From NCBI RefSeq assembly GCF_001866075.3, contig NZ_CP063356.1:2036164-2100163 (forward strand): DNA of 64,000 nt. Reading direction: 5' to 3'. This stretch comes from Anaerobacillus isosaccharinicus (GTDB taxonomy: Bacteria > Bacillota > Bacilli > Bacillales > Anaerobacillaceae). A program made the position numbers and the translations under genes. The notes beneath the pieces are model-generated. The model had not been told where the DNA came from. It ran no database searches and saw only the letters and a list, made by a program, of their open reading frames with translations. How positions within the stretch are numbered: position 1 is the stretch's first letter; every line of letters starts with the position of its first letter. Below, piece by piece: positions 1-64,000 of this stretch.

Positions 1-710
1 CAATTGCAAAACCAGGTGTGAAAATTGCGACACTTGCACAAGATTTCGCTTTCGGTAGAGATGGAGTTGCGGCATTCAAAAAAGCAGCAGAGGCCCTAGG
101 CGCTGAATTAATGCATGAAGAATTTGCAGATCCGGCTGGAGTCGACTTCTCTTCGAATATCCAACGTATTATTAATGCAAAGCCTGATTACTTATTCGTT
201 ATTTGGGCAGGAGCTAATAGTCCATGGGGACAATTAGAAGACATGAGAGTTCAGGAAAGAGGAATTAAGCTTTCTACTGGAGCGCCTGATATTGCCGCTC
301 TTCGAACGATGGAAGACATGATTGGAATGGAAGGTTTCACGGTTTATCATCATAGCTTACCAGATAATGAAGTAAATGATTGGTTAGTTGCAGAACACCA
401 AAAGCGTCATAATGGTGAAATGCCAGATTTATTTACACCAGGCGGTTTTGCTTCAGCAATGGCCATTGTAGCGGCACTCGAAAAAACAAATGGAAATTTA
501 GATACTGAAACGTTAATTACTGCTATGGAAGGAATGACTTTCGAGACTCCGAAAGGTCCAATGACATTCCGTCCTGAAGATCATCAAGCGTTGCAAACGA
601 TGTACGCAATTCGATTAGAAAGAAAAGACGGGTTTGACTATCCAGTTCCAGTATTGTTGCGTGCCCTTTCACCAGAAGAATCAGCGCCAGCAATTATGAA
701 CAATAGGTAA
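1..710 (+). CDS. ABC transporter substrate-binding protein, LivK-like (5' end outside window)
   Basis: C-terminal about 235 residues of a periplasmic-binding-protein type I (leucine-binding family) lipoprotein-type receptor. The frame is open to the left edge, so the start, signal peptide and first lobe are missing. Visible features are the hinge-region beta-alpha units (KIATLAQDFAFGRDG, PDYLFVIWAGANSPW) and the late segment GGFASAMAIVAALEKT typical of Peripla_BP_6 proteins. It captures the ligand outside the cell for the permease encoded by the following four genes. A hairpin with a T-run follows it before the ATPase gene, which would allow more receptor than permease to be made. The ligand is unknown; the downstream acyl-CoA genes suggest an organic or branched-chain acid rather than an amino acid, which is inference. 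Confidence 0.85.
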   Translation, partial: IAKPGVKIATLAQDFAFGRDGVAAFKKAAEALGAELMHEEFADPAGVDFSSNIQRIINAKPDYLFVIWAGANSPWGQLEDMRVQERGIKLSTGAPDIAALRTMEDMIGMEGFTVYHHSLPDNEVNDWLVAEHQKRHNGEMPDLFTPGGFASAMAIVAALEKTNGNLDTETLITAMEGMTFETPKGPMTFRPEDHQALQTMYAIRLERKDGFDYPVPVLLRALSPEESAPAIMNNR

Positions 711-762
711 TGAAAGTAGTCCAAGGCTAATAAAGACTTTACTTCTATATTAAAAAAATAAG

Positions 763-800
763 GTGGAGCGCGAATGTAAAAAACGTGCTCCTCTTTTTTA
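763..800 (+). terminator. Intra-operon attenuator hairpin after the binding-protein gene
   Basis: Arms GGAGCGCG (765-772) and CGTGCTCC (784-791) form an 8-bp stem with one mismatch, followed by a run of T. It lies between the substrate-binding gene and the ATPase gene, a usual position for partial termination in ABC operons. Confidence 0.6.
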
Positions 801-823
801 CACAAAGTAAAAGAGGTGAGACG

Positions 824-1588
824 ATGGATACGATTTTAGAAACAAAACAATTAACGATCGCTTTCGGTGGGCATGTAGCTGTAAGTGAAGTAAATATTGA
901 AATTGAACGTAATACGCTAAAGTCAATAATTGGTCCAAATGGTGCTGGAAAAACAACGTTCTTTAACATGATTAGTGGCCAGTTAAAACCTACAAAAGGG
1001 CAAGTGTTTTTTAAAGGGAAAGATATTACGAAAATGTCTCCAACACAGCGGACGAGACTAGGCATTGGAAGGTCGTTTCAGATAACAAATGTATTTCCGC
1101 ATCTAACTTGTCATGAAAACGTTCGCCTAGCAGTTCAAGCTCAAATGAAAGTCTTCTATAATATGTTTTCCCATTTTAGTAGATTAAATGAAATTAATGA
1201 GAAAGCCAGCGAGTATTTAAAAATGGTAAAGCTTGAAAACAAAGAGAAAGAGTTGGCTGTAAACTTAGCCCATGGTGAAAAACGAAAGTTAGAAATTGCG
1301 ATGTTACTCGCATTAGAAACCGAAATTTTGCTTCTAGATGAACCAACGGCAGGAATGTCTTTAGAGGAAGTGCCAATGATTCTTGATGTTATTCGAACAA
1401 TCCGTGATGAACGAAAAAGGACGATTGTATTAATCGAACACAAAATGGATATGATCCTTGACTTATCAGATAGCATCATGGTTTTGTTTCATGGAAAACT
1501 ACTGGCTGATGGAGAACCAGAAGAGATTATGAAAAATGACCAAGTTCAAAAAGCTTATTTAGGAGGGTTACAAGATGACGCTTCTTAA
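824..1588 (+). CDS. livG: Branched-chain amino-acid-type ABC transporter ATPase LivG
   Basis: ATP-binding subunit of 254 residues that couples ATP hydrolysis to transport with LivF, LivH and LivM at the membrane. Walker A GPNGAGKTT lies near residue 38. The signature is LAHGEKRKLEI, the H-for-S/G variant usual in LivG, with Walker B LLLDEPTAG and a C-terminal BCA_ABC_TP_C-like end. ATG at 824 is chosen because it follows AAGAGGTGAG at good spacing; an in-frame start further upstream would fall inside the attenuator hairpin. The 3' end overlaps livF by 14 bp, indicating translational coupling. Confidence 0.92.
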   Translation: MDTILETKQLTIAFGGHVAVSEVNIEIERNTLKSIIGPNGAGKTTFFNMISGQLKPTKGQVFFKGKDITKMSPTQRTRLGIGRSFQITNVFPHLTCHENVRLAVQAQMKVFYNMFSHFSRLNEINEKASEYLKMVKLENKEKELAVNLAHGEKRKLEIAMLLALETEILLLDEPTAGMSLEEVPMILDVIRTIRDERKRTIVLIEHKMDMILDLSDSIMVLFHGKLLADGEPEEIMKNDQVQKAYLGGLQDDAS

Positions 1589-2279
1589 AGTAGATAATGT
1601 TCATACGTACATTCAGCAATATCATATTTTACAAGGGGTTTCATTTGAAGTAAAGCAAGGAGAAGTAACGGTATTACTAGGAAGAAACGGGGCAGGGAAG
1701 ACAACAACACTTAGGTCGATTATGGGATTAAACCCTATCACTTCTGGAAGTATCACCTTTAAGGGAGAAACAATTGGAGCCTGGCCAACACATAAAATTG
1801 CCAATGCTGGGATAGGTTATGTTCCCGAAGATCAAGGGATTTTCGGTGGTTTAACAGTTGAAGAAAATATGAAGGTTGCGATGAAGAAGAAAGATGATGC
1901 AACACTTGAGAGAATGGATTGGATTTTAGATTTGTTCCCTGATTTAAAGCAATTTTGGAAAAAGAATGGTGGTCACTTAAGTGGTGGACAAAAGCAAATG
2001 CTATCAATAGCTAGAGCTTATATTAATGATAATGACATGCTTCTTATTGACGAACCGAGTAAAGGGTTAGCGCCAATTATCGTGGAAAAGGTCATGGATT
2101 CAATTAATCAAATGAAGGACAAAACGACGGTCGTTCTTGTAGAACAAAACTTTATGATGGCAAGTACGATTGGTGATTGCTTTTATATTATTGATGATGG
2201 TCATTCGGTTCATAACGGGTTAATGAATGAGTTGAAGCATAATGAAGAGTTAAAACGGCAATATTTAGGAATTGCTTAA
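1575..2279 (+). CDS. livF: Branched-chain amino-acid-type ABC transporter ATPase LivF
   Basis: Second ATPase subunit, 234 residues, the normal LivF length. Walker A GRNGAGKTT, signature LSGGQKQMLSIARA, Walker B MLLIDEPSKGLAP and a switch histidine replaced by the family's usual VEQN context are visible. It starts inside the 3' end of livG and is followed 26 bp later by livH. It should form a heterodimer with LivG on the LivHM permease. Confidence 0.92.
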   Translation: MTLLKVDNVHTYIQQYHILQGVSFEVKQGEVTVLLGRNGAGKTTTLRSIMGLNPITSGSITFKGETIGAWPTHKIANAGIGYVPEDQGIFGGLTVEENMKVAMKKKDDATLERMDWILDLFPDLKQFWKKNGGHLSGGQKQMLSIARAYINDNDMLLIDEPSKGLAPIIVEKVMDSINQMKDKTTVVLVEQNFMMASTIGDCFYIIDDGHSVHNGLMNELKHNEELKRQYLGIA

Positions 2280-2305
2280 ATGAATCGTGAAAGTAGGTGA
2301 AGAAG

Positions 2306-3175
2306 ATGGAAATGCTCATTAATATTACAGTTAATGGTTTAGCTACAGGGATGCTAATTTTTCTGCTTGCAGCAGGCTTAACACTTATTTTTGGCTTAAT
2401 GGATGTCTTGAATTTTGCCCACGGTGCTTTATTTTTATGGGGAGCGTATGCAGGAATTTGGGTGTATACGAGTTCGGGAAGCTTTTTAATAGGAATTATA
2501 GCAGCAATTATCACTTGTTGTATTTTAGGATATTTACTAGAGCGTTTTATTGTCAAACCAGTGTATGGAAATCATATTCAGCAAATTTTGATTACGTTAG
2601 GAGCAATGCTTGTATTGAGTGAGCTAGTAAAGGTTGTATGGGGACCTAATATCATTCATGCTCGCGCACCAGAATGGCTTCGTGGGAGTTGGGAAATAGG
2701 CGATATATTCTTTATAAAATACAGAATTTTCATTATTTTTGTCGGGTTACTCGTCTTTGGAAGTCTATTATTCTTATTAAATCGAACAAAGCTAGGGCTC
2801 GTAGTAAGAGCAGGTGTAATGGATAAAGAAATGGTGCAGGCGTTAGGGATTAACATTCGAAAAGTATTTTTATTCGTGTTTATCCTTGGTGCTGGAATGG
2901 CCGGTTTAGGAGGAATGCTCTTTGGCCCTTACTCTGGTGTTATCTACGCGGAAATAGGATTAGAGTACGGAATTCTAGCTTTCATAGTTGTTGTTATTGG
3001 TGGAATGGGCAGTGTTCTTGGCTCAATGATTGCAGCGCTAATGGTTGGTTTATTAGGATCTTATGCAGCATACTTCCTACCAGAAATTGCTTTGGCAGTT
3101 AATTTCCTACTCATGTTAGCTATTTTAATCTTTAAACCTTCTGGAATTATGGGGATGAAGGAGGCGTTAAAATGA
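2306..3175 (+). CDS. livH: Branched-chain amino-acid-type ABC permease LivH
   Basis: Integral membrane permease of 289 residues with eight or so hydrophobic segments. The LivH-type N-terminal signature FGLMDVLNFAHGALF and the late GGMGSVLGSMIAALMVGLL loop are visible. ATG at 2306 is preferred because AGGTGA lies 5 bp upstream; a GTG at 2297 sits inside that site. The stop codon overlaps the livM start in an ATGA junction. Confidence 0.9.
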   Translation: MEMLINITVNGLATGMLIFLLAAGLTLIFGLMDVLNFAHGALFLWGAYAGIWVYTSSGSFLIGIIAAIITCCILGYLLERFIVKPVYGNHIQQILITLGAMLVLSELVKVVWGPNIIHARAPEWLRGSWEIGDIFFIKYRIFIIFVGLLVFGSLLFLLNRTKLGLVVRAGVMDKEMVQALGINIRKVFLFVFILGAGMAGLGGMLFGPYSGVIYAEIGLEYGILAFIVVVIGGMGSVLGSMIAALMVGLLGSYAAYFLPEIALAVNFLLMLAILIFKPSGIMGMKEALK

Positions 3176-4203
3176 GCCGGTTGAAACAACTATCGAAATT
3201 TAAACTTACTCTTTCAGTACTTACAATTGGCTTACTTTTCCTCCCGTTTGTCACTGATTCACGAAGTATGCTAATTATGTTAACAAAAATCTTTATATTT
3301 GCTGTGTTTGCTATGAGTTATGACTTACTTTTAGGCTATACCGGGATCGTTTCTTTTGGTCACGCGATGTTTTTTGGAATTGGTGCTTATACAGTAGCAA
3401 TTTGTTTAAAAGCATTTGGTCCTAGTATCCCAGTTTTGTTATTAGCGGTTGTTATAACCATTATTTTTACAGCAATCGTCAGTTTTTTAGTCGGTTTATT
3501 AACCCTTCGATTAAAAGCTCACTTCTTTGCAATGTTGACTTTAGCTGTAGCCGCTCTATTTTTAGTAGCAGCTGAAAAGTGGCGTTCTTTAACAATGGGA
3601 AATGACGGATTTACGTTTGTGATCCCAGAAATACTTCGTGATCGCGTTACCTTTTATATCGTAGCTCTAGTATTTATGGTTATTGTGTTCTTGTTCCTAG
3701 AGCGCTTTACTCAGTCACCTATGGGAAGAGTCTTGCAAGCGATTAGAGAAAATGAACCTCGTGTTGAATCGCTTGGTTATCGGGTTATGCATTATAAAAT
3801 TACAGCAAATGTCATTGCGGGTGTTGTGGCAGGTTTAGCAGGGATTTTGTACGCTATGAGCTTACGATTTGTAAATACGGCTGTTTTTGCAACAGAACTG
3901 ACACTTGATGCCCTTTTGATTACGATCATTGGTGGAGTTGGTACATTATTTGGAGCGATTGTTGGAGCGGCACTAATTGAATATGCTCGTCATGGATTAA
4001 TGGATTTAGCAAGTGTCCACTGGATTTTTGAGCGTTGGGTCATCCTATTAGGAACGGTCTTCATTTTGGTCGTCATGTTTTTCCCGAAAGGAATCGTAGG
4101 GACAACACAAAGTTGGTGGGTAAAGAGACAAATGAACAAAGTGAATAAATTAAAACCAAAACCACCTGCTAAAAATAAAAATTTCACCCAAGATGTAGGA
4201 TAA
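3172..4203 (+). CDS. livM: Branched-chain amino-acid-type ABC permease LivM
   Basis: Second permease subunit, 343 residues. LivM features seen are YDLLLGYTGIVSFGHAMFFG near residue 45, the cytoplasmic coupling segment QSPMGRVLQAIRENEPRVESLGY, and GGVGTLFGAIVGAALIEYA. The C-terminal 25 residues are basic and proline/lysine rich (KLKPKPPAKNK), a short extension. It overlaps livH by 4 bp. The transporter genes end here and a small gene follows after 15 bp. Confidence 0.9.
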   Translation: MSRLKQLSKFKLTLSVLTIGLLFLPFVTDSRSMLIMLTKIFIFAVFAMSYDLLLGYTGIVSFGHAMFFGIGAYTVAICLKAFGPSIPVLLLAVVITIIFTAIVSFLVGLLTLRLKAHFFAMLTLAVAALFLVAAEKWRSLTMGNDGFTFVIPEILRDRVTFYIVALVFMVIVFLFLERFTQSPMGRVLQAIRENEPRVESLGYRVMHYKITANVIAGVVAGLAGILYAMSLRFVNTAVFATELTLDALLITIIGGVGTLFGAIVGAALIEYARHGLMDLASVHWIFERWVILLGTVFILVVMFFPKGIVGTTQSWWVKRQMNKVNKLKPKPPAKNKNFTQDVG

Positions 4204-4218
4204 AGGAGAGAAACGTTT

Positions 4219-4398
4219 ATGGAGGCTCAATCTCAGGTGGTGTCATTCGTGATTAGAGTTCATACTGCCTTAAATGAAAGTCAAGAGCAGGAAAATCAAG
4301 TGAGAATCAAAGTGAAGCATGTACAAACAGATGAAGAGGCAGCTTATGCAAATCTAGAGGAAGCTTTCAGCTATATCAAGGGTGTGATTGGAGAGTGA
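4219..4398 (+). CDS. Small hypothetical protein (59 aa) between livM and the FabH-like gene
   Basis: ATG at 4219 follows TAAAGGAGAG at good spacing and the frame runs to TGA at 4396. The product begins MEAQSQVVSFVIRVHTALNE, is acidic and has no membrane segment. The central QVRIKVKHVQTDEEAAYANL looks like a beta strand followed by a helix. It is packed 15 bp after livM and 7 bp before the next gene, so it is co-transcribed. I do not recognise the family. A small accessory or acyl-binding protein of this pathway is possible but unproven. Confidence 0.65.
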   Translation: MEAQSQVVSFVIRVHTALNESQEQENQVRIKVKHVQTDEEAAYANLEEAFSYIKGVIGE

Positions 4399-4405
4399 GG
4401 CAAAA

Positions 4406-5425
4406 ATGATAGTCGAACGAGAGAAAATTGGAATTGTTAGTACTGGAGTTTATCTACCAGATGGTCGCATGACTAGTAGCGAGATTGCTAGTTTGTCAGG
4501 TATTCCCCAGGATGTAGTTGAAACAAAAATGGGCATTCGCCAGAAAACAATTCCAGGTCCTGATGACCATACTTGCCAAATTGGAGTTTTTGCAGCAGAA
4601 AAGGCATTGAAAAAGGCAGCTATTGATCCTCTTGATATCGATTTAATTATATATATTGGTGAAGAACATAAAGAGTATCCACTATGGACGGCTGGGATTA
4701 AGCTTCAGCAAGAGATTGGAGCAGATAATGCATGGGCCTTTGACGTGGCCCTTCGTTGTAGCACAACTATGATGGCATTGAAAGTGGCAAAGGATATGAT
4801 GAACTCTGACTCTTCCATTCGTACAGTTCTTCTTGCCGGTGGGTACCGAAATTTAGATTTTATCGATTATGAAAATCCTAGAACGAGGTTTATGTATAAC
4901 CTTTCTGCAGGAGGCGGAGCTATCATCCTTCAGAAAGGATTTAATAATAATGAATTGTTGGAAACATCTTTGATAACAGATGGTTCTTTTTCAGAAGATG
5001 TTGTTGTAGTAGCAGGAGGTACTAAGCATCCAATAACTGGGGATGCGATTGAAAACCGACTAAACTATTTAGATGTTCTTGACCCGCAGGGAATGAAAGA
5101 GCGACTTGAAGATAAATCGATGAAAAACTTCTTAAAAGTAATCAGATACTCTTTAGAAAAAAGTAATTTGACGGAAGCTGAGATTGATTACTTAGCTATC
5201 TTGCATATGAAGCGCTCCGCTCATGATTATGTCTTAAAAGAGTTAAATCTACGTGATGAGCAGTCGATTTATTTAGATCATTATGGTCATATGGGGCAGA
5301 TTGATCAAATTTTATCTCTAGAACTGGCCCTTGAACAAGGGAAGGTTAACAAGGGTGACCTAGTGGTGCTAGTAAGCGCTGGAATTGGTTATGCCTGGGG
5401 AGCAACAACGATCCGCTGGGGCTAA
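4406..5425 (+). CDS. FabH-like (3-oxoacyl-ACP synthase III family) thiolase-fold protein
   Basis: Thiolase-fold condensing-enzyme relative of 339 residues. The nucleophile-elbow cysteine is C118 in DVALRCSTTM and the FabH second-half histidine is H267 in LHMKRSAHD. Where canonical FabH has the GNTSAAS asparagine, this protein has GHMGQID (H295), so its chemistry may differ from fatty-acid initiation. ATG at 4406 is chosen because GTGAGG precedes it at suitable spacing. Its place in a transporter/acyl-CoA gene set suggests acyl-CoA condensation or thiolysis in a degradative or salvage pathway (inference). An IS1182-type element lies directly downstream. Confidence 0.82.
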   Translation: MIVEREKIGIVSTGVYLPDGRMTSSEIASLSGIPQDVVETKMGIRQKTIPGPDDHTCQIGVFAAEKALKKAAIDPLDIDLIIYIGEEHKEYPLWTAGIKLQQEIGADNAWAFDVALRCSTTMMALKVAKDMMNSDSSIRTVLLAGGYRNLDFIDYENPRTRFMYNLSAGGGAIILQKGFNNNELLETSLITDGSFSEDVVVVAGGTKHPITGDAIENRLNYLDVLDPQGMKERLEDKSMKNFLKVIRYSLEKSNLTEAEIDYLAILHMKRSAHDYVLKELNLRDEQSIYLDHYGHMGQIDQILSLELALEQGKVNKGDLVVLVSAGIGYAWGATTIRWG

Positions 5426-5534
5426 TATAGACTCTCGGAATAAATGATGAGTTTATCGAAGATTTGTAAAAAATTTACTGGGAATTTCATTAACAGGACA
5501 GCAAAGTGATGTGTTTTCATAGTGTTTTCAAAAA

Positions 5535-7145
5535 AGTGTATACCAAATAAGCCTACGGCTGCTATTTTTTAAAAATGACTAGGCGCTCTTAGAAAAGATG
5601 ATTTCTTGGATGTTCAAAGTCTCTTTCTGACTACTGTACCAAGCATCTATGTGTTGACACATCATGATTGAATATAAGCGGACATACCACATTTTTGTAG
5701 AGCGATGACGCCCAGATTCTAAGTGATAGTCGACTTTTTCTCTTTTGTTCGAACGTTCAACTGAAGTTCTTCGTTTATAAATCAGTTTCCACTTTTCAGA
5801 AGACCTCGGTGTTTTAGTGAACAGACGAAGATTATCTTGCTTAAACGTATGAAATGTCCGGCCATACTTCGCTTTAGAACACGGAGTGGAACATGTATTT
5901 TTTGTTCCGCAAGCTAGTGGACAACGCCACTTTTGGCGGTTTTGAGATTTGTCAAACCCATTGGGTTTCATTTCCATTCCAATTGGACAAATAGGAACGC
6001 CTAGGGGAGAAATCTGAATATCACTTTGCGTACTGAAGTTTTTCTTTGTTCGAACATTAAGATCAATAAATGGTTCCACATTATGATGGTCCAGTAATTC
6101 GTAAATCGGTTCTGCATCATGTGCGGCATCGAGAAGGATTTTATCAATTGTGCCCAAGGTGTACCGTTGCGAAAATTCAATTGAACCAACCACTAGGCTG
6201 ACTGAATCATGCCGGGAAGCAGGATGCAGCCGTGGATATAGCGGCAAGTCGTATTGGCTATCGCTAGTGGATATCATGTAGAGATGATATCCGTTGAAGT
6301 ACCTCTCCCTTGAACTATCCCAACCTGAGTCGATGTCAGGTTGAGAATATCGACGAGGATGAGTACAATTCGTTAGTCCTTGGGCACTACAATCACAAAT
6401 AGGTTTGCTCCTTGGGTATCTCGCTGTTTCCACGGGTGTCCCATCTCCAACAACACCAAGGGAATGGGGATCCCCAAGCAAACCCAATCTCGCTGAAACT
6501 TCAAGAAATTGAGATTGAAAAAACGCGTATAATTGATCTCCCGGCAATTGTTTTTGTTTTGAGCCATTGCGTAAATGACGATCCACTAATTTTCTAATAA
6601 TACCAGGGTTTCTAGGAGTTGCTTTTTCACCCTTTTTCGGTTTTTTCTTCTTCTTCTTTTTTCGTTTGAGCTTAATAAAAGGTTTTACATTAGCCTTCTC
6701 AAAACCTGATAGCCGTCTGAAGAAGTCATAAAAAGTACCGACACCTGGAACATCCCCAGGTTCAAAGCCGCTAAGGATCGTGTAAAGAGGAACACGATGG
6801 AGTTGGTTCACCCATTCTGTAATACTCAGGGTCGGACTTGTCAATAAACACAAAAGATAAGAGCGAAGCATGGAAGCAGGATCACGTGGCTCAGGACCTT
6901 TAACTGAATATGAATCATGAAGCCACGTAGTGGTAAACGAAAGATCCGTGATCCATAACTTCGAGATAATAGTCCAATCTTTTTGTACGAGAGTCAGTAT
7001 ACCGCCTGAGTAATGAGTATTTAATTGGTCTAAAACGAAGTTTTGATATGAGATATGTGGTATTAGCGCAGGTTTCATTTAAATCCCCCATTTCACCGTA
7101 TTGTTAGGAAGTCAATTCCTCCTCGGCGATTATTGGGGTTCCACT
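5535..7145. mobile_element. IS1182-family insertion sequence (approximate ends)
   Basis: A single transposase gene on the minus strand flanked by short non-coding ends. Imperfect terminal inverted repeats are proposed: AGTGTATACC-AAATAAGCC from 5535, against AGTGGAACCCCAATAATCGCC read leftward from 7145. Runs of A flank both sides, so any target duplication is unclear. The element sits between the FabH-like gene and the hydrolase gene and separates two same-strand halves of one functional group. The exact ends need comparison with an empty site. Confidence 0.6.
5579..7078 (-). CDS. IS1182-family transposase
   Basis: DDE transposase of 499 residues, full length with no frameshift, so the element may be active. 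The N-terminal DUF772-like part contains RDPASMLRSYLLCLLTSPTL and YDFFRRLSGFE. A very basic lysine stretch (KLKRKKKKKKKPKKGEK, about residues 138-154) precedes the catalytic region. LLGDPHSLGVVGDGTPVE and the late RRTSVERSNKREKVDYHLE segment (Y-R-E type end) fit the IS1182/IS5-like catalytic core. CPLACG and TCSTPCSKAKYG give paired cysteines typical of this family. Confidence 0.9.
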   Translation of the reverse strand: MKPALIPHISYQNFVLDQLNTHYSGGILTLVQKDWTIISKLWITDLSFTTTWLHDSYSVKGPEPRDPASMLRSYLLCLLTSPTLSITEWVNQLHRVPLYTILSGFEPGDVPGVGTFYDFFRRLSGFEKANVKPFIKLKRKKKKKKKPKKGEKATPRNPGIIRKLVDRHLRNGSKQKQLPGDQLYAFFQSQFLEVSARLGLLGDPHSLGVVGDGTPVETARYPRSKPICDCSAQGLTNCTHPRRYSQPDIDSGWDSSRERYFNGYHLYMISTSDSQYDLPLYPRLHPASRHDSVSLVVGSIEFSQRYTLGTIDKILLDAAHDAEPIYELLDHHNVEPFIDLNVRTKKNFSTQSDIQISPLGVPICPIGMEMKPNGFDKSQNRQKWRCPLACGTKNTCSTPCSKAKYGRTFHTFKQDNLRLFTKTPRSSEKWKLIYKRRTSVERSNKREKVDYHLESGRHRSTKMWYVRLYSIMMCQHIDAWYSSQKETLNIQEIIFSKSA

Positions 7146-7288
7146 AAAAAGTCAAGTGTTTTTTTAGTTTTTTTATGATATTTTTCAACAATTAATTTCC
7201 AATTGAAGAAGAAAACTAAAGTAAAAATCCCACCTAGAAATAGGAGGGATACAAATAAATTGGTTCAAGAAAACCTTGAGCCACAAGG

Positions 7289-7304
7289 CTCGGCAAATGC
7301 CGAG
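7289..7304. repeat. Short perfect hairpin downstream of the IS element
   Basis: CTCGGC-AAAT-GCCGAG forms a 6-bp stem with a 4-base loop just before the hydrolase ribosome binding site. The overlapping string CCGAGAGTCTAT (7300-7311) is an exact inverted copy of ATAGACTCTCGG at 5427-5438, on the other side of the IS element. Confidence 0.5.
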
Positions 7305-7334
7305 AGTCTATTAATTAAAAAGGAGGTACCTACA

Positions 7335-8225
7335 ATGGCAAAAGTAATTCTACAATCAATTTCACTTGAAAATGGAGAAACTATTTCCTATCGTGAGCGA
7401 ACGGGAGGAGAAGAAAAGCTATTACTCATTCATGGAAATATGACTTCGTCAAAGCATTGGGATTTACTTATTGATGCGCTGGATGAAAGATTTAAAGTCT
7501 ATGCAGTCGATATGAGAGGGTTTGGTGGGTCTAGTTATCATCAGCGAATAAACTCTATTCAAGACTTTACCGATGAAGTAAAACTATTTGTGGATAGTAT
7601 CGGTTTAGATACGTTTTCTGTTATGGGATGGTCAACTGGTGGGGCGGTTTCCATGCAATTAGCTATTGATTATCCGGACCGTGTCAATAATCTCATTTTA
7701 CTGGCTTCTGCTTCGACAAGAGGGTATCCGTTTGTGCAAGTAAATCAATTCGGAGAAGTAACTCGTTTAAAGACGCGAGAAGAGATTGAACAAGATCCAG
7801 TAAAGTCACTTCCAGTTGTTAATGCTTATAAAACAGGTAATAAAGCATTTTTAAAAGCGCTATGGAATGCCGTTATATACACCAAAAAGCAACCATCGGA
7901 ATATTTATATAATCAATACCTAGATGATATGTTGACGCAAAGAAACTTAACAGATGTCTATCATGCCCTCAACACATTTAATATAAGTGACGTCCATAAC
8001 GGATTAACTGAAGGCAACGGAAAAGTTAAGGGAATCACTGTACCGACCCTTGTTTTATGGGGTGAAAATGATTTAGTTGTTACCGAAAAAATGACAAAAG
8101 AAATTATTGAGGATTTTGGAGAGCAAGCTAAAATTGTCTATTTAAAAGGATGCGGCCATTCTCCATTAATTGATAATCTGGAACTTTTGAAAAAAGAGGT
8201 TGAAAATTTTTTGATCCTAGAATGA
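7335..8225 (+). CDS. Alpha/beta hydrolase
   Basis: Alpha/beta-hydrolase-fold enzyme of 296 residues. The oxyanion-hole segment HGNMTSSKHWDLL, the nucleophile elbow GWSTGG (S100) and the late histidine in GCGHSPLID (about residue 277) form a recognisable catalytic triad; D in LVLWGENDLVV is the likely acid. The start ATG at 7335 follows a strong AGGAGG at 7321. Upstream in-frame codons run into the IS flank and are rejected. It is the first gene after the IS element and is followed by the SDR and acyl-CoA ligase genes. It may be an esterase or acyl-CoA thioesterase of that pathway; the substrate is unknown. Confidence 0.85.
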   Translation: MAKVILQSISLENGETISYRERTGGEEKLLLIHGNMTSSKHWDLLIDALDERFKVYAVDMRGFGGSSYHQRINSIQDFTDEVKLFVDSIGLDTFSVMGWSTGGAVSMQLAIDYPDRVNNLILLASASTRGYPFVQVNQFGEVTRLKTREEIEQDPVKSLPVVNAYKTGNKAFLKALWNAVIYTKKQPSEYLYNQYLDDMLTQRNLTDVYHALNTFNISDVHNGLTEGNGKVKGITVPTLVLWGENDLVVTEKMTKEIIEDFGEQAKIVYLKGCGHSPLIDNLELLKKEVENFLILE

Positions 8226-8297
8226 GTAATTGATGGAAAAACTAGTTGTATTAATAACAAGTTTTTCTAACAGCTTAGAGGAGAAAGGAGAACTAAA

Positions 8298-9038
8298 ATG
8301 CGTTTAAGAGATAAAGTTGCAATCGTGACAGGTGGAGGGAATGGAATTGGTAGAGAGACGGTTTTGACCTTTGTGAAAGAAGGTGCAAAGGTGGTCATTG
8401 CCGATTTTGATGAAGTAGCAGGCGAAAAGGTTCTTAACGAAGTAAGGTCCCTTGGTGGAGATGCTATCTTTTTGAAGGTGAATGTTGCGGATCAAGAGAG
8501 TGTGACAAAATTAGTTGATAAAACTTTAGAGACGTATAGCACAGTAAATATATTGGTGAACAACGCCGGAATTACAGCTGATGCGATGACACACAAGATG
8601 ACACCTGAAGCATGGCAAAGAGTTATCGATGTAAATTTAACTGGTGTTTTTTATTGTACACAGGCAGTAATCGGTAAGATGGTCGAGCAGGGGCATGGAA
8701 AGATTGTTAATACCTCTAGTGTCTCTGGGGTTTATGGAAATGTAGGTCAAGCAAACTATGCAGCAACAAAAGCAGGTGTAGTTGGGATGACAAAAACGTG
8801 GGCGAAAGAGTATGGTGGCAAGGGAATAAATGTGAATGCAGTAGCGCCTGGTTTTATTGAAACGGGAATGGTAGAAAAGGTGCCTGGTAAAGTAATCGAA
8901 AAAATGATAGCAACGATCCCTTTAAAACGTCTAGGTAATCCTGCTGATATTGCAAATGCATACCTGTATTTGGCATCAGATGAATCTAATTATGTAAATG
9001 GTACCGTTCTTCACGTTGATGGTGGCATCATGATGTAA
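8298..9038 (+). CDS. SDR-family oxidoreductase (3-oxoacyl-ACP/CoA reductase, FabG-like)
   Basis: Classical short-chain dehydrogenase of 246 residues. The NAD(P)-binding TGGGNGIGRE, NNAGITAD, the catalytic serine in NTSSVSGVYG, and Y/K in YAATKAG are all in their usual places. The C-terminal YVNGTVLHVDGG is typical of FabG. AGGAGAAAGGAG precedes the ATG. The neighbours suggest it reduces a 3-oxoacyl-CoA or oxidises a 3-hydroxyacyl-CoA rather than being the housekeeping FabG of fatty-acid synthesis (inference). Confidence 0.9.
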   Translation: MRLRDKVAIVTGGGNGIGRETVLTFVKEGAKVVIADFDEVAGEKVLNEVRSLGGDAIFLKVNVADQESVTKLVDKTLETYSTVNILVNNAGITADAMTHKMTPEAWQRVIDVNLTGVFYCTQAVIGKMVEQGHGKIVNTSSVSGVYGNVGQANYAATKAGVVGMTKTWAKEYGGKGINVNAVAPGFIETGMVEKVPGKVIEKMIATIPLKRLGNPADIANAYLYLASDESNYVNGTVLHVDGGIMM

Positions 9039-9143
9039 ACGTCCCGATCCTTGATCTGTAACTTGAATGCAACTCTTTTTCTATACTATAAAACTATAAA
9101 GTCTTAATCGTTGCAAGTTAAAAGATGCTAAATGGTAGCAATA

Positions 9144-9205
9144 GAGACTGTTCAAAAAGGAAGATAACGTATGACGCATCGTTGTCGGACTTTTTGACCA
9201 GCCTC
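9144..9205. repeat. Long imperfect inverted repeat before the acyl-CoA ligase gene
   Basis: Arms GAGACTGTTCAAAAAG (9144-9159) and CTTTTTGACCAGCCTC (9190-9205) pair almost fully, and inner GATAACG/CGTTGTC extends the stem. No T-run follows. Similar AGAGGCTGT-type arms occur at 32.9, 41.6 and 61.6 kb, where they look like terminators. Confidence 0.55.
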
Positions 9206-9237
9206 TTAAATAGAAAAAAAGAAAAGGGGGAGGTAAG

Positions 9238-10722
9238 ATGAGCTGGGATACAGATTGGTTAAAAAAGCGAGCTCGGATTACTCCAGACCGAGTTGCAGTT
9301 GTTGATGGAGAAACACGGGAGCGGTGGACTTATCATAATTTACATGATCGAGCAGAACGATTAGCGTCTTATTTGCTAGAGATTGGCGTTACCAAAGGAG
9401 AACGAGTCGCCCTTATATCTCCAAATAATATTTGGTATTTCGATTTAATGTTTGCGTGCACCAAACTAGGAGCGATCTTCGTTCCAATCAACTGGAGATT
9501 ATCTAAAAATGAAATTTACTATATCCTAGAGGACTGTCAGCCAAAACTAATCGCTTATCATGACAAATTCAAACCTTTACTTTCAAGTAGGTATCGAGGA
9601 TCGTTATTAAATATAAATCAACAGCATGAAATATTATTAAAAAAGACGTCTTTGCAGCACTATTTTGTAGATGTGGATGAAACAGATCCTCTTGCAATTA
9701 TTTATACCGGTGGAACAACAGGGAAACCAAAAGGAGCCGTTCTTACGCATCAGTCTATTTTCCATAACGCGATAAATACGATCACTAGTTGGAATTTAAC
9801 TGGTGATGATACGACCGTAACATATTTACCGATGTTTCATACAGGTGGGTTAAACGCCTTATCGATTCCGTTACTGCACATTGGTGGTAAAGTGGTCATC
9901 GACGATAAATTCGAAGTACAGCGTATCATAAAAGTTATCAATGAAGAACGATGTACAATTCTTCTGTTAGTTCCAACCATGTACCATGTTCTTACGGAAA
10001 CAGAATTGTTTCAGAAGACGTCATTTCCTTCAATGCATACTTTTTTATCTGGTGGAGCGCCTTGTTCCTATCGGATTTATGATGCTTTTGCAAAGAAAGG
10101 ATTAGCATTTAAAGAAGGTTACGGGTTAACGGAAGCAGGACCTAATAATTTTTATATTAATCCAAATGATGTCATGAAAAAACGCGGTTCCGTTGGGAAG
10201 CCGATGCTTTATAATAATGTGAAAATTATTGATCATAACGGGGATGAAGTTCGTTGTAGTGAAGTTGGTGAAATTGTCATCAGTGGTCACCACCTTTTTG
10301 CTTATTATTGGAACAATCCAACTGTAACTGCCGAAACAAAAAAGAATGGTTGGCTGTACACAGGGGACTTAGGTAGGTTTGACGAAGATGGCTATTTCTA
10401 TATCGTTGGTCGAAAAAAAGACATGATTATTACAGGTGGTGAAAATGTCTTCCCTTTGGAAGTCGAACATATCATTGCAGAACATGAGATGGTTGCTGAA
10501 GTCGCCGTTGTGGGAATTAGCGATGAGAAGTGGGGCGAGGTTGTAACAGCCTTTATCGTTCCAAAAGAAGGTGTCTCTTTAATGAAAGAAGAAATAGAAC
10601 TGTATTGTAAAGCATATCTTGGAAGTTATAAAGTGCCGAAAATCATTCGTTTCGTCAGCCATCTGCCGAAAACAGCCGTTGGCAAGATTGATAAAAAGCA
10701 GTTAGTAGAAATGGTGTTGTAA
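9238..10722 (+). CDS. Acyl-CoA synthetase (AMP-forming ligase)
   Basis: ANL-superfamily ligase of 494 residues that activates a carboxylic acid to acyl-AMP and then acyl-CoA. Seen in order: phosphate loop YTGGTTGKPKG (about residue 156), GYGLTEAG, YTGDLGRFDEDGYFYIVGRKKDMI with the hinge aspartate, GGENVFPLEVE, and the C-terminal catalytic lysine in AVGKIDKKQL. AAGGGGGAGG precedes the ATG. As the last gene of the group it would activate the imported acid for the reductase and FabH-like enzyme. Specificity is not readable; medium-chain, aromatic or branched substrates are all possible. Confidence 0.9.
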   Translation: MSWDTDWLKKRARITPDRVAVVDGETRERWTYHNLHDRAERLASYLLEIGVTKGERVALISPNNIWYFDLMFACTKLGAIFVPINWRLSKNEIYYILEDCQPKLIAYHDKFKPLLSSRYRGSLLNINQQHEILLKKTSLQHYFVDVDETDPLAIIYTGGTTGKPKGAVLTHQSIFHNAINTITSWNLTGDDTTVTYLPMFHTGGLNALSIPLLHIGGKVVIDDKFEVQRIIKVINEERCTILLLVPTMYHVLTETELFQKTSFPSMHTFLSGGAPCSYRIYDAFAKKGLAFKEGYGLTEAGPNNFYINPNDVMKKRGSVGKPMLYNNVKIIDHNGDEVRCSEVGEIVISGHHLFAYYWNNPTVTAETKKNGWLYTGDLGRFDEDGYFYIVGRKKDMIITGGENVFPLEVEHIIAEHEMVAEVAVVGISDEKWGEVVTAFIVPKEGVSLMKEEIELYCKAYLGSYKVPKIIRFVSHLPKTAVGKIDKKQLVEMVL

Positions 10723-10778
10723 AGATTAGTTTAAGAAATCTTTTTATCAGAAACTTTCAACCAACTCTATACTTACAA

Positions 10779-10808
10779 GAAAAAAAGGCCTCTCAAGGCC
10801 TTTTTTTA
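10779..10808. terminator. Bidirectional terminator between the ligase and mqnD
   Basis: AAAAAGGCC and GGCCTTTTT with loop TCTCAA, flanked by A and T runs, lie between the convergent genes and can serve both strands. Confidence 0.85.
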
Positions 10809-11639
10809 ATACCGCAGTGCCTCTAAATCGACTTCAGGAACGAGTCCTTCTTTTGCAGCACGACTTAATAAAGCAAAGACCGCAGCATAACCATCTTCTC
10901 CTAAGTCAGCAGAGAATTTATTAACATATAAATCGATATGTGCTTGAGCAACCTCTGGGGATAGTTCTTGGGCATGGGACATTACATAATCACTAGAGGC
11001 TTTTGGATAAGCCCAAGCATGCTCAACAGACTTACGAATCCAACTTGCAATTTCCTTTAAGTTTAACGAGCGACGGGCGATAATAGCTCCAAGTGGAATT
11101 GGTAAATTTGTATCTTCTTCCCACCAATTACCAAGGTCAGTTAATAGTGACAAACCAAATGTTTGGTAAGTAAATCTCGCTTCGTGAATAACAAGACCAG
11201 CATCGACCGAACCATCACGAACGGCAGGCATAATTTCATGAAATGGCATAACAACGATTTCTCCTACACCACCAGGTACTTGCTGGGCTGCCCATAGTCG
11301 AAATAGTAAATAAGCGGTGGAGCGCTCACTAGGAACAGCCACCCTTTTTCCTGTTAACGTTGCTGGAGCCGTGGAATGGTCTTTTGTTAAAACTAATGGT
11401 CCACAGCCTCTGCCTAGAGCACCACCACATGGTAATAAGGCGTAATCTGAAGACGCCCATGGAAGAGCAGCATAAGAGATTTTCATAATGTCAGGCCCAT
11501 CAGAATGAACAGCTAATTTGTTTGTAATATCAATATCAGCATACGTAACATCAAACGTTGGCGCACCTGGCACTAAGCCGTGTACTAATGCGTGAAAAAT
11601 AAATGTATCATTTGGGCAAGGGGAAAAAACGATTTTCAT
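10806..11639 (-). CDS. mqnD: 1,4-dihydroxy-6-naphthoate synthase (MqnD)
   Basis: Enzyme of the futalosine route to menaquinone, 277 residues, converting cyclic dehypoxanthinyl futalosine to 1,4-dihydroxy-6-naphthoate. The family's N-terminal SPCPNDTFIFHALV is present, as are KISYAALPW, LPCGGALGRGCGPL and VIHEARFTYQTFGLSLLTDLG of the periplasmic-binding-protein-like fold. ATG follows GGAGGTGCTATA and overlaps the mqnB stop by one base, so the two are coupled. Other mqn genes are not in the window. Confidence 0.9.
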   Translation of the reverse strand: MKIVFSPCPNDTFIFHALVHGLVPGAPTFDVTYADIDITNKLAVHSDGPDIMKISYAALPWASSDYALLPCGGALGRGCGPLVLTKDHSTAPATLTGKRVAVPSERSTAYLLFRLWAAQQVPGGVGEIVVMPFHEIMPAVRDGSVDAGLVIHEARFTYQTFGLSLLTDLGNWWEEDTNLPIPLGAIIARRSLNLKEIASWIRKSVEHAWAYPKASSDYVMSHAQELSPEVAQAHIDLYVNKFSADLGEDGYAAVFALLSRAAKEGLVPEVDLEALRY

Positions 11640-12277
11640 TATAGCACCTCCACTAATATTGAACTTGCTTTTTCCAAAGCAAGAAGAGCCTCTTTAATTT
11701 TCCAGGCACCTTTATCCCGTGGTCCCACAGGATTTGAGATTGTTCGAATTTCTAAGATGGGTAAACGGGCATCATTAGCAGCAAGAGCTACTCCAAATCC
11801 CTCCATTGCCTCAACGGTTGCTCCTGGTATTCGTGTTGATAATTGGCTAGCAGTTTCCTTTGTACCTGTTACCGTAGCTAATGTAAGGACTGGGCCAGTA
11901 TGTACACAAAGCCCCGCTGTTTGCAAAGCATTTACGAGCTTGTTTGAAAGAACTTGATCGACAGAAACTCTAGAAGTTCCAAATCCTAATTGTTCAATAC
12001 TAGAGAATCCTTCAGCGGTTTCGGCGCCAAGATCAGCGGCAATAATCTCGGTAGCTACTACAATTGAGCCGATTTCGGTTTGGTTAAGAAAGCCACCACC
12101 AATACCAGCACTAATCACAAGGTCATACTTCTTTGTTAGTAATGCTTTTGTCGTACTTATCGCTGCTGATACTGGCCCTACGCCACCTGCGATAACATCA
12201 AACCTGTGGTCATCTTTTATGCCTCGCAATACGGCATCTTTTTCAGCTTCTACAGCGGTCATAATTAATATGTGCAT
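11639..12277 (-). CDS. mqnB: Futalosine hydrolase (MqnB)
   Basis: Nucleoside-hydrolase/phosphorylase-fold enzyme of 212 residues that releases hypoxanthine from futalosine. The start ILIMTAVEAEKDAV and the MTAN-like segments GGVGPVSAAIST, SAGIGGGFL and EAMEGFGVALAA (catalytic-region glutamate) are visible. It forms a one-base-overlap pair with mqnD, which strongly supports MqnB over 5'-methylthioadenosine nucleosidase. Confidence 0.88.
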   Translation of the reverse strand: MHILIMTAVEAEKDAVLRGIKDDHRFDVIAGGVGPVSAAISTTKALLTKKYDLVISAGIGGGFLNQTEIGSIVVATEIIAADLGAETAEGFSSIEQLGFGTSRVSVDQVLSNKLVNALQTAGLCVHTGPVLTLATVTGTKETASQLSTRIPGATVEAMEGFGVALAANDARLPILEIRTISNPVGPRDKGAWKIKEALLALEKASSILVEVL

Positions 12278-12505
12278 AGTTTTGATCTCCCTATAAAGAT
12301 ATTCTACGATTAATTATACAACAACTAAAAGTGCTTAACATATAACTACACATCGAGGCAAAAAATAGGTGCTAGTGTATTTTCTAATTAGACTAGTTAA
12401 CTAACTCAATGTAAGGTGATATCTACTTAATAAGTGCTTTGATTAGAAGGCAAGTCCCATCTATGTTATGGTAATATTATGTTATGTTTTGTTTAAGGAG
12501 GAGGG

Positions 12506-12952
12506 ATGGCTATGGACAAGAAAAGTATTTTTATTATCGGAGGGCTCTTCGTAGTATTCTATTTTATGATCTTCTTTAAAGCGCCTTCTGAATTACCTAC
12601 AGATGTCCGCGCTAGTATATGGGATACAAGTTATTTAATTATGGTAGACGTACTGGTGAATTCTTCACCTTATGAACCATTAAGCGAAGAACAGTATGAG
12701 GAATATAATGAGTTTATTGATAGTTATAGTGCTGATGCCACTGTGGCAAATCCGTTAACAGAGAATGAAAAAACAATTCTCTATCACTTAAAAGGATTAG
12801 TATACCATGCTCAACAATTTCGAATTCTCTACACAGAATGTGGTCAGTGTTATACTGATGAAGCAAATGAACAGTTGGGTAAAATGGTTGAATCTGAATT
12901 AGAATTACTAAGTATCTACAATGTAAATGCATCTGAATTTTATAGCAATTAA
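12506..12952 (+). CDS. Hypothetical membrane-anchored protein (148 aa)
   Basis: Not recognised. The N-terminus has one hydrophobic segment (IFIIGGLFVVFYFMIFF) after a short basic lead, consistent with a membrane anchor and an extracellular acidic helical domain rich in E, Y and N. A single TECGQCYTDE motif provides two cysteines. AAGGAGGAGGG precedes the ATG at 12506; a second ATG at 12512 is also well spaced. The gene stands alone and is followed by a terminator. Confidence 0.65.
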   Translation: MAMDKKSIFIIGGLFVVFYFMIFFKAPSELPTDVRASIWDTSYLIMVDVLVNSSPYEPLSEEQYEEYNEFIDSYSADATVANPLTENEKTILYHLKGLVYHAQQFRILYTECGQCYTDEANEQLGKMVESELELLSIYNVNASEFYSN

Positions 12953-12954
12953 AA

Positions 12955-13000
12955 GAAGACTTCACAATTGTAGTTCATACAGTTGCGAAGTCTTAATTTT
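12955..13000 (+). terminator. Terminator after the 148-aa protein gene
   Basis: AAGACTTC-A-CAATTG pairs with CAGTTG-CGAAGTCTT across a short loop and is followed by AATTTTATTT. Confidence 0.75.
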
Positions 13001-13043
13001 ATTTGAGAGAGGGGGAGTCTCTCATAATATCGAATAACCTACG

Positions 13044-13187
13044 TTATGAACTCTTTTTCTTTTTTAGCTTTGCACCAATGGCTCTAATTCTTTCTTCCAT
13101 TTCTTCAGTGGTTATTTTTCCTTGGATGTATTGTTCATGTATTTTTTCTTTCATAATTGCCTTGTTTAAACGATCTATATAATCCAT
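13044..13187 (-). CDS. Small basic hypothetical protein (47 aa)
   Basis: ATG at 13187 follows AGAGGTGTGG at good spacing. The product begins MDYIDRLNKAIMKEK, continues HEQYIQGKITTEEMEERI and ends in a lysine-rich tail (AKLKKKKSS). It is predicted helical, soluble and strongly basic at its C-terminus, resembling a short SHOCT-like segment (GKITTEEM), but the family is uncertain. Confidence 0.55.
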   Translation of the reverse strand: MDYIDRLNKAIMKEKIHEQYIQGKITTEEMEERIRAIGAKLKKKKSS

Positions 13188-13448
13188 ATAACCACACCTC
13201 TCTATCAATCTACTAAACATCTTTTCCAAAGAATACATAATTCATACTGTATGTTTTAAAAATAATAATAATTATGATTTTAAGTCAATCCTATGTTTGC
13301 AAGAAACGCCTAAATTGTGGCGCTTTTTTGACCTTTTTAAAAGAAAACCCTTACATTGCGAGAAGTCCATATGCATGATAAAACAAGCATTTCATTGTTC
13401 TGCTATAATAAATCATCTAGACATAACACAGTAGATTATGGAGGTAAC

Positions 13449-15035
13449 ATGACATTATTAGATGATCCATTAATACTCATTTTTGTCGTTTTATTTGTAG
13501 GCTCCCTTATAGGCCAATTAGAATTCAAAGGAATCAATCTAGGGGCATCTGGTGTATTACTTTTTGCCATGGTTTTAGGGCATTACGGATATAAAATACC
13601 AGCAATTGTCCAAAATTTAGGGTTAAGTTTGTTTATTGTAGCAGTGGGGTTGCAGGCTGGGCCACGCTTTTTTCGAATGATGCGAAGTAGTGGGTTAGTA
13701 TTTGCTGTCTTAGGTTTTCTTATTATTGCTATTGCATCTGTTACGACAATTTTTGTTTCAAAAGTATTTAATTTATCTGCTCCTTTAAGTATAGGGCTAA
13801 TGACAGGAGCTTTAACGAGTACGCCAGGTTTGGCAGCCGGTCTAGAAGCAACGAAGGACCCAATTGTTTCGGTAGGATATGGGATTGCCTATCCTTTTGG
13901 AGTTATTGCAGTTGTTTTATTTGTGCAGCTATTCCCAAAAGTGTTGAAAGTAGATTTACAAAAAGATTTGCAAAAAACATTAAGTCCCATTAAACATAAA
14001 AGCTCGTTGAAAAAAATGACGATCATGATTGAGAGTAACAATGTTCATAAAAAAACATTAAAGGAGCTCCAACGAAACATCAAAAGTTCAGCAGTGATCA
14101 GTCGAGTCATTCGCGGTGATCGAAACTTCTTGGGGAGAAATGACACAGTCCTTTTAATTGGCGACGAAATCATTGCTGTAGGCTACCCTGAAGATTTAAT
14201 TAAATTAAGGGATGCCATAGGTAGAGAGGTCACAACTGATGTGAATATCCGTGAAAACATTCGGATGCATCGAGTCGTTGTTGATGCCCAAGAACTAATA
14301 GGTAAAAGTCTTCGTGAAATCAATTTAAGAGAAAAATACAGTGTCACAGTTACAAGGCTAGAACGAGCTGGTTACGAATTTCCACCGACGGCAACGTGGC
14401 GCCTTGAACGCGGGGATGTTTTAACTGTTGTTTGTAGTCCAGAGCGGATTAAAGCGGTAGAAGAATTATTTGGTACGAAACGACATGAAGAAGCAAATAT
14501 TCATATTTTTTCTATTAGCTTAATCTTGCTACTAGGAATATTGGTTGGAATGATACCTATTCATATTCCAGGCTTAGGTAGTATGACGTTAGGAGTCGCA
14601 GGTGGGCCATTATTAATTGCAATTATTATCGGGCATTTTGGCAAGTTAGGTCCAATTCAGGCTAGATTTTACCAACCTTCAAATCGAGTGATCCGTGATG
14701 TTGGGTTAGTTTTATTTTTAGCTGGAGCAGGAACAACAGCTGGTGGTGGCTTAGTGGAAGTTGTTAAGCAAGAAGGCGTTGGTTTGATCATAGGAGGAGC
14801 AATTATAACAATCGTTCCAATGGTAACCGCTTTTTTCATTGCAAAAAAACTATTTCATCTTAGCATCATTCATTCTCTAGGTGCCATTTGTGGTGGGATG
14901 ACGAGTACACCAGGGCTAGGGGCTTGTAATAATCTTGTTGATTCCGAAGACCCTGCAATCGCTTATGCTGCAGCGTACCCAATCGCATTAATCTTTGTCG
15001 CGATTGCGTCTCAATTATTAGTGCTTATCTTATAA
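13449..15035 (+). CDS. Transporter of the aspartate:alanine exchanger (AAEx/YidE) type with two RCK_C domains
   Basis: Membrane protein of about 528 residues with the symmetrical AAEx layout: about five membrane segments, two central TrkA_C/RCK_C domains, then about five more segments. The two halves carry the matching motifs MTGALTSTPGLAAG and CGGMTSTPGLGAC. The central soluble part contains VGYPEDLIKLRDAIG and ERGDVLTVVCSPERIKAVE. ATG at 13449 follows GGAGGT; codons further upstream lack a ribosome binding site. The substrate is unknown; family members exchange amino or dicarboxylic acids. Confidence 0.85.
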   Translation: MTLLDDPLILIFVVLFVGSLIGQLEFKGINLGASGVLLFAMVLGHYGYKIPAIVQNLGLSLFIVAVGLQAGPRFFRMMRSSGLVFAVLGFLIIAIASVTTIFVSKVFNLSAPLSIGLMTGALTSTPGLAAGLEATKDPIVSVGYGIAYPFGVIAVVLFVQLFPKVLKVDLQKDLQKTLSPIKHKSSLKKMTIMIESNNVHKKTLKELQRNIKSSAVISRVIRGDRNFLGRNDTVLLIGDEIIAVGYPEDLIKLRDAIGREVTTDVNIRENIRMHRVVVDAQELIGKSLREINLREKYSVTVTRLERAGYEFPPTATWRLERGDVLTVVCSPERIKAVEELFGTKRHEEANIHIFSISLILLLGILVGMIPIHIPGLGSMTLGVAGGPLLIAIIIGHFGKLGPIQARFYQPSNRVIRDVGLVLFLAGAGTTAGGGLVEVVKQEGVGLIIGGAIITIVPMVTAFFIAKKLFHLSIIHSLGAICGGMTSTPGLGACNNLVDSEDPAIAYAAAYPIALIFVAIASQLLVLIL

Positions 15036-15092
15036 AAAGTGGAGAGTGTATTGCACTTTACTTCAGCGGTTCAAACAACTCATTTACAAAGC

Positions 15093-15137
15093 AAATCGCA
15101 TGGATTTCTAAACAGAAATCACATGCGATTTTTTCGA
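15093..15137 (+). terminator. Strong terminator after the AAEx transporter
   Basis: AATCGCATG-GATTTCT and AGAAATC-ACATGCGATT form a long stem with an AAAC loop, followed by TTTTTT. Confidence 0.85.
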
Positions 15138-15253
15138 TTTAAAGCTATAGCAGAACAAAACTGTATCTTCTTCAACTATTGAATAGCCATAGAAGCATAT
15201 ATAAAAATTAGATAGCTGATGTTATAATATATAGTAAAAAGGTGGTGCTTGAT

Positions 15254-15514
15254 GTGAAATGGTCAGAAGTTAGAAAGTTATACCCTAATCAATTTGTAAA
15301 ATTAAAATCGTTATCTTCTCATGTTAAAGATGGGCAAGAAATCATTGTTGAAATGGCTGTGGTATCACCAGTACCAGATGAAATGGCAACCAAGGAACTA
15401 TTGAAATCAAAAGGTGATGAATTAGTCTATCATACAATACATGAGAATATTGTCCTTGAAATTCGTCAAGACGTTGGGCTGAGGAGATTTGACTATAATG
15501 AAAATCAAATATAA
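15254..15514 (+). CDS. Small hypothetical protein (86 aa) coupled to the retropepsin-like gene
   Basis: GTG at 15254 is about 9 bp after AAAGGTGG; GTG codons at 15242 and 15245 fall in that site. The product (KWSEVRKLYPNQFVKLKSL... to the C-terminal DVGLRRFDYNENQI) is a mixed alpha/beta soluble domain. Its 3' end overlaps the next gene by 17 bp, so the two are translationally coupled. Function unknown; the coupling suggests a partner, inhibitor or substrate of the protease-like protein. Confidence 0.65.
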   Translation: MKWSEVRKLYPNQFVKLKSLSSHVKDGQEIIVEMAVVSPVPDEMATKELLKSKGDELVYHTIHENIVLEIRQDVGLRRFDYNENQI

Positions 15515-15878
15515 ATATGGATTACTCTTAGTAGATATTCGTTTGACATTCAAAGGAAAGAGCGTAGTAATTGAAAATATGGTGGTAGATACAGGTGCAG
15601 CTAGAACACTTATTTCACAGAATGTTGTAGAAGAAATTGGTCTGGGAGTGGATTTGCAGGATAGAATTGTCACATATTATGGAATTGGTGGTAAAGAACA
15701 CGCATTTAGGAAACGAGTAGACCAGATTCAGGTTGGTGACTTTACAGTAAATGAAGTGGAGTTAGATTTTAATGATTTCGGATATGATGATATCAATGGT
15801 TTACTTGGGTTAGATTTGTTAATGGAAGCAGGTTATATTATTGATTTGGCACAACTACAAATGAATATTAGCAACTAA
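15498..15878 (+). CDS. Retropepsin-like aspartyl-protease-fold protein
   Basis: A 126-residue single-domain protein with the aspartyl-protease motif VDTGAARTLIS (D31). A flap-like YYGIGGKEHAF and the second hydrophobic-Gly signature NGLLGLDLLMEAGYIID are also seen. Such single-lobe proteins must dimerise to be active, as retroviral proteases do. ATG at 15498 follows GAGGAG. No membrane anchor is visible. It overlaps the 86-aa gene upstream and ends at a strong terminator, so the two form a complete transcription unit. Confidence 0.8.
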   Translation: MKIKYKYGLLLVDIRLTFKGKSVVIENMVVDTGAARTLISQNVVEEIGLGVDLQDRIVTYYGIGGKEHAFRKRVDQIQVGDFTVNEVELDFNDFGYDDINGLLGLDLLMEAGYIIDLAQLQMNISN

Positions 15879-15916
15879 GGGACCCTAAATAATGTATAGA
15901 TATAGGGTCCCTTTTG
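15879..15916 (+). terminator. Terminator after the retropepsin-like gene
   Basis: GGGACCCTA and TAGGGTCCC arms followed by TTTT. Confidence 0.85.
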
Positions 15917-15952
15917 TGTTAGGTTGTTGTACTGATGAATGCTAGCTGAATA

Positions 15953-16180
15953 ATGGTTATCCCCTTTCTCTTGTTAAAGTTAAAGTCTTTAAAAATTGGT
16001 AAATGGGCTGGTTTTGAATGTAGTCTAATTGATAGTAATAATAAGACTTTAATTGTTAGTAAATTGGAAGAATCTTATAGTAATTTAGAGAGATTATTAC
16101 AAGATAATAGCATAGGTGAAATGAACATTAATTTGTTAATTGATTTATTAGAGCATGAGGTTCATACCACGGGCAGTTAA
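15953..16180 (+). pseudogene. Possible small gene or gene remnant (75 codons)
   Basis: An open frame with protein-like composition (KIGKWAGFECSLIDSN, NINLLIDLLEHEVHTTG) but no convincing ribosome binding site before the ATG at 15953 and no recognised family. It may be the tail of a decayed gene. Confidence 0.25.
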
Positions 16181-16351
16181 TTCGCTATGCCTATGCTAAT
16201 AAAATTACTTTCCCAAAAAGCTGGAATATCCGTTATACCGTTTAATACCTTCTTCAAGCAATAACAACTTTAGTAGTAACTCCATTACTAACGATTGAAT
16301 TTTATGCTAAAATAATTTAGTTGTTACATCAAGGATTGGAGTTTTGCAGCT

Positions 16352-16744
16352 ATGAAAAAAACGCTTATTATTGTTATTCAATTATTTTTTCTATGGCTCT
16401 TAAATGAGCTGGGTTATTTCTTGGTTAAAGCTCTTAATCTACCTTTACCAGGAAATGTCCTTGGAATGGTTATGTTGTTCATCCTCTTAATGACTGGGGT
16501 TGTTTCACTAAAGTGGGTTGAGGAAGCATCGTCATTTTTGATTAAGCACTTAGCTTTTTTCTTTATTCCAATTGCAGTAGGGCTGATGAATTTTGGGCCG
16601 CTATTTTTACAAAATGGCATATCTCTTCTGTTAGTCATCGCAGGTAGCGCTGCCATAGGAATTTATATAACGGGAGCTGTCTCTCAGACATTAGCTGAAA
16701 AGAAAGTAGGTGCTAATCATGATCGTTCTCGTAACTCTGCTTAG
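16352..16744 (+). CDS. CidA/LrgA-family holin-like membrane protein
   Basis: 130 residues, four membrane segments, with the family signature LNLPLPGNVLGMVMLFILL and a cytoplasmic basic tail. CidA/LrgA proteins modulate murein hydrolase release and, in Bacillus, pyruvate transport (as PftA/PftB). It overlaps the LrgB gene by 26 bp, the normal arrangement. Confidence 0.88.
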   Translation: MKKTLIIVIQLFFLWLLNELGYFLVKALNLPLPGNVLGMVMLFILLMTGVVSLKWVEEASSFLIKHLAFFFIPIAVGLMNFGPLFLQNGISLLLVIAGSAAIGIYITGAVSQTLAEKKVGANHDRSRNSA

Positions 16745-17405
16745 TATTGCAATTACAGTGGGTGCTTATTTGCTATCAAGGGTAGTTGGAAAACGATACC
16801 CGTCACCTTTTACTACACCTGTTTTTTTCAGTACAGCGATTATTATTATTATTTTATTAACATTCGGTTTTACATTTGAAGATTATACAATGGCAAAAGA
16901 TATTATGACGTTCTTATTAGGTCCAGCTACAGTGGCATTAGCGGTCCCATTTTATAAAAACCGCGAAATTATAAAAAAACATAGTGGACCAGCTATAGTT
17001 GGTATAGTCTTTGGTACAATATCAACGATCATCGGGGCAGTTTTACTTGCAAAATTATTAACACTGTCTAATGAAATCTTAGCATCTGTCAGCGTAAAAT
17101 CCGTAACAGTTCCTGTCGCTATTGAAATCTCAAATATTATTGGCGGAGACCCTGCGTTAACAGCAGCCTTTGTTGTTGCAACAGGGATTATTGGGACAAT
17201 GCTTGGACCATCGTTAATGAATTTAACGAACATTGATCATCCTCTTTCAAGAGGACTAGCCCTTGGTACAATTTCTCACGGACAAGGTACAGCCCAAGCT
17301 GCTACAGAAGGTGAACTTCAAGGAGCTATCGCTGGTGTAGCCATGGGGTTGGCTGCTATTTTTACAGCGATAGCAGCACCGATAATTGTTCCTTTTTTTA
17401 TTTAA
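16719..17405 (+). CDS. LrgB/CidB-family membrane protein
   Basis: 228 residues with multiple membrane segments. LrgB features seen are FLLGPATVALAVPFYKNR, KSVTVPVAIEIS and the late GTISHGQGTAQAATEGE. ATG at 16719 lies after AGTAGGTG; a GTG at 16710 would overlap that site. It is the partner of the upstream LrgA-like protein; together they resemble pyruvate-uptake or lysis-modulating pairs, and sequence alone does not separate these roles. Confidence 0.88.
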   Translation: MIVLVTLLSIAITVGAYLLSRVVGKRYPSPFTTPVFFSTAIIIIILLTFGFTFEDYTMAKDIMTFLLGPATVALAVPFYKNREIIKKHSGPAIVGIVFGTISTIIGAVLLAKLLTLSNEILASVSVKSVTVPVAIEISNIIGGDPALTAAFVVATGIIGTMLGPSLMNLTNIDHPLSRGLALGTISHGQGTAQAATEGELQGAIAGVAMGLAAIFTAIAAPIIVPFFI

Positions 17406-17470
17406 ATTTTAATAAATTAGAATATTTTGGTACTATTTTTGAAACAAATACGTTATGATAATAGAGAAAG

Positions 17471-17566
17471 TCTACTAGGGGAGTCCATAATGCTTGGACT
17501 GAGAAAAGAAAGCAATCTTTGACCCTTGGAACCTGATCTGGATGATACCAGCGGAGGGAAGTAGTA
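17471..17566 (+). ncRNA. TPP riboswitch (THI element) upstream of thiC
   Basis: The conserved core elements are visible: ACTAGGGGAGTCC, then GGACTGAGA, then GACCCTTGGAACCTGATC, then GATACCAGCGGAGGGAAGT. It lies about 165 bp upstream of the thiC start with a terminator hairpin between, so thiamine pyrophosphate should promote termination. Confidence 0.95.
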
Positions 17567-17614
17567 AAAAACAAGAGGGTGGCATTCTGTCTCTTTCTTT
17601 GATTTTTCTTCTAA

Positions 17615-19688
<2,074 letters not shown>

Positions 19689-19693
19689 ATAAA

Positions 19694-19730
19694 TTAAAAA
19701 GCACTGGTTATTTAAAACCGGTGCTTTTCT
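19694..19730 (+). terminator. Terminator of the thiC operon
   Basis: AAAAGCACTGGTT pairs with AACCGGTGCTTTT, followed by CTTATT; an A-rich left flank means it can also serve the opposite strand. Confidence 0.85.
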
Positions 19731-19864
19731 TATTGATTATTAAGTAAACTTTTACGAAATGAAATTCTTTCTTTAATAGCATTTATAAGGCTTTGACTGT
19801 AATCCTTTTTTAATTCAGCTTCTAACTTTTGAATGATTTTTTTATTAAGCTCGATGTGTGGCAT
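19730..19864 (-). CDS. Small helical hypothetical protein (44 aa)
   Basis: ATG at 19864 follows AGGGGGACTGTTT. The sequence MPHIELNKKIIQKLEAELKK followed by SLINAIKERISFRKS is charged and helical, resembling small Bacillus regulatory or spore-associated peptides, but no family can be named. Confidence 0.5.
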   Translation of the reverse strand: MPHIELNKKIIQKLEAELKKDYSQSLINAIKERISFRKSLLNNQ

Positions 19865-19995
19865 AAACAGTCCCCCTATGAAATTTATTAATAACAAGCT
19901 AAACAAGTTATTTATAGTGTAATAGTATATTTTTGTCACAAAATGTTCAATATTTCTTTGGTAGGATTTCCCTATTAGGCACTAAGTACTAAAAT

Positions 19996-20040
19996 GACAA
20001 AAAAACACTTTTCAAAGGAAGAATCCTCTAAAAAGTGCTA
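19996..20040 (-). terminator. Terminator of the Ni/Co transporter operon
   Basis: Read on the minus strand, CACTTTT and AAAAGTG arms are followed by TTTTTTTG, just after the cbiQ stop. Confidence 0.75.
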
Positions 20041-20787
20041 CTAAATGTATACCTTTTCGATTGCAATTAGTGTAACGATAAGGAAAAATGGAATAAACGT
20101 CTTTAAAACATCCCATCGGTTAAGTTCGCGTTTTTCACGAAATCTGATCGTCCCATTAAAACAGCGAGCTGTCATTGCGTTATAAACATTTTCAGCCCGA
20201 TCTAGTGATTTAATTAAAAGTCCTCCTGTAAGTTGTCCATATACTTTTAAATTTCTGATAGAGATACCTCCAGAAAAAAACCGAGCTCTTGCTGCTAATT
20301 GCATTTTTTGAATGTCATCAAAAAATAAAAATACATAACGATATGATAGTAGCAAAATAGTAATAACGATTGGAGGTACTTTCAGGTGTGCAAGGCTATC
20401 CATAAAATCATCGACAGTTTGTGTATGGAGCAAAATTGTCATCACTGTCATACATGTAATTGCTTTTAAGAAGATGAGTGCTGCAAAAGAGATTCTATCA
20501 ACTTCAATAGGGAAACCTCCACCTATGATTAATGGGACGGTCATTAATAGTAGAAATGGAAAGATGATTAAGTACCTTTTAAGTAATAGAACAATCGATA
20601 ATCCCATGGCAAGGGAGCCGATTATAGCAATAGCAAAAGCGAGAAAAGCAAAAGAAGTCGTTTTTAAACTAATCACACCAAAAATAAAGAAAACTACGGC
20701 TATTAATTTTGACCTCGCCTCCCATGAGAGCGCCCATCTGGTGATGCCTTCTAAATTAGACTGAATATCCCCTTGTGATTTGGCCAT
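20041..20787 (-). CDS. cbiQ: ECF transporter T component CbiQ/NikQ
   Basis: Energy-coupling membrane subunit of 248 residues for nickel or cobalt uptake. Five or so membrane segments and the diagnostic cytoplasmic helices with the Ala-Arg-Gly/Ala motifs are visible (AARARFFSGG, SLDRAENVYNAMTARCF). Last gene of a four-gene operon, after NikM/CbiM-, NikL- and NikK-like genes. An ATPase (CbiO/NikO) would normally follow but is not here: a terminator and unrelated small genes follow instead. Confidence 0.88.
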   Translation of the reverse strand: MAKSQGDIQSNLEGITRWALSWEARSKLIAVVFFIFGVISLKTTSFAFLAFAIAIIGSLAMGLSIVLLLKRYLIIFPFLLLMTVPLIIGGGFPIEVDRISFAALIFLKAITCMTVMTILLHTQTVDDFMDSLAHLKVPPIVITILLLSYRYVFLFFDDIQKMQLAARARFFSGGISIRNLKVYGQLTGGLLIKSLDRAENVYNAMTARCFNGTIRFREKRELNRWDVLKTFIPFFLIVTLIAIEKVYI

Positions 20788-20857
20788 TTCACACCACCCC
20801 TCCTAAAATGTAAGAGAGGAATCCTCTTATGAAAGAGTCATCCTCACAGTTTTATGC

Positions 20858-21682
20858 TTACTTCTTTTTTACGCTAACAAATGTTATGGCGGCACCTAAC
20901 AACAATCCGATAAAAAAAACAGCGATCATCGTCAATGGATTTGTACTATTTAGGTTGTTATACGAAGAAGAAGTGGATGTAGTATCAACTAATAGAGTGG
21001 TAGTTTGACCTATTAATTCATATTCTGTATCTTCAAGCTTTCCGCTTTCTTCTGTTTGAAAGGTTGCTTTCATTAACCATTCTCCATTTGACTGAAGGTT
21101 AAATTCAAAGGTGCCGTCATCGGACGAAACCTCTTCTAGAAGCTCCCCCTCTGGACCATATGCAGTTAAAGTAGCGCCTGACAGTGGTTCGCCGTCTAGT
21201 AGGACACTACCTTTTACTTTACCAGTCTTAAAATTAGCTAAACTAGCCTCTGGAACGATTTCTAAAGATAAACCAACTGGCTGATTTGCAGTCAGGTTAC
21301 CACTTCCTACTTGATAGATTGCTTTTGCCATTTGTACACTTAATCTAGTTACATCATCTTCTGGAGTATATGTACTTGGCACCCGATTTGCCCAAAATAC
21401 ATATTCTCCTTTTTCACTTGCATTTAGATAGGCCCTTGCTTGGACACCGATTTTTTCAAGTTCGAGTTGTTCAGTTTCTCCATTAGGGTAGCGTACGTAT
21501 AATTCGTAATTCTCATGGTTTGCTTGATCTAAAAAATCACGTAAATGCCCCCACAATACCTCCGCTTGGAGTTCGTTACTTACGTCATCTTTTTTAACTT
21601 GAATAAAAAGTTCATGGGCAAATGCTTTTGGTGTGATGAGCAATAGTAATATAAAGATCGTTAATGCAATTGTCTTTTTCAT
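20858..21682 (-). CDS. NikK-like extracytoplasmic component of a Ni/Co ECF transporter
   Basis: 274 residues: signal peptide (KKTIALTIFILLLLITPKAFA cleavage region, starting with His-containing mature AHELFIQVKK), a DUF4198-like beta domain, a carboxypeptidase-regulatory-like GSVLLDGEPLSGATLTAYGP segment, and a C-terminal membrane helix. ATG at 21682 is used because GGGGTGGTC precedes it. Family members (NikK) accompany NikM and NikQ and assist metal capture. The mature N-terminus AHE may provide a metal-binding histidine (inference). Confidence 0.75.
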   Translation of the reverse strand: MKKTIALTIFILLLLITPKAFAHELFIQVKKDDVSNELQAEVLWGHLRDFLDQANHENYELYVRYPNGETEQLELEKIGVQARAYLNASEKGEYVFWANRVPSTYTPEDDVTRLSVQMAKAIYQVGSGNLTANQPVGLSLEIVPEASLANFKTGKVKGSVLLDGEPLSGATLTAYGPEGELLEEVSSDDGTFEFNLQSNGEWLMKATFQTEESGKLEDTEYELIGQTTTLLVDTTSTSSSYNNLNSTNPLTMIAVFFIGLLLGAAITFVSVKKK

Positions 21683-21706
21683 AGAATTGACCACCCCTGG
21701 TAGTTT

Positions 21707-22120
21707 TTAATTATGTCTTCGATAATAAAAAAACGCAGCAATAAACAACAGTAAAGATACCCCTAGGAGTGCTCTAACTAAGATTGGAACACCTAATTGC
21801 TCATTTTTTAGTTCATTCGACCATGTGGTTCGATGGCCAATTCCGTCGTCAGCAATAATTTGGTGAACATTGATATTAGCATCATAATGAAGAAATCCGT
21901 TGTCATCTACATATTTTTCAAATAATACAGTTCCTTCTTTATCGATGGCTGTGACCAAAGCAATACCAGATTTGGTTCCATCATCATAACGAACGACGAT
22001 TGTACCCGGCTCAACTAATTCAACGACCATTCGGTGGGCTAGAACAAGCTCAGGCTGTACAAGAAAAAATAATACCAATACGATTGTAAACTTAATAGAT
22101 GTAGACAATCTTCTCGTCAC
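21707..22120 (-). CDS. NikL-like small membrane component of the Ni/Co ECF transporter
   Basis: 137 residues with an N-terminal signal/membrane segment ending LVLAHRMVVEL, an extracytoplasmic beta domain and a C-terminal membrane helix (LVRALLGVSLLLFIAAFFYY). The layout and position between CbiM- and NikK-like genes match NikL. One base separates it from the CbiM gene, so they are co-translated. Confidence 0.72.
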   Translation of the reverse strand: MTRRLSTSIKFTIVLVLFFLVQPELVLAHRMVVELVEPGTIVVRYDDGTKSGIALVTAIDKEGTVLFEKYVDDNGFLHYDANINVHQIIADDGIGHRTTWSNELKNEQLGVPILVRALLGVSLLLFIAAFFYYRRHN

Positions 22121-22121
22121 C

Positions 22122-22727
22122 TCACCCCTTTTTGATAAATAAACTTGGCCGAACTGAATACAAATATTTCACTGAAAATCCGGTTAATACGCCTTCTAAA
22201 AGGGCAAGTGGCAAATAGGCAATGAGCAGAATGTTAATGACTGAAAAGGTTCCTTCACCGTAGCGTTGATCTGAGAACAGAAGCAAAATGATTAATAATG
22301 CAACCCCACCACAAATAGCAAGAAACCCAGCGAAAAAACCTTTTACAAAAGGTGATTTTTTATGAAAAATGTTAGAAAGCCAATAAATGAATAAAGCAGG
22401 AAGGGACATTAATAACGTGTTTGCACCCAATGTACTTAAACCACCATGTTGAAATAAGGTAGCTTGGAGAATAAGTCCAATGAAAATGCCTACTGGAGCT
22501 CTGCGGCCAAGAACTAGACCGAGAAAGCCACCTAGAAGTGGATGAACTGAAGTAGGGCCTATAGGAATGTTTATAAGCGAAGAAACAAAAAATGCTCCAG
22601 TTAGTAAACTGATTTTTGGTACTTCATCTTCTTTTATCCCTTTTAAGGAGTACGCAATAAGACCAACTGCAGCAACCGTTGTTCCAATTGCTACCGATAC
22701 GCTCAGGACACCATCTGCCACATGCAT
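22122..22727 (-). CDS. cbiM: ECF transporter substrate-specific component CbiM/NikM
   Basis: 201 residues. The diagnostic N-terminus MHVADGVLS (His2 is a metal ligand in NikM structures) and GPTSVHPLLGGFLG are both present, with about six membrane segments. ATG at 22727 follows GGTGGTGATAAC; an upstream in-frame start would add residues before the metal-binding N-terminus and is rejected. First gene of the operon; specificity for Ni or Co cannot be read directly, though NikK/NikL-like partners favour nickel. Confidence 0.9.
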   Translation of the reverse strand: MHVADGVLSVSVAIGTTVAAVGLIAYSLKGIKEDEVPKISLLTGAFFVSSLINIPIGPTSVHPLLGGFLGLVLGRRAPVGIFIGLILQATLFQHGGLSTLGANTLLMSLPALFIYWLSNIFHKKSPFVKGFFAGFLAICGGVALLIILLLFSDQRYGEGTFSVINILLIAYLPLALLEGVLTGFSVKYLYSVRPSLFIKKG

Positions 22728-22825
22728 GTTATCACCACCTTTTCTGTTTATAATCATATGGTGTCAGCGTATAATGCTAAATAAGTCAAGAACAATTTTT
22801 AATTAAAAAAGGCCGATCTTAACTA

Positions 22826-22862
22826 GAGGACTATAATTCCATATTTTGTAATTATAGTCCTC
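22826..22862. repeat. Perfect 13-bp hairpin abutting the IS110-family element
   Basis: GAGGACTATAATT (22826-22838) and AATTATAGTCCTC (22850-22862) form a perfect stem with an 11-base loop. The proposed left subterminal repeat of the IS starts within five bases of it. Confidence 0.7.
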
Positions 22863-22885
22863 AACCACCACAGCACATTATAAAT

Positions 22886-23069
22886 TGGAGCTCTTCCAGA
22901 ACGTGAAGGATCTTATTTTCAAACCTACAGTGATACCACCTAGCAAGTATAAACTTAGATTTCACGTATTATTCGTATTTGCAGGACAAGACCCATTTCG
23001 CTGACACACGAGGTCATTTAAGCCTCAGACACCAGAAACTATGTGATCTATCGTCCTGGAGGAGCTCCA
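22886..23069 (-). ncRNA. Candidate IS110/IS1111 guide (bridge/seek) RNA region
   Basis: The long non-coding end downstream of the transposase folds under a closing stem of 14 bp with one G-U type pair: TGGAGCTCTTCCAG (22886-22899) against CTGGAGGAGCTCCA (23056-23069). Inside are ACGTGAA (22901-22907) against TTCACGT (22961-22967), and a small GAGG/CCTC hairpin. The 184-base span and location suit the programmable non-coding RNAs known for this family. That the RNA is made here is inference. Confidence 0.55.
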
Positions 23070-23115
23070 TTTTTTCTTTACTTCATAACTTCGCAATTTA
23101 CTGCTTCTACACTCA

Positions 23116-24534
23116 TTAGGCCGATTGTTTGGCTACATTTTCATCACTAAAATAATTGTGGAAAAACTTCTCTACATTTTTCTTTCTCAATTTCTTTTTG
23201 ATTTCTGAATAAAGGACATAGTTTGTTTGTTTAGTCCGATACAGGGTTTGATTTCGGATCATGGAAAATGCTAGTCGAAGCATACGATTTCCTAAGGCAA
23301 TACATGACTGACCAAAATGTTTGCCACGCGCCTTCAATTCTTCATATTTCTGCTTCATCTCATAGTTATTGACGGTCATTGACTTCCCAACTTGGTAAAC
23401 GATATTCCGAAATGTCCTCCTTCCTTGCTTAGAAATCCCGTAGTAGGTGGCTTTCCTACCGCCAGATTGTTTGACAATTGGGTTGGTCCCTGCCATCTTT
23501 ATTAGTTGTCCAGCGTGGTCAAAATCTGAGATATTCCCCATTTCAGCGTACAGTTCTGCCCCTGTGATAACACCAATCCCTTGTACAGATAAAAGAACTG
23601 CCCCTTCTGTTTCTACAAAGATCTCTTCAATAAGGTGTTGTATCGCTTTGATCTGCTCATTGATTTGTAAAAGTTGATCTAACTTGATTGAAAGAAGAAA
23701 GAGATCAGCTTTAAGTTCTTCTTTTGGTCGTGATATCGATGTACTTGCATAATCTAGCAATATATCAATGGAATGGTCACGAATCTTTAAATTCTCCCTT
23801 TTAGAAAGCTCTCGAAGACCCTTGGCCCCTAAAGCTAAAATATCGCTTGGGTGAGGATAATGCCTTAATAAATAACAGGCAGCTTTACCAAAAAGTTCTG
23901 AGAAAGGTTTGACGTGTTCACGTTTGCCATCGATCCAAACACTTTTCCCTTGGAACTCTCGAAACACATGGTCTACATGAACACGGATTCCATTTTGAAT
24001 TTTGGTCCGTTCATCGACTAAAGTTCGGCGAGATCTCGTCAGTTTTTGTAAAGTTTCCACGTTACCCGAAGGTAGCTCATTGGACGTTCCTCGACCGTGA
24101 AGGATCGATTGGACGATCGCCATTAAATCTAAATTATCAGTTTTAGACCAATTCAATAATGCTTGGCGTTCTTGTGCAGTAGTCGCTGCATTGATCACAC
24201 GCACTTTGAACTCATTCTTATGGCAACAACGAACGATATCTTCATAATAATGACCGGTCGTTTCTATCCCCACTACAACTTTTGTCAGATTTAACTTCTT
24301 AACTTCATCCTTAATTTTTTTCATTAACAGATCGTAACCTGTTGAAGAGGCATCGAAATCAAATGGTTTCACTAATACATCTCCAAAGAAATTACAAATC
24401 AAGCCTTTATGCGTGTATTTGGCAGCATCAATCGCTACAATTAAAAGATTTTCAGGTTTATTTTCTTTAATAAATTTTGCCCACTCACTTCCGTTTTTCC
24501 CTTGAATATGGTTCAATAAAGTATAAGTCATCAT
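23116..24534 (-). CDS. IS110-family transposase (DEDD recombinase)
   Basis: About 472 residues, uninterrupted. The N-terminal RuvC-like DEDD domain begins LIVAIDAAKYTHKG with GIETTGHYYED, and the C-terminal Transposase_20 part has LLSVQGIGVITGAELYAEMG and LIKMAGTNPIVKQSGG followed by the active serine region (SKQGRRTFRNIVYQ). ATG at 24534 is chosen because AAGGAG ends 6 bp upstream; the ATG at 24540 directly abuts that site. Confidence 0.92.
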   Translation of the reverse strand: MMTYTLLNHIQGKNGSEWAKFIKENKPENLLIVAIDAAKYTHKGLICNFFGDVLVKPFDFDASSTGYDLLMKKIKDEVKKLNLTKVVVGIETTGHYYEDIVRCCHKNEFKVRVINAATTAQERQALLNWSKTDNLDLMAIVQSILHGRGTSNELPSGNVETLQKLTRSRRTLVDERTKIQNGIRVHVDHVFREFQGKSVWIDGKREHVKPFSELFGKAACYLLRHYPHPSDILALGAKGLRELSKRENLKIRDHSIDILLDYASTSISRPKEELKADLFLLSIKLDQLLQINEQIKAIQHLIEEIFVETEGAVLLSVQGIGVITGAELYAEMGNISDFDHAGQLIKMAGTNPIVKQSGGRKATYYGISKQGRRTFRNIVYQVGKSMTVNNYEMKQKYEELKARGKHFGQSCIALGNRMLRLAFSMIRNQTLYRTKQTNYVLYSEIKKKLRKKNVEKFFHNYFSDENVAKQSA

Positions 24535-24659
24535 TTTCATCTCCTTGGTTGGGGTAATGGAAGTACTGTGGTAGGTCCTTCTATTGTACATGAATTGATG
24601 GCTTTTTTTTATTTGTTCTATCTATTTACTACACTAGACACCAAAAAAGAACAAAAATA

Positions 24660-24690
24660 AGAAAAAGTCCACCTGGAGTGGACTTTTTGG
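24660..24690. terminator. Bidirectional terminator hairpin
   Basis: AAAAAGTCCAC and GTGGACTTTTT arms with a CTGGA loop. On the minus strand it would end transcription from the DUF4870 gene. Confidence 0.8.
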
Positions 24691-24728
24691 AAAGATAAGA
24701 AAGTATAAATATTTTTAACTTTAAAAGT

Positions 24729-24848
24729 TGTCTAGCTTCGAGCGCCAGCTGCTCCTGCGGTTACTCTTCGCAAAGCTTGCAAGATGTTTATTCAAGAAGT
24801 TGCTTGTCAGAACATTTGCTTGTCGCCGTTAGACGGGCGCTCTGCGCT
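24729..24848. repeat. Intergenic Bacillus-type palindromic repeat
   Basis: TGTCTAGCTTCGAGCGCC opens the element and GGGCGCTCTGCGC closes it; GAGCGCC (24740-24746) pairs with GGCGCTC (24836-24842). Elements starting TGTCTAGCT...GCGCC are, to my knowledge, dispersed in Bacillaceae intergenic regions. GC content is higher than its surroundings. Confidence 0.6.
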
Positions 24849-24856
24849 TTTCTTAA

Positions 24857-25177
24857 CTAAAGTAATCTAAATATAAATGGAAAGCGATAATACTCACCAT
24901 CGTATGCCTTTATGGCAGCAACGATAGTAAGCACGAATCCACCAATACCGACGGCTATAAGCATAAATATTCCAACGATGACAATAATTAATATGGCGCT
25001 AACAATAGAATAGACGGTTATTGATATTAAAAAGTTAAAGTATTCTCTCCCATGATGATCAATAAAGTCTGATTCATCTTTCTTTATTAACCAAATAACA
25101 AGAGGACCAATAAATGCCGTAAAGAAACTAATTAAATAAATTAACATGGCTAACATACGATCATCTTTTTCAACCAA
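24857..25177 (-). CDS. DUF4870 domain membrane protein
   Basis: 106 residues with three hydrophobic segments. The family pattern is clear: RMLAMLIYLISFFTAFIGPLVIWLIKKDES, the HHGREYFNFLISI motif and the C-terminal IVAAIKAYDGEYYRFPF. TTG at 25177 is preferred because GGGAGGTG lies 6 bp upstream; a longer frame to 25222 would run across that site. Function unknown; Tic20-like architecture. Confidence 0.82.
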   Translation of the reverse strand: MVEKDDRMLAMLIYLISFFTAFIGPLVIWLIKKDESDFIDHHGREYFNFLISITVYSIVSAILIIVIVGIFMLIAVGIGGFVLTIVAAIKAYDGEYYRFPFIFRLL

Positions 25178-25206
25178 CGTTTTCACCTCCCTTTTACAGT
25201 AATGTT

Positions 25207-25215
25207 TGCTATAAT
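25207..25215 (+). promoter_or_regulatory. Extended -10 promoter of the ABC-F gene
   Basis: TGCTATAAT, an extended -10 with perfect TATAAT, 41 bp before the start codon. No good -35 is seen. Confidence 0.5.
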
Positions 25216-25255
25216 AGATCATACTTACTATACGAAAAAATAAGGAATGAGTTAC

Positions 25256-27148
25256 ATGAGTATTCTTTCTGTTGAAAATTTACATAAAACATATGGTGAC
25301 AAAACATTATTTGAAGATCTTTCGTTTACGATTTCAGGGAAAGATCGAATTGGTTTGATTGGAATCAATGGAACTGGTAAGTCAACACTGTTAAAAATAT
25401 TAGCTGGGCTTGAATCTATGGATAAAGGAAAAGTAACACATGCTAATCAATTTCACATTGAATATTTACCACAGCAGCCCGAGTTAGATCATTCATTAAC
25501 AGTCCTTGAACAAATTTATTACGGCGACTCGGCAATTATGATAGCAATGCGTGAATATGAAAAAGCATTAGCTGAACTAGAAGAAAATCCCCAAGATGAA
25601 AAGTTGCAAGCCCGCCTTTTTCAGAGACAACAAAAGATGGACGAGCTAGATGCATGGGAAGCGAATACAGTTGCCAAGACAGTCTTAACAAAACTAGGAA
25701 TTACTGATTTCTCAAAATCAGTAGGTCTATTATCAGGTGGTCAAAAAAAGCGTGTCGCAATTGCTAAGGCTTTAATTCAAAAGGCCGACCTGCTTATTTT
25801 GGACGAACCGACGAACCACTTAGACAATGAAACGATTGAATGGTTAGAAGGATTTTTAGCTCAATATAAAGGTGCTCTTGTTTTAGTTACCCATGATCGC
25901 TACTTTTTAAATCGAGTGACAAATCAAATTTTTGAATTAGATGGTGGTAGTCTTTACACATATGAAGGAAATTACGAGATCTTTTTAGAGAAAAAGGCAG
26001 AACGAGAAATAGTCGCTGAGCAAAACGAAGATAAGCGCCAAAATATATTACGCCGCGAACTAGCATGGCTTCGCCGTGGTGCAAAAGCTAGAACGACGAA
26101 ACAGAAGGCGCGGATTCAACGAGTTGATGAATTACAAAATCAAAAAGGACCTACCACATATCAAAATGTTGAATTCTCCATCGGTTCACAACGGCTAGGT
26201 GATAAGGTCATTGAGGTCGAATCAATTTCAAAATCTTTAGGTGGCGCTAAACTAATTAATGAGCTTAGTTATTTAGTTGTACCAGGAGAACGTCTTGGAA
26301 TTATCGGACCTAATGGAAGTGGTAAAACGACGTTACTAAATATTTTGGCAGGCCGAATGAACGTTGATAGCGGTAAAATTGAGGTAGGGGAAACGGTGAA
26401 AATCGGTTACTATACTCAAGGTGACGAGGAAATGAACGGCGATTTAAGAGTTGTTGAATACATTAAGGAAATAGCTGAAGTCGTTCATACTACAGATGGG
26501 CATACAATCACTGCAGAGCAAATGCTAGAACGGTTTTTATTTTCTAGAGCGATGCAATGGACGTATATTCGCAGATTGTCTGGTGGGGAGCGCCGCCGTC
26601 TTTATCTTCTAAAAATCTTGATGACCGAGCCTAACGTCTTATTTTTAGATGAGCCAACAAATGATTTGGATATTCAAACGTTAAGTATATTAGAAGATTA
26701 TTTAGATCAATTTCCTGGTGTTGTCATTACCGTTTCCCATGACCGTTATTTCCTAGATCGGGTCGTTGATCGTCTCCTAGTATTTAACGGTGTAGGGATT
26801 AGTCGCTTCCAAGGAAGTTACTCCGACTTTATGGAAAAAGAGAAGGAACGGCGTGAGCTAGAAGCTTCTATTGCTATAGCTCCAAAACAGGAGCAACAAC
26901 TAAGAAAAGAAAAGAAGAAAAAGCTCTCATATAAAGAGCAGCAAGAATGGAACCAAATTGAGGAAAGAATTGCTGCTCTTGAAGAAAAGAAAGAAACACT
27001 TGAAGCGGATATTGTTGCAGCGGGTAGTGACATCGGAAAGATTAATGAGTTGTTTGCTAAACAAAAGCAAGTAGAGGCTGACTTGGATACAGCGATGGAA
27101 CGCTGGGAAGAGCTTTCGTTGCTAATTGAGGAAATTGAAAATAGTTAA
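25256..27148 (+). CDS. ABC-F family ATPase, Uup/YfmR type
   Basis: Soluble twin-ATPase translation factor of 630 residues acting at the ribosomal E site. Walker A sites GINGTGKST and GPNGSGKTT, signatures LSGGQKKRV and LSGGERRRL, Walker B LLILDEPTNHLD and VLFLDEPTNDLD, and an arginine/lysine-rich linker (WLRRGAKARTTKQKAR) are seen. The C-terminal 90 residues form a coiled-coil domain (EWNQIEERIAALEEKKETLE), which separates Uup/YfmR from other ABC-F proteins. ATG at 25256 is preferred over 25247 on ribosome-site spacing. Confidence 0.92.
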   Translation: MSILSVENLHKTYGDKTLFEDLSFTISGKDRIGLIGINGTGKSTLLKILAGLESMDKGKVTHANQFHIEYLPQQPELDHSLTVLEQIYYGDSAIMIAMREYEKALAELEENPQDEKLQARLFQRQQKMDELDAWEANTVAKTVLTKLGITDFSKSVGLLSGGQKKRVAIAKALIQKADLLILDEPTNHLDNETIEWLEGFLAQYKGALVLVTHDRYFLNRVTNQIFELDGGSLYTYEGNYEIFLEKKAEREIVAEQNEDKRQNILRRELAWLRRGAKARTTKQKARIQRVDELQNQKGPTTYQNVEFSIGSQRLGDKVIEVESISKSLGGAKLINELSYLVVPGERLGIIGPNGSGKTTLLNILAGRMNVDSGKIEVGETVKIGYYTQGDEEMNGDLRVVEYIKEIAEVVHTTDGHTITAEQMLERFLFSRAMQWTYIRRLSGGERRRLYLLKILMTEPNVLFLDEPTNDLDIQTLSILEDYLDQFPGVVITVSHDRYFLDRVVDRLLVFNGVGISRFQGSYSDFMEKEKERRELEASIAIAPKQEQQLRKEKKKKLSYKEQQEWNQIEERIAALEEKKETLEADIVAAGSDIGKINELFAKQKQVEADLDTAMERWEELSLLIEEIENS

Positions 27149-27152
27149 TCGT

Positions 27153-27187
27153 GTGGGACCAAGTTAGCTTGGTCCCATATTTTTTTG
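27153..27187 (+). terminator. Terminator after the ABC-F gene
   Basis: GGGACCAAG-TTAG-CTTGGTCCC followed by ATATTTTTTT. Confidence 0.9.
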
Positions 27188-27365
27188 TAGAAGGTTTTGC
27201 GGCAAGCGATAGGTGGAATTGTATTAGGGAATGAATTTGCCTCGTAATATTTTAAAAACTACGAGATAGATTAGTGGCTATGTTTGATAGGGAAGAGAGT
27301 GTAGATTTTACAGCCTAATTGTTCTACTATTAGTAAAAGGAGTGGAACTTTTTATTCTAATCCAT

Positions 27366-27490
27366 AAAGATGTATTGATGAAGCAATCCACGATGAAGTG
27401 TTTAGTTATGAATTTTTAACACACAATTCAAGAAACGATACTAGAAGACGAATATGGTCCTATTAAGCTATCAGGTGATGTTTATGAGGG
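27366..27490 (+). pseudogene. Coding-like remnant without a start codon
   Basis: Frame 2 from 27368 reads RCIDEAIHDEVFSYEFLTHT then IQETILEDEYGPIKLSGD, clearly protein-like, but is preceded by TAA at 27365 and ends by about 27487. A shifted frame continues as EGEYLTKLLKNF to TGA at 27522. This is consistent with a small gene decayed by frameshifts. Family not recognised. Confidence 0.35.
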
Positions 27491-27551
27491 AGAGTATTTG
27501 ACAAAACTATTAAAAAACTTTTGATGCGGTAGAAAATAGGGAGGCAAAAAG

Positions 27552-27671
27552 ATGACGATTGATATAGTGATTGCAGTTTTAGCTATTTTTATATTAAGAG
27601 AACTTGTAAAAACAAAAGGTGAGTTAAAAGAGTTAAAGGAATATGTTAAGAAAATATCCGAAAAAGAATAA
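27552..27671 (+). CDS. Small membrane peptide (39 aa) upstream of the SEC-C gene
   Basis: GGGAGGCAAAAAG precedes ATG at 27552. The product begins MTIDIVIAVLAIFILRELVK, one membrane segment, then a charged helix (GELKELKEYVKKISEKE). It ends 15 bp before the next gene, so it is co-transcribed. Family unknown. Confidence 0.55.
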   Translation: MTIDIVIAVLAIFILRELVKTKGELKELKEYVKKISEKE

Positions 27672-27686
27672 AGAGGTGACAATACT

Positions 27687-28955
27687 ATGGGAGGAAATGA
27701 AAAGTGCTTATGTGGTAGTGGAAAAAAGTACAAGCACTGTTGTGCCGTTAAAATTCCAGCAGACATGAATAAACTTATGGAAATGGAATTTATTCAACTC
27801 AAACAAGAAATATTAAAATTTGCTACAACAAGATACGGTGAAAACATCAATGGCTGCATTACGGAATTTTTTGAAGAAGTAATGATTGAAGATGATGAAG
27901 AATTTCATGTTGCGGAATTCTTATTGATGATTTGGGTGATCTTTTCTTTACCGATTGCAGAAAACAAACAGACGATTTTACAAGCATTTATAAAGAAGCA
28001 TGGGAAAAAAATTAAGAGGCCTGCACTAAAAGAAGCAATTAACGATTGGCAAGGTGCAGTCCCTTCTATTTTTTATGTTTTAAAAGATGACCACGGTATA
28101 TTACATGTAGAAGATATATTTACTAAGGAAGAAAAACAAATTTTCATGTGGGTAGGTGGAGAAGAAGCTACAGAAACATTAGAGGGCAGTTATGTATTAG
28201 GTACCGTTATAAACTACCGAAATCGTTCTTATTTCTATGTTACCTTTTATGTTATAGACAACCCTACTGTCATTAAGGCTATTTTAAGTCTCTATGATGA
28301 TTTTTCTAATGAGTATTCACCTGAAAAATTTGTAGATGACTTATATCCTGAGATCATAGAGCTAATTTTCGATGCGCCCATGAATTTAGAAAATATAGAC
28401 TGGGATAATGACCAACAAAGGGAAGTCATAGAACAAGTAAAAGCAAATCTCAGTGTCCCAGAAGAAATTCAACTTCCTCTTCAAGGTCTAGCAATAACCT
28501 TATGGAAGCTTTATTGTACAAAAACAGGAGGAAATATTCGCAATGTTGAAAATTATGCCGCAGCCCTTCATTACACTGTCGGTCACTTCATGATGTTTTT
28601 TGGAGAAGAAGAACCTACCAAAGCTGAGTTAGCTAGCCTGTATAATGTGAAAATGCGAGCACTATCGACAACGATTAATAAGCTTTATGACGTCCTAGAA
28701 AATAATATTGATAATTTGCTAGATGAACTGACATTTGGGTTTGGGGACGAAGAATTTGATTATGATTTTGATGACAATGATGATGACATTGACTTGGAGG
28801 ATCTATTTCTAGAAGACGATGACGATGAGCCATTTGACGCGAAAGAATTTATTAGGAACTTTGAGGACGATTTTTTCAAGAGAACATCTGATTCTGAACC
28901 GATCGTAGATGAACTAGCCAAAAAGCGTGCAGAAAAGCAGAAGATAAAAAAGTAA
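27687..28955 (+). CDS. SEC-C metal-binding-motif protein
   Basis: 422 residues. The first 20 residues carry the SEC-C zinc motif CLCGSGKKYKHCC, as at the SecA C-terminus, followed by a helical domain of unknown type. The C-terminal quarter is extremely acidic (long D/E runs around residues 352-385), then a basic tail (KKRAEKQKIKK). AAAGAGGTGAC precedes the ATG. The N-terminal zinc motif and acidic tail suggest a chaperone or ribosome-associated role, which is inference. Confidence 0.8.
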   Translation: MGGNEKCLCGSGKKYKHCCAVKIPADMNKLMEMEFIQLKQEILKFATTRYGENINGCITEFFEEVMIEDDEEFHVAEFLLMIWVIFSLPIAENKQTILQAFIKKHGKKIKRPALKEAINDWQGAVPSIFYVLKDDHGILHVEDIFTKEEKQIFMWVGGEEATETLEGSYVLGTVINYRNRSYFYVTFYVIDNPTVIKAILSLYDDFSNEYSPEKFVDDLYPEIIELIFDAPMNLENIDWDNDQQREVIEQVKANLSVPEEIQLPLQGLAITLWKLYCTKTGGNIRNVENYAAALHYTVGHFMMFFGEEEPTKAELASLYNVKMRALSTTINKLYDVLENNIDNLLDELTFGFGDEEFDYDFDDNDDDIDLEDLFLEDDDDEPFDAKEFIRNFEDDFFKRTSDSEPIVDELAKKRAEKQKIKK

Positions 28956-28989
28956 CCTAAGTTGTGTCGGCTTAGACAGTATCCGTATA

Positions 28990-29166
28990 GGACATGGGTT
29001 CCGTTATTTCTCTGAAATCAGCATTTTTTAGAATTTTACGGACATACGTTCCGCTATTTAATTTTTTTAAGGTGTTTTTTATTGATTTTATCAAAATAGC
29101 GGAACACAGGTCCGATAAAAATAAAAAATTGCAGTTTTTCCAAAATTAGCGGAACTGATGTCCGAT
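28990..29166. repeat. Four-copy inverted repeat array (GGAAC-N-GTCCG units)
   Basis: Consensus AATAGCGGAAC-N3-RTGTCCG occurs four times in 177 bp: inverted at 28990-29009 and 29040-29059, then direct at 29094-29113 and 29145-29164. Facing pairs can fold into two nested long stems. The region separates the convergent SEC-C and CobW-family genes. Confidence 0.8.
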
Positions 29167-29186
29167 AACGAAGTGACTGATCTGTT

Positions 29187-30386
29187 TTACAGCACGATAA
29201 ACTCTGGAAGAGGGTCAGCAAACGTCGTCCAATCTTCTTTCATTTCCTCGTCAGTTAGCAAACATCCGTTTAAACCTCCAATAATTTGCTGTTTGTCAAA
29301 ACGAATCCCAATTAAAACTAGCTCTGTAATTCGATCTCCATACTCAGCGTCCCACATTTCTTTTAATTCAGGTTCATCTCTTAAAGTTTGTTCTTGTTCT
29401 TCTAATGGGAGCGATGCCACCCAGTAGCCTGCCGGTTCAAAGGAAACAGAAGGTCCTGCTTGGCTCATTAAGGCAATGATGTTGTTTCTAGTGGCAAGCC
29501 AGACTAGCCCTTTTGCTCGGACAATTTCCTTAGGCCATTGTTCTAGCCATTGAAGCAGTCGCTGTGGATGAAATGGTTTTCTTGCCCGATATACAAAGGA
29601 AGATATCCCGTATTCTTCGGTTTCAGGAACATGTTCATGTTGCAATTCTTGAAGCCAACCTGCTGATTGACTTGCTTCTTCTAAGTCAAACAATCCAGTG
29701 TTCAAAATTTCTTTTGCTTCGACATGTCCCCGCGACGAGCGAATGAATTTAGCTCTAGGCTGTAACTTGCGTAAAATTGCTTCTAATTCAGTGAGATTCA
29801 CTTCACTAACTAAATCACATTTATTTAGAATTAAGACATCACAAAATTCAATTTGATCGATGAGTAAGTCAACAACCTCGCGCGCATCCTCTTCGTTGGC
29901 AGCTTGTTTTCGATCAGTAAGTGTTTCTCCAGATGAGAAGTCATGCCAAAAACGAAATGCGTCAACAACTGTCACCATCGTATCAAGGCGACAATAGTCA
30001 GTAAGGTCAATTTCACTTTCCTCATCTTTATATGAAAATGTTTGTGCAATCGGAAGAGGTTCACCGATCCCGGTAGATTCGATTAGAATATAATCATATT
30101 TTTTTTCCTCAGCAAGTCGCTTTACCTCAATTAAAAGATCTTCACGAAGAGTACAGCATATGCAACCATTAGACATTTCAACGAGTTTTTCATCAATACG
30201 TGATAGAGCAGAGCCTTCCTTAATTAGATCAAAATCTATATTTACTTCACTCAAATCATTTACAATGACAGCAACCTTTAATCCTTCCCGGTTGTTTAAT
30301 ACATGGTTTAAAATCGTTGTTTTTCCTGAGCCTAGGTAGCCGGTTAGGACGGTAACAGGAATTCGTTGATCAGTCACAACTATCAT
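29187..30386 (-). CDS. CobW/COG0523-family zinc metallochaperone GTPase (ZagA/YciC-like)
   Basis: 399 residues, the B. subtilis YciC/ZagA length. Walker [11 protein letters not shown], the metal-binding [12 protein letters not shown] (CxCC), IESTGIGEP, the GTPase NKCD (LILNKCDLV) and a C-terminal CobW_C domain are all seen. A Zur-box-like operator lies just upstream, so zinc starvation should induce it. ATG at 30386 abuts AAAGG; GTG at 30377 has better spacing and may be the true start. Confidence 0.87.
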
Positions 30387-30398
30387 CCTTTCTATTTT

Positions 30399-30420
30399 AA
30401 AATCGTAATAATTTCGTTTT
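30399..30420 (-). promoter_or_regulatory. Zur-box-like operator upstream of the CobW-family gene
   Basis: AAATCGTAATAATTTCGTTT closely matches the Bacillus Zur consensus TCGTAATNATTACGA with about two mismatches in the core, 13 bp from the start codon. Confidence 0.75.
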
Positions 30421-30440
30421 GTATTGTAGCATATAAATTT

Positions 30441-30623
30441 GTGAGATCAAAGTTATTATCCTCAAATTTGCATTCTATCTATACAATTTCTCCTAAGCCA
30501 TCGTTAGAATGGGAAGAAGGTTTATATTTATTAGGCGCATTGGCTGAGCTTCAATTGGGGCCAGTTGCTAGAAATATTTCCGGAGCTCGTAGAGGTGCAG
30601 AACGGATAATTACTTCTTTTTAA
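30441..30623 (+). CDS. Possible small protein or gene fragment (about 60 aa)
   Basis: The frame ends in a convincing protein-like stretch ([20 protein letters not shown], then [19 protein letters not shown]) but has no ribosome binding site or clear start; GTG at 30441 and TTG at 30468 are candidates. It may be a 5'-truncated gene. Family not recognised. Confidence 0.35.
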
Positions 30624-30738
30624 AGGTGGGATATCTACAATATTATCCATGAATCCCAAAAAAATGTGACCGTTGTTACATCAAGTGTTTAGTAGGTATA
30701 GTATCCTAGGTCTATTACAGTACAAAGGAGAGATTTCC

Positions 30739-32847
30739 TTGGAGTCGATTTTTAGACCTGGTCTAGCTTTTTTAAACCGATTTACATTTAAAAAGAAGTT
30801 TCTGATTATATTTATTTTTATAGGTATTCCGATTTCGGGATTATTTATTAGTTACATCCAACAACTTAATAAAGAAATTAATTTTTCGAAAGGAGAGCAG
30901 ATAGGATTAACGTATGTTAATACGGTAAGTATGCTCATGAAAAATACACAGCAGCACCGTGGACTCTCAGTAGGATTCCTAAATGGTGAGAAAACGTTAG
31001 AAGGGGACCTTGCCAAGAAACAAGCTGAAATCAACAATATTTATCAGCAATTAGAGGTATTAATTACTAATAGTAACGATACCTTATCTGTAAAAAATGA
31101 TTATGATCGAATTCTCGTAAGATGGCAAGAACTAAGTAATGGCTTATACACACTTACTTCAACAAAATCTTTCCAAGAGCATACGGACTTAATTAATATT
31201 CAGTTAGATTTATTGGGGGAAATTACCGATGCTTCAAGGTTGTCGACGGATAACGATCTTGTAAATAATTTGTTAATAGCTCTTGTTACCGATAAACTTC
31301 CTAGGGTTACAGAGTATTTAGGAGAGGCTCGTGCTATTGGTACAGGGATTGCCTCAAAAAAATTTAAATCAGACGAAGATCAGCTACAGTTACTATTTTC
31401 GAAGCAGTCTGTAGAGATTTATCGACATGACGCCCGGCGTATTCTTCAATCTATTTTTACTTTTAAGGAAAAACAACTTATAGATTTAAAGACACAATCA
31501 GAAAATTTGATCGATGAGGTTGAAAAAATCGGTGCATTTATAGATGATAACTTTATTATGAGCAGTAATATAGAAATTAATGCCCAAGATTACTTTGAAG
31601 CAGTGACAACTTCAATTGATGAAGTTTATAGCTTTATAGATTTTGCTACAAGCGTGCTCGAGAAGAGACTAGATGAACGAATTGGTGATTTACAATTTGC
31701 TAGAAATAGTGGAATCCTATTAACTGCAGTTACTGGAACAATAAGTATCTACTTATTTCTTGCATTTTACGTAGGTGTTCAAAATAATATCTCAATTATT
31801 AAGAGCGCGACTGAAAAAATTGCTGAAGGGGACTTAACAGAAAAAATAACGATTATATCAAAAGATGAGTTCCAGCAAATTAGTGAATCTGTAAATGTAA
31901 TGGTCCAATCATTTAATAAAATTGTAGCATCGAATCAAAGAGTAGCTGAAGAAGTAGCATTGTCCACAAATGATTTAGCGATGGTAACAGAAGAAACGGC
32001 AAAGGCTACTGAGCAAATTACATTATCAATGGAAGACGTTTCAAGGATTGTTGAAATGCAATTAAGTAATGCAAAAGAGTCCCAAAATACACTCCAGGAT
32101 TTATCACAAAGTTTATTTACAATTTCAAGTGCTTCAAATATAGTAGCGGCATCATCTCAATTTATGTCAACTCAAGCTCAAAAAGGAAATGGGACAGTTG
32201 AGAAAACAATTGAGCAAATGGCAATGATTAAAACAGCAGTTTCAAATACTGAAGCCATTATTGATAGACTAAATTTACGATCAGCAAATATTAGTAATAT
32301 CGTTACTATGATAACAACGATTGCAGATCAAACAAATTTACTCGCATTGAATGCGGCAATTGAAGCTGCTAGAGCTGGAGACGCTGGTAAGGGCTTTGCA
32401 GTTGTAGCGGCTGAAGTAAGAAAATTAGCTGAAAACTCATCTGTTTCAGCAAATAATATCCAAAAACTGATTGATGAAACATTAACTGATACAAAATTGG
32501 CCATTGAAGCTATGAAAAATGTAAGTGAAGAAACTGATGCAGGTATCGGTGATGTAGAGGATACAAAAGAGACATTTCAAACGATTTATCAATCAACAAT
32601 GCAAGTGGTTACGGGTATTGATGATGTGGCAAATCTATCTAGAGAGATGACCGGTAAGCTTCACCAATTAACAGAAGCTTTAAGCTCAGTGAGCACTTTA
32701 TCAATTCAGGTCGAAGGGAATACGCAACAAGTAGCTGCTGCTACAGAAGAACAGTTAGCATCAATGGAGGAGATATCTTCTACTGTTGCGAATTTAAATG
32801 AAAAAGCAATTATGTTAGAACAACAAATTGATCGTTTTAAAGTATAA
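30739..32847 (+). CDS. Methyl-accepting chemotaxis protein with NIT sensor domain
   Basis: 702 residues: membrane segment (about 20-40), NIT-type helical extracellular domain beginning [13 protein letters not shown] (nitrate/nitrite-sensing family), second membrane segment (about 330-350), HAMP linker, then the signalling domain with the hairpin tip [20 protein letters not shown] and [17 protein letters not shown] at 30739 is used because AAAGGAGAG lies 8-9 bp upstream; longer frames lack a site. The ligand is inferred only from the NIT domain. Confidence 0.88.
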
Positions 32848-32896
32848 TAGAAGGACTTACGGCTATCGCTATTATAGCAATTTGTCACGGTAACCA

Positions 32897-32930
32897 AAAA
32901 GAGGGTGTCCCTAAGTGACAGCCTCTTAAA
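32897..32930 (+). terminator. Terminator-like hairpin after the chemoreceptor
   Basis: AAGAGGGTGTC and GACAGCCTCTT arms with a CCTAAGT loop; arms match the AGAGGCTGT-type hairpins elsewhere in the window. Confidence 0.65.
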
Positions 32931-32965
32931 AACTCATGTATGATTAATAGAAAGAAGGAATATGC

Positions 32966-33055
32966 ATGTCTAAACAACAAAGGAATCTTTTTACAAAATT
33001 AAGGACTGTTATCATTATTATTCTATTATTCATGATCGGCTTGTTTTTATTCTAA
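32966..33055 (+). CDS. Small membrane peptide (29 aa)
   Basis: AGAAGGAA precedes ATG at 32966. MSKQQRNLFTKLRT then a hydrophobic stretch (VIIIILLFMIGLFLF) gives a basic lead and one membrane segment. It ends 3 bp from the convergent acetyltransferase stop. Confidence 0.5.
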   Translation: MSKQQRNLFTKLRTVIIIILLFMIGLFLF

Positions 33056-33058
33056 CAG

Positions 33059-34237
33059 TTAAAAAAAATCAAAAAAGGCTGTCTCTTTTGCCGGAATTGC
33101 CTTTTCTAATAACACTACTTCTTCATGATTACCGCTAATCTGTTCAAACATATAAAGTGTCGATGGTTTTTGATAGTTTAACAACATCGTAGACAAATCT
33201 TGAATAGTACATGTAATACCACGTTTCGGAGGATGAGTGCAGGAAGACCCCTCTTTCGTCTGCTGAAACTGTTTTACTTCGTTGTTATTAACAAAATACG
33301 TCCCTGTATTCCATTCGCAAAATGGATCTTCGACATGAAAGACTAATGTTTCTCCTTCAGCTAAAAGAAAAGGATACATAGAAAGAAATTGTCTTACATC
33401 GACAATTCGGGCCATGAAGTATGGTTCAACTTTTTGCTCTACAAGTGGCTCTTGAAAGAAAAATAGAGCAGGATCATTGCCGAAGGTAGTATATTGAACT
33501 GTTTCAACCATTGAATCGTGGTTTGAAATAAAAGTCCAAAGTGATCTCCATGCTTCTGTAGTTAAGAAGATGAGCTCTTGAATTTTCATCGTTTGGTTTT
33601 TTACGTCGTATACGAGGTAACCTTGGGCTATTCCTTGCTCATCATAATAGACGGCTAGTTGCCCTTTCATATTAGGAAAAAGTCTTTCTTCCCACCAACT
33701 TTTATCCCGTACAAGCATCCCATTAAACTTTAGTGCGAAGCGCTGATACATATCGTCTAACAATTTATAGTTCTTATCGACGCGACGTATACAACCGATA
33801 TTTGCCTGAAATCGTGGTAATTGTGCTTTTTTCACAGTAACCAACTTTTTGTCGGCGAAAAGTTCCCAGCCATATTTCCGATAAAATGGGATTGAGAAAG
33901 GAAATAAAAATGAAATTGTCTGTCCTTTTTCCTTCATTTCTTCTAAGCCTTTACGAAGTAATTGCTTTACAAGCCCATTTCTTCGATACTCAGGCCATGT
34001 AACAACCCCTGATACACCACCCATGGCGAACTCTTTTCCTTGAATGAATGTCTTAAAAGGCAATACCGTTAATTTTGAAACAATCTTCTCATGATCAATT
34101 ACGACAAAAGTATCTTCAGGGTTCATCATTTTTCTTCGCGATTTTCGCTGTTCCTCAGTTAGCTCTAGTTGAAAGGCAAATTCAGACATGCTAATACTTA
34201 AATCGATTTCTTCTTGTTTTAGTTTACGAATATTCAT
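33059..34237 (-). CDS. GNAT N-acetyltransferase, Eis-like
   Basis: 392 residues with the Eis-type layout: N-terminal GNAT domain containing GGVSGVVTWPEYRRNGLVKQ (acetyl-CoA loop R-R-x-G-L), a second GNAT-like part and a C-terminal SCP2-like domain ending in the carboxylate (KETAFFDFF). ATG at 34237 follows GAGGTG; the longer frame to 34252 includes it. Eis relatives acetylate amines on drugs or proteins; the substrate here is unknown. Confidence 0.82.
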   Translation of the reverse strand: MNIRKLKQEEIDLSISMSEFAFQLELTEEQRKSRRKMMNPEDTFVVIDHEKIVSKLTVLPFKTFIQGKEFAMGGVSGVVTWPEYRRNGLVKQLLRKGLEEMKEKGQTISFLFPFSIPFYRKYGWELFADKKLVTVKKAQLPRFQANIGCIRRVDKNYKLLDDMYQRFALKFNGMLVRDKSWWEERLFPNMKGQLAVYYDEQGIAQGYLVYDVKNQTMKIQELIFLTTEAWRSLWTFISNHDSMVETVQYTTFGNDPALFFFQEPLVEQKVEPYFMARIVDVRQFLSMYPFLLAEGETLVFHVEDPFCEWNTGTYFVNNNEVKQFQQTKEGSSCTHPPKRGITCTIQDLSTMLLNYQKPSTLYMFEQISGNHEEVVLLEKAIPAKETAFFDFF

Positions 34238-34360
34238 AGAATGACACCTCAATTCAGTCTTTGTGAAAAATGCAGCTAAGTCTAGTTAAATTAACAATTT
34301 TTTGTGAAAAGATACTTAGTACATTCGTGATATTTTTTAATAATCCTTTAATAACAACAA

Positions 34361-34374
34361 TGAAAACGGTTTAA
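34361..34374. promoter_or_regulatory. cre-like site
   Basis: TGAAAACGGTTTAA matches the CcpA consensus TGWAANCGNTNWCA at 13 of 14 positions, upstream of the 75-aa gene and adhE. Confidence 0.45.
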
Positions 34375-34384
34375 AAACAGTCAA

Positions 34385-34407
34385 AGTTTGTTCACTGTTT
34401 CACAAAC
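34385..34407. promoter_or_regulatory. Rex-like inverted repeat upstream of adhE region
   Basis: AGTTTGT and ACAAACT arms enclose TTCACTGTTTC; the core TTGTTCA-N4-TTCACAA resembles the Rex operator TTGTGAA-N4-TTCACAA with two mismatches in one half. A second half-site TTTCACAA lies at 34712. Confidence 0.45.
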
Positions 34408-34454
34408 TTTTTTATGCTAAGATAAAGTCAAGAAAAGAAAAGGAGTTGAGCTAA

Positions 34455-34682
34455 ATGATATTATGTCAATGGAAAGACTTCTCAACAGACACTGAAACCT
34501 ATTCACAACAAATGTTTGAGGAAATTGTTGAAGATGAATTTGATGCAATGTTGTTTGAAGATGGAAAGGAAATTCCTTCATATATTTGGACAGTAAATTA
34601 TGTTTGTATAATAAAGCTGAATTCAAAGATGTATAAAGATATCTCAATTACAAAAATACAAAGAAATCCAGTTTGTGAATAA
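34455..34682 (+). CDS. Hypothetical protein (75 aa) upstream of adhE
   Basis: AAAGGAGTTGAG precedes the ATG. The product is acidic in its first half (EEIVEDEFDAMLFEDGKEIP) and ends KIQRNPVCE. No membrane segment. It lies 68 bp before adhE and may share its promoter. Family not recognised. Confidence 0.6.
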   Translation: MILCQWKDFSTDTETYSQQMFEEIVEDEFDAMLFEDGKEIPSYIWTVNYVCIIKLNSKMYKDISITKIQRNPVCE

Positions 34683-34750
34683 TATTTTTTTATTAGATCA
34701 TGCTCAATGTTTCACAATATAAGCAAACACATTGAAGGAGGATTTACAAT

Positions 34751-37354
34751 ATGGCAGTAGTAGAGAAAGAAGTAAAAAAACAAGATGATGTTTCCAAAAT
34801 GATTAACAAGTTAGTAGAAGAAGGGCAAGTGGCACTAAAAGAATTTTTAACTTTTGATCAAGAAGCTGTTGATCATATCGTTAAAGAAATGGCTTTAGCA
34901 GGTCTTGATCAACATATGCCATTAGCTAAACTAGCGATCGAAGAAACTAAACGTGGTGTTTATGAAGATAAAATTATTAAAAATATGTTTGCGACAGAAT
35001 ATGTTTACCATAACATTAAGTACGATAAAACAGTTGGTATTATTGACGATAATGAACATGAAGGTTTAGTTCAAATTGCTGAACCGGTGGGTGTAGTAGC
35101 TGGGGTAACACCTGTAACAAATCCAACTTCAACAACCATGTTTAAAGCAATCATTGCCATGAAAACAAGAAATCCAATCATCTTTGCTTTCCATCCATCT
35201 GCACAAAAATGTAGCAGTGAGGCAGCTCGCATTGTAAGAGATGCAGCAATTAAAGCTGGCGCTCCAAAAAATTGTATTCAGTGGATAGAGGCACCGTCAA
35301 TCGATGCAACACAACAATTAATGAATCATCCAGGAGTAGCTCTTGTTCTTGCAACAGGTGGGGCGGGAATGGTGAAATCTGCATATAGTACTGGAAAACC
35401 TGCGTTAGGTGTAGGTCCAGGGAACGTACCTTGTTACATTGAAAAAACAGCTAACGTAAAACGTTCAGTTAACGATCTAATTCTATCGAAAACATTTGAT
35501 AATGGAATGATTTGTGCCTCAGAACAAGCGGCAATCGTAGATAAAGAGATTTATGAAGAAGTAAAGTCGGAATTAAAGGATAACGGTTGTCACTTCTTAA
35601 CTGATGCAGAAAAAGCGAAGGTTGAAAAGTTAGTGATTAATGAGCAAACATGTGCAGTAAATCCTGATATTGTTGGAAAGCCACCCGTTGAGATTGCTAA
35701 AATGGCTGGAGTAAAAGTACCTGAACATACAAAGATTTTAATTGCCGAATTAACAGGCGTCGGACCAGAATTTCCGCTATCAAGAGAGAAGTTAAGCCCA
35801 GTTCTAGCATTCTACAAAGTTAATTCTACTGAAGAAGGCTTAACTCGTGCAGAACAAATGCTAGAGTTTGGTGGCCTAGGTCACTCTGCAGTCATCCACT
35901 CGAATGATGATGCGGTCATTGCTCAATTCGGAAATCGTATGAAGGCTGGTCGTTTAATTGTTAACGCGCCATCAAGCCAAGGGGCGATCGGAGATATCTA
36001 TAATGCATTCATGCCATCTTTAACTCTAGGTTGTGGTTCTTACGGACGTAACTCAGTTTCTTCAAACGTAAGTGCTGTTCATTTACTAAATATAAAACGT
36101 CTAGCGAGAAGGAATACAAATATGCAATGGTTTAAGGTTCCACCAAAAATCTATTTTGAAAAGCATTCAACACAATATTTAGCAAAAATGCCTAACATTT
36201 CAAAGGCAATTATCGTTACTGATCCAGGTATGGTGAAGCTTGGGTATGTAGATAAAGTTCTCTACTACTTAAGAAAACGTGCTGACTACGTTCATTGTGA
36301 AATTTTCTCTGATGTTGAGCCAGATCCATCTATTGAAACAGTCATGAAAGGTGCAGAAATGATGCACAACTTCCAACCAGATGTAGTTATTGCCCTTGGT
36401 GGTGGATCTGCAATGGATGCTGCAAAAGGTATGTGGTTATTTTATGAGCATCCAGAAACTGACTTTAATGGATTAAAGCAAAAGTTTTTAGACATTCGTA
36501 AGCGTGTTTTCAAATATCCAAACCTTGGTGGGAAAGCCCAGTTTGTTGCAATTCCTACGACATCAGGAACAGGTTCTGAAGTAACTTCATTCTCAGTTAT
36601 TACTGACAAAGAGAACAACGTCAAGTATCCATTAGCGGACTATGAATTAACTCCAGATGTAGCAATTATCGACCCACAGTTTGTTATGACTGTACCGAAG
36701 CATGTAACTGCTGATACTGGTATGGACGTATTAACACATGCAATTGAAGCGTATGTATCAATCATGGCTAATGATTATACGGATGGTTTAGCAATGAAAG
36801 CAATCCAATTAGTGTTCAAGCATTTACCAACAGCATACCGTAACGGCAGTGATGAAGTAGCTCGTGAGAAGATGCATAATGCTTCAACTATCGCTGGGAT
36901 GGCATTCGCTAATGCCTTCTTAGGAATTAACCATAGTTTAGCACACAAACTAGGTGCGGAATTCCATATTCCTCACGGGCGTGCCAATACTATCTTAATG
37001 CCGCATGTTATTCGTTACAATGCGACTAAACCAAAGAAATTCACTGCATTCCCTAAGTATGAATCTTTCATCGCCGACGAGCGTTATGCAGAGATTGCAA
37101 GAATGCTAGGATTACCTGCTAGTACTACTGAAGAAGGCGTTGAAAGCTTAATTCAGGCGATCGTAAAGCTAGCTAAAGAGTTAGACATTCCAATGAGTAT
37201 TGAGTCTTGCGGAGTAATCAAAAAAGATTTTGAGGCAAAAGTTGAACAACTTTCTGAACGTGCCTTTGAAGACCAATGTACAACTGCAAATCCAAAGCTT
37301 CCTTTGGTTACAGAGTTAGCAGAAATTTACCGCAAAGCATTCAAAGGAGTTTAA
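34751..37354 (+). CDS. adhE: Bifunctional acetaldehyde-CoA/alcohol dehydrogenase AdhE
   Basis: 867 residues, two-domain enzyme reducing acetyl-CoA to ethanol with two NADH. The N-terminal aldehyde dehydrogenase has catalytic C255 in NGMICASEQA and the NAD loop VLATGGAGMVKSAY. The C-terminal iron-dependent alcohol dehydrogenase has ALGGGSAMDAAKGMW, TTSGTGSEVTSFSVITD, and metal histidines in GINHSLAHKLGAEFHIPHGRA. AAGGAGGA precedes the ATG. Fermentative regeneration of NAD under low oxygen; possible Rex and CcpA sites are upstream. Confidence 0.97.
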   Translation: MAVVEKEVKKQDDVSKMINKLVEEGQVALKEFLTFDQEAVDHIVKEMALAGLDQHMPLAKLAIEETKRGVYEDKIIKNMFATEYVYHNIKYDKTVGIIDDNEHEGLVQIAEPVGVVAGVTPVTNPTSTTMFKAIIAMKTRNPIIFAFHPSAQKCSSEAARIVRDAAIKAGAPKNCIQWIEAPSIDATQQLMNHPGVALVLATGGAGMVKSAYSTGKPALGVGPGNVPCYIEKTANVKRSVNDLILSKTFDNGMICASEQAAIVDKEIYEEVKSELKDNGCHFLTDAEKAKVEKLVINEQTCAVNPDIVGKPPVEIAKMAGVKVPEHTKILIAELTGVGPEFPLSREKLSPVLAFYKVNSTEEGLTRAEQMLEFGGLGHSAVIHSNDDAVIAQFGNRMKAGRLIVNAPSSQGAIGDIYNAFMPSLTLGCGSYGRNSVSSNVSAVHLLNIKRLARRNTNMQWFKVPPKIYFEKHSTQYLAKMPNISKAIIVTDPGMVKLGYVDKVLYYLRKRADYVHCEIFSDVEPDPSIETVMKGAEMMHNFQPDVVIALGGGSAMDAAKGMWLFYEHPETDFNGLKQKFLDIRKRVFKYPNLGGKAQFVAIPTTSGTGSEVTSFSVITDKENNVKYPLADYELTPDVAIIDPQFVMTVPKHVTADTGMDVLTHAIEAYVSIMANDYTDGLAMKAIQLVFKHLPTAYRNGSDEVAREKMHNASTIAGMAFANAFLGINHSLAHKLGAEFHIPHGRANTILMPHVIRYNATKPKKFTAFPKYESFIADERYAEIARMLGLPASTTEEGVESLIQAIVKLAKELDIPMSIESCGVIKKDFEAKVEQLSERAFEDQCTTANPKLPLVTELAEIYRKAFKGV

Positions 37355-37359
37355 ATTTT

Positions 37360-37406
37360 AAAAGGGCAACAACATGGTGTATTACTATCGTGGTGTTGCC
37401 CTTTTT
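37360..37406 (+). terminator. Terminator after adhE
   Basis: AAAGGGCAACAACA and TGGTGTTGCCCTTT arms (two mismatches), T-run follows. Confidence 0.85.
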
Positions 37407-37552
37407 CCTTATTTTACAAATGAAGCGTTTTCTTTGAAAAAACCTTAACACTATGGTAATGTTGTAAACGTATAATATATTATAACAATGTAATTTTTTG
37501 TTACAAAATGAGCAAGGTATCTATATGTATAATTATTTGGAGGGTTTCTTGG

Positions 37553-40372
37553 ATGGGAAGATTAAAAAATAGCAACGAAGATCCTTGGCAAAGCTTTTCT
37601 GGTCCGAATTTAGCCTATCTTATGGATATTTACGAGGTTTATCTGGAGGATGCTAATCAAGTAGATGAAGAACTGAGAGATTTATTTGATAAGTGGGGTC
37701 CACCTTTAAATAGTAATATCGAAGAAATAACACCGGCTACAACTACGAATAATTTCGATTTAATGAAGGTAGTTTCCGCTACTAAATTAGCTGATCACAT
37801 TCGAAATTTTGGGCATTTATATGCTAATTTAAACCCGATTACTAACTCGGAAAAGCAGGATTTAAACTTAGCAGATTTTCAACTGACTAGATCAGATCTA
37901 GAAGGATTACCTGCTAACATTATTTGTTCTGTAGCTCCAATGAAGTTAAAAAATGCTTACGATGCTTTTTTATATCTAAAAGAGTGTTATACAAAGACGA
38001 TAGGCTTTGATTTTAGTCACGTTCATAAAGACGATCAAAATCAATGGTTAACTCAACAAATTGAAAAGGGTGCAATGCATCCAAATTTTCCAGCAGAACG
38101 GAAATTGGACCTTCTTAAAAGGTTAACTGATGTAGAAGAATTTGAAAATTTTCTGCAACGAACATTTGTTGGTCAAAAACGGTTTTCTGTTGAAGGGCTA
38201 GATGCACTAATTCCAATGTTACAAGAAGTCATTAAACAGTCAGTTGGAGATGGTGTAAAAAATGTAATGATTGGTATGGCTCACCGTGGTAGATTAAGTG
38301 TTTTAGCACATGTGTTAAACAAGCCATTTGAAAAAATCTTTGCAGAATTCCAACAAGCACCAAATAAAGAATTGGTTCCTTCAGAGGGATCTACCGGTAT
38401 TAACTTTGGTTGGACTGGAGATGTAAAGTATCATCTTGGTGCAGACTTAGAAATAGAGAAAAAAGCAAAGGTGACGTTAGCAAATAACCCAAGCCACCTT
38501 GAATTTGTTGCGCCTATAGTTCAGGGATTTACTAGAGCAGTGCAAGATAATCGTTCAACAAAAGGGTATCCTTTACAAGATACAAACAGTGCGTATTCGA
38601 TCATTATTCACGGTGATGCAGCGTTTCCAGGTCAAGGGATTGTTGCGGAAACCTTAAATTTAAGCCGCTTAAATGGATACTCAATTGGCGGTAGCATTCA
38701 TATAATTGCAAATAATAACATTGGCTTTACAACAAATAGTAGTGATTCAAGATCTACATTGTATGCTAGTGACTTAGCCAAAGGGTTTGAAGTGCCGATT
38801 ATTCATGTAAATGCAGATGATCCAGAGGCTTGTCTATCTGCTATATTGTTTGCATTTGAATATCGTAAACAGTTTAAACAAGATTTTATTATTGATTTAA
38901 TTGGTTACCGCCGTTACGGTCATAATGAAATGGATGAACCGGCTACTACACAGCCAAAAATGTATGATTTTATTCGTCAACACCCAACGGTAAAGACGCT
39001 ATATAAAAATTTGTTAATTAAAGATGGATTACTAAAAGAAGACACGAATGACTTTGAACAAGATGTGAAACAAAAGCTACAGGCAAGTTATGAAATGGTT
39101 AAGGAACTCGGAAATGAAAAGGTTGCTAATGTTATTCGAAATGGAAATGTTATTCATCCATTTGACGACATTGAAACTAAGGTGTCAAAAAAACTCCTTA
39201 TTGACATTAATGAACAACTATTGAAATGGCCTGATGAGTTTTCTGTATTTCCGAAATTAGCTAATATTTTAACAAGACGTAAAACTGCTTTAGCTAGTGA
39301 GGATAGTGAAGGTAAAGTCGACTGGGGTCAAGCAGAAACGCTTGCTTTTGCGACCATCTTAAACGAGGGAACCCCAATAAGGTTAACTGGTCAAGATTCA
39401 GAGCGGGGGACGTTTGCACAAAGACATGTGGTGTTAAATGATTATAAAACTGGAGCTAAATTCTCACCACTTCATCAAATCAGCACAAGTAATGCTTCTT
39501 TTGCTGTTCATAATAGTCCATTATCAGAAATGGCTGTAGTGGGATATGATTATGGTTATAACGTTATTTCACAAGAAACATTAGTGCTATGGGAAGCGCA
39601 ATATGGTGATTTTGCCAATGGAGCGCAAGTATTGTTTGATCAGTTCATTGCAGCAGGCAGAGCTAAGTGGGGCCAAAAATCTGGTTTAGTATTATTATTA
39701 CCACATGGTTTTGAAGGGCAAGGGCCTGAACATTCTAGTGCCCGTTTAGAAAGGTTTTTACAGTTATCAGCTGAAAACAACTGGACTGTTGCCAATTTAA
39801 CGAGTTCGGCTCAATATTTCCATCTTCTTAGAAGGCAAGCGGCACTGTTAGGAGAGGAATTTGCACGTCCTCTTGTATTGATGACGCCAAAAAGTTTACT
39901 GCGTCATAGATTGACTGCTTCAACTGGACTTGAACTTGCTGAAGGTAAGTTTCAATCAATCATTGAGGATAAAGTTTCTTCTAATGATGAGGAAGTGACA
40001 CGTCTAGTTTTATGTTCTGGTAAAATTGCTATTGATTTACAAGAGGCATTAATGGAGCAAACAACTGACATTGATTGGCTTCATATTATAAGGGTAGAAG
40101 AATTATATCCGTTCCCTAAAGAAAGAATTAACGAGGTTATGTTACGTTACCCATCTTTAAAGGAAATTGTTTGGGTACAAGAAGAACCGCAAAACATGGG
40201 AGCATGGTCTTATATGAATTTAAAAATTCGTAATGTAGCACCTGAAAATGTAAAAATTCGTTATATCGGTCGACCGTACCGTTCGAGTCCTGCTGAAGGA
40301 GATCCTACAGCCCATAAATTAGAACAAAAAAGAATTATTGCTGAAACGTTAAAGGGAGGGCAAAGAGGATGA
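37553..40372 (+). CDS. odhA: 2-oxoglutarate dehydrogenase E1 component
   Basis: Thiamine-diphosphate enzyme of about 939 residues that decarboxylates 2-oxoglutarate in the TCA cycle. N-terminal LSDLEDV-like start region, the [20 protein letters not shown] segment, the TPP-binding [18 protein letters not shown], and [16 protein letters not shown] are visible, plus the transketolase-pyrimidine domain ([31 protein letters not shown]). ATG at 37553 follows GGAGGG. A weak cre-like GAAGCGTTTTC lies near 37425. Overlaps odhB by 4 bp. Confidence 0.96.
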
Positions 40373-41604
40373 TTGAAATTATCGTTCCACAACTTGCAGA
40401 GTCAGTTACTGAAGGAACCATTGCAGCTTGGTTAAAGCAACCTGGAGATAAGATTAACCCAGGTGATTATATTGTTGAGCTAGAAACGGATAAGGTTAAT
40501 GTTGAAATTAATGCTGATACAGGTGGGGTATTAAAGGAAATTCTAAAACAGCCAGGTGATACAGTTCAGGTTGGGGAAGTTATTGCTTACATCGCTATTG
40601 GTGAAGAAAGTGTTGTGACACCTGAGCCAAAAGTGGTAGAAGAAGTTAAAGAAGTAAAACAAACAATCGAACCCGAGCCGACAGTAACTGAAGCTAGCCA
40701 GGAGAGAACTCTTGCGTTTCCTTCAGCAAGAAAGCTTGCTAGAGAAAAAGGCATTAATTTAAACGAAGTGGCAACGAATGATCCTCTTGGTAGGGTAAGA
40801 AAACAAGATGTGGCATCTTATCAAAAAAATAGTACGCCTCCGTCTCCGCCAGCACCAGCACCAAAACAGGATGAGGAAGCGAAAACGGTTCACGTTAATC
40901 CGGCGAAACCGACTGAGAGAATTAGAATGTCACGTCGACGTCAAACGATTGCCAAACGTCTGGTTGAAGCACAACAAACAGCAGCGATGCTTACAACATA
41001 CAATGAAGTCGATATGTCAGCATTACTGGATCTTCGTAAACGCCGAAAAGACCAATTTTTCGAGCAAAATGGTGTAAAGTTAGGCTTTATGTCATTTTTC
41101 ACAAAGGCAGTTATCATTGCATTGAAAAAATTCCCATTGTTAAATGCGGAAATTCAAGGTGATGAAATTTTGCTTAAGAAATTCTACGACATCGGTATTG
41201 CTGTATCAACAGACGAAGGATTAGTTGTACCAGTTTTAAGAGAAGCTGACCGTTTAGGTTTTTCTGAAATCGAAGGGGAAATTGGTCATTTAGCTAAAAA
41301 AGCTAGAGACAATAAGCTTAAGATTGAGGACTTAACTGGTGGTACATTTACGATTACAAACGGTGGAGTATTCGGGTCACTATGGTCTACACCAATCTTA
41401 AATAGCCCCCAAGTCGGTATTTTAGGAATGCATAAAATTCAAATGCGTCCAGTTGCCATTGATGATGATAACTTTGAGAACAGACCAATGATGTATCTAG
41501 CCCTTTCTTATGACCATCGTATTGTTGATGGAAAAGAAGCGGTAGGTTTCTTAGTAAAAGTAAAAGAATTATTAGAAGATCCAGAATCGCTGTTTCTAGG
41601 ATAA
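40369..41604 (+). CDS. odhB: 2-oxoglutarate dehydrogenase E2 component (dihydrolipoyl succinyltransferase)
   Basis: 411 residues: one N-terminal lipoyl domain with the lipoylated lysine in ETDKVNVEI, a proline/glutamate-rich linker, an E3-binding domain ([18 protein letters not shown]), a second P/A linker, and the catalytic acyltransferase domain with [17 protein letters not shown] and the active-site [17 protein letters not shown] overlap with odhA shows coupling. Confidence 0.96.
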
Positions 41605-41609
41605 ATGAT

Positions 41610-41690
41610 AAAGAGGCTGTCAATGTAAGCTCCTACAAGTATGATCTGCTTGTTTCGAACTGGACTTCATTGAACAGCCTCTTATTTATA
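41610..41690 (+). terminator. Terminator after odhB
   Basis: AAGAGGCTGTCAATG and CATTGAACAGCCTCTT arms enclose a 47-base loop; T-rich sequence follows. Arms belong to the recurrent AGAGGCTGT hairpin class. Confidence 0.75.
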
Positions 41691-41699
41691 TTATTTAAC

Positions 41700-42956
41700 T
41701 TATTCTAATACACCGAGTGTTGGATGGATACGTACTTCTGTCATGCTTAATAAATCATAGCGTGGGAAGTAGTAAACGACATTTCCATCCCATGTCGATA
41801 AATAAAAAGAATGATCGTTTTTAAGAGTTACTTCTTCTGTATTGATATTAGTAAAACGTTGATCATATTTCAGTAGCTTTCTAATCTTTTCTTCCAATAT
41901 CGAGAGTTCTTTTTCTGAAATGAAATCAAGGAGACCCATTGCGCGTCCCTTTGCTAAATCAAAGGTTAGAAAAAATGAAGTAGTATAAGGATGTGCTAAC
42001 TCTTCAGAACTCCACTCTGTCTCAAACTCGATACTCAAAAGGGAGGAAATTTCATAAACGATTTTCCCTGTCACATCGCCATGTAAACCAAGATCGTTGT
42101 CGTAGGAGGATAATAGAGCACGATTTTGAATGAGTGTATTTAGTTCATCGATACTACTACTTTCGCCAATTCCCCTTAACTCTCCTTGGAAGAATGGAAA
42201 GACAATTGTAGCGCCATTTTCTTCAATTATTTTTTTTTGGATAAAGTAGCTATGTTGATTTTTGATCCGATCCAATACTTGACCGTAATATCCAGTGAGT
42301 ACATAGTCAACTTCGATTAAGCTTCCATCATAGGATTGATATTGGGCAGTAATAAAAAAATCTGGTTCGGCTAAGCTTCTTTCGATATTTGTAATCGTTA
42401 ATGTAGAAAAATCAACATTTTTTTCGTAATAGTTGATGAGTTTTGACATCATTGTCTCTTTTTCGTAGTCAGAAAAGAAGCCATTATTAGTAATCATATT
42501 GACATCCTTAGTTAATAACCCGTACTGATAGAGGATAAAGGCACTACTTTTACCATGTTCAACGCCAAATTCTGTTAATTGATCATACTGAGCTTTTAAA
42601 TTTGGGTGATTATTAAGAATTTCTTCAAGATCAACAAGTTCATTCTCCAACATTGCCTTTTCTTCTTGGTCAAGTTTCTCCTCTTTGGTGTCTGTCTTTT
42701 CCCCTCGATCAGTCTCTTTACTAATACTGTACTGCTCTTCGAAGTTTTCTGTCATCAGTAGTTCAACAGGGTTAATGATAATCAACAAAAGAAGTACCGC
42801 TACAACTCCTAAGCGAAATTTCCAGCTTGCCATTGATCTTCTACGCTTCACTTCCTCAAGCATTTTTTCATGTAAGCTGTCTTGGAAACTTTTATTTGGT
42901 GATTTATTTGGTCGTTTTTTTAATGGTTCAAGAAAATCATCATTTGGCATCTTCAT
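41700..42956 (-). CDS. RsiV-like anti-sigma factor
   Basis: 418 residues: basic cytoplasmic part (about 1-45), one membrane helix (GVVAVLLLLIIINPVEL), then a large extracellular part. Its C-terminal 130 residues (YTTSFFLTFDLAKGRAMGL and beyond) resemble the DUF3298 domain of RsiV, which binds lysozyme in B. subtilis. It is about 130 residues longer than RsiV because of an inserted E/K-rich linker and an extra domain (about 100-280). It overlaps the sigma gene by 17 bp. Confidence 0.7.
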   Translation of the reverse strand: MKMPNDDFLEPLKKRPNKSPNKSFQDSLHEKMLEEVKRRRSMASWKFRLGVVAVLLLLIIINPVELLMTENFEEQYSISKETDRGEKTDTKEEKLDQEEKAMLENELVDLEEILNNHPNLKAQYDQLTEFGVEHGKSSAFILYQYGLLTKDVNMITNNGFFSDYEKETMMSKLINYYEKNVDFSTLTITNIERSLAEPDFFITAQYQSYDGSLIEVDYVLTGYYGQVLDRIKNQHSYFIQKKIIEENGATIVFPFFQGELRGIGESSSIDELNTLIQNRALLSSYDNDLGLHGDVTGKIVYEISSLLSIEFETEWSSEELAHPYTTSFFLTFDLAKGRAMGLLDFISEKELSILEEKIRKLLKYDQRFTNINTEEVTLKNDHSFYLSTWDGNVVYYFPRYDLLSMTEVRIHPTLGVLE

Positions 42957-43485
42957 GAATGATAAAGCCTCCTTCCTTATTTTTAGAAATGTAATTTTGC
43001 AGTTGTTTTAAGGCTCGGTGGTAGTCGACTTTTACTTTCGTTTCTTTCCAGTTTAAAACCTCAGCTGTTTCCTTGATACTTAGCTCTTTTAAGCCGCGTA
43101 AAATGACAACATTACGAAAATCAGGTTTTAATTTAAGCAAAGCCCATTGTAGCTGTTCCCATTCTTCTAAATGATCAAGTTGGGCTTCTGGTATGCCATA
43201 TGGTGTGGCAGAAAATCTTGAAAACAATTCAGGAAGAAAGTCTGAAACTTTCCTTTTCCTGAAATGGTCAATGGTTGTATGACGAGCAATGGATAAAATC
43301 CATGTTTTTGCTGAAGATTTGCCTTGAAAAGAATGTAGGTTCTTCATAACCTTTATAAATGTATCCTGAGTTAAGTCTTCAGCTTCTGATTGGTTGTTCG
43401 TAAAATACAAACAATACTGGTAGACCTCTTCTAAGTAATCATCGTATAATTGCTGAATTATTTCTTTGTCATAACTGTTCGTCAC
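42940..43485 (-). CDS. ECF-type RNA polymerase sigma factor
   Basis: 181 residues with sigma region 2 (YQYCLYFTNNQSEAEDLTQD-type, TFIKVMKNLHSF, KTWILSIARHTTIDHFRKRK) and region 4 (LKLKPDFRNVVILRGLKELS, KETAEVLNWKETKVKVDYHR). GTG at 43485 follows GAAAGGAGG; in-frame codons further upstream are inside the promoter. It is translationally coupled to an anti-sigma factor, and a matching ECF promoter sits directly upstream. Confidence 0.92.
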   Translation of the reverse strand: MTNSYDKEIIQQLYDDYLEEVYQYCLYFTNNQSEAEDLTQDTFIKVMKNLHSFQGKSSAKTWILSIARHTTIDHFRKRKVSDFLPELFSRFSATPYGIPEAQLDHLEEWEQLQWALLKLKPDFRNVVILRGLKELSIKETAEVLNWKETKVKVDYHRALKQLQNYISKNKEGGFIIHEDAK

Positions 43486-43516
43486 GGAAAGCCTCCTTTC
43501 AGATCCTTTTACACTA

Positions 43517-43547
43517 TATAGTCGAATAGGGACTGTAAATAGTTTCA
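43517..43547 (-). promoter_or_regulatory. Autoregulatory ECF sigma promoter
   Basis: Read on the minus strand: TGAAAC, 17-bp spacer, CGACTATA. This is the ECF-type -35 and a CGWC-type -10, 31 bp before the GTG start. Confidence 0.75.
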
Positions 43548-43648
43548 ACTATATTGAAAAATACAGTTTTCTATTTCTAACTTTCATAATCAGGAAAATT
43601 ACAGGGAAAGTTATGTTTGAAGTGATTTCATATGGAGGTGACATTATT

Positions 43649-43804
43649 ATGGCAAGAAAACCAAGACCTACAAAGGGTAACAAAGACGTGTCCATTCCTG
43701 GTGAACCAAGTGTAAATCCGATGGGGGTTTCACCTGATCATGAGTTCTCCACTGAACCATTAAGTAAAGGCGCACTCGCTGCCAAAAAGACAAATACAAA
43801 ATAA
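43649..43804 (+). CDS. Small hypothetical protein (51 aa)
   Basis: GGAGGTGAC precedes ATG at 43649. MARKPRPTKGNKDVSIPGEP is basic and proline/glycine rich, followed by VNPMGVSPDHEFSTEPLSKG. It is unstructured-looking, like small spore or stress peptides of Bacillus, but no family is recognised. A strong terminator follows. Confidence 0.6.
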   Translation: MARKPRPTKGNKDVSIPGEPSVNPMGVSPDHEFSTEPLSKGALAAKKTNTK

Positions 43805-43807
43805 ATT

Positions 43808-43851
43808 AAAGAGGTCAGTGCCGAAATGGTTCGGTACTGATCTCTTTTCAT
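43808..43851 (+). terminator. Terminator after the 51-aa gene
   Basis: AAAGAGGTCAGTGCCGAA and TTCGGTACTGATCTCTTT arms form an 18-bp stem with one mismatch. Confidence 0.88.
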
Positions 43852-43928
43852 ATTGATGAAAATTGTCCGTTCAAAAATAAGTATAAACTAGTATAATAAA
43901 GACTAATATAACTTTTTTGGAGGGTATT

Positions 43929-44648
43929 ATGGTTCGAACAATTATTTGGTTTGCTTATTTTTGGTATCGTTTGTTTATAACATATCCAGCTTTACTCAAG
44001 GCGAAGAAGTTACATAAAGGTGGAAAAATTAAGGAGATGGAACAACTGATCTTTAAGACTGCTCAGGACTGGGCGCGGAGTCTTGTTAAATTGACAGGTT
44101 CTACCATTGAAATAAAAGGGCGGGAAAACTTACCTGTTACAGGTCCTTTTGTAATCGTCAGTAATCACCAAGGTAATTTTGATATCCCAATTTTACTTGG
44201 CTTCTTAGAGCGGCCGATTGGATTTATTTCTAAAGTTGAAGTAAAAAAGCTACCAATTATTAGAGATTGGATGGTTTATATGAATTGTGTATTTCTTGAT
44301 CGCCAAGATCGTCGTCAAGCGATAAAAGCGATTAATCAAGGGGCAGAAAACATTAAAAAGGGCACTTCCATCGTTATTTTTCCAGAGGGAACTAGGAGTA
44401 AGAAACTGGAAATGAACACCTTTAAATCAGGGAGTTTTAAATTAGCGCAGAAAGCTGAGGCTACAATCGTTCCTATTGCAATTAATGGCTCATTTAAAAT
44501 TATGGAGCAAAGTGGTAATCGGATCAAACCAGCGAAAGTTACAGTGACGATATTACCTGTGATAAAGCCAGAGGATTATAAAGAAAAAGATTTAAAAATT
44601 GTTTCAGCTGAAGTACAACAAATAATTTTCGAAGAATTGCAAAAATAA
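43929..44648 (+). CDS. plsC: 1-acyl-sn-glycerol-3-phosphate acyltransferase
   Basis: 239-residue membrane-associated lysophosphatidate acyltransferase. The catalytic block I NHQGNFD and block III FPEGTRSK are exact family motifs, with an N-terminal membrane segment (IIWFAYFWYRLFITYP). ATG at 43929 follows GGAGGG. It makes phosphatidic acid for phospholipids and is followed by an SCP2-domain gene. Confidence 0.92.
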   Translation: MVRTIIWFAYFWYRLFITYPALLKAKKLHKGGKIKEMEQLIFKTAQDWARSLVKLTGSTIEIKGRENLPVTGPFVIVSNHQGNFDIPILLGFLERPIGFISKVEVKKLPIIRDWMVYMNCVFLDRQDRRQAIKAINQGAENIKKGTSIVIFPEGTRSKKLEMNTFKSGSFKLAQKAEATIVPIAINGSFKIMEQSGNRIKPAKVTVTILPVIKPEDYKEKDLKIVSAEVQQIIFEELQK

Positions 44649-44716
44649 AGAGGGTTATTTCGGGTCACTATCTAATTAGTATAGTAAGTCCATATTAATT
44701 AGGAGGTAGTAACAAA

Positions 44717-45046
44717 GTGACAGTTAAAGAAACTTTAGTTCAACTCGCAGAAAAAATGAACAATCATCCTGATGGAATTAAAGGGGTCAATACAGTATAT
44801 CAATTTGACTTAAGTGGTGATGAAGAGGGTGTCTACCAAGTTGTCCTTCGAGACGATCAAGTACAACTTTATGATGAAGTAAAAGAAGACCCGAATTGTT
44901 CGTTACAATTATCAGATAAAAGCTTATTGAAATTAATTGCTGGAAACTTAAATCCTACCGTAGCCTATATGAGTGGAAAGCTAAAAATTAAAGGTGAATT
45001 AGGATTAGCCCTTAAGTTACAATCAATTTTAAAGAAATATGAATAA
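44717..45046 (+). CDS. SCP2 sterol-binding domain protein
   Basis: 109 residues: a single SCP2 lipid-binding domain, with VYQFDLSGDEEGVYQV early and the GNLNPTVAYMSGKLKIKGEL core. GTG at 44717 follows AGGAGGTAG. It may carry acyl-lipids; the neighbouring PlsC gene supports a lipid-related role but does not prove it. Confidence 0.85.
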   Translation: MTVKETLVQLAEKMNNHPDGIKGVNTVYQFDLSGDEEGVYQVVLRDDQVQLYDEVKEDPNCSLQLSDKSLLKLIAGNLNPTVAYMSGKLKIKGELGLALKLQSILKKYE

Positions 45047-45051
45047 AAGTA

Positions 45052-45096
45052 TTAAGATCACCCGTTGGAGGATGCCCCCCGACGGGTGATCTTAAA
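45052..45096. terminator. Long hairpin after the SCP2 gene
   Basis: TTAAGATCACCCGT and ACGGGTGATCTTAA form a perfect 14-bp stem; weak T-run on the plus strand. Confidence 0.75.
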
Positions 45097-45112
45097 TTAA
45101 TGACTGGCGTAT

Positions 45113-45132
45113 TTAATCAAACGTTTGATTAA
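45113..45132. repeat. Perfect 20-bp palindrome
   Basis: TTAATCAAACGTTTGATTAA is its own reverse complement. It covers the stop codon of the FbpB-like gene. Confidence 0.7.
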
Positions 45133-45266
45133 TTTTTCTTTGAGTAATCAACTTGCTTATTATCTAAATCTTTTTCAATTTTCTTAAGAGCATCGGGGTC
45201 ACTAAGTAATTGCTTTTTGTTTTCTTCGACAAGCTCCTCAAATGATTTATTGTTTATTCTCCGCAT
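45129..45266 (-). CDS. FbpB-family small basic protein (45 aa)
   Basis: Reading MRRINNKSFEELVEENKKQL then LSDPDALKKIEKDLDNKQVD. The SFEELVEENKKQLLxD pattern matches the Fur-regulated FbpB/FbpC-type family, which cooperates with the small RNA FsrA in iron sparing in B. subtilis. AAAGGA lies about 10 bp upstream of the ATG at 45266. No clear Fur box is seen. Confidence 0.72.
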   Translation of the reverse strand: MRRINNKSFEELVEENKKQLLSDPDALKKIEKDLDNKQVDYSKKN

Positions 45267-45301
45267 TAGGCATCGATCCTTTGTGTGTATTTAACACTTT
45301 A

Positions 45302-45331
45302 ATTATAGCGCATTATAAGCTTATCTCACAA
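45302..45331 (-). promoter_or_regulatory. SigA-type promoter of the FbpB-like gene
   Basis: Minus strand: TTGTGA, 18-bp spacer, TATAAT, 36 bp before the start codon. Confidence 0.6.
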
Positions 45332-45456
45332 TTAAATTGTTACAATTGTTTGAATTATCTGTTTAATAAAGTCCAACCTACACATTCACCTACTTGAAAA
45401 AAGTTCATATTGTAGTATAAATATGGGTTTTTCTATAAAAAGTGGGGTGTGAATTG

Positions 45457-45957
45457 ATGTATTATAGAAACTTTCAACAGCCGTCTACTCACGACATTTC
45501 CAAAGTGCTAAAATTAGTCGTTGAAGTAGTAAGATTTGAGTCGATTACCGAACTGACCTTTGATTACTTGAAGGTAATTGCTCCTACGAAAGAAGATGAA
45601 AGGTTTTTACAGATAATGTTGGATGATGAACGGGAGCATTTTGAAGTGTTAAAAAAGATTTATTTTACGCTAACAGGGCAATATCCATCAGGAGATCCGC
45701 CCACATTTGAAGTTCCTGCTTCGTATTTACAAGGTATCAATGATTTATTTGTACAAAAGTTAGAAATTATCGCTATTTATAAAAGAATAAGAAAGTCGTC
45801 CCCTTTTGCAGCTATACGGGAAAAGATAGCTGAATTAATTGAGGACGAACTAAGACATCTTCCTATGTTAAATCACATCTTAATTAATAGTTATGTAGAA
45901 GAAAGAGTTTATGACTTTCGGGAACTACCTTCCCAATTTCCAACAACCTTTTCGTAA
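45457..45957 (+). CDS. Ferritin-like diiron protein
   Basis: 166 residues, predicted four-helix bundle. Putative iron ligands are E in RFESITELTFDYL, the E-x2-H pair in DDEREHFEVL, and the second pair in EDELRHLPML. Length and motifs fit the ferritin-like/rubrerythrin superfamily without a rubredoxin domain. ATG at 45457 follows GGGGTG. Physiological role unknown; iron or peroxide handling is plausible. Confidence 0.78.
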   Translation: MYYRNFQQPSTHDISKVLKLVVEVVRFESITELTFDYLKVIAPTKEDERFLQIMLDDEREHFEVLKKIYFTLTGQYPSGDPPTFEVPASYLQGINDLFVQKLEIIAIYKRIRKSSPFAAIREKIAELIEDELRHLPMLNHILINSYVEERVYDFRELPSQFPTTFS

Positions 45958-45965
45958 CTAATAGA

Positions 45966-46000
45966 GAAACTGCCATAGAAATTGTTGGCAGTTTTTTTCA
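45966..46000 (+). terminator. Terminator after the ferritin-like gene
   Basis: AAACTGCCA and TGGCAGTTT arms followed by TTTT. Confidence 0.85.
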
Positions 46001-46013
46001 TGAGTTTAACGGT

Positions 46014-46148
46014 TGTGGATAAAACATTAGATATACACAGGTACAAGTAAAAACTATCCCCAATTTCAAGTTAGGAAATAAGGAATAACTAAAAAATTAT
46101 CCACAACTCTTTTAGAAAAATAGATAGTTATCAACATACTTATACACA
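46014..46148. promoter_or_regulatory. Cluster of DnaA boxes
   Basis: Two perfect boxes, TGTGGATAA (46014-46022) and TTATCCACA (46097-46105), one TTATACACA (46140-46148), and two near-matches, ATATACACA (46031) and TTATCAACA (46128), in 135 bp. No dnaA or dnaN gene is nearby. AT-rich DNA follows. Confidence 0.75.
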
Positions 46149-46193
46149 GAAAAGCTAGTTACTAACATTTTTTGTTCACAAAATAGTCATAAT

Positions 46194-46207
46194 TGTAATC
46201 GTTTACA
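46194..46207. promoter_or_regulatory. Perfect cre box (CcpA operator)
   Basis: TGTAATCGTTTACA matches TGWAANCGNTNWCA at every position, 98 bp before the 49-aa gene. Confidence 0.75.
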
Positions 46208-46304
46208 GCGTTAAATCGTTATTTACAAACGTGGTTTAATTTATTAGAATATTCACATAAATAAAAAAATTACTCGTTTAAATAAACTTGAGGAGGGCAT
46301 CTTA

Positions 46305-46454
46305 ATGACGGTAACCATTGATGTAAAAGTATTAGAGGAAATGGAAAGAAAAATTGAATGCTTAAGTAAAGAACTTAAAGAGTTAAGAAAGCCTGTTGTA
46401 AATAACTTTGAAAAGTTAGATACAGACGTCTTCCTAACAGAAGCATACAATTAA
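46305..46454 (+). CDS. Small coiled-coil protein (49 aa)
   Basis: GAGGAGGGCATCTTA precedes ATG at 46305. MTVTIDVKVLEEMERKIECL then SKELKELRKPV has leucine heptads, followed by a conserved-looking tail (NNFEKLDTDVFLTEAYN). Soluble, no recognised family. Its upstream region carries a perfect cre box and a DnaA-box cluster, so both carbon status and replication could affect it (inference). Confidence 0.6.
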   Translation: MTVTIDVKVLEEMERKIECLSKELKELRKPVVNNFEKLDTDVFLTEAYN

Positions 46455-46575
46455 ATAATGAAAATAGATTAGAGTTTAACTACGGTTAGGCTCTTTTTAT
46501 TTTTAGAAAATACTAACAATTTAGATTATATTATTGTAAAATAGGTATAGTACAATCAAGAAATAGGAGGGAATT

Positions 46576-47538
46576 ATGATATCTAAAGCAATGAAGATCG
46601 AAAAAATTGTCGTACCAACACCATTTTTAGTTGGACCAGTTAATGTTTATATAATTAAAGGTGATTCATTAACACTTGTAGATACTGGCCCAAATAGTGA
46701 TCAGGCAAAGGAAGTTTTAAAGGAATCGCTAAAAAAACTTGGATACTTACCTGAAGATATTGAGCAGGTAATTGTCACTCATCATCATCCAGATCATGTA
46801 GGCTTAGTTGAAGATTTGTTTTCACATGCCAAACTTATCGGTCATAATAATTGTGATCCATGGTTAAGAAAGGATCGATCATTTATAGCTTTTATTGAGA
46901 ATTATTTTTATAGTTTTTTTCAGCAGCATGCTGTACCCAAAGGGTTAATTGAAAAAATGGTAAAAGTAAACCGATATTTCTTAGGATTTACTGGTAGAAG
47001 AGGACTAGATGTTGTTGTGAAGGAAGGTGATGTCATCGATGGGTTACCTGGATGGAAAGTCATCGAAACACCTGGTCATGCTCAAAGTCATATATCACTA
47101 TACTATGAAGCTGAGCGGCTATTAATTGGTGGTGATCATATCATCTCCCATATCTCATCAAATGCTATCATAGAACCACCGTATGATGGTGAGGAAAAAC
47201 GACCTCTTACATTGTTGCAGTATCGCCAGGCATTGAAAAAGTGTTTAGACCTAAATCCTCGAAAGGTTTATTCAGGACATGGTGAAGCGATAGAAGATTT
47301 AAAGGGATTGTTAGATATTCGCTTTAAGGAACATGAAGATAAGGCAAATCGGTTAAAGAGTATTATCCCTGAAGAAGGAATAACAAGTTTTGAATTATGC
47401 AAACTATACTTCCCTCATATCTATCTAAAAGAACCGATGTTGACAATGTCTGAAATTATTGGACATTTAGATTTATTAGAGGAAAGAGGTTCTGTTAAGA
47501 CAATTGTAAAAAACGGAATTATTTTTTACGAGAAATAA
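46576..47538 (+). CDS. Metallo-beta-lactamase-fold hydrolase
   Basis: 320 residues. The metal motif THHHPDHVG is exact (HxHxDH), with the later histidines in ETPGHAQSHIS and YSGHGEAI and D in LLIGGDHIIS. A C-terminal winged-helix-like extension (SEIIGHLDLLEERGSV) is typical of LACTB2-like members. Substrate unknown; such proteins cleave thioesters, nucleic acids or glyoxalase-type substrates. Confidence 0.88.
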   Translation: MISKAMKIEKIVVPTPFLVGPVNVYIIKGDSLTLVDTGPNSDQAKEVLKESLKKLGYLPEDIEQVIVTHHHPDHVGLVEDLFSHAKLIGHNNCDPWLRKDRSFIAFIENYFYSFFQQHAVPKGLIEKMVKVNRYFLGFTGRRGLDVVVKEGDVIDGLPGWKVIETPGHAQSHISLYYEAERLLIGGDHIISHISSNAIIEPPYDGEEKRPLTLLQYRQALKKCLDLNPRKVYSGHGEAIEDLKGLLDIRFKEHEDKANRLKSIIPEEGITSFELCKLYFPHIYLKEPMLTMSEIIGHLDLLEERGSVKTIVKNGIIFYEK

Positions 47539-47657
47539 TGAGTGGGTGTTCATTCATTATTTTTTAAAAACAAAAAGATGACTAAATCCCCAAAAAACGT
47601 TGTACGAGCAGCTCAAATTATTGTTAAAATATAACTATAAATAATGCTGACAGGGGT

Positions 47658-48065
47658 GTGGGGAGTTTGGAAGAAAATAAGAAAAAGCTTTTAATACGAA
47701 GTGTTATTATCGGTGGTATTGCAGGTACAATTGCGGTTGCTGTAAAATCAAAGTCAAATTACTGCTCATGTTTGACAAGTTACTATGAAAAAGCAACAGA
47801 TGTTTTAAAATTCGTAAATGAAAACCGAACGGAAATTGTTGCTCAATTAAAAACAACAAGTACAAAAGTAACGAAAGCTATTGATGAAACAAACCATGAT
47901 TTAAAGGCAATTTCCGAGAATATTAAGCATTTAAAGGATAGTTCTTCACAAATGCTTTCAACCGTTCAAGAAACTAAAGATAATCTTGTCACCATGTTTG
48001 AAACTTGCAAAGCTAAGCTCGAAAGTACACCTACCCAAAATATAGAAGTTGAAAAAGATGTATAA
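47658..48065 (+). CDS. Membrane-anchored coiled-coil (YtxH-like) protein
   Basis: 135 residues: an N-terminal hydrophobic segment (VIIGGIAGTIAVAVKS) followed by a cysteine pair (NYCSCL) and a long alpha-helix with heptads. GTG at 47658 or TTG at 47667 could start it; GGGGTG-type sites fit either. YtxH-family members are small stress-related membrane proteins; assignment is approximate. Confidence 0.6.
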   Translation: MGSLEENKKKLLIRSVIIGGIAGTIAVAVKSKSNYCSCLTSYYEKATDVLKFVNENRTEIVAQLKTTSTKVTKAIDETNHDLKAISENIKHLKDSSSQMLSTVQETKDNLVTMFETCKAKLESTPTQNIEVEKDV

Positions 48066-48138
48066 CTTTTTCTTTATTGCACATCATAACTACCGAAGAG
48101 GACGTTTCAGTCTTCTTTAAAAAAACCATATACACTAG

Positions 48139-48306
48139 CCAATCATTCAAGAAGATGTAAGGAAAGTAATACAGTTTTTTGAAGCAACACTTCAATTGAG
48201 AGGTGTGATAGCCTTGAACATGGTAGTTGATCATTAGATATTACCAATGAAAGAGGTGTTACCAGCAGATAAAAACCGCTACGGCCCTAGACCATCAGTT
48301 TTTTGA
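48139..48306 (+). pseudogene. Coding-like fragment interrupted by an in-frame TAG
   Basis: One continuous frame reads PIIQEDVRKVIQFFEATLQL, RGVIALNMVVDH, then TAG at 48235-48237, then ILPMKEVLPADKNRYGPRPS and VF before TGA at 48304. Both parts look like real protein. No start codon with a ribosome binding site is found, so it is likely a decayed gene; the family is not recognised. Confidence 0.35.
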
Positions 48307-48333
48307 ATAGGCAATCATGTGCTTATGGTTTTA

Positions 48334-48369
48334 GAAGGTAATCACTAACGTGGTTGCCTTCTTTTTTTA
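48334..48369 (+). terminator. Terminator hairpin
   Basis: GAAGGTAATCAC-TAAC-GTGGTTGCCTTC followed by TTTTTTT. From here to 48620 the DNA is AT-rich without visible genes. Confidence 0.85.
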
Positions 48370-48620
48370 ATCGGTAATACTATACTAAGAAAGTTTTTCA
48401 ATAAACTGAAAATTTGATTAAATTTAATGGTTAAACCTTTATTTAACATAGTTATTCTCTCGAAAAAAACTTCTGTATGTTTGCTACAAATTTGTAACAA
48501 CTTATTATATACAAAAACTAATTTTTAAAATAAATTAAGATTAGATATTTAATTTCATAATTTTTAAAACTAGATGGACTTAGGGAATTCATTATAGCAA
48601 ATATAGATTGGGGTGTCCTT

Positions 48621-49685
48621 ATGAAAAGGCATGTTGTTTTTTTGGAAGTAGAAGGCGGTAATGATAAAGGTGCAGATGGTCTTAGACCTGATACGATGCC
48701 GATGGTTAATTCATTAAAGATGTTTGGATGGACATCTGAAGTAATTTTTTATGCTGAATCGAAAAAAGAGGAAATTTTTCAATCAATCGTTGAGAATGCA
48801 GATGCTTATATTAGCCGAATTAATCCAGGAAATTTAGAAGATGAATCAAGTTATTTCGAACTGTTACGCAATCTAACAAATCAAGGCATCATTGGTATGG
48901 AGCGTCCTGAGGTGATGATGAGCTATGGCGCAAAAGATGTTCTTGTTAAGCTTCGCGATACAAGTTTAGTTCCAACTGATACATTTGCATATTATAGCAT
49001 GTCCGATTTTATTGCAAATTTTCCAAAACAACTTGAAAAAGGCGAGCGAGTATTAAAACAAAATCGCGGCTCAACTGGTGAAGGAATTTGGCGTGTAGAA
49101 TTAATAGATCAAAATGAAGTTGATGAAAATGGCGTGTTGTTTACTGCAATGGTCAGATGTACAGAAGCAAAAGATAATCAAGTCCAAGAATTTGTTCTAG
49201 GTGATTTTTTGAATTTTTGTGAGCAGTACATTGAAGGTGAAAATGGGATGCTCGTTGATATGCCTTTTTTACCTCGAATCGTGGAAGGTGAAATTCGTAT
49301 CTTAATGATTAATGATAAACCTGTGAATGTCGTACACAAAAAGCCAGCAGAAGGGGATAATGCTTTTTCAGCAACGTTGTTTTCTGGTGCCAAATACCGT
49401 TATGATACACCAGAAGATTGGCCTATTTTGATTAGCCTTTTTCAACAAAAGTTACCAATGGTTGTCGAGATCTTAGGTAATTACGATTTACCACTAATTT
49501 GGACAGCGGACTTTATCTTAGATACAGATGAAAATAAACTTGATAAATACATCTTAGGAGAAATGAATTGCTCGTGTGTAGGCTTTACTTCTCACCTTGA
49601 ATTGAGTGATGAGGTGGCAGAGGCAATCATCAAACTTGTTACTAAAAACAAAAAAAATCATAAAGAATTAGAAGAACAATTATAA
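48621..49685 (+). CDS. ATP-grasp protein of the Cj0069-like family
   Basis: 354 residues. N-terminal RHVVFLEVEGGNDKGADG is characteristic of this small ATP-grasp group. The lysine/glycine loop LKQNRGSTGEGIWRVE and the metal-binding end ADFILDTDENKLDKYILGEMN fit an ATP-grasp carboxylate-amine ligase. It is a single gene between terminators; no biosynthetic partners are adjacent, so the product is unknown. Confidence 0.75.
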   Translation: MKRHVVFLEVEGGNDKGADGLRPDTMPMVNSLKMFGWTSEVIFYAESKKEEIFQSIVENADAYISRINPGNLEDESSYFELLRNLTNQGIIGMERPEVMMSYGAKDVLVKLRDTSLVPTDTFAYYSMSDFIANFPKQLEKGERVLKQNRGSTGEGIWRVELIDQNEVDENGVLFTAMVRCTEAKDNQVQEFVLGDFLNFCEQYIEGENGMLVDMPFLPRIVEGEIRILMINDKPVNVVHKKPAEGDNAFSATLFSGAKYRYDTPEDWPILISLFQQKLPMVVEILGNYDLPLIWTADFILDTDENKLDKYILGEMNCSCVGFTSHLELSDEVAEAIIKLVTKNKKNHKELEEQL

Positions 49686-49688
49686 AAA

Positions 49689-49738
49689 AAGAAACCCCAA
49701 TTGGCCAGACTTATGATGCCGTTGGGGTTTCCTTCTTT
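49689..49738 (+). terminator. Terminator after the ATP-grasp gene
   Basis: GAAACCCCAA and TTGGGGTTTC arms followed by a T-rich run. Confidence 0.85.
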
Positions 49739-49820
49739 CGATAAGAATAGACAAGATACGTTTTAAATTCCCCAAAATGGGTTATAGAATAATAGTCTAC
49801 ATTTAAAAGGGGGATTTTAA

Positions 49821-50609
49821 TTGGCATTACGAAAAGTAATAAACGAGTTAAAAAATCTTGAAAATGAAGATAAGGTATTAACGTTATATTTGAATACTGA
49901 TCGTAGTGAGTGTCAGAGTGGGTCCTGGAAAATTAAATTAAAAAACGGGTTGAAAAAGCTAGAGGAATACATTTACCTAAGTAGTAATGAAGAAGAAGTT
50001 AAAAGTTATAAAAAACTTAAAAAAAGAGTTGAGAAAACAATTAATGATGCGGCAACAAATTTGCAAAAAAGTGTCATTATTTTTGCATCAAACAAGGGCA
50101 AGCTTTTTTCCGTACATTTTTTACAAGTACCTGTTGAAACTGAATTTTTTTGGGAAGATGAACCTAAGCTTGCGCAAATAGAAAAAATTCAACACACTTA
50201 CCCAACGAGTGGGGTTATTATAGCGAACGAAGATGAAATTATCTTAATGCATTCTGAAATGGGAGGATTAGATGCAGTCAATAAATTCGCTTTTGAAGCA
50301 TATACAGATGATTGGCGAATGTTTGAAGGAGTGGCTGCCTCAGATCGAACAGCTTCAGGTGCTAACCATAAAGACTCCTATAACGATAGATACGAGGCGA
50401 ATCAACTACGCTGGGTTAGAAATATGATGCCTTTAATTGAAAAGGTAGCTGATCACCACGATTGGAAGCATGTTCACATTATTGGACAAGCTGAATACAT
50501 TTGTTCTTTAGAACGAGAGTTAAATCTACCGATCAAAAATGTCCTTCGGAAAACTGTTTCGAATATAGAAGAGAAGAAAATGATTAATAGAGAAGTATTA
50601 GCGATTTAA
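49821..50609 (+). CDS. VLRF1/aeRF1-type release-factor family protein
   Basis: 262 residues with the layout of bacterial relatives of eukaryotic/archaeal peptide-release factor eRF1 (VLRF1/baeRF group). LTLYLNTDRSE opens the N-terminal domain and QLRWVRNMMPLIEKVADHH lies in the later domain. TTG at 49821 follows AAGGGGG. Such proteins are thought to act in ribosome rescue; the active Gly-Gly-Gln/Pro loop is not seen where expected, so activity is uncertain. Confidence 0.7.
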   Translation: MALRKVINELKNLENEDKVLTLYLNTDRSECQSGSWKIKLKNGLKKLEEYIYLSSNEEEVKSYKKLKKRVEKTINDAATNLQKSVIIFASNKGKLFSVHFLQVPVETEFFWEDEPKLAQIEKIQHTYPTSGVIIANEDEIILMHSEMGGLDAVNKFAFEAYTDDWRMFEGVAASDRTASGANHKDSYNDRYEANQLRWVRNMMPLIEKVADHHDWKHVHIIGQAEYICSLERELNLPIKNVLRKTVSNIEEKKMINREVLAI

Positions 50610-50757
50610 ACTAACCGAATGTTTTGCATTTTAAAAATTACTATGCTAGTATTATAGTTAGCTAGAGGATTTCTTTAGTAGCTATACCAATAAATTCTTG
50701 TTGGTCTAGTGGAAAATTTACTTAGTGTCAAGGCACGAAATTAGGAGGCAATTAAAA

Positions 50758-50958
50758 ATGCAAAACGGTAAAGTAAAATGGTTTAACGCTGAAAAAGGTT
50801 TCGGATTTATTGAAGTTGAAGGTGGAAACGATGTATTCGTTCACTTTTCTGCTATCGAAGGTGAAGGTTTCAAATCTTTAGAAGAAGGTCAAGATGTTTC
50901 TTTTGAAGTTGTTGAAGGTAACCGCGGACCTCAAGCTGCTAACGTTACTAAACTTTAA
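50758..50958 (+). CDS. Cold-shock protein (CspA family)
   Basis: 66 residues, one OB-fold domain. RNP1 KGFGFIEV and RNP2 VFVHFSAI are exact. TTAGGAGGCAATT precedes ATG at 50758. The 149-bp interval from the previous gene would give a long 5' leader, as in regulated csp genes. Binds single-stranded RNA/DNA and prevents RNA secondary structure. Confidence 0.95.
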
Positions 50959-50973
50959 TTTATACAAATACAA

Positions 50974-51010
50974 TAACAGCCCTTCACATTTGTGGGGGGC
51001 TGTTTTTTAA
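50974..51010 (+). terminator. Terminator after the csp gene
   Basis: ACAGCCC and GGGCTGT arms followed by TTTTTT. Confidence 0.85.
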
Positions 51011-51091
51011 TGTTCGTTCGTGTAATGAATGACTACGTGTCTTACTATCTCCATAGAAGTCTTAAATAAAGCTATCATTTAGCACTATTTT

Positions 51092-52294
51092 CTATATTGC
51101 TGCTCGTTTTACGTCCAACTCGCTAACGTCTTGTCGTTGAGAAAATACTAAACCTGCTATTAAGACTAGTAATAACATGCCACTTATCGAATAATAGATA
51201 CTGCCATCTCCAAAGACATCGATGAATATACCGCCTATTACCGGACCAGCAATACTACCTAGAGCAAAACAGATGGACACGACGACATTTCCTGTTGGAA
51301 TTAAGGAGCTTGGGATTAAGTCAGCTAAATAAGCGATCCCTAGTGAGAAAAGGGAACCTAAGAACATCCCGGCAACAATAAAGCAAACTAACAAACCAAT
51401 CATCGATGATTCTAAAAAGGCCATAGCAATAAATGAAACGAACCCAAGAAATAGAACAGAAAGTAGGACATTCTTCCGACCAATTTTGTCACTGAGCATT
51501 CCTAATGGAAGTTGCGTAATTAAACTTCCTACAACAAAGGATGGTAAAAGGATCGATACCCACTCAATTGTAATTCCTGACCTTAAAGCGTAGACGGGGA
51601 AACTTCCGTGTAAGGTAGCCTCTAAATAACCATAGCAAAACCCTGGCAATAAAGCGAACCATGCTAAGGAAAAGACTTTTTTATATCTTGAAAAAGTATT
51701 AAGGCGAGAACCCGTTTCAATTTCGTTATCTGGCCATTCATTTCGTAAAAGTAAAATAAAAAACCAAGATAATAGACTTGTTACAGAAGCGATGATAAAT
51801 GGTAAAAATTCATTAATGGAAAGTAATCTTGTCATTAATGGTCCAATCCCAAATCCAATTCCAAAAGCCAATCCATAAATTGATAAATTTCTGCCCCGTT
51901 TTTTCTTTGGACTAGTTGAAGTTATCCATACTTGTGTTGCATAGTGAATTAAGTTGTCACCAATTCCAACAATCACACGGAGAATAAACCAAAACCAAAA
52001 TACTTGCCAAAAAGGAAATAGTAGTAATGATGTGGCAACTAGAACTAAGCCTGTGACAATTACTGGCTTATACCCAAAGTGACGGACAGGTTTTTCAATA
52101 AAAGGGGAAACTAATAATATTCCAATATATAGACCTGCTGCATTAAGACCGTTTAAAGATGAAGAGATGCCAATTTGCTCAAGCATTATTGCAAGAAGTG
52201 GTAGGAGCATCCCTTGGGAAAAGCCAGCAATCATAACCATCCCAACTAAGACCCAATAACGATAAACGGGGTTGTTTTGCTGTACAGCTTGCAT
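51092..52294 (-). CDS. MFS transporter
   Basis: 400 residues with 12 predicted membrane segments. The loop 2-3 region GFKPV-I (RHFGYKPVIVTGLVL) and the repeated loop 8-9 LGMLSDKIGRKNVLL are MFS signatures. No neighbouring gene gives the substrate; drug or sugar export are both possible. Confidence 0.85.
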   Translation of the reverse strand: MQAVQQNNPVYRYWVLVGMVMIAGFSQGMLLPLLAIMLEQIGISSSLNGLNAAGLYIGILLVSPFIEKPVRHFGYKPVIVTGLVLVATSLLLFPFWQVFWFWFILRVIVGIGDNLIHYATQVWITSTSPKKKRGRNLSIYGLAFGIGFGIGPLMTRLLSINEFLPFIIASVTSLLSWFFILLLRNEWPDNEIETGSRLNTFSRYKKVFSLAWFALLPGFCYGYLEATLHGSFPVYALRSGITIEWVSILLPSFVVGSLITQLPLGMLSDKIGRKNVLLSVLFLGFVSFIAMAFLESSMIGLLVCFIVAGMFLGSLFSLGIAYLADLIPSSLIPTGNVVVSICFALGSIAGPVIGGIFIDVFGDGSIYYSISGMLLLVLIAGLVFSQRQDVSELDVKRAAI

Positions 52295-52438
52295 AAAAAA
52301 ACTCCAATCGAAAAATATATGATCAAATATCCACTCACTATTGTAACTTTTCTTTCAGTTATTTGAAACCAAAAAGGATGACGAATTAGGTGGGAATGAT
52401 TACAATGGTAAACAGGATAAAGAAAAGGAAGTGGAAGT

Positions 52439-52825
52439 ATGAAGTTTGTTATGAAGGAAAATGGCTTTGAAACTGAAGTGGAATATGGTAAGCTTCAAAT
52501 TTGTGGTGACGAAAAATACGGATTTCGCCCTTATCAACTATTAGTTTCGGCAATAGCTGTTTGTAGTGGTGGTGTCCTTCGTAAAGTATTAGAAAAAAAA
52601 CGTCTAACTTATTCCGATGTAACTGTCACAACCGAAATAGAACGGAATGAGAAAAAGGCTAATAGTGTTGAAAAAATTCATATGCATTTTATTATTACAG
52701 GAAAAGATTTAACTAAAGAAGTCGTCGAAAAGTGTTTACATGTAACAAGAAAAAATTGCTCAATGGTCCAATCTGTTGAAGGTAGTATTGAGATTACTGA
52801 GTCGTTTGAGATTATTTCAGTGTAG
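52439..52825 (+). CDS. OsmC/Ohr-family protein
   Basis: 128 residues. The two redox-type cysteines are in AVCSGGVLRK and RKNCSMVQSV. The pattern YRPYQLLVSAIAVCSGG matches YhfA/OsmC-like proteins. Probable peroxide-reducing or stress role; no partner gene adjacent. Confidence 0.82.
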   Translation: MKFVMKENGFETEVEYGKLQICGDEKYGFRPYQLLVSAIAVCSGGVLRKVLEKKRLTYSDVTVTTEIERNEKKANSVEKIHMHFIITGKDLTKEVVEKCLHVTRKNCSMVQSVEGSIEITESFEIISV

Positions 52826-52929
52826 AGTTTGTGGGATGAGCTTCGAAGTTTAATGTAAAATGTAGGATGTAGAATTGTGAAGGTTGAAAGTGGAGCTTCG
52901 AAGCTGTAGACTTTAGACCAAAACAGAAA

Positions 52930-52960
52930 AGAAGAAGGCTGCGACTGCAGCCTTTTCTCT
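52930..52960. terminator. Bidirectional terminator between convergent genes
   Basis: AAGGCTGC and GCAGCCTT arms between the OsmC-like and PNPOx-like genes. Confidence 0.7.
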
Positions 52961-52961
52961 G

Positions 52962-53366
52962 TTACATAATGGTTGTTTCATTATTGCCGTTGATTAGTTC
53001 AATGTGTTCTGGGTTGATTTGTAATAAACAATAGTCTGGGTCGTTTGGACCGTCTAACCATGGAGCTAATTGATCGTTCCAGTATTTTTCTTTTAATTGT
53101 TGATCATTAACCACATTTGCTTTTCCTTGAAGTTCAATGTATTTGTCGCCCTTTTGGTCAAAACCTAGGAGAACATGAACATTTGGATTATTTTGTATTT
53201 CCTCAACTTTATGTGTTTTCTTATTAGTTGCTGTATAAAGTTGTGATTCGTCATGAAAGAACATCATATATCTTGCATGAGGCTTGTTTCCTTGCATTGT
53301 AGATAAAACACCTACATGGTCACTATCAATAATATTTATTACTTCTTGCATATTATTGTTATTCAT
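52962..53366 (-). CDS. Pyridoxamine 5'-phosphate oxidase-family (general-stress-26-like) flavoprotein
   Basis: 134 residues with a split-barrel FMN-binding fold: DHVGVLSTMQGNKPHARYMMFF, LYTATNKKTHKVEEIQNNP, and DYCLLQINPEHIEL are typical of the general stress protein 26 group. ATG at 53366 follows AAGGGAGT. Confidence 0.82.
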   Translation of the reverse strand: MNNNNMQEVINIIDSDHVGVLSTMQGNKPHARYMMFFHDESQLYTATNKKTHKVEEIQNNPNVHVLLGFDQKGDKYIELQGKANVVNDQQLKEKYWNDQLAPWLDGPNDPDYCLLQINPEHIELINGNNETTIM

Positions 53367-53495
53367 TTTAGCTACTCCCTTCAAAATATTCTCGTGGGAA
53401 GGTCGTTAATTCCCTCAATATAATTTCTGTTTTAAATTCGATTTCATTCATATATCTTTTTTAAAAAATGAAAATGGGTATAATAAAAATTGTTT

Positions 53496-54113
53496 TTACG
53501 ATAGACGACCATGATTTTTTTGGTTGGAACCTTTGGTTTTCACTTCTGAAAATAGGTTTTTTTCTCCTACCTTAGACTGAAGTATGGATGGTGGGGGAAT
53601 TTGTTCTCCGGGTAGCTTACTATGTAAGTAATTAATTAATATCTGAATATCATGCTTGGTTGCCGGTTGAGCATATTCTTTTAGTAACAAGCCGATCTGA
53701 CCGCTGGGTTCAATGGTGGCTAGTTTAACATCGGTAAGGTGTTTGACGTTTTCTTGGCGGAGACGTACTTCAAGCTGATCAAAGGTTAGTCGCATTCGTT
53801 TGAGGTTGTCTGTTAAAACAACACCGTCCTCGATCACAAGAATACCTTTTCCTGTGATAAAGCTTTCAAATTTGTCATTTTTCATTTGGATATATTCCAT
53901 AAAGATAAGGACGAGGACAAGAAGTAATGCAATCAGGAATGTAATAAAAATATTTCTTTCGCTAACAGGTTGAATCATTAAATTACCAATGGAAATCATA
54001 ATGACAGTTTGAGATACGGTTAATTGGGAGATCGATTTTCTTCCTGCCAAACGTAACACGAGAGAGCCAACAATGACGATTAAAATTGCTTTCCAAACCC
54101 AATGAAAGTCCAT
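53496..54113 (-). CDS. DUF421 (YetF-like) membrane protein
   Basis: 205 residues: three N-terminal membrane segments and the cytoplasmic YetF domain with LRLAGRKSISQLTVSQTVIM and RLRQENVKHLTDVKLATIEPSG. ATG at 54113 follows GAAGGTGAAG. The family is common in spore-formers; molecular role is unknown. Confidence 0.85.
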   Translation of the reverse strand: MDFHWVWKAILIVIVGSLVLRLAGRKSISQLTVSQTVIMISIGNLMIQPVSERNIFITFLIALLLVLVLIFMEYIQMKNDKFESFITGKGILVIEDGVVLTDNLKRMRLTFDQLEVRLRQENVKHLTDVKLATIEPSGQIGLLLKEYAQPATKHDIQILINYLHSKLPGEQIPPPSILQSKVGEKNLFSEVKTKGSNQKNHGRLS

Positions 54114-54220
54114 ATCTTCACCTTCTTCAAAAAATAAGATACAATTAATTTTCCATAAATAAGCAGTTATTATTCTAAGATCTGAATTAAATAAATGTTT
54201 CATCATGAGGAGTTATAAAA

Positions 54221-54829
54221 ATGAGTACAAACATGAAAAGAGCTTTAAGTTATTTACTAGGTTTATTTATTCTTTCGATAGGGATTAGTTTTACGATAAT
54301 TGCAAGACTTGGTGCTGGAGCATGGGATGCCTTAGCGGTAGGTCTTAGCAATTTAACAGGATTTTCAGTAGGTACGTGGGTAATTTTAATTGGAGTCATC
54401 CTAATTTTTGTTAATGCTCTAATATTGAAGAATAGACCTCAATTAATTTCAATCGTAACCGTAATAATTTTAGGATACTTTATTGATTTCTGGTTAATAA
54501 TTGTTTTTCCAAATTTCTTCGTCGAGACAATTTTAATACGATTTGTTATCTTACTTATTGGTGTTCTGTTAATGGGAATTGGAATTGCAACTTATTTACA
54601 AGGGAAGTTTGCTATTATTCCGATCGATGGGTTTATGATGGCAATCCAAAACCGATTAAAGGTAAGTTTAGGAGTCGCAAAAACAATCGCAGAGATTACT
54701 GCCTTAGTATTTGCCTTTTTTGCCGGTGGACCTATCGGGATTGGAACGGTCATTGTAACTTTATCAATTGGTTCCATGATCCAAATCTTTTTCCCGCATT
54801 TAGAACGTTTTGTACACGGTTATAATTAA
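54221..54829 (+). CDS. YczE/YitT-type membrane protein
   Basis: 202 residues, about five membrane segments with IARLGAGAWDALAVGLSNLTG near residue 30, the YczE-type signature, and IPIDGFMMAIQNRLK later. Divergent from the DUF421 gene. Function not established. Confidence 0.75.
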   Translation: MSTNMKRALSYLLGLFILSIGISFTIIARLGAGAWDALAVGLSNLTGFSVGTWVILIGVILIFVNALILKNRPQLISIVTVIILGYFIDFWLIIVFPNFFVETILIRFVILLIGVLLMGIGIATYLQGKFAIIPIDGFMMAIQNRLKVSLGVAKTIAEITALVFAFFAGGPIGIGTVIVTLSIGSMIQIFFPHLERFVHGYN

Positions 54830-54914
54830 ATTCAAATAAAGTGGATAAATTTATCTTGCTTCGAAAAAAATAACGGTAACCACTATTGTAAAAATCGTTA
54901 TTTTAGGAGGAAGC

Positions 54915-55718
54915 GTGTTGAAAAAATTAATAATTATCTTTACTCTATTTGCATTATTAGTAAGTCAGCCATTTGCAGCTTTAGCAGACGATAAAGAAGT
55001 AGAAGAAGGTACAGGAGTTCCGAATTATGTGTTAAATATCTCAAAGGAAAATACGTATCCAAATCCAACACAAGATTTGCCCCATTTACAGCCAAGTGAA
55101 TTGGCACAAGAGCTCTTGGATACATCCAATGTTACAATTGAAAATCCAGAATTAATCAGGATCCTAAACGAGTCTTCAATCAAAGGGAATAAGTTTGCCC
55201 TAACCTTAAACGCATCAATTTATTTAGGACAGTGGCCCTTAGCATATGAGTCAAATGAAACAAGTGTTAATTGGGAGTATCAGAAAGTTAATACAAACTA
55301 TCATGATAACCGTGGTGCACTTGCCCCAAAGAGAATTCAATACGTACAAGAGAAACAAAAGAAGATTACTGGTGGTTTAACTGCCCAAATTGCTAATAGT
55401 GATGAAGTTCAAAAAATGATGATGATAAAGGCAACAGAGAAAACTGGATTACCACTTGCATTGTCGACTGTCATTGGGCACGGGACTAAAAAAGAACAAG
55501 TTTATAATGTGCCTGTAAAACAGGTAGGTTATTTAAACGCATATGTTCCAGCAGCAAATGAAAAAGGAAAAGTGACCTACGGCGAAGTATACGTCATTAT
55601 TAAGGGCGGTAAAAAACGCATCGAAGTAAAAAATGTAACCCAGCAAGGTATCGGGGCATGGATCCCAGTCCAAGACCATGTTGCATTAAAGTTCTATTCA
55701 GCTAACCAGCCTCGTTAG
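54915..55718 (+). CDS. yfkD: YfkD-family exported protein
   Basis: 267 residues. Signal peptide (LIIIFTLFALLVSQPFAALA), then a YfkD-family domain (ISKENTYPNPTQDLPHLQPS, WEYQKVNTNYHDNRG). GTG at 54915 or TTG at 54918 starts it, after AGGAGG. Its neighbour yfkAB is in the same pairing as in B. subtilis. The function is unknown, likely at the cell envelope. Confidence 0.85.
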   Translation: MLKKLIIIFTLFALLVSQPFAALADDKEVEEGTGVPNYVLNISKENTYPNPTQDLPHLQPSELAQELLDTSNVTIENPELIRILNESSIKGNKFALTLNASIYLGQWPLAYESNETSVNWEYQKVNTNYHDNRGALAPKRIQYVQEKQKKITGGLTAQIANSDEVQKMMMIKATEKTGLPLALSTVIGHGTKKEQVYNVPVKQVGYLNAYVPAANEKGKVTYGEVYVIIKGGKKRIEVKNVTQQGIGAWIPVQDHVALKFYSANQPR

Positions 55719-55736
55719 CTTTGGTGTCATAACTTT

Positions 55737-55749
55737 GGTGTCAGACACC
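55737..55749. repeat. Palindrome GGTGTCAGACACC
   Basis: Perfect inverted repeat with partly duplicated CTTTGGTGTCA upstream; such strings recur in Firmicute intergenic DNA. No function can be assigned. Confidence 0.5.
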
Positions 55750-55767
55750 CTTCGTGGACATTTTTGT

Positions 55768-55818
55768 TAAAAAATCCACCTCAGGAGGACAATTCTTCTC
55801 CTAGTGGTGGATTTTTTA
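55768..55818. terminator. Bidirectional terminator between yfkD and yfkAB
   Basis: AAAAAATCCACC-T-CAGGAG and CTCCT-A-GTGGTGGATTTTTT arms form a long, nearly perfect stem. Confidence 0.88.
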
Positions 55819-55927
55819 ATGCTTTTGTCTATTTTTAGGTGTCTACCCGAACTCGCAAAACTCAGAAGATGGACATCAGGTACTTTTAAGCGGGGCCCAC
55901 ACCTTATTTTGGGAAGACCATTTCCCT

Positions 55928-57046
55928 CTACTTGAGAACAAGATTTGATGCTTGTTTTAAAAAGTCGATATCTTGGTAATAAGCATCTTTAACTAAAAGG
56001 TTTGGACCTAGGCATTTAACATCTTTACATTGGCATGATAGACTTCTGGCAATGTCAGTGCGGGTCCATTTACGGTAGGCTTCTATTAATGATGTGTCTT
56101 TTACATTCCCGAGGGAAGGTACATCACCGAAATCAGTCACTATAATTTCTCCATCAAAAATATTTACATTAAGCCTTGAGCGACCATCAGGATCATTACG
56201 GACTGTGACATTTTTTTCACGATAAAGGCGACTTAACAATGCTAAATCGGCTTTATTTTCACTACAAGCATAAAATGGAAGAGTTCCAAACAACATCCAG
56301 ACATCTTCATTACGATGATTTAAAAGTCGTTCAATCCCATCTTGAAGCTCATGAATTGATGCAACCTCAAGTTTACTAGCAAAATCACTAGGATACATTG
56401 GGTGAACTTCATGGCGTTGGCAGCCCATTTCAACAATTTGATCATGAATTGCTTCTAAATGAGGGAGTGTTCGCTTATTGATCATGGTTTCCGCCGAGAC
56501 AATCACGCCTTGAGAAGTAAGGGCCTTGGCGTTTTCAACCATTCGTGTAAAGTAATTTGCTCGTTGTTCATATGAAGGCTTTTTGTCCATCATCGCAAAG
56601 CCAATCTCAGCAAAATCATCAACACTCCCGTAGTTATGAGAGATATGGAGGACATCTAAGTATGGAACAATTTTCTCGTACCGACTTAGTTCTAATGTTA
56701 GATTTGAATTAATTTGTGTCCTAACCCCCCGTTCGTGGGCGTACTTCAAAAGAGGGACCACATAATCATCAACAGAGTTCATCGATAACATTGGTTCGCC
56801 ACCAGTAATACTAAAGGAGCGTAAGTGGGGGATTTCATCTAATCGCCCAAGTAACAACTCTAATGGAAGTGGCGTTGGATCCTTTGATTGCAATGTATAA
56901 CCAACAGCACAGTGCTCACAACGCATATTGCATAGCGTTGTTGTTGTAAATTCGACATTTGTTAATCTCATCTCACCGTATTCTTCTATATCCATATACG
57001 CTTCCCACGGATCGTAGGAAGGAGTAATAGCTTTCATAGTTTTCAA
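55928..57046 (-). CDS. yfkAB: Radical SAM protein YfkAB
   Basis: 372 residues. The cluster motif CNMRCEHC (Cx3Cx2C), GGEPMLS of the SAM-binding strand, and a C-terminal CQCKDVKCLG cysteine set (CxCx4C) define the YfkAB family. The fused protein is single-frame here. Reaction unknown. Neighbouring yfkD and the SE1561-like gene match the B. subtilis region. Confidence 0.87.
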   Translation of the reverse strand: MKTMKAITPSYDPWEAYMDIEEYGEMRLTNVEFTTTTLCNMRCEHCAVGYTLQSKDPTPLPLELLLGRLDEIPHLRSFSITGGEPMLSMNSVDDYVVPLLKYAHERGVRTQINSNLTLELSRYEKIVPYLDVLHISHNYGSVDDFAEIGFAMMDKKPSYEQRANYFTRMVENAKALTSQGVIVSAETMINKRTLPHLEAIHDQIVEMGCQRHEVHPMYPSDFASKLEVASIHELQDGIERLLNHRNEDVWMLFGTLPFYACSENKADLALLSRLYREKNVTVRNDPDGRSRLNVNIFDGEIIVTDFGDVPSLGNVKDTSLIEAYRKWTRTDIARSLSCQCKDVKCLGPNLLVKDAYYQDIDFLKQASNLVLK

Positions 57047-57261
57047 ACGTAACTTCCTTTCTATTACTAGTCTGTATTACATTTTAAAAGGTAAACTGTA
57101 AAATGTAAAATTTATATGTTGTTAGTAGGCATTCTTTAGTCAAAATTAAAATCAACTCTTATATTTTACATGATTTAAAATACGTATGAGTAAAAACTTT
57201 GTTTTCAGAGCAAAACAGTACTATACTTAGAAAGTATAGACGTGAAAGGGGTAGTTTTAAT

Positions 57262-57453
57262 TTGGGTAATTCAATAAGTGATCAAAAAGAACAACTAAAT
57301 TTTTTATATGGGAAAATGGAGCTTTTAATGACAATGTTAGATTCCATTGAGCCTGAAGCAGCAGGGGTTGAAGAAATCGACCGAATTATTGAGATGTTAG
57401 ATGAAATTGAAAATAAATGTAAGAGATTTAGAAACGACTTAAAAGAAGACTAG
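57262..57453 (+). CDS. SE1561-family small protein (63 aa)
   Basis: TTG at 57262, 11 bp after AAAGGGG. QLNFLYGKMELLMTMLDSIE followed by VEEIDRIIEMLDEIENKC shows the helical pattern of the SE1561 family found beside yfkAB in Bacillaceae. No function known. Confidence 0.68.
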   Translation: MGNSISDQKEQLNFLYGKMELLMTMLDSIEPEAAGVEEIDRIIEMLDEIENKCKRFRNDLKED

Positions 57454-57478
57454 AACACCATTTAAGGGAGAGGTATGT

Positions 57479-58114
57479 TTGATTTTATATTTAATTCGCC
57501 ATGGACAATCTGTTGCAAATGAAAGTGGAATCATACAAGGTTGCAAAGAATTTCCTTTATCACAAGCTGGTCAAAAGCAGGCTAAGCTATTAGGGGAATT
57601 CTTTGCCTCAAAATCACTTGATTATATTTATTCAAGTGATTTAAAAAGAGCATTTGAAACAGCAAATGCTGTAAGTAACCACCATCCGCTAGACGTAATT
57701 GGCTGGGATAAAATCCGTGAAATCGGCTTAGGCCCCCTTGAAGGCAAAACTCGCCAGGAAATTTTTTTAGAGTATCCAGAAATTAAAGAAACTTCAATTT
57801 TAACCACAGGTTTAGCTGGAACGGAAACTGTAAGAGAGATTACGGAGCGATGCCAGTATGTCCTAGAGCAATTACTTTCGGGCCATAAACGTCATCAGAT
57901 AGCCCTCGTTTCCCATGGTGGTTTTATTAGCATTTTTCTTATGTACTTAATGTTTGGCGAAACGTGGAACGATGTTCACCGTCCTTTTATTATTGGCAAT
58001 ACAGGTGTTTCTAAAATTGAATTCATTGAAACTGGTAAACCAATTTTTCATTATATTAATAACGATTCCCACTTATTGCTCGGTGATATGCAAAGTGAGA
58101 GTGTGCTATATTAG
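57479..58114 (+). CDS. Histidine phosphatase-family protein
   Basis: 211 residues. The catalytic RHGQS (LIRHGQSVANESG) and the second histidine in LVSHGGFISIFL are seen, with R and E in the SSDLKRAFETA segment. TTG at 57479 follows GGGAGAGG. It hydrolyses a phosphoester, substrate unknown. Confidence 0.85.
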   Translation: MILYLIRHGQSVANESGIIQGCKEFPLSQAGQKQAKLLGEFFASKSLDYIYSSDLKRAFETANAVSNHHPLDVIGWDKIREIGLGPLEGKTRQEIFLEYPEIKETSILTTGLAGTETVREITERCQYVLEQLLSGHKRHQIALVSHGGFISIFLMYLMFGETWNDVHRPFIIGNTGVSKIEFIETGKPIFHYINNDSHLLLGDMQSESVLY

Positions 58115-58133
58115 TAGTAATGTAGAATTATTG

Positions 58134-58164
58134 TTAGAGGTGCTTCGAAGACCGACCTCTTTTC
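58134..58164 (+). terminator. Terminator after the phosphatase gene
   Basis: AGAGGT and ACCTCT arms followed by TTTTC; contains the common GCTTCGAAG string. Confidence 0.65.
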
Positions 58165-58314
58165 ATTAATTCTCCATTTTATGTTGGAACCGTTTTCATG
58201 TTTTTTCTAAATTTTTGGACAAATTATCATTTTGTCGTTGTATAATTATTAGTGGAATGAATTTCGTATTCATTTAAAAAAATATAATTTTTTGGTGTGG
58301 AAGGGGAAATTGGA

Positions 58315-59850
58315 TTGGAAAAGTTTAAAGAAAGCATGTATAAGCTAATTGTTGAAACATCTACGAATCTTCCAAACGATGTACGTCGTGCCATCCTTCG
58401 GGCTAAACAGATCGAAAATGCTGGAACAACAGCAGCTTTATCACTTGGAACGATTACAAAAAATATAAGTATGGCGGATACAAATGTATCGCCGATTTGT
58501 CAGGATACAGGGATGCCGACGTTTGAAATTAAAGTACCTGTTGGGGCAAACCAAATTGAAATGAAAAAAGCAATTAAAGAAGCAATTGCTGAAGCAACAA
58601 AAAATGGGAAACTTCGTCCAAACTCGGTTGACTCATTAACAGGTGAGAATAGCGGGAATAACTTAGGTGGTGGAACACCGATTATCCATTTCGAACAATG
58701 GGAAAAAGATGAAATTGATGCTCGCCTAATTTTAAAAGGTGGCGGCTGTGAAAATAAAAATATTCAATACAGTTTACCAGCAGAAATTGAAGGACTTGGT
58801 AGAGCTGGGCGAGATTTAGATGGAATAAGAAAATGTATCCTTCATTCTGTATACCAAGCGCAAGGTCAAGGCTGTAGTGCTGGTTTTATTGGCGTTGGGA
58901 TTGGTGGCGATCGTATCACTAGCTACTCTTTAGCGAAAGAACAGCTTTTCCGTTCTGCTGAAGATGTTAATCCAAACGAAGAGTTACAAAAGCTAGAAGA
59001 CTATGTAATGGAACATGCAAATAATCTTGGCATTGGAACAATGGGCTTTGGTGGTGAAGCGACATTACTCGGTTGTAAAATAGGTACGCTTAATCGCTTA
59101 CCAGCAAGTTTCTTCGTATCAGTTGCTTACAATTGCTGGGCGTTTCGCCGTTTAGGTGTTACATTAGACGGCAACACGGGTGAAATTAAAGAATGGCTTT
59201 ATAAAGACGGTGAAGAAATTAAATTCGCTGACGATGAAGTTGCAGCTGCGACAGAAGTCAAGTCAACGAGTCGTGAGGTTGTTCTACAAGCACCAATTAC
59301 TGAAGAACAAATTCGTGAGCTAAAAGTTGGCGACGTTGTTATTATTAATGGCGACCTTCATACAGGACGCGATGCAATCCATCATCACTTAATGGATCAT
59401 GACGCACCAATCGACTTGAATGGTCAGGTCATCTATCACTGTGGACCTGTTATGTTAAAAGATGAGGCTGGCGAGTGGCATGTTAAAGCGGCAGGACCGA
59501 CAACAAGTATTCGTGAGGAGCCTTACCAAGGTGATGTAATGAAAAAGTTTGGAATCCGCGCTGTCATTGGTAAAGGTGGAATGGGTCCTAAGACATTGAA
59601 AGCATTAGAAGAGCATGGTGGTGTATATCTAAATGCGATCGGTGGAGCAGCTCAATATTACGCAGACTGTATTAAAAAAGTAGAAGGCGTAGACCTTTTA
59701 GAATTTGGAATTCCAGAAGCAATGTGGCATTTAAAAGTTGAAGGCTTTGCAGCTATTGTAACAATGGATTCCCACGGGAACAGCTTACACGCTGACGTTG
59801 ACAAATCTTCATTTGAAAAGCTATCAGAGTTAAAAGATAAAGTATTTTAA
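58315..59850 (+). CDS. fumA: Class I fumarate hydratase (iron-sulfur)
   Basis: 511 residues. Catalyses reversible hydration of fumarate to malate. Iron-sulfur cysteines lie in VSPICQDTG, GGGCENKN and GQGCSAGF; the C-terminal beta domain has KGGMGPKTLKALEEHG and GIPEAMWHLKVEGFA. TTG at 58315 after AAGGGG is preferred; GTG at 58297 would need the site to overlap the coding start. Such oxygen-labile enzymes suit low-oxygen growth. Confidence 0.95.
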   Translation: MEKFKESMYKLIVETSTNLPNDVRRAILRAKQIENAGTTAALSLGTITKNISMADTNVSPICQDTGMPTFEIKVPVGANQIEMKKAIKEAIAEATKNGKLRPNSVDSLTGENSGNNLGGGTPIIHFEQWEKDEIDARLILKGGGCENKNIQYSLPAEIEGLGRAGRDLDGIRKCILHSVYQAQGQGCSAGFIGVGIGGDRITSYSLAKEQLFRSAEDVNPNEELQKLEDYVMEHANNLGIGTMGFGGEATLLGCKIGTLNRLPASFFVSVAYNCWAFRRLGVTLDGNTGEIKEWLYKDGEEIKFADDEVAAATEVKSTSREVVLQAPITEEQIRELKVGDVVIINGDLHTGRDAIHHHLMDHDAPIDLNGQVIYHCGPVMLKDEAGEWHVKAAGPTTSIREEPYQGDVMKKFGIRAVIGKGGMGPKTLKALEEHGGVYLNAIGGAAQYYADCIKKVEGVDLLEFGIPEAMWHLKVEGFAAIVTMDSHGNSLHADVDKSSFEKLSELKDKVF

Positions 59851-59863
59851 AGATTGATAGAAG

Positions 59864-59905
59864 AACCTAAAACGAGGGAAGTTGCTCGTTTTAGGTTTTT
59901 TTTGT
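59864..59905 (+). terminator. Terminator after fumarase
   Basis: AACCTAAAACGAG and CTCGTTTTAGGTT form a perfect 13-bp stem followed by a long T-run. Confidence 0.92.
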
Positions 59906-59924
59906 TTTTTAGAGTGCTTGCAGT

Positions 59925-60616
59925 TACTTAAAAATTGTAAAAAAGGGTGAGGAAGAGAAGATGAGTGCTTGAGATCGCCTAATAAATGTAAAAAGCGGGC
60001 AAGAAGAAGAGAAAAAGCGCCTGATATCACCTAGAAACTGTAAAAAACGGGCGAGAAGAAGAGAAAAAGTGCCTGTGTTCTCCTAGGAATTGTAAAAAGC
60101 GGGCGAGAAGAAGAGAAAAGGCGCCTGAAATCTCCTAGAAACTGTAAAAAGTGGGCAAGAAGAAGAGAAAAAGCGCCTGAGATCACCTAGAAATTGTAAA
60201 AAACGGGCAAGAAGAAGAAGAAAAGTGCCCGAAATCGCCTAGAAACTGTAAAAATCGGGCAAGAAGAAGAGAAAAGGCGCCTTCGATCTCCTAGAAACTG
60301 TAAAAAGCAGGCAAGAAGAAGAGGAAAAGCGCCTGAGATCACCTAGAAATTGTAAAAAGCGGGCAAGAAGAAGAGAAATGGTGCCCGTGATCACCTAAAA
60401 ATTGTAAAATGAAGGATGGAACAAAGTTCTACGGTCTAAAATATCCTAAAAACTGTAGAATATTAGTTCGTAGAAGCACTCTACGGAACAAATCCCCCTA
60501 AAAACTGTAAAACTCCAGCTCGTAAAATCATTCTACGACACAAATCCCCTAAAATATGTAAAACTTTGATACGTAAAATAGTTCACCGGCCTAAATTTCC
60601 CTAAAGTTGTTCAATA
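59925..60616. repeat. Array of fourteen 51-52-bp units
   Basis: The box CCTARAAAYTGTAAAA recurs at fixed spacing: its TGTA starts at 59936, 59987, 60039, 60091, 60143, 60195, 60247, 60299, 60351, 60403, 60454, 60506 and 60557, with a degraded last copy near 60608. Units 1-9 carry a purine-rich filler (GGGCAAGAAGAAGAG), units 10-13 a different one (CGTAGA...TCTACG). Arms such as CGGGC/GCCCG, CAGGC/GCCTG and CGTAGA/TCTACG can pair within each unit. 52 is not a multiple of three, and no long frame spans it, so it is not coding. The DNA from 60617 to 60787 holds no further convincing gene. Confidence 0.9.
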
Positions 60617-60787
60617 CAATCCCAATAAAAGGATCTACAAGCCAAGCTACCCTAATATCAAGCCGTGAAACCGAACTTAAACCTACGGATGTCGCCGTCA
60701 CCGTCATCATTTTCCCACTCCAAACCCTGCGAATATTTTTCTTCACATTGAAAAAACTAACAGAAATTATGTGGAGAGGATGGTTAG

Positions 60788-61579
60788 ATGAAAAAAATCA
60801 TATTTGTTCTACTGTTTGCCTTCGTTTTTCTCGCTGTTCCCCAACTAAATGCTGAAGCTTATAACAATAAAGAGTATAACTGGAGCTTTAACCCAAAGCC
60901 AAATAACCAACCAGCAACGACGGAAGCAGTTTATGAAGAATTACTTAATAAATACGGTGGCTTCTGGATAGGTGATACATCTAAAAAAGAGCTTTATTTA
61001 ACCTTTGATAATGGGTATGAAAATGGGTACACACCACAAATCTTAGATGTGCTAAAAGAAAAAAAGGTTCCAGCGGCATTTTTCGTGACAGGCCATTATC
61101 TATTAGATCAACCAGACTTAATTATGCGGATGACCGATGAAGGGCATATTGTCGGCAACCACTCCTGGCATCACCCTAGCCTAGTGGCAGTTGATGATGC
61201 AAGATTAAAAAGAGAACTTGAAAAAGTAAAGGTCAAATATAAGGAACTAACTGGAAGAAACGATATGATCTATTTACGACCACCACGTGGAGTATTTAGT
61301 GAACGTTCCTTAGCTTTATCAGAACAGCAAGGATACGTTAACGTCTTTTGGTCGCTAGCCTACAAAGATTGGGAAGTGGACAATCAAAAAGGCTGGAAAT
61401 ATGCCTATGATCAAATTATGAAACGAGTTCATCCAGGAGCAATTATGCTTATTCATTCCGTATCAAGAGACAATGCTGAAGCTTTAGATAAGGTTATTGA
61501 TAATTTGCGTAGTCAAGGATATGAATTTAAAAGCCTAGATGATTATATGTTAAGCAAAAAATTGGACGAAATCCAATAA
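60788..61579 (+). CDS. pdaA: Polysaccharide deacetylase PdaA (spore cortex muramic-delta-lactam synthesis)
   Basis: 263 residues, the B. subtilis PdaA length. Signal peptide (KKIIFVLLFAFVFLAVP), then a NodB domain with TFDNGYENGYT, the metal motif GNHSWHHPSL (HxxxH) and RPPRGVFSERS. PdaA removes acetyl from muramic acid during spore cortex maturation. Possible SigG-type boxes CGAATA and AAAACTA (17-bp spacing, 60730-60759) are weak. The gene implies a spore-former. Confidence 0.92.
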   Translation: MKKIIFVLLFAFVFLAVPQLNAEAYNNKEYNWSFNPKPNNQPATTEAVYEELLNKYGGFWIGDTSKKELYLTFDNGYENGYTPQILDVLKEKKVPAAFFVTGHYLLDQPDLIMRMTDEGHIVGNHSWHHPSLVAVDDARLKRELEKVKVKYKELTGRNDMIYLRPPRGVFSERSLALSEQQGYVNVFWSLAYKDWEVDNQKGWKYAYDQIMKRVHPGAIMLIHSVSRDNAEALDKVIDNLRSQGYEFKSLDDYMLSKKLDEIQ

Positions 61580-61584
61580 AAATA

Positions 61585-61620
61585 AAAGAGGCTATTCAAA
61601 AATATGAATTAGCCTCTTTA
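61585..61620. terminator. Terminator between pdaA and the GAF gene
   Basis: AAAGAGGCTA-TTCA and TGAA-TTAGCCTCTTT arms between convergent genes; the AGAGGCT arm is shared with other hairpins in the window. Confidence 0.82.
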
Positions 61621-61624
61621 TAAA

Positions 61625-61990
61625 TTAATTCGAATAACAAATTTGTCCGATCGCTTCTGCAACAGTCTCTAAAGTAGCTACGTCAGTAACATCAAAACAA
61701 ATTGCTTGTTTACTTCTTACGACAATTATCCCGATTTGTTGTTTTGCTGAATTCGTGATTGGAAACTTTAATTCACCGTTACATTCCCAACCTAAATCAT
61801 TTTCCTCGTCAGAAGCTGCAGCTAATTGTGGACTTCCATCTTCAGAAACTAGATAAATACCAACCCAATCTATGTAAGAGACTTCTTTAACAAGACTATT
61901 TACTGTTTTTTCAAAAACTGATTGGGAACTTTTTGTTTTAAATACTTCTGCCATTATTTGTAGTGATGCTACATCGGTTGAAATTGACAA
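61625..61990 (-). CDS. GAF-domain protein
   Basis: 121 residues, a single GAF fold: VSYIDWVGIYLVSEDGSPQL and LKFPITNSAKQQIGIIVV. TTG start at 61990 after GGGAGAG. Free-standing GAF proteins may bind a small ligand or act as methionine-sulfoxide reductase; the latter's three cysteines are not all present, so that role is unlikely. Confidence 0.72.
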   Translation of the reverse strand: MSISTDVASLQIMAEVFKTKSSQSVFEKTVNSLVKEVSYIDWVGIYLVSEDGSPQLAAASDEENDLGWECNGELKFPITNSAKQQIGIIVVRSKQAICFDVTDVATLETVAEAIGQICYSN

Positions 61991-62157
61991 TATAATTCTC
62001 TCCCTTTACCATGTTTACTCCTACCATTTTAACAAAAAATTATTCAACTGTGAGATAGTAAGTTTAGGAAGTTTTTTTCAGGTTAATCTCTATTAAAGAA
62101 GAAGTTAGGAGATTGTTCCAAGTTCAGGTATATTATTACGTGAGGGAGTGAAGAAAA

Positions 62158-63039
62158 GTGGATTTTCAGTTGTCTGGACCATATAATTATAGTCGCGTTC
62201 TTGAACGTTTGAGCTATGATCCATTAAATGTGATCGAAAAGGAAAGAAATACAATTAAAGTTCCTTTAAAAATATATGAGAAATTCATTATAGCAAATGT
62301 TTCATTTTCAGGGGATAGTCAAAATCCTGTTTGTCATATCGAATTACCTTCTCAGTTTGAAGAAGAAGGAGTACGCCGACTTAAAGGAATTTTTCAACTT
62401 GAAGTTCCTTTAGATGAGGTTAACAACCACTTTTTACATACAGATTTAGAGCCATTATTTAAACAATTTTCCGGGATGCCGTTAATCTGTGATTTTGACC
62501 TTTATTTTTGTATGATGAAAACGATCATTCATCAGCAGTTAAATATCCGTTTTGCGTATACTCTTACAGAGCGATTTGTAAAAAGCTATGGAACTGAAAA
62601 AGATGGCGTTTGGTTTTATCCATCACCTGAAACAGTTAGCAAATTAGATTATGAAGACTTACGGAAATTGCAGTTTAGTCAGCGAAAAGCGGAGTACGTC
62701 ATTGATACATCTAGATTGATTGCTGAAGGTAAATTAGATTTAGCTGAACTAAGAGTAATGACAGATGACGATGTTATTGCTGAATTGGTAAAAATAAGAG
62801 GGGTTGGGTATTGGACAGCAGAAAATATTCTTCTATTTGGACTAGGTAGACAAAACTTGTTTCCAGTGAAAGATATTGGTATTCAAAATGCGTTGAAAAA
62901 CTTGTACAAGCTAGATCAAAAACCAACACTTGAAGAAATGTTACACTATAGTGATCGTTGGTCACCATATAAAAGCTATGCCTCCCTTTATCTATGGGAG
63001 AGTTTAGATAATCAAAAAGCACCGGAGTTGAAGAAATGA
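62158..63039 (+). CDS. DNA-3-methyladenine glycosylase (AlkA/YfjP-like)
   Basis: 293 residues with an N-terminal AlkA-type domain and the HhH-GPD motif [19 protein letters not shown] followed by catalytic aspartate in [15 protein letters not shown] at 62158 follows GGGAGTG. Removes alkylated bases in base-excision repair. Overlaps the next gene by 4 bp; this YfjP-YfjO-like pairing matches B. subtilis. Confidence 0.88.
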
Positions 63040-64000
63040 AAAATGAAAAAGTATCAGTAAAAGTAGGGCAGGAGTTTTTACTCACAATTAAACGTCTAGG
63101 GATTAACGGGGAAGGTGTCGGCTATTATAAAAAACATGTCGTCTTCGTTCCTGGAGCACTTCCTGGAGAAGAAGTGTTTGTAACTGTTACAGATGCGAAA
63201 GAAAAATTTTCAGAAGCAAAAATAAAACGAATTCGCACTAAATCACAAGATCGCATCGAACCACCTTGTCCAGTTTATGATAAATGTGGAGGCTGTCAGC
63301 TTCAGCACTTAGATTACAACGCACAACTAAAAGAAAAGCGAGACATTGTTAGACAAGCCTTCGAACGCCATACAAAGCTTACTGCTGAAAAACTGCCGTT
63401 AAAAGAAACAATTGGTATGGAAGATCCATGGAACTATCGTAATAAAAGTCAGCTTCAGGTAGGACATAATCAACACGAAGTTATTGCTGGTTTATATGGT
63501 ATGAACTCACATGATTTAATTGATATTTCCGACTGTGCTATTCAGCACCCAGCGACAAATAAAGTGACGCAGACTGTGAAGGCGATTTTACAAGAATTGA
63601 AAATACCTATCTATCTTGAAAAAAAGCGAAAAGGTGTCGTTCGGACGATCGTTACAAGAGTTGGTTTTAGTACTGGTGATGTGCAGCTAGTTCTCATTAC
63701 CGCTACAAAAGAAATTCCAGATAAAGATCAGCTAATTGAAGAAATTAAAAAACGTCTTCCAGAAGTGAAATCTGTTTTACAAAACATTAATGGCCGTAGA
63801 ACATCGCTTATTTTTGGTGACGAAACGGTTCATTTACATGGAGAAGAAGTTATTCAAGAAGCTTTGGGAGACTTACAATTTGAATTGTCAGCTCGCGCCT
63901 TCTTTCAGTTAAATCCAATTCAAACCGTGAAGCTTTATGACGAAGTAAAAAAAGCCGCACAGCTAACTGGAACTGAAAAGCTAGTAGACGCTTATTGCGG
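63036..64000 (+). CDS. rlmD: 23S rRNA (uracil-C5)-methyltransferase RlmD-like (3' end outside window)
   Basis: First 321 codons; the frame is open to the right edge. Begins [20 protein letters not shown] with a TRAM domain ([23 protein letters not shown]), the iron-sulfur set [14 protein letters not shown], then the methyltransferase fold ([13 protein letters not shown]) up to motif I VDAYCG at the edge. ATG overlaps the glycosylase stop (ATGA). Likely the YfjO-type member; RlmCD-type specificity cannot be excluded. Confidence 0.9.

Follow-up and report, generated by a model that had tools for sequence, protein, structure and literature searches.

A non-coding 52-bp array between the fumarase and pdaA genes of Anaerobacillus isosaccharinicus and its place among the constant-length satellites of Bacillus-like Firmicutes

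The spacer between the genes for a class I fumarase and the delta-lactam-biosynthetic de-N-acetylase PdaA in Anaerobacillus isosaccharinicus holds a satellite array that almost certainly belongs to a class already in print, the 52-nt repeats of Bacillus-like Firmicutes, in which unit length is constant and sequence variable. The class was described by Subirana and Messeguer in 2021 (PMC8161180), whose survey of 176 Bacillus genomes yielded 4029 tandem repeats, among them 1886 of 51-53 nt and 781 of 20-21 nt; according to the available portion of that text, the 52-nt class occurs in ~30% of species, its units contain short signals together with their reverse, its position is partly conserved between strains, and the proposed explanations are a protein polymerizing on the DNA or transcribed small RNAs. 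The array fits this class in each feature tested and is therefore not a new kind. Its 13 units of 51-52 bp compare with the published period of 51-53 and minimum of four repeats, and both are non-coding; as in the published description, one genome contains many arrays of unrelated sequence and one length, short signals are shared together with their reverse (here a box and a dyad, although a second group of arrays has a different box), arrays of the 20-21 nt class co-occur, and position is poorly conserved, the published comparison being between strains and ours between sister species.

In the 64,000-nucleotide stretch of DNA that was analyzed (the window), the array spans positions 59927..60649 on the plus strand, as do all features listed here. 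As the earlier note on this DNA had proposed, it is flanked by fumarase, a single ORF combining the alpha and beta domains (58297..59850; TIGR00722 and TIGR00723, both above cut-off), and by pdaA (60788..61579; TIGR02884 above cut-off), with the intrinsic terminator of the fumarase gene, a 12-bp stem and a T run, just 5' of the array (59866..59903). Boxes with at most two mismatches to CCTARAAAYTGTAAAA start at 59927, 59978, 60030, 60082, 60134, 60186, 60238, 60290, 60342, 60394, 60445, 60497, and 60548, with a spacing of 51 or 52 bp throughout; the copy at 60030..60045 (CCTAGAAACTGTAAAA) exemplifies the conserved 16-bp box. The fourteenth box that had been counted, at 60599, carries 5 mismatches, so that count was slightly generous: 13 units are clear and one is degenerate. 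Unit 1 (59927..59977) is a degenerate edge unit of 51 bp whose box has 1 mismatch, units 2-9 (59978..60393) are each 52 bp and share filler family A with GGGC-type arms, units 10-13 (60394..60598) are 51-52 bp and carry filler family B, with CGTAGA-type arms that are clear in unit 11 and partial in the others, and unit 14 (60599..60649) is the degenerate one. The two families run in one phase in this composite array, and the arms quoted in the earlier note for units 6, 8, 9, and 11 are present in the sequence. Tandem Repeats Finder (TRF) reports a period of 52 at 59970-60409 (score 593) and at 60445-60564.

The array is non-coding, as previously read: no ORF of at least 60 aa lies wholly within it, a 66-aa minus-strand ORF (59830-60030) and an 82-aa plus-strand ORF (60607-60855) overlap its start and its degenerate last unit, respectively, and the unit length of 52 is not divisible by three. 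All units are arranged head to tail in a single orientation. A CRISPR reading, already set aside in the earlier note, was rejected because whole units repeat one another, rather than near-identical repeats separating unique spacers. A search of a plasmid collection gave no match to the locus.

The regularity of the array is beyond chance, and the box recurs in other places. The exact box identified a second array at 4.507 Mb of the same genome (G000), and a pattern of two boxes at a step of 50-52 gave 43 matches there versus 0 for the reversed control, all falling in seven arrays, the one in the window included. Units 10-13 (filler family B) resemble two arrays located at 678 kb and 314 kb; a composite in a single phase also occurs at 708 kb. 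Among 61 genomes, the two-box pattern matched 4, namely, G000, the sister species G001 (54 matches) and G003 (56), and G023 (1). In the order as a whole, 5 of 397 genomes matched a three-box pattern. Three are again G000, G001, and G003, and the remaining two belong to a single further genus (g77) and match with the same letters as the Ferdinandcohnia loci. When named genomes were scanned, 7 stretches were returned; six come from Bacillus timonensis and Ferdinandcohnia (a name that the records spell Fredinandcohnia) and carry arrays with a period of 52-53, the Ferdinandcohnia arrays having the box CCTAAAAAGTGGAAAG or one near it. The search of the host genome and its relatives that the earlier note had called for thus located the same box in six further arrays of G000 and also in two sister species and in Ferdinandcohnia, and across these box-sharing arrays, hereafter class I, the filler is array-specific. 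The seventh stretch of the named-genome scan, in Methanoflexus, an archaeal metagenome-assembled genome, was rejected as a chance pair of boxes; TRF gave no tandem array of ~52 bp there. In Bacillus timonensis, two arrays of unlike sequence adjoin (L102). Two arrays were left out of the class I counts: a 51-bp array of G023 (L060:3644-3813), with a box like CCTAATTAGTGAAAA and its inverted repeat at another position in the unit, and L061, an inverted near-copy of the L056 array on the same contig (G003 C3), ~25 kb away near the contig end, this pair being either an inverted duplication or an assembly artefact.

Within class I arrays, the box and the step are held far more tightly than the filler. 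The ten core box columns deviate from the array consensus by 0.008, versus 0.118 for the filler, and the box is the lower of the two in 17 of the 17 arrays compared (at least six 52-bp units each, inner units only), although locating units via the box, with three mismatches allowed, favors this result. The class II arrays described below were found by TRF alone, and 3 of the 4 show runs of invariant columns around ACCC, the units of the other (L077) being out of register. For a phased array with a conserved box, the earlier note had named random unit length in relatives as the contrary outcome, and this did not occur: of the 194 steps measured in class I arrays (G000, G001, and G003), 171 equal 52, 12 are 51, 5 are 53, and 6 have other lengths, some of the odd values coming from a draft contig with N letters. 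Adjacent 52-bp units differ by 7.3 substitutions on average (143 pairs), and still only 23 of the 194 steps depart from 52.

A weak inverted repeat is also kept in the filler, centered at unit position 32.5-33 in two genera. With the box omitted, the axis that gives the most Watson-Crick pairing across the unit is 32.5 or 33 in all 5 pooled sets (G000, G001, G003, Ferdinandcohnia at 53 bp, and Ferdinandcohnia quinoae at 52 bp), which are not fully independent and the last of which is one array. Compared with arms taken from other arrays, the gain is small: 0.412 versus 0.373 at axis 32.5 (18 arrays, t 2.0) and 0.380 versus 0.332 at axis 33 (18 arrays, t 1.6). When the axis was searched freely in single arrays, 32.5-33 came out for 9 of the 18 arrays from the genus and for 3 of the 4 from Ferdinandcohnia (12 of 22 class I arrays overall), the array in the window taking a different axis. 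In class II, the dyad is elsewhere, ~42 from ACCC in 3 of 4 arrays by cyclic search (L067, L077, and L092), and for L098 ~42 ranks first or second in the fourth orientation tried. Tested against base shuffles, 16 of the 27 published consensus units and 6 of the 12 units from the present analysis have inverted arms at p <= 0.05. The arm covariation described earlier is borne out in part: there is some symmetry, but covariation within arrays is weak, with pairing kept in 22 of 48 two-sided changes where a third is expected by chance.

To place these arrays in the wider repeat content, TRF was run on 40 evenly spaced 20-kb stretches of G000 (800 kb), which revealed six period-52 loci, five with 6-18 copies (L065, L067, L077, L092, and L098) and L064 with 2.4. 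The class I box is present in two of the six, L064 and L065 (the array at 449 kb), and the other four form class II, starting with ACCC and carrying a box other than that of class I; one of them, L067, adjoins a class I relic at 708 kb. The other repeats with units longer than 30 bp in this sample are located in open frames (L068, L071:15548, L077:11859, and L101), have about two copies (L072, 75 bp; L079, 89 bp; L081, 192 bp), or consist of doubled 21-bp units (L071:12532). In the sister species G002, which has no class I match, two period-52 arrays in 400 kb are of a third kind of sequence, and in eight further genera, sampled at 100 kb each, period 52 occurs in G024 alone, from a distant genus, whose arrays are again of unrelated sequence; three of them reach at least three copies and a fourth has 2.4. 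It is the period, not the sequence, that stays constant across these arrays.

The whole repeat sample comprised 2.06 Mb, the window included, and its table retains arrays of at least three copies at score 90. Among the non-coding entries, period 52 appears eleven times (the array in the window included), beside L064, which is listed under its internal period of 18. Period 21 appears in L071, L085 (a 7-bp repeat read as 21), L148, L190, and twice in L191, and the remaining non-coding entries have periods of 42 (L221), 85 (L219), 64 (a CRISPR-like array), and 151 (a tRNA repeat); an open frame runs through the period-42 array of L226, leaving its non-coding status uncertain, and the rest of the table lies in open frames. 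Periods of 21, 42, and 52 correspond to approximately 2, 4, and 5 turns of B-DNA and 85 to approximately 8, with the reservation that 21 and 42 are also multiples of three, so that the open-frame filter, which is crude, matters for them. The arrays with steps of 21, 42, and their multiples, in L190 and L191 (G010), L226 (G041), L221 (G024), and L148:1668-1831 (G002), probably represent the second published class. The 85-bp units of L219:14493-15363 (G024) show further periods of 128, 213, 256, and 298; the CRISPR-like array (L147:13653-17463, G002) has the repeat GTTTTATAGCAACTATGTGGAATGTAAAT at a step of 64-66; and the tandem 151-bp repeat (L207:14682-15169, G038) contains a tRNA-like stretch in 3.2 copies.

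In their genomic neighborhoods, 16 of 20 arrays share the strand of their upstream gene and 1 of 20 is located between divergent genes (by a crude ORF call); a crude scan placed a terminator-like hairpin 5' of 10 of the 20, and one array follows a tRNA cluster. The site before pdaA turns over between species. The 52-bp array is absent there from all 6 other species of the genus by box search and TRF of the spacers: none contains two boxes at up to two mismatches, three contain one chance match, and TRF gives no period near 52. In G001, G002, G003, G005, and G006, the pdaA spacer, of 138-425 bp, follows an ORF ending like fumarase, and in G004 the ORF upstream is different. In G005, the spacer (L114) contains 21-bp repeats (CAACAAA...), for which TRF gives 3.6 copies at 68% and inspection by eye gives six units, and a hand-picked stretch has a lag-21 identity of 0.57, with 0 of 500 shuffles as high. 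The 21-bp and 52-bp classes occupy one orthologous site, in G005 and G000, respectively. In another genus (G027), an array just 5' of pdaA (L180:758-1285) has 115-bp units of alternating 52 and 63 by TRF, and its TGTCCAATAGA arms resemble a published B. thermoamylovorans 52-nt family.

Our leading, if tentative, interpretation is that the array serves as a helically phased binding platform for a putative DNA protein and is kept uniform by unequal exchange. A near-invariant directional box, a step of five turns, and drifting filler are compatible with a protein bound to every box from the same side of the helix. Under this model, the array would act as double-stranded DNA with one directional 16-bp box per unit, and the five-turn units would place every box on the same helix face, where a sequence-specific protein, whose existence, polymerization, and nucleoid role we infer, could bind the boxes side by side to form a filament or loop. 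The weak inverted repeat in the middle of the filler might provide a second, loosely specified contact or a bendable element. Unequal crossing-over and conversion between units would homogenize each array, selection would keep the box and the 52-bp step, leaving the filler free to drift, and arrays would become established 3' of genes, where they are tolerated, and would be gained and lost from one species to the next. We count in favor of this platform the low variation of the box, the step fixed despite drift, the same architecture and dyad position in Ferdinandcohnia, the lack of an RNA strand signal, and the turnover of the site before pdaA. The DNA-binding or chromosome-organizing array suggested in the earlier note stays the leading idea. 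Against it are the other boxes of other arrays in the same genome, which one sequence-specific protein must tolerate, or several proteins are needed; the weakness of the dyad; the orientation shared with the upstream gene, which transcription-linked roles also predict; and the transcription reported for the 52-nt repeats of B. coagulans in the available text of PMC8161180 and PMC8625621.

The sharing of one step by arrays of unlike sequence, the hardest fact for a single protein, is the one that best suits an amplification or exchange rule, and the binding platform is ahead of such a rule by a small margin. A self-propagating or neutral satellite that brings the cell no benefit is accordingly a real possibility, somewhat less probable than the platform. 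Its step would be dictated by the machinery that amplifies or exchanges units, through slippage, for instance, or through template switching from one inverted arm to the other, and its box would be what that machinery requires; the low box variation could reflect such a requirement of amplification. The rapid turnover before pdaA, the homogenization within arrays, the composite two-family arrays, the inverted arms of the published families, and the predominance of positions 3' of genes, where insertions are tolerated, all agree with a neutral satellite, but the 51-53 step is common to distant genera as well as to unrelated sequences, no enzyme was found, and the Y1 transposases do not track the arrays. 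We know of no protein for either explanation.

The earlier note had taken G-U pairs as marks of the plus strand, and a multi-hairpin non-coding RNA transcribed from that strand, acting as a sponge or giving rise to small RNAs, would be consistent with the arms that can pair, the reported transcription in B. coagulans (available text of PMC8161180 and PMC8625621), and the shared strand of the upstream genes. The strand tests did not support this reading. On the best dyads of 28 arrays, the non-Watson-Crick cells number 75 for G-T and 64 for A-C, corresponding to 44 and 45 distinct events; earlier counts gave 50 versus 45 cells with unrestricted helices and, fixed to the dyad, 57 versus 40 cells or 38 versus 37 events (these pair counts required at least four distinct units per array, which removed L052b and L055 from the earlier counts and L104 and L108 as well from the 28-array count). 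Folding of the filler is weak and alike on both strands (mean z of -0.72 for plus and -0.64 for minus), the plus strand being the more stable in 9 of 24 arrays. A structured RNA should show more G-U than A-C departures, so that this symmetry argues against structured RNA as the selected product, and together with the equal folding it leaves the plus-strand reading without support. At the gathering score, Rfam matches in 20 loci were five tRNAs and a c-di-GMP riboswitch, all outside the arrays, and the three matches to the array in the window were at chance level; the terminator-like hairpins that the crude scan placed before 10 of the 20 arrays likewise weigh against this RNA. The evidence thus supports an array that behaves as a DNA element rather than as a structured RNA, and we consider the RNA unlikely. 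An array of the REP/BIME type tied to a RAYT-type Y1 transposase is highly improbable, its extragenic, palindrome-bearing position 3' of genes and the Y1_Tnp genes in 6 of 7 genomes of the genus being offset by the single orientation of the units and by 7 Y1_Tnp matches in G002, which has no class I match, versus 6, 2, and 7 in the class I species.

A broader extension of the binding platform, which we offer as speculation with a low chance of being right, is that the 52-bp and 21-bp satellites might be two forms of one chromosome-organizing system in Bacillus-like bacteria, in which steps of whole helical turns (2, 4, 5, or 6) would align recognition boxes on one face of the DNA for a putative polymerizing protein, the step would be under stronger selection than the sequence, and the forms would interchange at one site. 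The site before pdaA, with its 52-bp, 21-bp, and alternating 52 and 63 repeats in G000, G005, and G027, is the case in point.

Among known systems, the REP/BIME arrays of enterobacteria are extragenic and consist of inverted-repeat units near the 3' ends of genes, as do the arrays described here, but BIMEs alternate in orientation and have one common palindrome, whereas our units run head to tail and their palindrome varies between arrays. As an analogy only, alpha-satellite DNA with its CENP-B box similarly combines monomers of fixed length, a conserved box of 16-17 bp, drifting filler, and homogenization by unequal exchange; it is eukaryotic, 171 bp per monomer, and nucleosomal, and has no kinship to the 52-bp arrays. 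The non-coding satellites of Leptospira interrogans (PMC6749651) are also tandem repeat families dispersed over a bacterial chromosome, but their repeat lengths differ by family (37, 46, and 69; Table 2), and the available text reports no constant length across unrelated sequences. The available part of PMC4060949 contains nothing on the 52-bp class. With respect to the 52-nt class itself, the box CCTANNAANTGKAAAA was not seen by eye among the consensus repeats in Table 1 of PMC8161180, and the available text of that paper reports no fixed dyad axis, strand-symmetry test, or measure of box versus filler variation. The class was already known; the array in the window is a new member, and these three measurements are what the present comparison adds. 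Why unrelated bacterial satellites keep one length is a question that the authors of PMC8161180 put in print, and the present comparison splits it into testable parts: the near-invariance of the box, the constancy of the step, the dyad position shared by two genera, and the results that speak against a one-strand RNA structure. These direct attention to DNA-binding proteins and helical phasing rather than to small RNAs.
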